Positions 1 to 27,633 of a DNA stretch of 27,633 nucleotides are shown in pieces. Below the pieces are notes generated by a model that saw only the letters and a list, made by a program, of their open reading frames with translations, was not told the origin of the DNA and ran no database searches. Where the stretch lies: positions 1 to 27,633 of the IMG/VR virus record IMGVR_UViG_3300021420_000105; one strand, written 5' to 3'. This stretch comes from a virus. Both the position numbers and the translations under genes were made by a program. Position 1 is the stretch's first letter. Each line of letters begins with the position of its first letter.

Positions 1-2307
1 AGGGGTCGCCGGAGAAACAGATCCATTACACACGGACCAGTTGAAGGTGCCGGAAGTGACGTAATAGCTGAATGTTAGAGCAGGGTGTGCCCCATCCCAC
101 CCAGACACTCCAACTGTACTGGATGTAGGCGTAGGCGCAATGATGGCAGATGTGATCGCGACGCCGGCCATTGATGTAGCCGTATTGGACGTGCAGGTGT
201 TAGCCGCATATGATGTGCCGGTGGTGATCTGGATGTTGGCAATTCCTGAACCCCCCGGCGTTCCGTAACCAGTTCCGTCGGCCTTCACGTAGGTTCCTGC
301 TGTAGCTCCAGGAATGGTAACGGTATTAGTCGTCAGGGCTGGCGTATGCGTCGTTCCCGAGCAGTCCACCAGCAGGAGATTAGTTGACATGGCATTGTTC
401 TGGACATCGAATCCCTCCGTAGCCGTGGGACCGCAGACTGTGGTCAGGAAGCCGGCATCCGGGAAACCAAGCGCTCCTGCGTCGAGCCCAGCGAACGATC
501 CTCCCACCGACTGGAATACCGTGCTGGCGATGCTCACGTAAGTGTTATTGGAGGCTGCCAGAGTCCCAGATTCGTTGTAGAAGACATGATCCCCGACGTT
601 CGCAAACTTGTTGCCCGTGACCGTCCATCGTCCCGCCGTTACCAGAGCTTCGTGTCCGATATTAGTGAACTGAGAATTAGACAGAGTGTAGTCATTTCCA
701 CTCGGACTAGATGCTCCGAACCCCTGGTAGTAGTTGTTGCAGACAAGATTGGTGAAAGCCAGACGATTAGTCTGATTCTGAAGTCCGATACATGACCCAC
801 CCGATCCCGATCCTCCATAGTCGATCGTCCCATTCGAGATCTCCACGTTGCTCATGGAGGTGCTTCCGCCGTCGATCTGGATGCCGTTATTTGACATGCC
901 TCCAATAAAGAAGTTGGACACGGTAAGGTTGGCACTTACTTGATCCTGCGCAGAGAGGATCATGCCATTGGTATCGCCGGGCGTGGCTAGTTGCTCCAAG
1001 AACACATGAGAAACGTGATCCGTTGCCGAAGGCGCATAGGGATCAGACTTGATAATGAACGAATCGATCGAATGGCCGCGCGAGTAGTCGCCGTCCCAGA
1101 TAGAATTGGTGCCCTTGAGGATCGATCCATGCTGGTTGTAGACGCTTGCCGTGTTGTGGACGTAGGCATGGTCGACGTTCTCGACCAGGATGGCGTGATT
1201 CGGGGCAGAGAGGCTGTATCCCAGGGCTACGATGTTCTCAACGATGGGGGCCTCTACCTGGGGAGCCCCGATCGTCTGACCGTTGTTGTAGATGCTCAGG
1301 GCGTCGGCCGGCGTGCCTCCGTAGTTCGCGTTCACGAAAGTAGACCCAACATCGATGCCGAGGTTTCGGATCTTAAAGAAGTTGGCTCCCTGAATGACGG
1401 CTACGGTTCCCTGGATGATCGTTCCTCCGGTAAGAGCAGTCGGAGCGGTCGCGGAATTGAACCACGGCATCCCGGAGCCTTCGATGTCGACATGGGCCGT
1501 AGAGAGAGGCGGGTTCGCCTGGTCTAACCCGCTTCGATAGGTGCCGAGGGATAGATAGACCGTTCCCCCGCCCGCTGGCAGTGCCGCTATACACGCCGCC
1601 ACGGTGCTTGAGGTTGGACAGTAGAAGACGTTAGTCGTGTTGCATCCTATACTGGCGCAAGCTGTTTGGGGAGAGTAGGTATCGAAGGTCCAGCTTGCCG
1701 CAGGGATGGCATGAGGACCGATCGTCACCGAATTGGTTGTGATTGGACCTCCCACATTAAAAGTGTGAAGGGCGGTATTGATCGTGATGGCAGGGTCAGA
1801 AGTCAGACTGGTAGCTGAAGAGTTGGCAGCCTGAACCGTGAATGCGGGAGGGGAAGGTGAACCTCCACCACCTCCGCCTCCACCGGAACAGGGATTAGAA
1901 GGCAACGCAGCCGTGATCTGTGCGCTTATATCCTGCGTAGTCCCTCCTCCAATGATCGGTATGGCGACCATGAATCCGCCATTGATGACAGGGGGCGTAC
2001 CAGTGCAGTGGAAAGTTAAGGACCAGGTCCACGTCGATGGGTTCGGTATGATCTGGGCATTGTCGGCCACCAGCACCGTAAATTTCCCGTTTGAGTCGAG
2101 CTGACCTCCCACCGTCGTCTGAAAGGTGCTGGTTCCGCCCAGAAGGGGCTTCTGGGATGAACCGGAAAGGTTCGTCCACGCTGCACCGTAGGTTCCGTTA
2201 GCCAGAGAAGGTACCGTGGCCGTGACGTTCACGAATCCGGCAGGGATCTGCTGCCCCCAGGCAAGCAGGGGAAGCCACATGGACACGAAGATGAGGAGTT
2301 TCCTCAC
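1..2307 (-). CDS. Tail spike / receptor-binding protein, right-handed beta-helix, 3' end missing
   Basis: An open frame of 769 codons runs without a stop to the left edge, so the C-terminus is missing. The GTG start overlaps the upstream stop as GTGA and has AGGGGG five bases upstream. Residues 1-18 look like a signal peptide (MRKLLIFVSMWLPLLAWG, then QQ). Next come a beta-rich N-terminal domain, a run of eight Gly at about residue 145, and from about residue 230 a pectate-lyase-like entry motif (ALPAGGGTVYLSLGTY) followed by Asn/Gly-rich coils such as GGMSNNGIQIDGG. This is the pattern of right-handed beta-helix tail spikes, which bind or cleave surface polysaccharide. The last 100 residues read as a separate beta-rich, Thr/Ser-rich region. 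Its position after the ejection-protein genes matches T7 gene 17. The leader peptide is unusual for a virion protein. The fold is fairly certain; enzymatic activity is not shown. Confidence 0.75.
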   Translation of the reverse strand, partial: MRKLLIFVSMWLPLLAWGQQIPAGFVNVTATVPSLANGTYGAAWTNLSGSSQKPLLGGTSTFQTTVGGQLDSNGKFTVLVADNAQIIPNPSTWTWSLTFHCTGTPPVINGGFMVAIPIIGGGTTQDISAQITAALPSNPCSGGGGGGGGSPSPPAFTVQAANSSATSLTSDPAITINTALHTFNVGGPITTNSVTIGPHAIPAASWTFDTYSPQTACASIGCNTTNVFYCPTSSTVAACIAALPAGGGTVYLSLGTYRSGLDQANPPLSTAHVDIEGSGMPWFNSATAPTALTGGTIIQGTVAVIQGANFFKIRNLGIDVGSTFVNANYGGTPADALSIYNNGQTIGAPQVEAPIVENIVALGYSLSAPNHAILVENVDHAYVHNTASVYNQHGSILKGTNSIWDGDYSRGHSIDSFIIKSDPYAPSATDHVSHVFLEQLATPGDTNGMILSAQDQVSANLTVSNFFIGGMSNNGIQIDGGSTSMSNVEISNGTIDYGGSGSGGSCIGLQNQTNRLAFTNLVCNNYYQGFGASSPSGNDYTLSNSQFTNIGHEALVTAGRWTVTGNKFANVGDHVFYNESGTLAASNNTYVSIASTVFQSVGGSFAGLDAGALGFPDAGFLTTVCGPTATEGFDVQNNAMSTNLLLVDCSGTTHTPALTTNTVTIPGATAGTYVKADGTGYGTPGGSGIANIQITTGTSYAANTCTSNTATSMAGVAITSAIIAPTPTSSTVGVSGWDGAHPALTFSYYVTSGTFNWSVCNGSVSPATP

Positions 2308-3989
2308 TGGTTCCCCCTGTAGTCCGGCACTATCTTTGCGCGGCCCTGAATCTCTTTCGCCCTTGCGAGTTGCTGTTGCTGGCGGAGCAATTGCTGGCGC
2401 CTGGCCTCGGCAAGCCGTTCTGCTCCAGTCCGGGCCTGCACCTGCCGCTCCGCTCCCGCGGCCTGGCGCTCTCCCTGCTTCTTGACGAAATCCGCTACTG
2501 CCTGCTGCGGGTTGAGGACTTCCGGCTTCAGAAATTCAGGCCCAGTTGGACCCAATCCAGCAGGCTTGCGTGCGACCGCGGCTGCTCTATTTCTGGCCGC
2601 GGTATCAGCCTCACTTCCGGCACGCCCGAGTTCGCTGGTTTCAACTGCGCGGCGATAGGATGCGATCGCTTCCGGGTCGGGAAGAGGTGTGTAGCCTTCA
2701 GGAAAGTTGCCCACGGCACGCCCCACCTTGCGGCTCTGGATAGCCATACGACCGCCGCGAAGGGCGTCTACGGCCTTGATTGCCATCTGGAACACCGGGT
2801 GGTAGGGAGTGTGGGGCAACAGGTTTCCTGCCGCGTCAACGCCAGACGCCCCCTGCTCCAAGGTCGTGTGGGATACCTCAAACTGCTTGCCGAGGCTCTG
2901 CAACTGCGCCCCGCGGCGGTTGATTGCCTGGATCTGCTCGACGGGCAGTCCGCTGCGCTCGGAAAGCGTTTGGTATATGCCGTTATTCAACCGACCCAAC
3001 TCTGCTTGCAGGGCCCGAGCCTTCTCGCTATCGATCGTAGCCGTAAGTTTGGAGCCGGCCTTGAGGTACGTTGGAGAAAGATCTTCGTTGATCTCAGACA
3101 CTCTCTTGTAGGCCTCTCCAACCGTCTTGCCCGTATCGCCCGCAGGTATGTCGGCGTTGGGGTCGATAAGGTTCTCGCGGTAGTAGCCGGTGATTTCCTT
3201 GCCAGCCTCAGTGGCACCGCGGCCGAGTTGAAGCAAATCACGCATGGGATTCTTCGTCCGGTCAGCATATTCAGCCAACGTCGGAAGAATATCGGGTTCA
3301 CGCATGATCTCGACCATCTTCGCGTAGGCATCGGTGTTAACCGGGCGCATGCGGGGAGCGATCTTGCTGCGCACTGTGCGCTCCAGACCGGAAACCGGGT
3401 CAACCTCGCCGGCACGGCGCTCTAGTTCTCCGCCCTTGCGCCCCCCGAGAGCCAGAGCGGCGATGTCTACCAGGCCCCGGCCAGCCAGTTCTCGCGTGTT
3501 TCCGGTATCGGCCACGCGATTAAGATTTGTGCTCATCGATGCAATGCCCGGAACAGGCAAAAGCCCGGTTGCTCCAGTAACTCCGCTGCGCAGATACTGC
3601 AACCCCTTCAGTTCAGGGTCGCCTTTGATCGTACCCGCCGTCTTGAACTGCTGACCAGCCTGCTTAAATGCCTCGCCGCGGGACTGTAGCTCCCCTCTGC
3701 CGACGCGGTAGACTGCTAAGGCTATTGGGCCTTGCGTGCCATATATTGCGCTTTCCTCGGGCGTTTCAGGAGGGGAGAATGGCGATACCATTCCCTTGGC
3801 TAATCCGCCAATCTCGCTTCCCATTCCGCCGAAGAATCCTCTCTTGGCAGGCTCTGGTTCAACGGAGGCTGGAGCTTTCAACTTCTGCGCTATGCCGAGG
3901 CGCTCGTCGGGGGATAGGCGAGACAACACAGCCCTCTGCTGATCCTCAGGAAGGGTACGTAGCTTCGCAATGGCTTCTTCGGGAGTCAC
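2304..3989 (-). CDS. Large internal virion / ejection protein candidate
   Basis: 561 residues from a GTG start that overlaps the preceding stop as GTGA. The N-terminus (about 1-40) is a charged helical segment, followed by a Gly/Pro-rich stretch and a long mostly helical body. The last 80 residues are rich in Gln, Arg and Ala (LRQQQQLARAKEIQ) and should form a coiled coil or amphipathic helix. I see no catalytic motif and no transglycosylase signature. By position, between small Gln-rich proteins and the tail spike, it corresponds to T7 gp15/gp16, which leave the head and form the channel for DNA entry. That role is inferred from gene order only. A long antisense frame overlies it and is treated as a shadow. 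Confidence 0.55.
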   Translation of the reverse strand: MTPEEAIAKLRTLPEDQQRAVLSRLSPDERLGIAQKLKAPASVEPEPAKRGFFGGMGSEIGGLAKGMVSPFSPPETPEESAIYGTQGPIALAVYRVGRGELQSRGEAFKQAGQQFKTAGTIKGDPELKGLQYLRSGVTGATGLLPVPGIASMSTNLNRVADTGNTRELAGRGLVDIAALALGGRKGGELERRAGEVDPVSGLERTVRSKIAPRMRPVNTDAYAKMVEIMREPDILPTLAEYADRTKNPMRDLLQLGRGATEAGKEITGYYRENLIDPNADIPAGDTGKTVGEAYKRVSEINEDLSPTYLKAGSKLTATIDSEKARALQAELGRLNNGIYQTLSERSGLPVEQIQAINRRGAQLQSLGKQFEVSHTTLEQGASGVDAAGNLLPHTPYHPVFQMAIKAVDALRGGRMAIQSRKVGRAVGNFPEGYTPLPDPEAIASYRRAVETSELGRAGSEADTAARNRAAAVARKPAGLGPTGPEFLKPEVLNPQQAVADFVKKQGERQAAGAERQVQARTGAERLAEARRQQLLRQQQQLARAKEIQGRAKIVPDYRGNQ

Positions 3990-5239
3990 TTTGGCGGAGC
4001 TGCTCCCTTCAATGCATTGACGATTTCATCGATGTCCGCTCCTCCCGGCGCGGCAGCCGGCCCCACAGGATTCATCACGGCTTTGCGCGTCTCATTGGCC
4101 ACGTTGTTCGCCAGCCAGTTGATCTTGTCGTAGAGCAGGGCCGGGGTGTCCGTGGGCTGGGGAAGATGCTGCGACAGACGCTCAAACAGGTACTTTCCAC
4201 GACCTACGCGAGTCCACTGAGACGAACCGATTCCGAAGAGGAGGGCCACAGGCTTGATGATCTGCGAGTAAAGCGGGTCCGACGGAGTGAACCCGGCTTT
4301 ATATGTCAGCCACGCCTTTTCGGCAGCGATTCGGTCCATTATGCCGTTGCGGTCTCTGTATTTAGACAGGATAGGAAGAATGTCGTTCGCGGCAGACTGG
4401 ATCTCCTGCGTGCTCTGCAGGATTCCAGCGTCCTGAGAACTGTACTTCCCATGCACCCCGGTGTCGACGGCACCCTTGGGCATGCCGGGAGCAGAGGGAA
4501 GCCCTCCCGCAGTCGATGGCACCACAGTGCGGGACACGGGAGACGCCCCACCTCTGGGAGCAGCATCGTAACTCTTCCGAGTCGTGTGGGACACCGGCAC
4601 CTTGACCCATTCTCCGTTTTCATTTTGCTTCAACTCGAAGCCGGTAGTGGTCGAATCCTCGGGTGGTTTAAGGCCGCCAAGTTGCTTCCCGTCTGCGCCC
4701 ATGACCGGAACCACGTGCTGCCCTTCGGCGTCCGTGTAAATGCTATAGCGAAGCCCCGATGATGGGTCAGTGTAGCCCTGCGGAGCGCGGAAGGATGGCT
4801 GCTTGATGCCGAGGGCGGAGTATGCAAGTTGAGTTGATTCCTCCGGCGTAGCCTTGCGTCCCGTTACCTTCTCAAACGTGGCGAGCTCAGAGGCTGCCTT
4901 GCGCTGCGCCTCCGCTTCAGGACTCTCGCCGCCAGGCACCGGCATGCGGATGATGCCCTTGTCGGGATCAAGAGCGAGAACCGTGTATTGCCCCTTGGCC
5001 GAGTCCCACTCCGGGTTGCCGAAGATTACCGGCTGGCGTTCCTTGCGCAGTTTCTGCTGCGCCTCAAGGGAACGTAACTGGATGTCTTGCTGGGAACGAG
5101 CAATCTCCTGCTGGCCTAAAGCCGCTCTCTGCCGTGCTTCCTGATCATCAATCCCACGAACACGGCGAATCTCGCGCGCCTCCGCCTGAGCGGGTGCGAT
5201 CGGAGCTAGAAAACTGAGTGCGTTGAGGAAGCCTCCCAT
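3986..5239 (-). CDS. Internal virion / ejection protein candidate
   Basis: 417 residues. The ATG follows the previous stop by two bases, and GGAGG lies just upstream. Residues 1-20 are hydrophobic and Ala-rich (MGGFLNALSFLAPIAPAQAE). About residues 20-70 form a strongly charged Gln/Arg/Glu helix, probably a coiled coil. The centre is mixed, and the C-terminal 130 residues are helical (QEIQSAANDILPILSKYRDR). No enzyme motif is visible. It sits between the small Gln-rich proteins and the 561-residue protein, as T7 gp15 does. I infer a DNA-ejection role from synteny and composition, with no sequence family recognised. Confidence 0.5.
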   Translation of the reverse strand: MGGFLNALSFLAPIAPAQAEAREIRRVRGIDDQEARQRAALGQQEIARSQQDIQLRSLEAQQKLRKERQPVIFGNPEWDSAKGQYTVLALDPDKGIIRMPVPGGESPEAEAQRKAASELATFEKVTGRKATPEESTQLAYSALGIKQPSFRAPQGYTDPSSGLRYSIYTDAEGQHVVPVMGADGKQLGGLKPPEDSTTTGFELKQNENGEWVKVPVSHTTRKSYDAAPRGGASPVSRTVVPSTAGGLPSAPGMPKGAVDTGVHGKYSSQDAGILQSTQEIQSAANDILPILSKYRDRNGIMDRIAAEKAWLTYKAGFTPSDPLYSQIIKPVALLFGIGSSQWTRVGRGKYLFERLSQHLPQPTDTPALLYDKINWLANNVANETRKAVMNPVGPAAAPGGADIDEIVNALKGAAPPK

Positions 5240-5241
5240 CG

Positions 5242-5826
5242 CTAACCTCCGCCAAATGCGCTAAGGTCTGGCATCTGCTGGTTGCCATACCAACTGCTCA
5301 TATCGATCGGCGGACCCGGACTACCCTGAAGATCACTCAACTGCGGAGGCATCGTGTTGTTGAGCGGGTTGGGAGCGTTGACAGCACCTGGAGGAGGAGC
5401 GCCGGCCAGGATCTGCGCCAGTTGACTCTGGGCGGTCTGCTGCTGCTGGCCTGGGGGAATGGCTCCCCCGCCTAGGCCGAGCGCCTGTAGGGCGTCCTGG
5501 TAGCCCTGCTGCTGGTTCTGCTGGATGTAGGGAGCGATGGCCTGCGACTCGACCTGCTCGCTGATCTGAGGCGACTCGGAAAGACCCCTCTGCGCCAGAT
5601 ACGCCTGAGCCTCGTTCGCCACGCCAGTCTGCAACCCGGCATTGAGCGGCTGAGTGAACTTCGCGGCGTAGGCATTCATCTTGGCCGGGTCTTGAGCGAA
5701 GGAGCGAAGGTTGTTCTGATACTGCTGATTTTGGTACTGGTTGTAGAGGTTGTACCCGGTCGACCCCAGAGAGAGCACAGGACTGATCTGCTGGATGAGC
5801 GGTAATAGCGAACTGAAGGCTTCCAT
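5242..5826 (-). CDS. Gln-rich small virion protein (ejection-type)
   Basis: 194 residues; ATG preceded by AGGAGA at good spacing. A hydrophobic N-terminus (MEAFSSLLPLIQQISPVLSL) is followed by a very Gln/Asn/Tyr-rich segment (YNLYNQYQNQQYQNN), an Ala/Gln-rich helical centre and a Pro/Gly-rich tail ending in GGG. Small Gln-rich proteins with a hydrophobic start are common among podovirus ejection proteins (T7 gp14 and P22 gp7 are the functional reference points). It lies directly after another protein of the same style, so the pair may be a duplicated or split ejection component. Function is inferred from place and composition. Confidence 0.5.
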   Translation of the reverse strand: MEAFSSLLPLIQQISPVLSLGSTGYNLYNQYQNQQYQNNLRSFAQDPAKMNAYAAKFTQPLNAGLQTGVANEAQAYLAQRGLSESPQISEQVESQAIAPYIQQNQQQGYQDALQALGLGGGAIPPGQQQQTAQSQLAQILAGAPPPGAVNAPNPLNNTMPPQLSDLQGSPGPPIDMSSWYGNQQMPDLSAFGGG

Positions 5827-5834
5827 CGGATCTC

Positions 5835-6347
5835 CTATACCACCGGTGACGACAATTCAAAGAACTGGCTGGGCGGAGCCGTTGGCGCCGAGCCTCCGCC
5901 GCTGATGTTTCCCCCGAAGCCACCCTGCTGCTGGCCGAGAGCGGCGAGAATCCCCCGCATATCGACCTGCCCACCCGGAGCCAGACCGCCGGCCGTAGGA
6001 AGCGCTGCGCCCGTCTGCTGCGATCCTCCAATCTGCCCTGGAGTCGGAGCAGCGGAGTATCCTGGCAAGCCCGCCAACTGTGCCGCAAAGTCCTGAAATC
6101 CGGGCTCGGTAAGCGACCCCCCGGTCTGGGCCTGAGCCTGCCCCTGCGTAGCCCGTATCGCCTGCTGACGCTGCAATGACTGCTGGTTGGCTTGCGACTG
6201 CTGCTGCTGCAAAAGAGCCTTCTGATTGGCCGCCTGCTGATCGCTCTGATTGTTAGAGTTGGAGACGGCCTCACCAATGCCGACGCCAGCCCCCGCCAGG
6301 CTTCCAATGGCAGTAATGAGCGGCAGAAGTCCGGCGATAAAAGGCAT
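5835..6347 (-). CDS. Membrane-interacting small ejection protein, T7 gp14-like in position
   Basis: 170 residues; GAGAGGA lies upstream of the ATG. Residues 1-28 form one glycine-rich hydrophobic segment (MPFIAGLLPLITAIGSLAGA) able to cross or dock on a membrane. A Gln/Ser-rich helix follows (KALLQQQQSQANQQSLQRQQ), then a Gly/Pro/Ala-rich tail. This layout fits a virion protein that inserts into the outer membrane during DNA injection, as T7 gp14 does. The gene is followed by a second Gln-rich protein nine bases on. The assignment rests on the hydrophobic start and the T7-like gene order rather than on recognised homology. Confidence 0.5.
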   Translation of the reverse strand: MPFIAGLLPLITAIGSLAGAGVGIGEAVSNSNNQSDQQAANQKALLQQQQSQANQQSLQRQQAIRATQGQAQAQTGGSLTEPGFQDFAAQLAGLPGYSAAPTPGQIGGSQQTGAALPTAGGLAPGGQVDMRGILAALGQQQGGFGGNISGGGSAPTAPPSQFFELSSPVV

Positions 6348-6356
6348 CGAATCCTC

Positions 6357-6752
6357 TCAAAGCAAGGGCGATACGGCTATGCTCCCCTTGAACGGAACCA
6401 TGTTGCCCCCGATTCTCACCATTAAACGGGCAAGACGCTGCTCAACGGGCTGCGCGTCAGAGAACATCGACAACACACCGACACACCCCTTCTCTCTCGC
6501 ATTTTCAAACACTTTGGGGAGAGCCTCAAGAAACCAATGCCGCACTACATGACCCGGAAGAGGCTGTACGGACAGCAACCTCCAGATCACCAGCCATCCC
6601 CCCGCGTAGGAGCAGGCGACTAGGGCAAAGGGGAGGTCCGACGACTCGGGAGTGACGCACCACGTCCATTCGGGATCGAGTACCGGCATACCGTGGTTCA
6701 GAAGCGGCGCCGGAATGAACTCCCCTCGAATGTAGTTTCTGACCCTGATCAC
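6357..6752 (-). CDS. Small acetyltransferase-like virion-associated protein, T7 gp13-like in position
   Basis: 131 residues from a GTG that overlaps the tail tube stop as GTGA. The predicted order of a central beta hairpin (ALVACSYAGGWLVIWRLLSV), a helix (VVRHWFLEALPKVFENAREKG), a strand and a terminal strand (RIGGNMVPFKGSIAV) resembles the GNAT fold. No clear acetyl-CoA pyrophosphate loop is seen, so it may be non-catalytic. A short protein of this size and topology directly after the tail tube gene is what T7-like phages carry as gene 13, needed for virion maturation. The fold call is from topology by eye and is moderate to weak. Confidence 0.45.
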   Translation of the reverse strand: MIRVRNYIRGEFIPAPLLNHGMPVLDPEWTWCVTPESSDLPFALVACSYAGGWLVIWRLLSVQPLPGHVVRHWFLEALPKVFENAREKGCVGVLSMFSDAQPVEQRLARLMVRIGGNMVPFKGSIAVSPLL

Positions 6753-9055
6753 CCGATAACCCTTCGCGCATTAGCCGACTTGGGCTCAATGTCCCAATCG
6801 ATCGAATCGATCACCATCTGCCCCGAGCCCGAGAAGTCGATGTGGCACACCTGCCCGTTGAGCCATAGCTTGAACCTCAACTCAAACTGCTTCGACTTCA
6901 CGTCCTGCGGAACGATATCCGCCACCATCGACTGCTGGCGAGCCCCATCTAAGACCGGAGTTGCAACCACCGTGGCGGCCTGGCCGGGCGTGCCGTAGCC
7001 GCGGAGAACCATCTCCCGATAGAAGATCCTCTGGCTGGACCCCTCTCCGAACACGTCGGGAGAGCGGAACCCCCAGTTGATCACCGTGCTTCCGACAGTA
7101 GGATTGGCCGGGTTGATGCTCCACGCTCCATCGCCGCTCTGAAGACGATGAATACTCGGCCCCAGCGCTGAGGATACGGGCACCCCGGCAATCACCATTG
7201 GGTTGCCTTCCCCGCCCTTGACGCGATTAAGAGACGTGATCGGCCACGGAAGGTCGATGATGATCCACGACTTCAGGATCAGGTCGTAGCAGAACACCCG
7301 GGTCAAGACGCCGGCACCTCCCACCAGGGGCATGGCGCACATGTACATCGGAGGCTGAACCGCCTGGGCACTCTTCGAGAGATACAGGTAGGCAGGGTCA
7401 ACCTTCACGATGTCAGAGTCGATCTCGATCCCCCCAAACAGGTAGGGGCGAATCTCCTCTGAGATCACCCGGTCATTCACGCCGTCGTAAACAGCGAACC
7501 CGAGATGCGAATAGCGCACGATTCCGAATCCCGGAATGAACTGGATCGACCTCGCGGCCAGGCATCCCATGTCGGTCTGAGCGGCCTGAATCTCGAAGTT
7601 ATTCGATCCGAAGACGCCGATGATCTGGTAGGTCTGGAACTCCTTGAAGACGGCCATGCTGCCGGTCGGAGAGATTCCGAGGGCCGCGATCGTGAACGGC
7701 TGCATCCCGGTAATCTGCGATCCGTCATCCCGGCCGATGAAGGCGATGTTGACCGGGTTCCATGAGTTTGGGTTGTTGGCGTCCGACATCTTGAGCACGG
7801 TAGGCCCGTCAAGCTGGTCTGCACTCGTCTGGGGAGCGGTGTTTGCCAACCAGAGGCTGCCGGCGTAGACCACGGCATGGGCGGCACCTCGGGGTGCCGG
7901 AAGGGCCGCAATGACCACCGTGGCCTTCCACATGACCGAGCCGTCCGCCACCAGTTGGCCGATGGTGTAGGAACCTGCCGTGAAAGGCGTAGAACCCGAA
8001 CCCGATACGCCTCCCTGGATGGCAGTGAACACGTACCCCATAGCCTGCAACTGGGCGCCTGTGATCCAACTCACGCTTGCCTGCCATGTCGGATAGGCCG
8101 CAGTGAAGGAGTTGACGATCGAGACCGGCGCCACCGTGCCGAGCTTCGATGGGTCGTAGGTCAGGGGCGTGATGCCGTTGCCCAGGATCAGGACTTCAAG
8201 AGCCGCGAACTGCAACTCGATGGGGATCGAACAGACCGCTCCTACGATTCCTCCGTAGGGAGAGAATCCGGGAGCGGAACTTACCGGGTTAAACTGGGGG
8301 TCGCCGGGAAGAAGGTTGACCTGCTGCGGAGCTACTCCAGGAAACAGCCCTCCGGTGACGGACACGGGAAATAGGTCGGTTATCGACTGATTGGCAACTT
8401 GATAGAAGTCCAATAATTGGACGTACCGGGTCGTATTTGCGATCGGGGCCGCCGCAGTCGGAGCGGTAAGCGTCCCAGTAAATGTGAAGGTCGTGGTTCC
8501 AGATCCCACCACGGTCCCGAGCAGTACCCCCAACGGATTCGACCCGCCCGTTGGAAGAACATTCAGGTAGTAAACCTGATACCCGTACACTCCCGCCACC
8601 GCTGTCCAGTTGAAGACCACCGAGGCGAAGGACGATGCCGCGGTCATCTGCACCGCTGAACCCGGCACAGTCAGACCGGTGTGATCCAGACCTCCCGCCG
8701 AACCGATAGCCACCACGCCGAAGAAGTACGTTCCTGCGGGGTTCGTGGTAGTCCCAGATGGAACAGCCGTAAAACCGGTAGGAGCGGAGAACAGTGCGGC
8801 GGCCCTCTGCGCCAGCATGGAGTAGTAGGGATACTGACCCACGGCATAGTTCGAATAGGCATCGATCCAGAGCGAATTGGGGTAGGTGGAGGTCCAGTTT
8901 GCAAAATACTCTGAACCGTCACACACTTGGAGAGATCCCCGTTGCGTGAGCAGGAGATTCGACATGCGCGTCAGGCATCCCGGCTGCTGGGAGAGGATGC
9001 CGGTAGCGGCATTGATTCCGCGGGCAAACTTTTTCTGCGAAATCGTTTTAGCCAT
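6749..9055 (-). CDS. Tail tube / DNA stabilisation protein (T7 gp12 / P22 gp10-like role)
   Basis: 768 residues; ATG with GAGGG upstream, starting inside the 3' end of the HNH gene. The N-terminus has the motif typical of tubular tail proteins: a basic start, then GILSQQPGCLTRMSNLLLTQ followed by RGSLQVCDGSEYF, comparable to the Gly-Gly-Ile-Ser-Gln-Gln-Pro start of T7 gp12. About residues 90-170 form a fibronectin-III-like insertion (FNWTAVAGVYGYQVYYL). The C-terminal half has repeated beta blades, including SMAVFKEFQTYQIIG and FGIVRYSHLGFAVYDG, as in P22 gp10-like propellers. It forms the tail tube below the adaptor and retains packaged DNA. Position downstream of capsid and adaptor agrees. 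Good confidence on role, less on the precise family. Confidence 0.75.
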   Translation of the reverse strand: MAKTISQKKFARGINAATGILSQQPGCLTRMSNLLLTQRGSLQVCDGSEYFANWTSTYPNSLWIDAYSNYAVGQYPYYSMLAQRAAALFSAPTGFTAVPSGTTTNPAGTYFFGVVAIGSAGGLDHTGLTVPGSAVQMTAASSFASVVFNWTAVAGVYGYQVYYLNVLPTGGSNPLGVLLGTVVGSGTTTFTFTGTLTAPTAAAPIANTTRYVQLLDFYQVANQSITDLFPVSVTGGLFPGVAPQQVNLLPGDPQFNPVSSAPGFSPYGGIVGAVCSIPIELQFAALEVLILGNGITPLTYDPSKLGTVAPVSIVNSFTAAYPTWQASVSWITGAQLQAMGYVFTAIQGGVSGSGSTPFTAGSYTIGQLVADGSVMWKATVVIAALPAPRGAAHAVVYAGSLWLANTAPQTSADQLDGPTVLKMSDANNPNSWNPVNIAFIGRDDGSQITGMQPFTIAALGISPTGSMAVFKEFQTYQIIGVFGSNNFEIQAAQTDMGCLAARSIQFIPGFGIVRYSHLGFAVYDGVNDRVISEEIRPYLFGGIEIDSDIVKVDPAYLYLSKSAQAVQPPMYMCAMPLVGGAGVLTRVFCYDLILKSWIIIDLPWPITSLNRVKGGEGNPMVIAGVPVSSALGPSIHRLQSGDGAWSINPANPTVGSTVINWGFRSPDVFGEGSSQRIFYREMVLRGYGTPGQAATVVATPVLDGARQQSMVADIVPQDVKSKQFELRFKLWLNGQVCHIDFSGSGQMVIDSIDWDIEPKSANARRVIG

Positions 9056-9608
9056 GCTTGCCCTCTATGTGAGCGAAGACTCCGTGCAACTCCCGCGCCT
9101 TTGCTATATAGGCATCGCGAGCATCTTCCTCTTCCACGAAGTAACCGATCAGTATCCTCTTTTTTTGAAACTGAATTACTGATGCCCATCTCCATTGAGA
9201 GCGCCACTTCTTTCGATAAACTCCCTTGTATTTTGAAGACGTTTGAGAGGAGAATTTACGCCTATTTTGCATCTGCTGTGGCCTACTGCATACTCGAAGG
9301 TTTCCTCTAGTGTTGTCCAGAGTGTCGTGGTTTTCATGGTCCACTTGACGAGGATCTCCGAACGCCAAGCCTTCAATGACACGGGCCATAGCTTCCTGAC
9401 GAACCCCGGGCTTCTCTTTTCCTCCACCCAGGTAGATAGACCTTACCGCATAGAATGACCGACTCGTTTTACTCCAATGAGCGAACCACTTGAATGCGGA
9501 TATGCGCTCGTAATCGCACGCATCAACCTTTGCGAACTGTCCTTGGGTTAGAGGAATCAGACGGGTATCATCAGACGAGAGGGCAGGTTCCTGCTCGAAC
9601 AGGTTCAT
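9048..9608 (-). CDS. HNH homing endonuclease with C-terminal AP2 DNA-binding domain
   Basis: 186 residues if started at the ATG with a near-perfect AGGAGGT seven bases upstream; the longer frame to 9665 has no such site. An N-terminal segment (RLIPLTQGQFAKVDACDYER) precedes the HNH_3-type core around DHENHDTLDNTRGNLRVCS and a Gln-Asn pair. A C-terminal AP2-like domain follows (SKYKGVYRKKWRSQWRWAS to GYFVEEEDARDAYIAKA). This is the standard architecture of free-standing phage homing endonucleases that nick DNA and spread to sister genomes. It is wedged between adaptor and tail tube genes and overlaps the tail tube start by eight bases. Its AT-richer sequence and own promoter-like element fit a mobile gene. 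Confidence 0.9.
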   Translation of the reverse strand: MNLFEQEPALSSDDTRLIPLTQGQFAKVDACDYERISAFKWFAHWSKTSRSFYAVRSIYLGGGKEKPGVRQEAMARVIEGLAFGDPRQVDHENHDTLDNTRGNLRVCSRPQQMQNRRKFSSQTSSKYKGVYRKKWRSQWRWASVIQFQKKRILIGYFVEEEDARDAYIAKARELHGVFAHIEGKHG

Positions 9609-9642
9609 GGGCGCACCTCCTAAGTGCGTACAGCCTGCTCTC

Positions 9643-9670
9643 ATTATACTTCGTCTGCATGTCACAATAA
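9643..9670 (-). promoter_or_regulatory. Candidate promoter for the HNH gene
   Basis: A perfect TATAAT lies at 9643-9648 on the minus strand, about 35 bases before the HNH ATG. The best -35 is weak (TTATTG at 9665-9670, 16-base spacer). The 104-base gap between adaptor and HNH genes is clearly AT-rich compared with its surroundings and also holds an inverted repeat at 9688-9703 (GTTTG, six bases, CAAAC) without a T run. A private promoter is plausible for a homing gene; the -35 makes this tentative. Confidence 0.35.
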
Positions 9671-9712
9671 CACCTTTGTTTTGTTATGTTTGAAAATACA
9701 AACAGTACCCAG

Positions 9713-10987
9713 TCATGGCAAAATTATACCCCCAAAATATCCTCCTGCGCCAACCGCAACCTGAATTCCAGAACCAGATCCAACCTGAATCTGGCGCGGT
9801 CCCATAGGCTGTCTAAGCCCGCTGATGCCTTTGCACTTGTCCTTGAACTCGTTGTAGAGTTTTTGAGCATTATCGACATCCTGCTCGGCCTTCTTGAAGC
9901 GGTATTCTAGGTACACCCGCATGGCATCGATCCACGCCGGGGGAAGGCTCAGAATGTTGGCTGACTGACCCACCACGTAGTGCTGAGGAAGCCTTGTTCC
10001 AGAGAGGTAGATGTTCAATTCCGTCACCTGAGTACCTGACGGCCAAGCGTTTGAATGCGTTCCTCCCATGCCTCTCGTAAGTTGGGTTAACTGGCTTCCA
10101 GAGCCAGATCCTGAGTAATAAATGATCTCGCATTGTCCTAAGTCGGACGGATAAGGACCAAGCAGAGCCAGGCCGAACCCAAGAACGAATCCAGTAGCCC
10201 CCGGAGTGTAAGTGAGAATCGTATCGGTTGCGCCGATGCCGGAAGTAAGAGTGCCCGCCCCGGCTGTTCTCGACGCTTGAGGCCATATCTCCACCTGCTG
10301 CACCTGGGCATCCTGGTTCATCACCATCGATGCGGTGATGCCGGTTACGTTCGAGTGGCGGAATACATCCTGCTTCCCCCCGAAGGCGAACGGATAACCG
10401 TCGTAGAAGCCGTCCGACATCTTGCGCCAGTTGCCGAGAACCTGATATTGCGCTTGGCCGCCCGTAGTAGGAATGCCGGTGATGTCTCTGATCCCTTCGC
10501 AGATAGCCGTTGCCGCGTCCAATCCCTCATTGATCCATCGATAGATCGCAGAAGCGCCAAGAGCGGTCCCATCGGTGTCAGGAAGGGCTGCGGAACTCCT
10601 CTGGGTCGGATAACCGTTGATCAGCAGAGACGACAGCGTGAAGGTGATCGAGAAGGCCCCGACTCCCGGAGAGGTGTAGTAGAAATACCTGTCCTCCGCC
10701 CCCGGAGCAATGATCGAAACATAGACCTTCAGCGCAATGGCCGAGTAGGAGCAATTCCCGGTGATGGTGATCGTTCCGGTCAGTAGTCCCAGCAGGACGG
10801 ACACCTCGGCACATGGACCGGACTCCCCCCACGGCGTCAACTGCGTCACCACAAAGTAGAAATTGGTCGTGCCAGCTCCGCCCGACACCGCGGCCGCAAC
10901 ATTCGATGGAGGAGGGAGATAGAGCGGGGGGTCCGTGGCGCTTTCTCTAAGACCCATGATCAAGTCGCCCACTAGGGAAGTCTGCAT
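9713..10987 (-). CDS. Head-tail adaptor / connector candidate (T7 gp11-like position)
   Basis: 424 residues; ATG with AGGA seven bases upstream. The start MQTSLVGDLIMGLRESATDPP resembles the helical lead-in of adaptor proteins. About residues 22-130 are a beta-rich Ig/fibronectin-like insertion, and residues 150-230 contain a helical pair (IYRWINEGLDAATAICEGIR). After a further beta-rich section there is a long C-terminal helix (LPPAWIDAMRVYLEYRFKKA) and a Gly-rich end. Gene order between capsid and tail tube is that of the T7 tail adaptor gp11, which rings the portal. The function is from position and general layout; no definitive family motif is seen. Confidence 0.55.
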   Translation of the reverse strand: MQTSLVGDLIMGLRESATDPPLYLPPPSNVAAAVSGGAGTTNFYFVVTQLTPWGESGPCAEVSVLLGLLTGTITITGNCSYSAIALKVYVSIIAPGAEDRYFYYTSPGVGAFSITFTLSSLLINGYPTQRSSAALPDTDGTALGASAIYRWINEGLDAATAICEGIRDITGIPTTGGQAQYQVLGNWRKMSDGFYDGYPFAFGGKQDVFRHSNVTGITASMVMNQDAQVQQVEIWPQASRTAGAGTLTSGIGATDTILTYTPGATGFVLGFGLALLGPYPSDLGQCEIIYYSGSGSGSQLTQLTRGMGGTHSNAWPSGTQVTELNIYLSGTRLPQHYVVGQSANILSLPPAWIDAMRVYLEYRFKKAEQDVDNAQKLYNEFKDKCKGISGLRQPMGPRQIQVGSGSGIQVAVGAGGYFGGIILP

Positions 10988-11004
10988 GTCACCATCCTAA
11001 ATGC

Positions 11005-11042
11005 ACTGCGGCTCGCCGGGGGTCAGTCCAGCGAGCCGCAGT
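11005..11042 (-). terminator. Strong hairpin downstream of the capsid/decoration genes
   Basis: A perfect 12-base inverted repeat (arms 11005-11016 and 11031-11042, core CTGCGGCTCGC / GCGAGCCGCAG) encloses a 14-base loop. It sits in the 84-base gap after the decoration-like gene. On the minus strand the hairpin is followed by TGCATTTAGG, so only a poor T tract is present. It could be a partial terminator that lowers tail gene expression relative to capsid, or an mRNA-end stabiliser. T7 has its Tphi terminator after the capsid gene, a parallel in place. Confidence 0.6.
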
Positions 11043-11071
11043 CTTGGCCGAGTGGAGGCGCGGCCAGCCGG

Positions 11072-11503
11072 TTATACGAGAGCTACTTCGCAATCGATCG
11101 GAATAGATGTAATGGTTCCGCCTCCCACCACTACGAAGGCAACCGAAGTGATTGACAGGTCCGTCTTGAACTCGCCCGTGTAATCATAGGCTCCATTAGC
11201 GGCGGCCGCAGGTATGCTGGCAACGTCCACCGTAACTGTGCCGTCCGATACCTGAACCGTAAGCGCCGCCGTGGTAGTAGAAGTAGCGCCGACGACCCTC
11301 ATATGCCACTTGCCGGAACTGGGAGCAGGGCCGCCGCTAGCATTGAACGCCACGCCGCTGGTCGAGGGCGTAGTGGCAGTGGCTCCGATGGTGATGGTGA
11401 TGGTGCCGGTTGCGGTGCCCGTCTGGGTCGCGGAACCCTGGTAGGATGGCGAGCCGAACCCCGGCATGCATTGCGAAACTGGATTCTTGAATGGTAGTGC
11501 CAT
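11072..11503 (-). CDS. Beta-rich head decoration-like protein
   Basis: 143 residues; AAGGAGA lies upstream of the ATG. After a short start (MALPFKNPVSQCMPGFGSPS) the protein is almost wholly Thr/Ala/Gly/Val-rich, with strand-forming repeats (GTATGTITITIGATATTPS, ALTVQVSDGTVTVDV) and no helices or catalytic residues. It follows the capsid gene by 12 bases and precedes a hairpin, so it should be made at high level with capsid protein. Small beta-sandwich proteins in this place usually bind the outside of the head. That role is inferred; it might also be a head fibre or a minor capsid component. Confidence 0.5.
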   Translation of the reverse strand: MALPFKNPVSQCMPGFGSPSYQGSATQTGTATGTITITIGATATTPSTSGVAFNASGGPAPSSGKWHMRVVGATSTTTAALTVQVSDGTVTVDVASIPAAAANGAYDYTGEFKTDLSITSVAFVVVGGGTITSIPIDCEVALV

Positions 11504-11515
11504 TGACTCGTCTCC

Positions 11516-12502
11516 TTATGTGATTGCAGTGATCGTTACCAGCATGCGCGGGCTGATGCAGGACAGGTTCCAGGTCAGGTACATGCAACTGACCAGAACG
11601 CGTTGGTTCGAGGGCTTAAGGAACGGATCGACGTTGAAGTAATCCGCCTCATGGAAGACCGGGAAAATGTACTTCGAGTTCAGGAACTCTGCCTGGGTCG
11701 CGGTCGCGAATGGGTCGGCAACCACCACAGCATTGTTGAACAGGAAGTGGTTGCGGAATCCAACCTGCAACGCTTCATCATCCTGCATCCCCTGACCGAA
11801 GCGGATGTTGGTGACGAAGTTGCCCTTGAACGCCGCGTAACTGGTCCGGTTCATCACCAGCAGGTCGGGTTCGTCATAGCCCCACGTGACCGACTGGTAA
11901 GCCGTCTCCGCCGTAGCCGACGAGAGGGCCGCCGAACCGCCTCCGACCGCTGTAGCGGGCAGCCAAAACGCATTCGAGGCGGTCGCACGGTTGATGCCGG
12001 CGATTGTATTGGTGGTCGACTGCGCCCAGGAGATGATGTCGTCCACATCGAGCGACGTATTCTGGGGGGAGGTGTGCCAGAGAGCGCGGCTCAGTTTTTG
12101 GAGGAACGACGCCGAAGCAGTCTGGAACTTGGCCTTGATGATGTCCAGGTTTCCCGCTCCGCCCCGGTTGAGGATGATGTCCGTGATCGGAATCACGATC
12201 GGCTGGCGGTACGGCTTCCACTGCTGGTTGGCTGGCTGAATCGAGTCAACCACGCTGGTGTCGAGCAACTGGTCGCCGTAGTAGGCGCCGCCGGGAAGCT
12301 CTTCCTGATTGATTTCAGGGAAGATCAATTCACCCGCGCCAAACTTCTTGCCTTCCTTCGTCAACGCCCAAAATATCGGAGAGGGCTGGAAAACGTTGTC
12401 GCCCAACACCGGCACGATGTACTTTTGGCTGATCGAGTTGACGGTATTGGAAAGCTGAACCGGAGGAGATGTTAATCCTAGTCCAACAACGCTGTTTGCC
12501 AT
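11516..12502 (-). CDS. Major capsid protein (HK97-type)
   Basis: 328 residues with an ATG in a purine-rich context (AGGA at short range). Features include an N-terminal arm followed by VPVLGDNVFQPSPIFWALTK, a long loop region (LIFPEINQEELPGGAYYGDQ), a spine-helix region (LDIIKAKFQTASASFLQKLS) and DEPDLLVMNRTSYAAFKGNF, the strand-helix passage typical of capsid P domains. It ends with LVSCMYLTWNLSCISPRMLV, common in podovirus-like heads. Length is in the usual range. It is preceded by a scaffold-type gene and a portal upstream, confirming the morphogenesis order. It would self-assemble into the icosahedral head. Confidence 0.85.
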   Translation of the reverse strand: MANSVVGLGLTSPPVQLSNTVNSISQKYIVPVLGDNVFQPSPIFWALTKEGKKFGAGELIFPEINQEELPGGAYYGDQLLDTSVVDSIQPANQQWKPYRQPIVIPITDIILNRGGAGNLDIIKAKFQTASASFLQKLSRALWHTSPQNTSLDVDDIISWAQSTTNTIAGINRATASNAFWLPATAVGGGSAALSSATAETAYQSVTWGYDEPDLLVMNRTSYAAFKGNFVTNIRFGQGMQDDEALQVGFRNHFLFNNAVVVADPFATATQAEFLNSKYIFPVFHEADYFNVDPFLKPSNQRVLVSCMYLTWNLSCISPRMLVTITAIT

Positions 12503-12545
12503 TTCCTGATCCTCTTCTGGTGCGCGTTAAAAGGTTGAAGTAAGG

Positions 12546-13418
12546 CTAGTTGACTAGCCCGAATGATGCCGTTGAGAGTGCCGATTGCAAAATAGAGTCG
12601 TCGTTTGACGCCTCGGCCAGGGCCTGGTCGAAGGTCTTGGCGACTTCGCGAACCTTGCCGTCCTTGGTCGTAATCTTCTGGAAAGGGTCGAAGTCAGTCT
12701 TCTGACGATGCGCTTCGGGGCCGGAGACTCGCGGACGGGTGGCCGTAGCGATACGAGCCTTCTCTTCGCCGGTCTTGGCTGCCTGGGCTTCAAGTTCCGC
12801 CAGTTGCGCCTTCTTGACGTCGTTCCAGGTCAGGCGATCGACCGCGGCCGCCATGTCGAGACGCCCATACTTGTCCTTCAGGCCCTGCTTCGTGGCGTAC
12901 TCAAAAGCCTGCTGGTAGTCCACCTTGACGCCCTTGGGAAGCTCGCTCGTGGCACGAGAGAAATCACGGTTGTAAGTCTCTTCGAGATTGGCTCCGACAG
13001 CAGTCTGAACGACATTCGAGATCTGCTTCAACTGAAGTCCAATATTGGACTGGAAATCCTGAAACTCCTTGTGCTGCTTCGACATCTCCGCCTTGAACTC
13101 CTTCACGATCGGTCCGAGCAAAGGATCGTTGGGATCGAGGCCGAACTCGCTGGCCGCCACGGTGCGAATCTCAGCGTCAGTCCTGGGAGGTGCAACCTGT
13201 CCGTTGGGACCGAGAAGCCCAGCCTTCTGAAACTCGGCCACCTTGTTCGCAATGGCGATCTCAGCCTGTTCGACAAGCTGCTGGCGCTGCGTCAGTTGCT
13301 GGCGGTCTTCAGCCGACATCGACCGGATTTCCCCGAGAGTGGCATTGGTGCCGTCGGGCATAAGCAACTGGATGTCGTCGCCGTACTTTGAACTGTTGAT
13401 GATGTCTTTGAGTGCCAT
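12546..13418 (-). CDS. Capsid scaffolding protein
   Basis: 290 residues, highly charged and helix-forming with few aromatic residues. The N-terminal half has Gln/Glu-rich segments (AEDRQQLTQRQQLVEQAEIA) and a central coiled coil (FKAEMSKQHKEFQDFQSNIG). The C-terminal third is rich in Lys, Arg and acidic residues (AQLAELEAQAAKTGEEKARI). The gene stands immediately before the capsid gene, the place of the scaffold in T7- and P22-like phages, where it guides procapsid assembly and is then released or cleaved. It carries one copy of a 16-base palindrome at 13036-13051. The call rests on composition and place. Confidence 0.7.
   Translation of the reverse strand: MALKDIINSSKYGDDIQLLMPDGTNATLGEIRSMSAEDRQQLTQRQQLVEQAEIAIANKVAEFQKAGLLGPNGQVAPPRTDAEIRTVAASEFGLDPNDPLLGPIVKEFKAEMSKQHKEFQDFQSNIGLQLKQISNVVQTAVGANLEETYNRDFSRATSELPKGVKVDYQQAFEYATKQGLKDKYGRLDMAAAVDRLTWNDVKKAQLAELEAQAAKTGEEKARIATATRPRVSGPEAHRQKTDFDPFQKITTKDGKVREVAKTFDQALAEASNDDSILQSALSTASFGLVN
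13036..13051. repeat. 16-bp perfect palindrome AGTCCAATATTGGACT, copy inside the scaffold gene
   Basis: Exact match to the palindrome at 26139-26154. Here it is read as codons for Ser-Asn-Ile-Gly in the scaffold, so coding constraint may explain it. A close relative with one extra central base (GTCCAATAATTGGAC) lies at 8408-8422 inside the tail tube gene. Confidence 0.5.
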
Positions 13419-13421
13419 ATT

Positions 13422-13904
13422 CTAAGCCCCTCCTCCAGAGGCGAAATCCTGTAACCCCATCCCCTGACCCTGGGGGTTCGGTATCGATGCGTTGTTGGCA
13501 ATCGGGTTCGCCTGCACGGTAGACGCCGTGGCGGCCGCCTGCTCCGCTTCCTTGATTGCGTTGTCGAGGTACTTCTGCGCCTGAGCGATGTTCCGGCTCA
13601 CCCCTGGCATCTGGAATGCCGCACGCACGTAGATAGGAACGATGATCGACTTGATCTGCTGAAGCGTCTTGAGGATGGCTCCCGGATCGGCTCCCTGTAG
13701 TTCCGCCAGTTGCCGCGCCACCTGATCGCCGGCCTGAGCGCCTGGTTGGGCATTCATCTGGGCGGGAGCCCCCGGACCCATTGGAGACGGACCCTGCGGA
13801 GGTGCGGGGGGCATACCCGGAGGTCCACCCTGTTGAGGGGCACCGCCAGCCAGTTTTGCAACTAGTTGACGCGCCATCATCGCCGGTAGTCCGGGACTCG
13901 CCAT
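13422..13904 (-). CDS. Unknown small morphogenesis protein
   Basis: 160 residues; GGAGAT lies upstream of the ATG. Residues 1-18 are helical, 20-60 are Pro/Gly/Gln-rich and disordered (GGAPQQGGPPGMPPAPPQGP), and 62-130 form a helical Ala/Gln core (QLAELQGADPGAILKTLQQI, KYLDNAIKEAEQAAATAS). The tail is Asn/Gly-rich. It ends three bases before the scaffold ATG and is surely co-expressed with it. I do not recognise a family. A head-assembly accessory or a second scaffold-like component is possible from its place between portal and scaffold. Confidence 0.6.
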   Translation of the reverse strand: MASPGLPAMMARQLVAKLAGGAPQQGGPPGMPPAPPQGPSPMGPGAPAQMNAQPGAQAGDQVARQLAELQGADPGAILKTLQQIKSIIVPIYVRAAFQMPGVSRNIAQAQKYLDNAIKEAEQAAATASTVQANPIANNASIPNPQGQGMGLQDFASGGGA

Positions 13905-13911
13905 CGATCTC

Positions 13912-14004
13912 CTACCAGCGCCTGGTGCGACGGGGAGCCTTGGGCATCGAGACGCGCTTGACTCCGGTTCGATGCAGGAACGGTTTCTTGGTCGCTACGG
14001 GCAT
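13912..14004 (-). CDS. Tiny basic protein (30 aa)
   Basis: ATG with GTAGGAGACACCC directly upstream, stop seven bases before the next gene. The sequence begins MPVATKKPFLHRTGVKR and ends KAPRRTRRW, giving a strongly positive charge with only one Trp, one Phe and no acidic residue. It is one of a row of four short basic ORFs between the HTH gene and the scaffold. A nucleic-acid or acidic-protein ligand is likely; the function is unknown. Confidence 0.6.
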   Translation of the reverse strand: MPVATKKPFLHRTGVKRVSMPKAPRRTRRW

Positions 14005-14013
14005 GGGTGTCTC

Positions 14014-14175
14014 CTACGCCTTCTTGCTGTTTCCGGGGATCAGCTTCAGTGGGTCCATCGGCTTGGCCACGGGGTTGTTGCGAACGTCGGCGCCGGGCTC
14101 GTTTACCGGTCGACCAACCGTCAAAGGACTCTTCAAGATTTCCGAATCAAACGTATTGCCGAATTTCTCTGGCAC
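14014..14175 (-). CDS. Small unknown protein (53 aa)
   Basis: GTG start preceded by AAGGAGG at six bases. The protein starts MPEKFGNTFDSEILKSPLTV and ends KLIPGNSKKA. It is polar with several Pro residues, probably unstructured or a short peptide ligand. Unlike the neighbouring tiny ORFs it is not strongly basic. It ends nine bases before the next ATG, and its stop TAG is part of that gene's GTAGGAGA ribosome binding region. Function not recognised. Confidence 0.6.
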   Translation of the reverse strand: MPEKFGNTFDSEILKSPLTVGRPVNEPGADVRNNPVAKPMDPLKLIPGNSKKA

Positions 14176-14241
14176 GAAACGCCTCCTTGGGCGGATGTAG
14201 GGGCGAGATGCGAGCAGCCCGCCCCGGTTGAATCTGCCGGA

Positions 14242-14283
14242 TTACTTCCGGCGACGAGAACGACGGCCACGACGGTGTGCCAT
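14242..14283 (-). CDS. Protamine-like micro-ORF (13 aa, Arg-rich)
   Basis: MAHRRGRRSRRRK: eight of 13 residues are Arg or Lys and none is acidic. The ATG has GAAGGAGGT upstream, among the strongest ribosome binding sites in the window, which argues for real translation of so short a frame. It lies in the row of small basic ORFs between portal and scaffold. It may neutralise DNA or RNA or bind an acidic scaffold surface; this is inference. Confidence 0.55.
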   Translation of the reverse strand: MAHRRGRRSRRRK

Positions 14284-14356
14284 ACAGTTCTACCTCCTTC
14301 GCTGTAAGTCTCGGAACGGGCGCGAAGGCCAGCCGCACATTCCGGTTGCCCAGAAC

Positions 14357-14461
14357 CTACGAACGCGATGACTTGCGCTTTTTGATCCTGGCTCGCATGG
14401 CGCGCAGGAATTCTTTTGGCCGATGGTAGTCCTTGACTAGTTTTTCCTTGGCCACTGCCAT
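14357..14461 (-). CDS. Small basic protein (34 aa)
   Basis: ATG with GGAGGCAGGA upstream. The N-terminal part MAVAKEKLVKDYHRPKEFLR should be an amphipathic helix and the tail (AMRARIKKRKSSRS) is very basic. It belongs to the same run of tiny basic genes. No family is recognised; a nucleic-acid-binding or assembly peptide is plausible. Confidence 0.6.
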   Translation of the reverse strand: MAVAKEKLVKDYHRPKEFLRAMRARIKKRKSSRS

Positions 14462-14483
14462 TTCCTGCCTCCATTTCATTGAA

Positions 14484-14534
14484 TTACTTCCGCTTGTGGG
14501 ATTTCTTGCCACCCTTGTGATGACGACGGGCCAT
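14484..14534 (-). CDS. His/Lys/Arg-rich micro-ORF (16 aa)
   Basis: MARRHHKGGKKSHKRK: 11 of 16 residues are Lys, Arg or His. AAAGGAGA stands at proper spacing before the ATG. It resembles the 13-residue Arg-rich ORF 200 bases downstream, including the start Met-Ala followed by basic residues and the end in Arg-Lys. The two could be diverged duplicates. The 90 bases upstream (14535-14625) hold no convincing gene. Confidence 0.55.
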   Translation of the reverse strand: MARRHHKGGKKSHKRK

Positions 14535-14625
14535 GGAGTCTCCTTTCAGCAGACGCTAATCCGCTTCATTGAGACAACGCTAGTACAAGTTGGAAGGGAG
14601 GGAAAGTTTTTGCTGCCGCACTACT

Positions 14626-14820
14626 CTATTGATCTATAAGGCTGGACGGGGTTAAGACAAAATGGCGGTTGTGAAACCGACCCGTGGAAATGCACCATAC
14701 CGGCAACCCGAACTCGACTAGAGTGCCGTTCTGAGCCCACTGACGAACCGTGCGTTCCGGCCGCCCCATGACCCGGGCGAACTCCGTTAAAGTAAGCCAA
14801 TACGATAATTCTGGATTCAT
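14626..14820 (-). CDS. Small helix-turn-helix DNA-binding protein (excisionase/MerR-like)
   Basis: 64 residues; the ATG overlaps the portal stop as ATGA. The segment WLTLTEFARVMGRPERTVRQ then WAQNGTL has the winged HTH pattern of excisionase-type (HTH_17) proteins: a first helix with Leu-Thr-x-x-Glu-x-Ala, a turn with Gly-Arg, and a recognition helix with Thr-Val-Arg-Gln-Trp followed by Gly-Thr-Leu. The C-terminal strand pair could be the wing. It is too short for more than one domain. The location, translationally coupled to the portal in a late operon, is odd for a repressor or Xis and suggests late-gene control or a packaging-site binder. Family call fair, role unknown. Confidence 0.65.
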   Translation of the reverse strand: MNPELSYWLTLTEFARVMGRPERTVRQWAQNGTLVEFGLPVWCISTGRFHNRHFVLTPSSLIDQ

Positions 14821-16535
14821 TTACGATTTCCTCGCGTCTTCGCCAGAGCAGCCAGCTCTAGATTTGACTTCTGCTCTTCGGCGATCTCTTCGGCCCCTGG
14901 ATAACCCAGAGTGCGCAGACCGCGCTCCGTAGCCACGATGCCGGTCTTCATCAGTTCCGGCGTCATGCGGCGAATCACCGAATCCGAAAGCGGACGGATC
15001 GACGCTTCATCGAGGAGCACGTCGTACTGGTCGGGGCGGATCAAGCCCTGCCACTCGGCCATCTCTATTCCATTGACGCCGCGGAGGGGCAAGTTCTGCC
15101 GACCCATGTACCTTCCCATGACGCCGAACATGAACTCTCCCAGCATCTGAAGGGTGTTCGACAGGAGCCTGCCTGAGAGTTGCAGGAGGCCGGATGATTG
15201 CAATACGGACGAGTCGAAGAGGTCGGTCGAGATGTTGCCCTGGCCCGGATTGCCTTGCCTGGCCTCCCCGAATCCGAGGACTTGATTCTGGAGCTTCAGA
15301 AGCTGCTCGGGAACCTGCATGGCGCTCGCCGACAGGGCGTTAGGCGAGACGCACTCGGGCGTCTTCGACCCGGCGTTCTTGACCACGACTTCACCCGGCA
15401 GGCCGCCGAATGCTTCGGGATCGATGCCTGAGTTGTTGTCGAGGAACCAGACGCCGTTGTTGAGCCTGATGCAGTTCTCAAACGCCTGAGTGTAGAGTCT
15501 TTGCGCCAGTTGCTGCATGTCGATCGTCATCGACGTGACTGGCACGCCCCAGGCCGAGTTGAGCGCCGGCAGAGCCCACACCGGGAAGATGGGGAAATGC
15601 GGCGCCATGATGTCGCTGCGCTTGGGATAGGGGTTGTCACCGTCCGACAGGATGATCCCATTGCACTCGACCAGCCAGCGTCCGTTGGGGTAGCGGAGGA
15701 TCACTTCGGGATCGATGAGTTCGTCTTCGAGGGGCTTGTCCTTCGACTCGACCACCTCCCGCGTGTAGTCCTTGCAGAAGACGTGGTGGACGAGGACTCG
15801 GGTGTCGGACGAGTAATTCTTCCTGCCTGACTGGAAGGGCATGCCGGGGGTCGACTGCATCGGACCGGTGGGCATCTGGATGCCGTACCCCGAGTCGCCT
15901 GAGAGTGGAGCGGGAGACTGGGATCCGCGATTAGGACGTACTCCCTTCGAAGTGTCCGGCCACTTAAGCCGAACGTCCTCGATGTTCATCCACGTCCCGT
16001 AGTAGACGTAGGCGGGGTCCCAGGTGTAGTCGGTCGAAGGGTCGAACCCCACCATTCTAGGGTCCATCGACTTACACCAGATTCCGCCCTTGCCGTTCCT
16101 GAGATCTGGATCGAAACCTGAGACTATAAACCCCGTTCCGCAGTACCGGGCGGTGAGGGAGGCGTAGAGGGTGTGCTGGTTGATCTTAGCTGCCACCCAC
16201 TGCGCCTGGAGCGCCTTCTCTCGATCCTTGTCGCGGTCCTTGTCTCCGAACACGTAAATCTGGGGAGACATGTCGGAGATCTGGCTCGCCTCCTCCAGCA
16301 TGATCCTCTGGAGCATGGGGATGCGTATCAGAGGGCGGAATGATGGGGAGGGGGAACCTGCATCCTTGAGGCTGTAGAGATCGTCAGCAGATTTATAGAA
16401 GTTCTCGCCCAGTACCTTATTCCTATATTCGTCGGAGGCCCTTATCCATTCCGAAATGTGCTTGGCGCGTGGGTCGTTATACTCGTCCGGGTCCGACTTC
16501 TTACGAACATTCCCGATGGTGTATACGTTGGCCAA
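14817..16535 (-). CDS. Portal protein
   Basis: 572 residues. The only suitable start is a TTG directly after the previous TAG, with AAGAGG upstream; the first internal ATG is about 75 codons in. The protein has the P22/phi29-class portal style: an N-terminal helical region with RASDEYRNKVLGENFY, a wing domain with VVESKDKPLEDELIDPEVIL, the conserved stretch PALNSAWGVPVTSMTIDMQQ followed by long helices with TQAFENCIRLNNGVWFLDNN, and a C-terminal helical crown. It forms the dodecameric ring for DNA passage and terminase docking. Place downstream of terminase and upstream of scaffold and capsid is classical. Confidence 0.8.
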   Translation of the reverse strand: MANVYTIGNVRKKSDPDEYNDPRAKHISEWIRASDEYRNKVLGENFYKSADDLYSLKDAGSPSPSFRPLIRIPMLQRIMLEEASQISDMSPQIYVFGDKDRDKDREKALQAQWVAAKINQHTLYASLTARYCGTGFIVSGFDPDLRNGKGGIWCKSMDPRMVGFDPSTDYTWDPAYVYYGTWMNIEDVRLKWPDTSKGVRPNRGSQSPAPLSGDSGYGIQMPTGPMQSTPGMPFQSGRKNYSSDTRVLVHHVFCKDYTREVVESKDKPLEDELIDPEVILRYPNGRWLVECNGIILSDGDNPYPKRSDIMAPHFPIFPVWALPALNSAWGVPVTSMTIDMQQLAQRLYTQAFENCIRLNNGVWFLDNNSGIDPEAFGGLPGEVVVKNAGSKTPECVSPNALSASAMQVPEQLLKLQNQVLGFGEARQGNPGQGNISTDLFDSSVLQSSGLLQLSGRLLSNTLQMLGEFMFGVMGRYMGRQNLPLRGVNGIEMAEWQGLIRPDQYDVLLDEASIRPLSDSVIRRMTPELMKTGIVATERGLRTLGYPGAEEIAEEQKSNLELAALAKTRGNRK

Positions 16536-16679
16536 CTATCGCCTCTTTTTACTGTGACGGACCTTGTGACGTTTACCACCCACCACGACATCTTTCGCGT
16601 GGGTTGGAATTCCATGTATGTGAGTATACGCACGAGACTTGCGGTAGGCTTCCTTGGACTTGAAGTGCTCGGTAGGCAT
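16536..16679 (-). CDS. Small basic protein (47 aa)
   Basis: ATG overlaps the upstream stop as TGATG and has GGAAGG before it. The sequence starts MPTEHFKSKEAYRKSRAYTH and ends GGKRHKVRHSKKRR, with strong positive charge in the C-terminal half and several His. It ends immediately before the portal TTG start, so portal translation is probably coupled to it. It is similar in style to the tiny basic ORFs downstream of the portal. Function unknown. Confidence 0.6.
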   Translation of the reverse strand: MPTEHFKSKEAYRKSRAYTHIHGIPTHAKDVVVGGKRHKVRHSKKRR

Positions 16680-16855
16680 CAGTACCTTCCGTGACCGCTT
16701 CCCCGCGTGCTCTGCCTGGCAGTATGGACCTTGCCCTTGCCGGACCTGCCCGGAGCCCGTGCACCCTTCTTCTTGAAGTGGCGGCGAGGATTCTTGGGGG
16801 TCACCGTTTCCGAGTCGTCGCCGGGGTCCGTAATGCCGAACTTCGCCCTGTCCAT
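16679..16855 (-). CDS. Small protein with acidic head and basic tail (58 aa)
   Basis: The ATG at 16855 has AGAGGTG five bases upstream and is preferred over an in-frame GTG six bases earlier. The first 20 residues are partly acidic (MDRAKFGITDPGDDSETVTP); the rest is Lys/Arg/Gly-rich (NPRRHFKKKGARAPGRSGKG). A 13-base inverted repeat (CTCTGA, one base, TCAGAG at 16864-16876) overlaps the ribosome binding site and could mask it. It overlaps the next ORF by one base. A disordered nucleic-acid-binding protein is likely. Confidence 0.6.
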   Translation of the reverse strand: MDRAKFGITDPGDDSETVTPKNPRRHFKKKGARAPGRSGKGKVHTARQSTRGSGHGRY

Positions 16856-16885
16856 GAACACACCTCTGAATCAGAGTATAGGAGG

Positions 16886-17224
16886 CTACTTTTCCGCCTC
16901 CCGTGTCAATGCCGCACTACTCACCTCGGTGGGGTCGATTCTCAGCCATTCTGCCAGAAGTTGAGCCTGCGACTTGCCCGTTTCTCCCGTCTCATTGCGC
17001 ATGAACTGTTCGAGGTCCGTGATCGTCGCAGTAACCTCCTTGAGGCTGATGACGTCACCGAGGACCAGCGTGTCGAGGTTGTCCATCAGGTCGCGCTGGT
17101 AGGCTTCGTAGGCGGATGCTTTGTTGTGCTTTCGGTTATCGTTGAACCGTTGTCCGATGTCGGAGAAGAGGGCTTTGGCGCGCCTCGCTGCTTCGTCTGA
17201 GACTCCCCGGCGAACTGACCGGTC
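16886..17224 (-). CDS. Downstream (-1) frame of the probable frameshifted protein
   Basis: 112 codons beginning just after the CAA-AAG slip site. The sequence RRGVSDEAARRAKALFSDIG, then AYEAYQRDLMDNLDTLVLGD, and DLEQFMRNETGETGKSQAQL reads as a good helical protein with normal codon use. There is no ATG, GTG or TTG with a ribosome binding site near its beginning; the first Met is 40 residues in. It therefore either continues the upstream frame by -1 frameshifting or marks an indel in the sequence. It lies between terminase and portal genes; the product could be a packaging accessory, which is inference. Confidence 0.5.
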   Translation of the reverse strand, partial: DRSVRRGVSDEAARRAKALFSDIGQRFNDNRKHNKASAYEAYQRDLMDNLDTLVLGDVISLKEVTATITDLEQFMRNETGETGKSQAQLLAEWLRIDPTEVSSAALTREAEK

Positions 17225-17538
17225 TTTTGGGCCATCGTCCGTGGGCTGTCCTTGAGCGGGATTCCGGGAGGCTTCTCCTGCACCTTGAACGGGAGCACTC
17301 CTGCCTGAAGTTTTTCCCGCGCCTCGAATTCGTTGCGCCGGAGCCTCTTGGCCAGATCTCTCTCCATCTCCATCTGCGCCGCTCTCTGGTCGGTCACAAT
17401 GGTCCTCAACAGGGTCGGGGGTGAGCATGTGCTCGCGGGCGGAATGATCCCTAACGCCCGCTGAGCCTCCATGATCTCCAGCATCTCCTCGGCGTCGAAG
17501 TCTATTTGCAAACTGTTGGCCGTCCATCGAATCTTCAT
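17086..17538 (-). CDS. Upstream frame of a probable frameshifted protein (N-terminal part)
   Basis: The conceptual product is 150 residues. It starts three bases after the terminase stop, with GGGGA upstream of the ATG. Residues 1-115 look like a normal protein: acidic/helical start (MKIRWTANSLQIDFDAEEML), a charged helix (QMEMERDLAKRLRRNEFEAR) and GIPLKDSPRTMAQK. After about residue 115 the frame becomes Ser/Thr/Pro-rich and unlike a folded domain, while the -1 frame becomes protein-like. A CAA-AAG site at codons 104-105 (17229-17224) allows a -1 slip. The true product may be about 217 residues spanning 16886-17538. No family recognised. Confidence 0.5.
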   Translation of the reverse strand: MKIRWTANSLQIDFDAEEMLEIMEAQRALGIIPPASTCSPPTLLRTIVTDQRAAQMEMERDLAKRLRRNEFEAREKLQAGVLPFKVQEKPPGIPLKDSPRTMAQKTGQFAGESQTKQRGAPKPSSPTSDNGSTITESTTKHPPTKPTSAT

Positions 17539-17541
17539 TCA

Positions 17542-19356
17542 TCAGATCCCCGCTAATCTCTGTGGTTGGTTGTGATTCTTCTCGTACTTGCGTATCTGGC
17601 GAAGGTGGTCGTTGCCGTTCTGCATGATCCCGCCCATCGCCGTGACCAGACCGTCCTTGGTCCATTCCGGCATCTTGCCGGGGTTCTCCTGAGGCAACTG
17701 GACCGTCTCCATGTCCTCCTTAGTGAGGAGGAGGTTGCGCATAGGAGACACTTTGCAGACGTCGGGGTGGTACTGCTCTTTGGCGATCCAGGCCAGAAAC
17801 GCCGCCATCATCGTGTCATCGTGGCCAACTCTGACCGACCAGCGGAAGTTCATCTCCATCTTGGCACACTTCATCTGATCGACCAGGATGCGGTCCTTGG
17901 GGAGGACTTCCTTGCGGTGGAGCGCGGTCCTGAACAGGGTGAACATCATTCTGCGGTACCGGTCGGAAGTCTCAAACCCGTAGGCCATTCCCGCCTTCGA
18001 TCGATCGGCCCTGTCGTCTCGCCCCTTCCAGAGGTACTGGGTGGGATAGAAGAGCCGGTCGCGGAGTTCCCGCATCACCACGTAGCCGAGGTTGTTCAAC
18101 TCCACGTTCAGCATGGCGTTGTTGAAGTAGTAGCCTAAGGCTGCCGCAATGGACGCGAGTTCTTCTGGAGATACGCGAGCCATAAATCTCGCTGCCGCGG
18201 CCCCAGACTCCGCATTCCAAACGAAGATTGCGGCGTAGTCGCCGGCCGCGAGAGATGCCTCCTCACCTCTTGCCGAATCCACTCCGGCAAAGTAGTGATG
18301 CCGGGGCTGAGGGTTCTCCCACACGCACAACGGACCTTCCCAATCGCCTTCAAGTTCTCCATGCTTCCCATCTTCCGTCAAAACGCATCTTCCGATAAAT
18401 GGGGGCTTCTCTACCGACGCCTCCGCGAACTGCATCTCCTCGACCGTGAAGGCCGGATTTCCGGTAGCTACAAACGCTTCCGTCGGGTCACTTGGGAACT
18501 CTTCCCTCCATTTTTCGATCACGCCTTCGCATTTGGCGGAGAGGGTTTCGCGGAACCAGGCTATACGATCCTTGCCGATCTTGACCTTCTTTCCTGTCTT
18601 CCAGTGCTTGATGTCGTTCATCAGCCAGCGTTCGTACTCGTCCCTCGGGGCATCTTTTGCTCTCGCTGGGTCCATCACGTAGGCTGGGTCGTCGTACCAG
18701 GGCAGGAAGATGGGCAGGAACTCGTTGTCGCCGGCCACGGCTGCCTGCCAGTACTCGTAGTAGGATTCGCCCGGACCCTCCATGCCGTTCGCCGTCGTCT
18801 CGATCCAGCACCCGTTGTTGGGATCTTTCGAAAGCGTGTTGAGCAGAGACGTGAAGGCGCCGTCGTAGGGATAGAAAGCCGCTTCGGTCAGGTGCAGCCA
18901 GGAGAACGTGAGGCCGCGGGCGCCGTGAACCGTAGCCGCGGTGTAATGCTTGAAGGTCGAAGCCCTGCCCACGTCGTGGGGGTAGGTCAGCGTCTTCGTG
19001 GTAGGGCGGAGCAGGTTCGACCCGTAGACCGGGCGCATGTCCTCATAGAACCCGCAGGCCATGGCGAAGTTCGCGACCGCCACTTCCCGGTTCTGGGCCA
19101 CCGTTCCCGCCTGAGCTGATGGGTAAGCAAGGCAGTGGGCGTGGCCTACGGCCGTAGCGAGCGTCGACAATCCGATGCGGCGGGCCTTGAGGAAGATTCC
19201 GTAGAGGCGGCGCTTCTTGGCGAGGTGTTCCTTGAAGAGTTCGATCACCTCGATCTGTTGCTGCCTCAGCTTGAATGGGACGAGGATGCCGTTGTCCCGG
19301 TCACGAATGTTCAACCGTTCGCATAATCGCGTGACGTGATCGAGGTTCAGACTCAT
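17542..19356 (-). CDS. terL: Terminase large subunit (ATPase-nuclease)
   Basis: 604 residues; ATG overlaps the upstream stop as TGATG. ATPase features: Walker A-type loop KARRIGLST at residues 57-65, hydrophobic strand plus acid for Walker B (FSWLHLTE, Glu158) and coupling motif ETTAN (186-190). The RNase H-like nuclease has FAGVDSARGE with Asp360, LNVELNN with Glu419, and VGHDDTMMAAFLA with Asp513/514. All three acidic metal ligands are present, so the enzyme should be active. It cuts concatemers and pumps DNA through the portal. It sits before the portal rather than after the tail fibre as in T7. No standard small subunit is recognised, though the 81-residue neighbour is a candidate. Confidence 0.93.
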   Translation of the reverse strand: MSLNLDHVTRLCERLNIRDRDNGILVPFKLRQQQIEVIELFKEHLAKKRRLYGIFLKARRIGLSTLATAVGHAHCLAYPSAQAGTVAQNREVAVANFAMACGFYEDMRPVYGSNLLRPTTKTLTYPHDVGRASTFKHYTAATVHGARGLTFSWLHLTEAAFYPYDGAFTSLLNTLSKDPNNGCWIETTANGMEGPGESYYEYWQAAVAGDNEFLPIFLPWYDDPAYVMDPARAKDAPRDEYERWLMNDIKHWKTGKKVKIGKDRIAWFRETLSAKCEGVIEKWREEFPSDPTEAFVATGNPAFTVEEMQFAEASVEKPPFIGRCVLTEDGKHGELEGDWEGPLCVWENPQPRHHYFAGVDSARGEEASLAAGDYAAIFVWNAESGAAAARFMARVSPEELASIAAALGYYFNNAMLNVELNNLGYVVMRELRDRLFYPTQYLWKGRDDRADRSKAGMAYGFETSDRYRRMMFTLFRTALHRKEVLPKDRILVDQMKCAKMEMNFRWSVRVGHDDTMMAAFLAWIAKEQYHPDVCKVSPMRNLLLTKEDMETVQLPQENPGKMPEWTKDGLVTAMGGIMQNGNDHLRQIRKYEKNHNQPQRLAGI

Positions 19357-19601
19357 CAGTTGACCCGGGTGATGATGTCCGTGGCGATCCGGTTCATCTT
19401 CTGAACAATTGAGAGAGCCTCCAGAAGTTCCTGCTCGTTGGCCTTTTCGAGCCCTCCGGGAAGGTAGAGGACGGGGTTCGAGTACTGCGAGAAGCCGATT
19501 CCCGCCTGCACCATTTCGATGAGGGTCTGCATGTCCTCGGGAGTCTTGACAATGAGCAGATCTCCAGGCTCAATCGACAACTTCTCGATGCGTTCTATCA
19601 T
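19356..19601 (-). CDS. Unknown small protein next to terminase (81 aa)
   Basis: I chose the ATG at 19601, eight bases after the upstream stop, because GAGG stands before it; an alternative ATG at 19622 gives 88 residues. The sequence (MIERIEKLSIEPGDLLIVKT then PEDMQTLIEMVQAGIGFSQY) has an alpha/beta start and a C-terminal helix (NEQELLEALSIVQKMNRIAT). It overlaps the terminase start by three bases, so the two are co-translated. Small terminase subunits often sit here but are usually longer with an HTH, which I cannot see. Function open. Confidence 0.6.
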   Translation of the reverse strand: MIERIEKLSIEPGDLLIVKTPEDMQTLIEMVQAGIGFSQYSNPVLYLPGGLEKANEQELLEALSIVQKMNRIATDIITRVN

Positions 19602-19608
19602 TAGCGCC

Positions 19609-19830
19609 TCAGTCAGTCTCATTTGCAGACATTATCCTCAGATACTTCCTGATAGGGTACTCGAAGTTGTGGAAAGGTTCATCGATACACATCTCCAGAC
19701 GGTAATAGTCTCCGTCTTCTGGTTTAAGCCCGTAGGGATGATGAATAATAGTGGTCACCCTGCACTTGGAGCAGTGCATCATTACAGGCCATCCGTATTC
19801 GGAAGGAGCGATTCTCTCGATCTCTATCAC
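19609..19830 (-). CDS. Small Cys-x2-Cys protein (73 aa)
   Basis: GTG start with AAGGAG seven bases upstream; overlaps the previous stop as GTGA. One CSKC pair (Cys20, Cys23) followed by His30/His31 and Cys48 could bind one zinc. The rest is mixed with aromatic residues (CIDEPFHNFEYPIRKYLRIM). It is the last of the series of short Cys-pair proteins before the terminase. No family recognised; a nucleic-acid or protein-binding knuckle is a reasonable guess. Confidence 0.6.
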   Translation of the reverse strand: MIEIERIAPSEYGWPVMMHCSKCRVTTIIHHPYGLKPEDGDYYRLEMCIDEPFHNFEYPIRKYLRIMSANETD

Positions 19831-20333
19831 CGGATGTCTCCTTCCGGCTGGCCGTCGAAGCGGGTCTTGGCGGAACCTTCAGGAAGCAATCTCCTCCGGT
19901 TACGGTCCCTGATGCATTCAACCGAGCAGTACTGGTAGGGGGCCATGAGGCCGGTATCCTTATCCTTTTCGACGCCGTTCATGGTCCAGTTCCCGTCGGG
20001 ACGCTTGGATGGTCCTCCGCAGCCGGTGCAGGTCTTGCGCATCGACTCCTCGCTGATTCTCTGGTTGAGAATCTCAGAACATATCTCGATGTTCTTTCGG
20101 GCCGAGGCAAGCTGACTGAGAGCTTCGGGGAGAGGGAGTTTCTTGAAGAATTCCCGGATCTCCGTCTCCTTGGCATCGCGAAGAAGCCATGAGGTTCGGG
20201 CCGCCTCGCCGCCCCTGATGGCCCCGTGGGCGAATCGGTTAGGGTCTTCGATGGGTTCCTCGGGAGCCATATGCGGTTTGCGCCTGATTGCCAGCTTCTC
20301 GATGATGCGTTCCTGTCTCGGTGTCGGGTCCAT
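19827..20333 (-). CDS. Zinc-finger-like protein with FCS-type motif (168 aa)
   Basis: ATG with GAGGAGA upstream (preferred over a start at 20345 without a site). Residues 1-95 are helical and charged (PEALSQLASARKNIEICSEI). Residues 102-140 hold CTGCGG and QYCSVECIRDRNRRR: Cys102/105 paired with Cys136/140, as in MYM/FCS-type fingers where the last pair is spaced by three residues and followed by a basic helix. Likely binds nucleic acid or a protein partner. Overlaps the next gene by four bases. Unknown phage role. Confidence 0.6.
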   Translation of the reverse strand: MDPTPRQERIIEKLAIRRKPHMAPEEPIEDPNRFAHGAIRGGEAARTSWLLRDAKETEIREFFKKLPLPEALSQLASARKNIEICSEILNQRISEESMRKTCTGCGGPSKRPDGNWTMNGVEKDKDTGLMAPYQYCSVECIRDRNRRRLLPEGSAKTRFDGQPEGDIR

Positions 20334-20341
20334 GATTCTCC

Positions 20342-20875
20342 TCAAAAAGTCATCTGCTGCCGTTGCCTTATTTCGTCTTCGGAAAGGGGATTCCGGGCAT
20401 CTCCGTACAGGTGAAGCATCAGCTCGCTCGATTCGGCCACGCGCGAGAAGTAGGAACTGTCGTCGGGGTACTCTTCCCGAGAAGCAATATGATCGTCCAT
20501 CATGGGGCAGAGGTTGCCGTCGATCGCCATCTGGACCTGAAGATCCCCGTTTCCAAGGGTTCGATAGAGGACGAGTTCATATCTTCCGTCCGTCGACCTT
20601 CTGCCGTTCCACTCGATCCTCTTGCGCCTCTGGCGGCACATCTGGGGCTTGCGGACCGGGGGAGGCATCCTCAGCAGCCGTCCTTCGGAGCGTAGAGTGT
20701 CCCTCACCATGCGCTTCAAGGCTGGCTTGGTGAACACCTGGATCGATATCTTGCGGTTCACGTCCTTGCAGGCCTGACAGGCGAACACATAGGCCCCTTC
20801 CCGCTCTTCGAGGAAGAACATGGTCTTGTCCCGGCCCAGAGGATGCTGCGGGTTGCGGCACATGGGAGTCTTCAT
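20342..20875 (-). CDS. Unknown protein with N-terminal zinc site (177 aa)
   Basis: The ATG at 20875 has GGAG six bases upstream and overlaps the upstream stop as ATGA. The N-terminus MCRNPQHPLGRDKTMFFLEE followed by FACQACKDVNRK gives Cys6, His11 and Cys33/36, a possible single zinc site. A basic stretch (RKPQMCRQRRKRIEW) and a beta-rich part (GRYELVLYRTLGNGDLQVQM) follow, then an acidic helical end. No enzymatic motif seen. It belongs to the chain of Cys-pair proteins leading to the terminase. Confidence 0.6.
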   Translation of the reverse strand: MKTPMCRNPQHPLGRDKTMFFLEEREGAYVFACQACKDVNRKISIQVFTKPALKRMVRDTLRSEGRLLRMPPPVRKPQMCRQRRKRIEWNGRRSTDGRYELVLYRTLGNGDLQVQMAIDGNLCPMMDDHIASREEYPDDSSYFSRVAESSELMLHLYGDARNPLSEDEIRQRQQMTF

Positions 20876-21042
20876 AGGCGTCTCCACAGGAGAGATGTTT
20901 TGAACACGCTATCTGGAAAGGAACCCACAATATAAATAGGGACACCGCAGCGTTCACAATGCACTAACCCACGAGCCCCTTCTGGGATCTTGTGCCCAAA
21001 CAACATCCTGCACCAGCGTCCGAATTCAAATTGCCTGCTCAT
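20872..21042 (-). CDS. Small Cys-pair protein (56 aa)
   Basis: ATG overlaps the upstream stop as ATGA and its own stop overlaps the next ATG as ATGA. The sequence starts MSRQFEFGRWCRMLFGHKIP and contains HCERCGVPIYIVGSF with Cys29/Cys32 plus Cys11 and His17, enough for one zinc. The coupled overlaps on both sides support translation of this short frame. Confidence 0.6.
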   Translation of the reverse strand: MSRQFEFGRWCRMLFGHKIPEGARGLVHCERCGVPIYIVGSFPDSVFKTSLLWRRL

Positions 21043-21563
21043 AGAGACTTCCTGCCCTCATCGTGCAGCCCGTGCCAGGCGGTTTTGGGGAGAACGCCCC
21101 GCTCCAGACGCCACTCATCGATTCGCTTCAGGATCTGTCTCCGTACCGACACCCGTGTCTCCCGCCACACCTGCCAGGCATCCTTGTAGCAGGGAGTGCA
21201 GAAGTACTTCACGAACTTCCGCTCCGGGTTGCGCCTCAGGGTTCCAATCGGGTTCGGGATGTAGCGGTTGCACTTGATGCACCTCGACTCAAACTCGGCG
21301 GCCTTGACGTCCCAGACGTACACTTCCGTATTCTTCTTCTCGGTCTTCTTCTTGGACGCGGTATGCTTTCCCCTTCGGCTCGCGTTCCAGCAATCGAGGC
21401 AGATGGTCATGGTCTTGTACTTCTGCCCTATCCCGCAGCGGTTGCAGAGGTGACCGACGATCCGGCGCATCCTTGCGTTGTACTCGACCCGCTCCTCGGG
21501 GGTGAGGGGAAGCCTCAGAGGCCTCGACAGTTTGGGATCGATCTTGGCGTGTATCCACCCCAT
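21039..21563 (-). CDS. Double zinc-ribbon protein (174 aa)
   Basis: The ATG at 21563 with GAGGTAGGG upstream is preferred to an earlier in-frame start lying inside the upstream gene. Two separate four-Cys sites are present: CNRC (40/43) with CLDC (55/58), and CIKC (95/98) with CTPC (122/125). A Lys-rich linker (SKKKTEKKNTEVYVWD) joins them and the C-terminus is a basic helix (RRQILKRIDEWRLERG). This is a typical nucleic-acid-binding design. It could regulate late transcription or aid packaging; nothing in the sequence decides between these. Confidence 0.65.
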   Translation of the reverse strand: MGWIHAKIDPKLSRPLRLPLTPEERVEYNARMRRIVGHLCNRCGIGQKYKTMTICLDCWNASRRGKHTASKKKTEKKNTEVYVWDVKAAEFESRCIKCNRYIPNPIGTLRRNPERKFVKYFCTPCYKDAWQVWRETRVSVRRQILKRIDEWRLERGVLPKTAWHGLHDEGRKSL

Positions 21564-21565
21564 CC

Positions 21566-22171
21566 CTACCTCGCCTGCGGCTTGACCCTCTGCCGCCCCC
21601 AGGTACTGATCACCTTCTTGCCCTTGCACACAGGACACACGCCCGTCATGCCCGACTCGCCCATGATCGATCCCGCGCCCGCGCACCGTCCGCAGGTGTT
21701 TACCGGCATGTTGATGTTGCGCACCCGCTTGCGAGGAGATTCGGGTTCCGGTTCGTCTTCGGCCGGCGGAAGGGCGTTCTGGTGGTTGAACTGCTCCTGC
21801 CTTGCCATCTCCGCGGCTTCGGCCTCATCCGCCCTCAACTGGGCTTCGTAATCCTCTTCCACCAACTCAAGCGCCGGGGGCGCGCTTCCATCCTGAATGA
21901 TACGGCGGGATGGTGGAACGGATACCGGTGATACAGCTTCCTGCGAGGGCGCCACCACCGGGGCATGCGGACGTGGGGGATCAACTTTTCCATTCGACTT
22001 GAACACCTTCACCCCGGTCGGGTCCATATAGGTCACGCGGCTGGCGTGGGGCAGTTGACTCAAAATAATGGCCCCCAGACGCTTGCCAGTTGGACCTGAG
22101 GCCTGGATCACGTACTCTCCCCCGTCTTCGATCACGGTGAGGACTGGAGGAATCTGTTCGATCTCGCTCAT
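21566..22171 (-). CDS. Protein with C-terminal DnaJ-type zinc knuckle (201 aa)
   Basis: ATG with GAGGTAAT upstream. Residues 1-60 form a small beta-rich domain (ISEL-like IEDGGEYVIQASGPTGKRLG), 60-100 are Pro-rich linker and 105-150 are acidic and helical (ELVEEDYEAQLRADEAEAAE). The end has CGRCAGAG (160/163) and CPVCKGKK (179/182), the CxxCxGxG pair of DnaJ central domains, binding one zinc. A basic stretch precedes the knuckle. It follows the glycosyltransferase genes by a few bases. Possibly a protein-binding adaptor; the role is unknown. Confidence 0.6.
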   Translation of the reverse strand: MSEIEQIPPVLTVIEDGGEYVIQASGPTGKRLGAIILSQLPHASRVTYMDPTGVKVFKSNGKVDPPRPHAPVVAPSQEAVSPVSVPPSRRIIQDGSAPPALELVEEDYEAQLRADEAEAAEMARQEQFNHQNALPPAEDEPEPESPRKRVRNINMPVNTCGRCAGAGSIMGESGMTGVCPVCKGKKVISTWGRQRVKPQAR

Positions 22172-22177
22172 ATTACC

Positions 22178-22762
22178 TCAGTTGTGGACGGCCAGGATCT
22201 TCGGGACCTTGACGTGGCGGATGCCTTCCCGCACCAGTTTATCGATCAGCATGCCGTCGGAATTGGACGGGCCTCCGTTGTCCGGCTTGCCGGGGAAGGG
22301 CTGGAACTTCTCGCGTCGAAGGATGAAGCCAGTCTTGTCGATGTATCCCTCTGTAGGTCTTACGTCGAGCACCTGACCCCCGCAGGGGCCTCCCATCACC
22401 ATGTCGCAGTAGACCAGGTCCACATTCTCTCCGGCGGCAAGCATCTCCTGGGCGTACTCGGGCAAGTAGTAGGAATCGTCTGACGGAAACGCCACCCACT
22501 CACCCTTAGCGAAGTTCTGCACCGCCCATTCGGAAGAATGGTAGGAAGTATTCCGCAGTTCCTTGGGAGTACTTCTGTAGTGAACCCGATTCATGCTCAT
22601 CGATATGTTCGCTTGTCTCCACGTAATGTAGGGATCACTGGTGTTGTCCATCACGATCGCTTCCCAGTTCGTCATGGTCTGGCAAACCAGAGACGCCAGG
22701 CAGCAGCGGAGGAACTCGGGGCGGTTGTAGGCCGAGACGATGAAGGAGATCCTCGGAGTCAC
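22178..22762 (-). CDS. Glycosyltransferase family 2 (GT-A fold)
   Basis: 194 residues. The GTG at 22762 overlaps the preceding stop as GTGA and has AGGTG upstream. The N-terminus RISFIVSAYNRPEFLRCCLA followed by SLVCQTMTNWEAIVMDN is the GT2 nucleotide-binding signature. A Ser-Asp-Asp metal site follows (AFPSDDSYYLPEYAQEML) and then NVDLVYCDMVM. The usual C-terminal acceptor region is short (family members are often 230-300 residues), so it is a minimal enzyme. With the neighbouring GT31-like gene it may glycosylate virion proteins, DNA or a host receptor; the substrate cannot be read here. Confidence 0.85.
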   Translation of the reverse strand: MTPRISFIVSAYNRPEFLRCCLASLVCQTMTNWEAIVMDNTSDPYITWRQANISMSMNRVHYRSTPKELRNTSYHSSEWAVQNFAKGEWVAFPSDDSYYLPEYAQEMLAAGENVDLVYCDMVMGGPCGGQVLDVRPTEGYIDKTGFILRREKFQPFPGKPDNGGPSNSDGMLIDKLVREGIRHVKVPKILAVHN

Positions 22763-23553
22763 CGGGTCACCTGCCACTTCGCCTTTAGCACCTGCTCCTT
22801 GAGCGTCTTGAACTGATCTCCCTGCACCTTAAGTACCCCGGGGTCGTGGATCGAGATGGGCAGGAGAGGGTCGTCGTTCTGGAACAGGAGATCGTCCTCG
22901 AACACGCTTATCCCCTGAGCAGTATAAGCGTCGAGAGGACTGTTCCTGATAGGGTCGTCCCACGCCACCTCGCCCTTCAGGACCTCTCCTATCCACTTGT
23001 CATCCCAATTGATCGGAGACGTGTCGGCCATGAACCCCAGACCCACATCGACCCTTTTGGGAATGTCGTGCTCGGGTCCCTTCCACTCCGCCTTGACGAT
23101 TCTCTCCATCGCCTTCCGGCTGAGCCAGATCCCACAGCCTCCGTGCATGTAGTCGAAGTAGCGCATCCAGATCTTGAACGTGCCTCCCAGGCTCAGCTTG
23201 CAGGGAACCTGGCCGGCGTAGTCGAACGCCTCGAGTCCAGCCTTGGCCACCCTGTCCGGGAATACCCAAGTATCGTCACAGCATCGAAAGCAGAAGTCGT
23301 AGCCCTTGTCGAGAGCCCACTGGAACACCGCCTGGTTCTTGAGCGCCATGTACTCCTTGCGATCGTCGACGGGGAAGAACAGTTCATCCTCTTCCGGCTG
23401 CTTGCCATTCTCCGGGGTTCCATAGACGAACCGGTAGTCGAGGCTGGAACCCTTCAGATACGTCTCTCTGGCCCTTTGCCGGTAGGGAGCGCGAGACTGA
23501 TGATGAGCGGTGAGGATGGCGATAAGGATCTTGGGCTTGCCGTTACTTGTCAT
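22759..23553 (-). CDS. GT31/Fringe-like glycosyltransferase
   Basis: 264 residues from the ATG at 23553, which overlaps the upstream gene's end by 11 bases. Motifs: KPKILIAILTAHHQSRAPYR then QRARETYL at the start, as in beta-1,3-galactosyltransferases where Arg-x-x-x-Arg-x-Thr-W follows the first strand; FCFRCCDDTWVFPDRV carrying the Asp-Asp-Thr metal motif; and GGCGIWLSRKAMERI, the Gly-Gly-x-Gly-x-x-x-Ser block. The eukaryotic families are membrane-anchored, but here there is no such segment. It acts in the cytoplasm with the adjacent GT2. Fold is well supported; donor and acceptor are unknown. Confidence 0.75.
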   Translation of the reverse strand: MTSNGKPKILIAILTAHHQSRAPYRQRARETYLKGSSLDYRFVYGTPENGKQPEEDELFFPVDDRKEYMALKNQAVFQWALDKGYDFCFRCCDDTWVFPDRVAKAGLEAFDYAGQVPCKLSLGGTFKIWMRYFDYMHGGCGIWLSRKAMERIVKAEWKGPEHDIPKRVDVGLGFMADTSPINWDDKWIGEVLKGEVAWDDPIRNSPLDAYTAQGISVFEDDLLFQNDDPLLPISIHDPGVLKVQGDQFKTLKEQVLKAKWQVTR

Positions 23554-23983
23554 GGTTCTTGATATACTCCTGTAATTCCCGGTCAACTGCCTGTTCATTG
23601 AGGGGGTCCGATACCCTGAACTCCGGGTTGGCCTCTACTCCGTGGGTCACCGTCTCCGACCGGAGCAGATTGCCCAGATCCCTTTCCAGATCTCGACCTT
23701 CGGCAGAAATGGGAACCCCATCCTCCGCCACCGTGAGAGGCGTGATAGCAGGGCTTCCGCCCCAGAACTCTTCGATCTCCTCAACTGAAGGCTCCCTCCT
23801 CTGACTCTGGTGCCAGGGATGCTCGTTACCATCCGCATCCCGGTAGATCGCCCGACCCTCGACAATCTCCGGCACCGGAAGTCCGAACTCTCGCCTGACC
23901 CGCTCCAGGTTCCGCTTCCGGTAATCCTGTCGAAGACCAAAGAAGTCTCCCGCATCCTCATACCGCTCAGTCAGGATTGCCAT
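23543..23983 (-). CDS. Unknown charged protein (146 aa)
   Basis: ATG at 23983 with GGAGGT upstream. The sequence is rich in Glu, Arg and Asp (MAILTERYEDAGDFFGLRQD, then YRKRNLERVRREFGLPVPEI) with an acidic central loop (REPSVEEIEEFWGGSP) and a helical end. No motif recognised. It overlaps both neighbours and so belongs to the same transcription unit as the glycosyltransferases. Confidence 0.6.
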   Translation of the reverse strand: MAILTERYEDAGDFFGLRQDYRKRNLERVRREFGLPVPEIVEGRAIYRDADGNEHPWHQSQRREPSVEEIEEFWGGSPAITPLTVAEDGVPISAEGRDLERDLGNLLRSETVTHGVEANPEFRVSDPLNEQAVDRELQEYIKNHDK

Positions 23984-24281
23984 CGACCACCTCCAGTACA
24001 ACCCCATCGAGTGACTTCAGCCACGTCATCAGTTCATCCCTAAACCAGTTCGAAATCTCGACATCCTTACAAACCACCGTCGCCGACTCCCCCAGTAGCC
24101 ACCAGATCCTCGGCCTGGGCTTCTCGACCGTACCCGGCCCGTACACCCCCACACTGAGTCGCATCCGTACCTCTTCCCCGTATAGGCAACTCGCCTCCAG
24201 CACCTTCTGGTTCTCCGGCTCGATGCTCAGACCCGGGCGCTTCACGATGACGTGGATGCTTGACTCGCCCCAGTCCCTCAT
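23967..24281 (-). CDS. Unknown protein (104 aa)
   Basis: ATG overlaps the upstream stop as ATGA. A beta-rich first part (ESSIHVIVKRPGLSIEPENQ, RMRLSVGVYGPGTVEKPRPR) is followed by IWWLLGESATVVCKDVEISN and a short helix (WFRDELMTWLKSLDGVVLEV). A small alpha/beta domain is likely. No known family. It overlaps the next gene by 17 bases. Confidence 0.55.
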   Translation of the reverse strand: MRDWGESSIHVIVKRPGLSIEPENQKVLEASCLYGEEVRMRLSVGVYGPGTVEKPRPRIWWLLGESATVVCKDVEISNWFRDELMTWLKSLDGVVLEVVDGNPD

Positions 24282-24745
24282 TTGCGTCTGTCCACCCAGA
24301 AAGGTTCTACTGACGCCCGCGGCGCCTGCTGCGTGAGGTTCGACTTCGCATTCATCTGTCCGCGACGGTAGGCATCAAGGATGGCCTCCTTCCACCGCTG
24401 GGAACTGCTGGACTCATACAAATCCCTGATCGATTCAGGTACTTCCGGCTCAGGTGCCAGAAACATGCGCCTCTGCCACTCCAGCGCGATCAGTTTAGTC
24501 TCCTGCCATGAACCGTTGGGATGGTTGCTGCTCGCGTACATCGATTGGCACTGCTCTCTGGTAGGGGTGATCGGATTCTCCGCCAGCCACCGGATAGCCG
24601 CAGTAATAGCCGTTTTGAATTCGGCCTCTATTTCTGCGGAAACACGCTCAGATATGTCCGGCTTTCCATTAGGCTTGCTGGCCCAAACCGCAAGCATGGA
24701 CTCCATGAACATTCCATCTGGTACTACGTACCGCTTCTCACTCAT
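24278..24745 (-). CDS. Unknown helical protein (155 aa)
   Basis: ATG overlaps the preceding stop as ATGA. Largely helical with SAEIEAEFKTAITAAIRWLA, then EQCQSMYASSNHPNGSWQET and a C-terminal segment PESIRDLYESSSSQRWKEAI. No metal site or enzyme motif is visible. It is the second gene of the leftward operon and has no recognised relative. Confidence 0.6.
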   Translation of the reverse strand: MSEKRYVVPDGMFMESMLAVWASKPNGKPDISERVSAEIEAEFKTAITAAIRWLAENPITPTREQCQSMYASSNHPNGSWQETKLIALEWQRRMFLAPEPEVPESIRDLYESSSSQRWKEAILDAYRRGQMNAKSNLTQQAPRASVEPFWVDRRK

Positions 24746-25107
24746 AGCTTCTTACCCCTCGCATGTTTCTTCTTGGGCCCGTGAACTTTCAACCCGCACT
24801 CAAACCACTCCCCTAAATCAGAATCGTACTCCACGTAGCCGCACATCTCGGCCGCTTCATTGCTTGCGGGAGGCCCAGGATCGTTCACCCGCGCTGCCGT
24901 CTCTTTGTCTCTAAGCGCCGCCCTGACCCGCCGTATGTCCGCCGACCCTAGAGCCGTATTCCATCTTCGACTCCCACACTTCGGGCAGCGTAGAGGCGTC
25001 CTGTCCGGTGTGTACATCCACCTCCACCGACAACCCGAACACTCCCACGCCCTACACTCAACTATTGCCACTGGAGGAAACTTCTCCACTGGAGGAATTC
25101 TATCCAT
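24742..25107 (-). CDS. Zinc-ribbon protein, first gene of the leftward operon (121 aa)
   Basis: Cys23/Cys26 (WECSGCRWRW) and Cys41/Cys44 (CPKCGSRRW) form a zinc ribbon. Further Cys at 18, 89 and 104 could build a second site. The C-terminus is very basic (GPKKKHARGKKL). The ATG at 25107 is the only start after an in-frame TAA and has no ribosome binding site; instead pyrimidine-rich CTCCTCC stands before it. The start lies inside three 18-base repeats that encode part of its N-terminus (IPPVEKFPPV). Being first in the operon, it may be a regulator, possibly autoregulatory; this is inference. Confidence 0.65.
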   Translation of the reverse strand: MDRIPPVEKFPPVAIVECRAWECSGCRWRWMYTPDRTPLRCPKCGSRRWNTALGSADIRRVRAALRDKETAARVNDPGPPASNEAAEMCGYVEYDSDLGEWFECGLKVHGPKKKHARGKKL

Positions 25108-25121
25108 ATGGAGGAGTTTTG
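25068..25121. repeat. Three tandem 18-bp repeats across the start of the leftward operon
   Basis: Units at 25068, 25086 and 25104 begin CCACTGGAGGAA, CCACTGGAGGAA and CCATATGGAGGA, exactly 18 bases apart. The first two lie within the coding start of the 121-residue zinc-ribbon gene and the third contains its ATG. They may be an operator, or an in-frame repeat giving Pro-Pro-Val. Confidence 0.6.
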
Positions 25122-25218
25122 TCCAGCGTTAGCATCCTCGATTTTCCCTTTTATTTTGTATGAGAGCATAGCTCCCCCCACTCACCCCGTACCCGCCTGG
25201 GCAGGCCAGGGCTCGCGT

Positions 25219-25280
25219 CGCCGGCACGGGTCCCATGCGCGCTCGAGAGGCCGCGGCAGCGCTGCCGGCCGTGCCTGGCG
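25219..25280. repeat. GC-rich island with nested inverted repeats in the divergent region
   Basis: Arms CGCCGGCACGG (25219-25229) and CCGTGCCTGGCG (25269-25280) pair with a single bulge, and a perfect palindrome CGGCAGCGCTGCCG lies at 25254-25267 within. A second small hairpin (CCTGG, five bases, CCAGG) stands just left of it near 25196. The stretch 25170-25285 is far more GC-rich than its flanks. It could be a structured leader, a replication feature or a fragment of foreign DNA; no tRNA is present. Confidence 0.45.
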
Positions 25281-25324
25281 CTAGCAAACAGCATGAGCGC
25301 AAGTCTAAGAAAGCAAGGAAGTAA
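25235..25324 (+). CDS. Possible basic micro-ORF (29 aa), weak
   Basis: Frame starting MRAREAAAALPAVPGASKQH and ending KSKKARK, similar in charge to the tiny basic ORFs of the late block. There is no ribosome binding site, and its first half is formed by the GC-rich palindrome. Listed only as a possibility. Confidence 0.2.
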   Translation: MRAREAAAALPAVPGASKQHERKSKKARK

Positions 25325-25330
25325 AGACAA
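25302..25330 (-). promoter_or_regulatory. Candidate promoter for the leftward operon
   Basis: On the minus strand TTGTCT (25325-25330) and TAGACT (25302-25307) are separated by 17 bases, four of six matches each to sigma-70 consensus. Transcription would start about 190 bases before the first leftward ATG, passing through the GC-rich island. Not exclusive: other weak matches exist nearby. Confidence 0.3.
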
Positions 25331-25375
25331 AACGGGAAGCATAGCTCGGAAGGTCCTCACGGTCGCAGGGGAGCA

Positions 25376-25393
25376 GTACCACAGTAGTGGTAC
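25376..25393. promoter_or_regulatory. Perfect inverted repeat GTACCAC-AGTA-GTGGTAC, operator-like
   Basis: Seven-base perfect arms with a four-base centre, without a T run on either side, located between the divergent operons. The size and symmetry fit a dimeric repressor or Cro site. A short hairpin in a leader RNA is the alternative. Confidence 0.45.
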
Positions 25394-25408
25394 AGAAAGG
25401 TAAGACAT

Positions 25409-25477
25409 ATGTGTTATGAATACGCAGTTGCATTACGAGGCACCTCGTGTTACGCTCCTGCATTATGCGAAGAGTGA
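25409..25477 (+). CDS. Possible micro-ORF (22 aa), weak
   Basis: ATG preceded by AAAGG at eight bases. The product (MCYEYAVALRGTSCYAPALC plus two Glu) overlaps the start of the zinc-knuckle gene and could be a leader peptide coupled to it. No independent support. Confidence 0.25.
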   Translation: MCYEYAVALRGTSCYAPALCEE

Positions 25478-25628
25478 AGCACACTCATTGCGTATACGGT
25501 CACAGGCTGGTCTCTGACGGTAAGAGGCAGAACTGTCCTACGTGTAACCGCATACGGCAACAAGCGTTTAGAGACAGACGAAAGATTTCCACAGACAAGA
25601 CGCAGAAATAGCTTGACAGCGTAATGCA
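25429..25628. repeat. TGCATTACG motif, three copies in the control region
   Basis: TGCATTACG at 25429-25437, TGCATTATG at 25459-25467 and the exact reverse complement CGTAATGCA at 25620-25628. The last lies between the -35 and -10 of the rightward promoter candidate, within GTAATGC-AATA-GCGTTAC (25621-25638), a near-perfect inverted repeat. A shared regulator binding site is a fair hypothesis. Confidence 0.4.
25465..25611 (+). CDS. Small zinc-knuckle protein (48 aa)
   Basis: The sequence has HTHCVYGHRLVSDGKRQ then NCPTCNRIRQQAFRDRRK: Cys9, His13, Cys24 and Cys27 form the C-x-x-G-H ... C-x-x-C knuckle seen in many short phage proteins related to HNH zinc cores, but without the catalytic His-Asn-His. 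The ATG at 25465 lacks a ribosome binding site; an in-frame GTG at 25447 has GAGG six bases upstream and would add six residues. Basic C-terminus suggests nucleic-acid binding. It lies before the rightward promoter candidate. Role unknown, perhaps regulatory. Confidence 0.6.
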   Translation: MRRVKHTHCVYGHRLVSDGKRQNCPTCNRIRQQAFRDRRKISTDKTQK

Positions 25629-25641
25629 ATAGCGTTACTCT
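25613..25641 (+). promoter_or_regulatory. Candidate promoter for the rightward operon
   Basis: Perfect TTGACA at 25613-25618, a 17-base spacer and TACTCT at 25636-25641 (three of six). A palindromic element occupies the spacer, suggesting regulation. The first rightward ATG is 23 bases after the -10, so the leader would be short. Confidence 0.45.
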
Positions 25642-25663
25642 GTATTTGCAAGTGAGGAACAGC

Positions 25664-25798
25664 ATGAGACTCTACAACGCAATCAAGAACTACGAAGCGG
25701 CAATGAAAGTCTATTGCCAAGTCTGGACAGCGGAACAGTGGCAGGTTGTCTGCAATGCACACGAGGCGGTTATCGCCATTGCAACCAACAGAGCGTAA
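25664..25798 (+). CDS. Small unknown protein (44 aa)
   Basis: GAGGAACAGC precedes the ATG. The product (MRLYNAIKNYEAAMKVYCQV then WTAEQWQVVCNAHEAVIAIA) should be two amphipathic helices, with no known motif. It is the first gene after the rightward promoter candidate. Its initiation region TTGCAAGTGAG is repeated before the next gene. Probably an early gene. Confidence 0.6.
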   Translation: MRLYNAIKNYEAAMKVYCQVWTAEQWQVVCNAHEAVIAIATNRA

Positions 25799-25831
25799 GT
25801 TCCCAGCTTGCAAGTGAGAGAGGAAACCAAC

Positions 25832-26134
25832 ATGAAAGGCATTCGGACTCGCTACTATGGAGCAACGAACACCAAGGGATCAAAGATCATCGCCACCGAT
25901 GGCGACCGCAACTTGATCAGCATTGGATACCCGCACGGATTGAACAGCGACGAAGCCCACGAACTAGCCGCTTACCTGCTTATGCGGAAAATGGGCTGGC
26001 CGAATCAACTCATTGGCGGCGGATTCCAGAACGACATGTACTGGACGATGGTTCCAGTCGCCGGCCGCGACGCCAAGCCAGCTTACGCTGATTTCCTCGC
26101 AAGCGAGCGAATCAAAGCCGAGTACGCAGCATAA
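25832..26134 (+). CDS. Conserved-type phage hypothetical (100 aa)
   Basis: ATG with GAGAGGAAACC upstream. The sequence MKGIRTRYYGATNTKGSKII, then ATDGDRNLISIGYPHGLNSD and LLMRKMGWPNQLIGGGF, has the look of a small hypothetical found in many proteobacterial phages and prophages: Tyr-x-Gly-x-Thr-Asn-x-x-Gly-Ser at the start, DGD, and a Gly-rich Leu-Ile-Gly-Gly-Gly turn near the end. I know of no assigned function. Followed directly by the 16-base palindrome. Confidence 0.65.
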   Translation: MKGIRTRYYGATNTKGSKIIATDGDRNLISIGYPHGLNSDEAHELAAYLLMRKMGWPNQLIGGGFQNDMYWTMVPVAGRDAKPAYADFLASERIKAEYAA

Positions 26135-26138
26135 CCCC

Positions 26139-26154
26139 AGTCCAATATTGGACT
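26139..26154. promoter_or_regulatory. 16-bp perfect palindrome AGTCCAATATTGGACT, intergenic copy
   Basis: Five bases after the stop of the 100-residue gene. It is identical to the copy at 13036-13051. No T run follows, so it is not a standard terminator. Its symmetry fits a protein site or a small hairpin between two genes. Confidence 0.45.
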
Positions 26155-26200
26155 CCCAACCATGTCAGCCAGAAATCGTACTGCGCAGAAGGGAACCGAA

Positions 26201-26431
26201 ATGAGTTCAATACCAGAACGATGGCGCCAACTTTATGACGCCGCATGCAACCCGGACGATGAGCGCTATTCAGCCGTAACATGCACTCTTATAGAGGAAA
26301 TCGCCATGCTAGAAGCGCCGGAGAAGCCACGCAAGGGCGCCTGCATATGCTTCGATGAGCACGGCAACGAGGTCGCCTGGATAGTTGCTGGCCACCCTGA
26401 AATTGTTATCTCAAAAATCACCGGGATGTGA
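26201..26431 (+). CDS. Small unknown protein (76 aa)
   Basis: ATG at 26201 with AAGGGAACC upstream is preferred to an earlier ATG at 26162 without a site. The N-terminal helix (SSIPERWRQLYDAACNPDDE) is followed by a second helix and a beta hairpin (ACICFDEHGNEVAWIVAGHP). The fold suggests a small alpha/beta domain. No family recognised. Confidence 0.6.
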   Translation: MSSIPERWRQLYDAACNPDDERYSAVTCTLIEEIAMLEAPEKPRKGACICFDEHGNEVAWIVAGHPEIVISKITGM

Positions 26432-26441
26432 AGGAGACAAA

Positions 26442-26657
26442 ATGAAACCGCGCTGCACACATAACCCAGAGAATGAATGCCGTGAGCAAGTTACGGTCGC
26501 GGAGCAACTGCGGGCGAGCGTGATGTACGAAACGCTACAGGGCATCGCCAATGCTAATTGGCGCGAATGGGATGAGATGGTCAGATCGCCTGAGCAATTC
26601 GTCCTGTGGGCTCAAAACCAGGCGCGCTGGGCACTTCAGAAAGCAGACGGCAAATGA
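26442..26657 (+). CDS. Small unknown protein (71 aa)
   Basis: AAGGAGACAA stands before the ATG. The product begins MKPRCTHNPENECREQVTVA and continues as amphipathic helices rich in Trp (ANANWREWDEMVRSPEQFVL). Two Cys in the first 13 residues could be a partial metal site. Its stop overlaps the next ATG as ATGA. No known family. Confidence 0.6.
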   Translation: MKPRCTHNPENECREQVTVAEQLRASVMYETLQGIANANWREWDEMVRSPEQFVLWAQNQARWALQKADGK

Positions 26658-26782
26658 TCGCCCTTCTCGCGCTGGCCCTCTCCGGTCCCTGCCAAGTGCG
26701 CGCCAATGGCACTAGCAGCGATTGGTATGAGCGCGCAGAGGCATACACAAGCTCGCTCAGGGTTGGGCGCTCCTGGGCATAA
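26654..26782 (+). CDS. Micro-protein with hydrophobic leader (42 aa)
   Basis: ATG overlaps the preceding stop as ATGA. MIALLALALSGPCQVRA looks like a short export signal or membrane anchor, followed by a polar tail (NGTSSDWYERAEAYTSSLRV). A second frame starting MLLTLALL opens at the right edge after another micro-ORF unit, as if this module repeats. Translation is not proven. Confidence 0.45.
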   Translation: MIALLALALSGPCQVRANGTSSDWYERAEAYTSSLRVGRSWA

Positions 26783-26835
26783 CGGCGGAGATCTACTGCC
26801 GCGCACCGAAACGAGACGAAAGGATTCGCACATGA
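26782..26835 (+). other. TAEIYCR micro-ORF unit, copy 1 (no normal start codon)
   Basis: Read in frame from 26782 the codons give TAEIYCRAPKRDER, then IRT and a TGA that overlaps the next ATG as ATGA. Between the in-frame stop at 26728 and this unit there is no ATG, GTG or TTG. Compared with copy 2 there are six differing codons among 14, five synonymous and one Ile/Val, which is the signature of a coding sequence. It directly follows the stop of the 42-residue ORF. It may be a coupling leader translated by reinitiation or a relic. Confidence 0.45.
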
Positions 26836-27155
26836 AAAGGCTACCGGAAGGTTGCGGTTACCAGGGATATGAATTCGGGGCGCGATATCCAGATTCAATG
26901 TGTTATGGCGGTCGTCTTTATGATTGCGACGATTGCGACGAATCAGGGAATTTATATGAACCGTCTGATGATATCCCCTGTCCCATGTGCAATCGCGAAG
27001 GCGCAATCGAGTGGCATACACGGACGTTTTCCAACGGAACCTACAAGGAGCGGCGAAAGGCAGCTCGCGCCTTAGTGGCGGATATCGTCCGCAATCGCAA
27101 GAACGGAACCGAGCCATGGCGCACGGCTACAAGGAATCGCCATATCGCACGCTAA
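26832..27155 (+). CDS. Cys-rich phage hypothetical (107 aa)
   Basis: AAAGGA precedes the ATG, which overlaps the micro-ORF stop as ATGA. The sequence has MCYGGRLYDCDDCDESGNLY and EPSDDIPCPMCNREGAIEW: Cys24, Cys32/35 and Cys50/53, a layout familiar from small phage hypotheticals that carry the phrase Pro-Cys-Pro-x-Cys-Asn. A zinc knuckle is likely. The C-terminal half is basic (YKERRKAARALVADIVRNRK). Function not known. Confidence 0.65.
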   Translation: MKRLPEGCGYQGYEFGARYPDSMCYGGRLYDCDDCDESGNLYEPSDDIPCPMCNREGAIEWHTRTFSNGTYKERRKAARALVADIVRNRKNGTEPWRTATRNRHIAR

Positions 27156-27208
27156 CAGCGGAGGTCTACTGTCGCGCACCTAAACGGGATGAAAGGACGG
27201 CGCTATGA
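27116..27208 (+). CDS. TAEVYCR micro-ORF unit, copy 2 (30 aa)
   Basis: ATG at 27116 in the end of the upstream gene. The product starts MAHGYKESPYRTL and contains TAEVYCRAPKRDER before its TGA, which overlaps the next ATG (27205) as ATGA. The ribosome binding site is weak, so it is probably translated by coupling. Mostly synonymous differences from copy 1 support a coding role. Confidence 0.5.
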   Translation: MAHGYKESPYRTLTAEVYCRAPKRDERTAL

Positions 27209-27417
27209 CTCCCGAAGTCGAGAACCTAAGGGTTCGCTTAGATAAGGCTCGCACTGGAGCGAATGCACACACTGTCAACAAAGCCATGACTTATCTGTGG
27301 GAATGCGATAAGCAGAAGTCAGTGATTACCAGAGCTAAATTGATAGCGGCTTCTGAGCGCGCGCTTTTTTCTGGTGAATGGGACCCATTGGCGCAGATGA
27401 TGCGTGGATGGTGGTAA
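27205..27417 (+). CDS. Small unknown helical protein (70 aa)
   Basis: AAAGGAC precedes the ATG by about seven bases. The product MTPEVENLRVRLDKARTGAN then NKAMTYLWECDKQKSVITRA is helical and charged, ending in a Trp-rich tail (LAQMMRGWW). The ATG overlaps the stop of the micro-ORF unit. No family recognised; early-type small gene. Confidence 0.6.
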   Translation: MTPEVENLRVRLDKARTGANAHTVNKAMTYLWECDKQKSVITRAKLIAASERALFSGEWDPLAQMMRGWW

Positions 27418-27470
27418 CCGCAGAGGTCTATTGCAGACCGCCGCGCAGGGATAACAGCATCAAGATTTGA
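27408..27470 (+). CDS. TAEVYCR micro-ORF unit, copy 3 (20 aa)
   Basis: ATG at 27408 overlapping the end of the 70-residue gene; the product MVVTAEVYCRPPRRDNSIKI contains the shared motif with Ala-to-Pro and Lys-to-Arg changes. It has no obvious ribosome binding site and ends nine bases before the next ATG. Third member of the family. Confidence 0.4.
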   Translation: MVVTAEVYCRPPRRDNSIKI

Positions 27471-27479
27471 GGACACTGA

Positions 27480-27620
27480 ATGACACGCGCACAAATTTTT
27501 CTCTTTGCCTCCGCCTACACTGCCGCATGGGACAGTCATCCCGGCCCTTACTGGACACGGCGTCGCGCTGCTTTGAACGCTGGCATCCTCGCGCTGATGG
27601 GGGTGCAATCATGCTGCTGA
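27480..27620 (+). CDS. Small unknown protein (46 aa)
   Basis: GAGG seven bases before the ATG. The product starts MTRAQIFLFASAYTAAWDSH, then PGPYWTRRRAALNAGILALM, with a hydrophobic N-terminal helix and a second one near the end. Its stop lies inside the start of the next frame. It could be membrane-associated; no family known. Confidence 0.5.
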   Translation: MTRAQIFLFASAYTAAWDSHPGPYWTRRRAALNAGILALMGVQSCC

Positions 27621-27633
27621 CACTTGCTCTCCT
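27611..27633 (+). CDS. Start of a further gene, cut by the window edge
   Basis: ATG followed by MLLTLALL-type codons, overlapping the previous gene by ten bases, with GGGGG upstream. Only seven codons are visible; they resemble the hydrophobic start of the 42-residue ORF at 26654. Nothing more can be said. Confidence 0.35.

Follow-up and report, generated by a model that had tools for sequence, protein, structure and literature searches.

The head-gene region of an uncultured podovirus-like phage holds a cassette of five very small genes (A to E), which recurs with its gene order conserved in about 50 metagenomic phage contigs, with the Shine-Dalgarno sequences (SDs) and the charge of the products conserved, and in which the third gene, C, follows a covarying mRNA hairpin that is predicted to hide the SD of C. 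The whole stretch of DNA that was analysed (the window, 27,633 bases of a virus record) carries the terminase, portal, capsid and tail genes on its minus strand. Its capsid protein passes the NCBIfam model NF033394 (capsid_maj_Podo) with 118.4 bits against a cut-off of 80; an AlphaFold model of this protein had a mean pLDDT of 39.8 and was set aside. The cassette sits between the portal gene and the scaffold/capsid genes, with an HTH gene on one side and g160 and the scaffold-like and capsid genes on the other:

14626-14820, minus strand: HTH protein, HTH_17/excisionase-like; conserved upstream neighbour, in most relatives
14484-14534, minus strand: ORF A, 16 aa (MARRHHKGGKKSHKRK), polybasic, SD AAGGAG
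14357-14461, minus strand: ORF B, 34 aa (MAVAKEKLVKDYHRPKEFLRAMRARIKKRKSSRS), SD GGAGG, conserved core KD[FY]xxPxxFLRxMRA
14242-14283, minus strand: ORF C, 13 aa (MAHRRGRRSRRRK), arginine-rich, SD AAGGAGGT
14200-14225, minus strand: GC-rich hairpin GGGGCGGG...CTCGCCCC between C and D, a predicted fold
14014-14175, minus strand: ORF D, 53 aa, GTG start, SD AAGGAGG, near neutral
13912-14004, minus strand: ORF E, 30 aa (MPVATKKPFLHRTGVKRVSMPKAPRRTRRW), SD AGGAG
13422-13904, minus strand: g160, then the scaffold-like gene (12546-13418)

The HTH gene matches PHROG 575 (E 1e-4) and, under the Pfam cut-off, HTH_17 (E 2e-4), and profile searches with g160 and the scaffold-like gene gave no match to any described scaffold family. 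The TAG that ends E also belongs to the SD of the gene after it, and the GC-rich hairpin between C and D is also found, with sequence changes, in the relatives L001, L002, L004 and L006. A sigma-70 promoter was sought in 13850-14900, and none was found. An overlapping frame of 113 aa (14133-14474) was rejected as a real gene; it looks spurious, since in relatives it is broken by stops and its sequence is scrambled.

The initial annotation had pointed out five frames of 30, 53, 13, 34 and 16 residues with strong SDs, and all of them are present on the minus strand as listed. Its description of four of the five as strongly basic also holds, with a net charge of +8 to +10 for A, B, C and E and of about +2 for D, which is conserved and near neutral and is another kind of protein than the other four. 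We then called an ORF polybasic if its SD had five or more bases and its net charge was 0.30 per residue or higher; over the whole window, both strands included, such ORFs are exactly A, B, C and E. Among 2,000 dinucleotide shuffles of the region, 1,938 had no such ORF and 62 had one, and there were never more.

The conservation of the cassette was examined in relatives. A search with the portal protein gave six related contigs (77-83% identical), and in all five of those that cover the cassette region, A to E are present in order with their SDs. The initial annotation had made the case for the small genes depend on close relatives; a loss of frame, charge or SD was looked for there, and all three are kept. 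With the capsid protein, 68 loci were found, and the cassette recurs in nearly all of them; it lies directly before the g160, scaffold and capsid genes in all relatives. The order is A-B-C-D-E in clade 1, which is window-like. In clade 2 (portal about 57%) it is A-B-C-F-D, with F standing for a further basic peptide (...MTKKVDRRVGKRK). In a third set (L045-L064), D is preceded by one or two tiny polybasic ORFs and followed by a basic peptide of greater length. When the capsid alignment was used as the query, more distant phages were recovered (capsid 55-62% identical), and in most of them the position of the cassette is still occupied by one to three tiny polybasic ORFs (e.g., MARRGRKHRRGGKRK). 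D-like ORFs occur in several phages whose capsid proteins share 55-65% identity.

We examined whether the peptides are under selection by computing pN/pS on nearest pairs, with Fisher p values that are small for all of A to E. The ratio was 0.37 for A (about 40 loci, with peptides of 11-26 aa at the orthologue position, in a set that contains a few mis-sorted F-type peptides), 0.37 for B (38 loci, p 2e-32), 0.37 for C (about 50 loci with C-type peptides, p 1e-5), 0.21 for D (51 loci, p 8e-150), which is the most strongly selected, and 0.28 for E (five close relatives). By this comparison of sequences, A to E are under purifying selection at the protein level (pN/pS 0.21-0.37). Peptide lengths differ by whole codons, and the charge is kept despite the drift in sequence. 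C is 16-20 aa long in most relatives (MAxRGGRRSxRRRRTAARK), and the conserved stretch of D reads LKSPLTVGRxxNEPGPDVxNNPVAxPxDPLxxIP. Apart from the start, A lacks V, L, I, F, W, Y and M, which make up about 5% of C; in both peptides there are almost no conserved non-basic residues besides G, S, A and H, and the last residue of most A and C peptides is K or R. The C-terminal end of E is RRT[KR]RW in clade-1 relatives and in L008, and RRY stands at the end of some C peptides.

When the region was aligned, the noncoding sequence before C proved to contain an invariant stretch, with the following segments:

14338-14344, minus strand: 5′ arm of stem P1 (CGGAATG), a covarying stem with 18 unique versions
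14322-14328, minus strand: loop segment CCTTCGC in the near-invariant loop GCTGGCCTTCGCGCC, complementary to the SD of C
14312-14318, minus strand: 3′ arm of P1 (CGTTCCG), which pairs with 14338-14344
14296-14302, minus strand: P2 partner GCGAAGG, which pairs with the loop and holds the 5′ part of the SD of C

The AAGGAGG of this SD lies at 14293-14299, and from its complementarity to the loop, together with the covariation of the stem, we infer either an SD-hiding pseudoknot, in which both helices would coexist, or a two-state switch, in which they would alternate; both are predicted structures. This putative SD-hiding RNA element, which is absent from the initial annotation, is the main new element of the region. 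The hairpin of the window folds as drawn, with an energy that is ordinary for its composition (z -0.15). In the cassette region, no Rfam family reached its gathering score, and there was no plausible match in E-value mode.

The sequence of P1 differs widely between phages and its pairing is always kept: in 16 distinct stems, 112 of 112 cells are paired, whereas 10,000 shuffles averaged 60 and never exceeded 84. In the 18 unique versions, the count is 252 of 252 cells in an alignment that leans to structure because it was built around the anchor, with the stems chosen by complementarity; each of the seven pairs of the stem has double-sided changes, and covariation scores 0.671, compared to 0.175 after shuffling. 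As a control for this anchor bias, the same kind of search was applied to shuffled upstream sequence and to other genes. A hairpin plus anti-SD score of at least 12 was reached by 93% of 40 C starts, compared to 8% of their shuffles, and by 11% of the A starts and 0% of the B, D, E, g160, scaffold and capsid starts. All seven pairs of the loop-SD helix are also kept in the 18 versions; most of them never vary, and the low variation of the helix is explained by the SD that it contains. A double-sided change from C-G to U-A (CTTTCGC with GCGAAAG) is found in the sister phages L039 and L044, which counts as one event, and L056 has a single G-U pair.

The loop is kept across phages with portals only 41% identical. 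Among 2.9 million viral contigs, the standard loop and SD pattern occurs in 15 stretches, and those examined precede a C gene; two of these stretches are in L084 and L087, outside the contigs that the capsid search gave. The matched variant (CTTTCGC/GCGAAAG) was found only in L039 and L044, and both mismatched combinations of loop and SD gave zero matches among the same viral contigs. In nine phages of the third set, there is instead a tiny gene with the SD GAGAGGAGG or similar, and most of these carry a covarying hairpin whose CTCTC-type loop is complementary to that SD. An anti-SD element was also sought upstream of the tiny genes in the most distant phages and was not found there. In a capsid tree, the element is confined to one supported clade (99/91) and the tiny peptides also occur outside it; hence, the peptides appear to be older than the RNA element, and RNA control appears dispensable for peptide function in general.

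Further RNA features were seen in relatives. Downstream of C, clade 2 has a second conserved structured RNA (UUCGGCGG...GGUGGGGGACUA...CCGCCGAAAGCGUUCGAUGCGCAAGACAGG) with a covarying P2 stem, which occurs at L010:5400-5520, at L025:3341-3455 and at 23 other clade-2 loci and has no Rfam match; the window does not have it and carries the GC-rich hairpin in its place. In clade-2 C genes (e.g., L025:3281-3340), the 3′ half is nearly invariant (CGTCGGCGCACCGCCGCTCGCAAG), and since this includes the synonymous sites, it suggests an overlapping RNA constraint. An Rfam match above the gathering score, to abiF RNA, was found in the relative L011 (14247-14293, minus strand).

The composition of the peptides, their position among the head genes and their strong SDs point to abundant polycations that would be made together with the virion proteins. 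Our preferred reading, to which we give a little under an even chance, is that A, B, C and E are nucleic-acid-binding polycations of head assembly, likely packaged or co-packaged, with D as a partner and C controlled by RNA. The very small genes, which are real and found family-wide, would then be expressed late, as part of the head-assembly operon of this uncultured podovirus-like lineage. A, B, C and E would be polycations that lack a folded core and bind nucleic acid while the head proteins are synthesized, and most likely they would be co-packaged with the genome or help to package it, like the microvirus J/VP8 peptides. D would be a conserved partner, probably facing the capsid or the scaffold. 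The loop of the mRNA hairpin would pair with the SD of C and hide it, placing C under translational control; in the simplest model, the RNA element sets the dose and timing of the arginine-rich C, which possibly binds its own operator (autoregulation). Altogether, we infer late expression, nucleic-acid binding, packaging and a repression or autoregulation via RNA. Three roles had been proposed earlier for these peptides, and that of a DNA-condensing or packaged micro-protein seems to fit best, with a scaffold ligand as a further candidate.

Among the nearest known systems is the J/VP8 peptide, which is rich in arginine and lysine, is important for DNA packaging and has been seen inside capsids (PMC11281519). 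Like the peptides described here, microvirus J and gokushovirus VP8 are very small, Lys/Arg-rich and poor in hydrophobic residues and are encoded among capsid genes. Their aromatic C-terminal residue is buried in the capsid (PMC11281519). However, each of them is the product of one gene in an ssDNA microvirus, whereas here several predicted peptides are encoded by a phage with a terminase, a portal and a podovirus-type capsid. A PHROG/Pfam scan of B, D, E and F gave no match at a meaningful E-value and no sequence or profile similarity that would relate them to J/VP8. Protamine-like proteins of eukaryotic dsDNA viruses are small polycations proposed to condense viral DNA (PMC6163548), but those belong to other viruses, and the peptides here are 13-34 aa long and have no sequence relation to them. 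For the RNA element, the T4 gene 32 mRNA offers a comparison, as a phage mRNA pseudoknot upstream of the gene for a nucleic-acid-binding protein (a binding that is putative here). The T4 pseudoknot lies about 67 nt upstream, where it nucleates the binding of gp32 and acts as an autogenous translational operator (PMC3014915), whereas here the loop would pair directly with the SD, and autoregulation is only a candidate.

We weighed other explanations against this reading. The arginine-rich peptides, C above all, could be RNA-binding regulators of late mRNA, with the hairpin or pseudoknot as the operator of C, so that control would matter more than packaging. The composition of C resembles that of arginine-rich RNA-binding peptides, the element is found at the C start alone, its loop is kept more strictly than the peptide, and clade 2 has further structured RNA after C. 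Still, we consider this explanation unlikely, if worth keeping in view: similar polybasic peptides exist outside the clade without the element, A, B and E lack it within the cassette, and three or four polybasic peptides would be superfluous for one regulator. We also see only a limited chance that the peptides are assembly ligands that bridge capsid, scaffold or portal in the procapsid, with their charge binding acidic protein surfaces. With their residue content, A and C seem better suited to bind nucleic acid than one specific protein surface, and g160 and the scaffold-like gene resemble no described scaffold family, even though such ligands would agree with a site directly before the g160, scaffold and capsid genes in all relatives, with the conserved hydrophobic and proline motifs of B and D, and with D being near neutral and under the strongest selection.

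It is quite improbable that the small ORFs are leaders or couplers, for which the act of translation or the shape of the mRNA would count and not the peptide. Stops that overlap SDs, as where E ends within the SD of the gene that follows, and the conserved RNA structures around C are what such a role would predict, but leader-only translation is unlikely because of the pN/pS values, which are clearly below 1 for A to E, and the charge is kept while the sequence drifts and lengths change by whole codons. Finally, each ORF is very short, as chance frames would be, but the 2,000 shuffles, the ordered conservation with SDs and the selection measured by pN/pS rule out such an origin for all practical purposes.

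Small basic viral peptides and SD-hiding mRNA structures are both known kinds, and it is their combination here that is unusual. Genes of 11-20 codons are usually skipped by gene finders; the cassette suggests that such genes can persist throughout a lineage as stable components of a head operon, under selection and with their own regulation. To our knowledge, tailed dsDNA phages normally package their DNA with a motor and do not need a protamine, which speaks against the preferred reading; if the peptides are packaged, as in the preferred reading, the view that motor-packaged dsDNA phages need no protamine-like peptides would be questioned. The stronger claim, that a tailed dsDNA phage lineage uses protamine-like micro-proteins (11-40 aa), either co-packaged or bound to nucleic acid, together with an arginine-rich peptide of 11-20 aa that represses itself via a loop-SD pseudoknot, is doubtful in our estimate. 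If self-repression by C is true, C would be among the smallest autoregulated nucleic-acid-binding genes, with a second kind of phage pseudoknot operator. The SD-hiding element would also be a precise handle for separating the packaging, assembly and regulator roles.

We also looked for cultured relatives and for a host. In the search for cultured relatives, the portal protein and D had no match and the terminase only a remote one, and the capsid protein matched only Myxococcus phage Mx9 (OQ709411, 26% identity) and an uncultured phage (23%). Mx9 has the same order of portal, small genes, scaffold-like gene and capsid, but no tiny polybasic cassette is present in its portal-to-capsid ORF listing. 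Two genome scans with the capsid protein, aimed at a host via prophages, found nothing.

The two short basic proteins that the initial annotation had placed before the portal (16536-16855) are real:

16679-16855, minus strand: sb1, short basic protein of 58 aa, before the portal
16536-16679, minus strand: sb2, short basic protein of 47 aa, whose start overlaps the sb1 stop

Neither of them matches a known protein family at useful E-values. There are weak to moderate matches to sb1 (34-57% identity) in about 15 relatives, and sb2 was found only in L011 (76%) and L014 (55%).

Other ORFs were noticed in the window and its relatives. An ORF of 205 aa between the tail genes (9048-9665, minus strand) looks by eye like an HNH/AP2-type homing endonuclease. 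Just before D, three relatives (L009:3989-4534, L010:5654-6199 and L066:5999-6430) have an inserted ORF with the motif DWARLAAYIDGEGC, which by eye resembles LAGLIDADG homing endonucleases. Two long ORFs in different frames overlap at 16886-17665 and 17086-17538 (minus strand), and because both are matched in relatives (37-55% for g17 and 35-47% for g17b), this suggests an overlapping gene pair.
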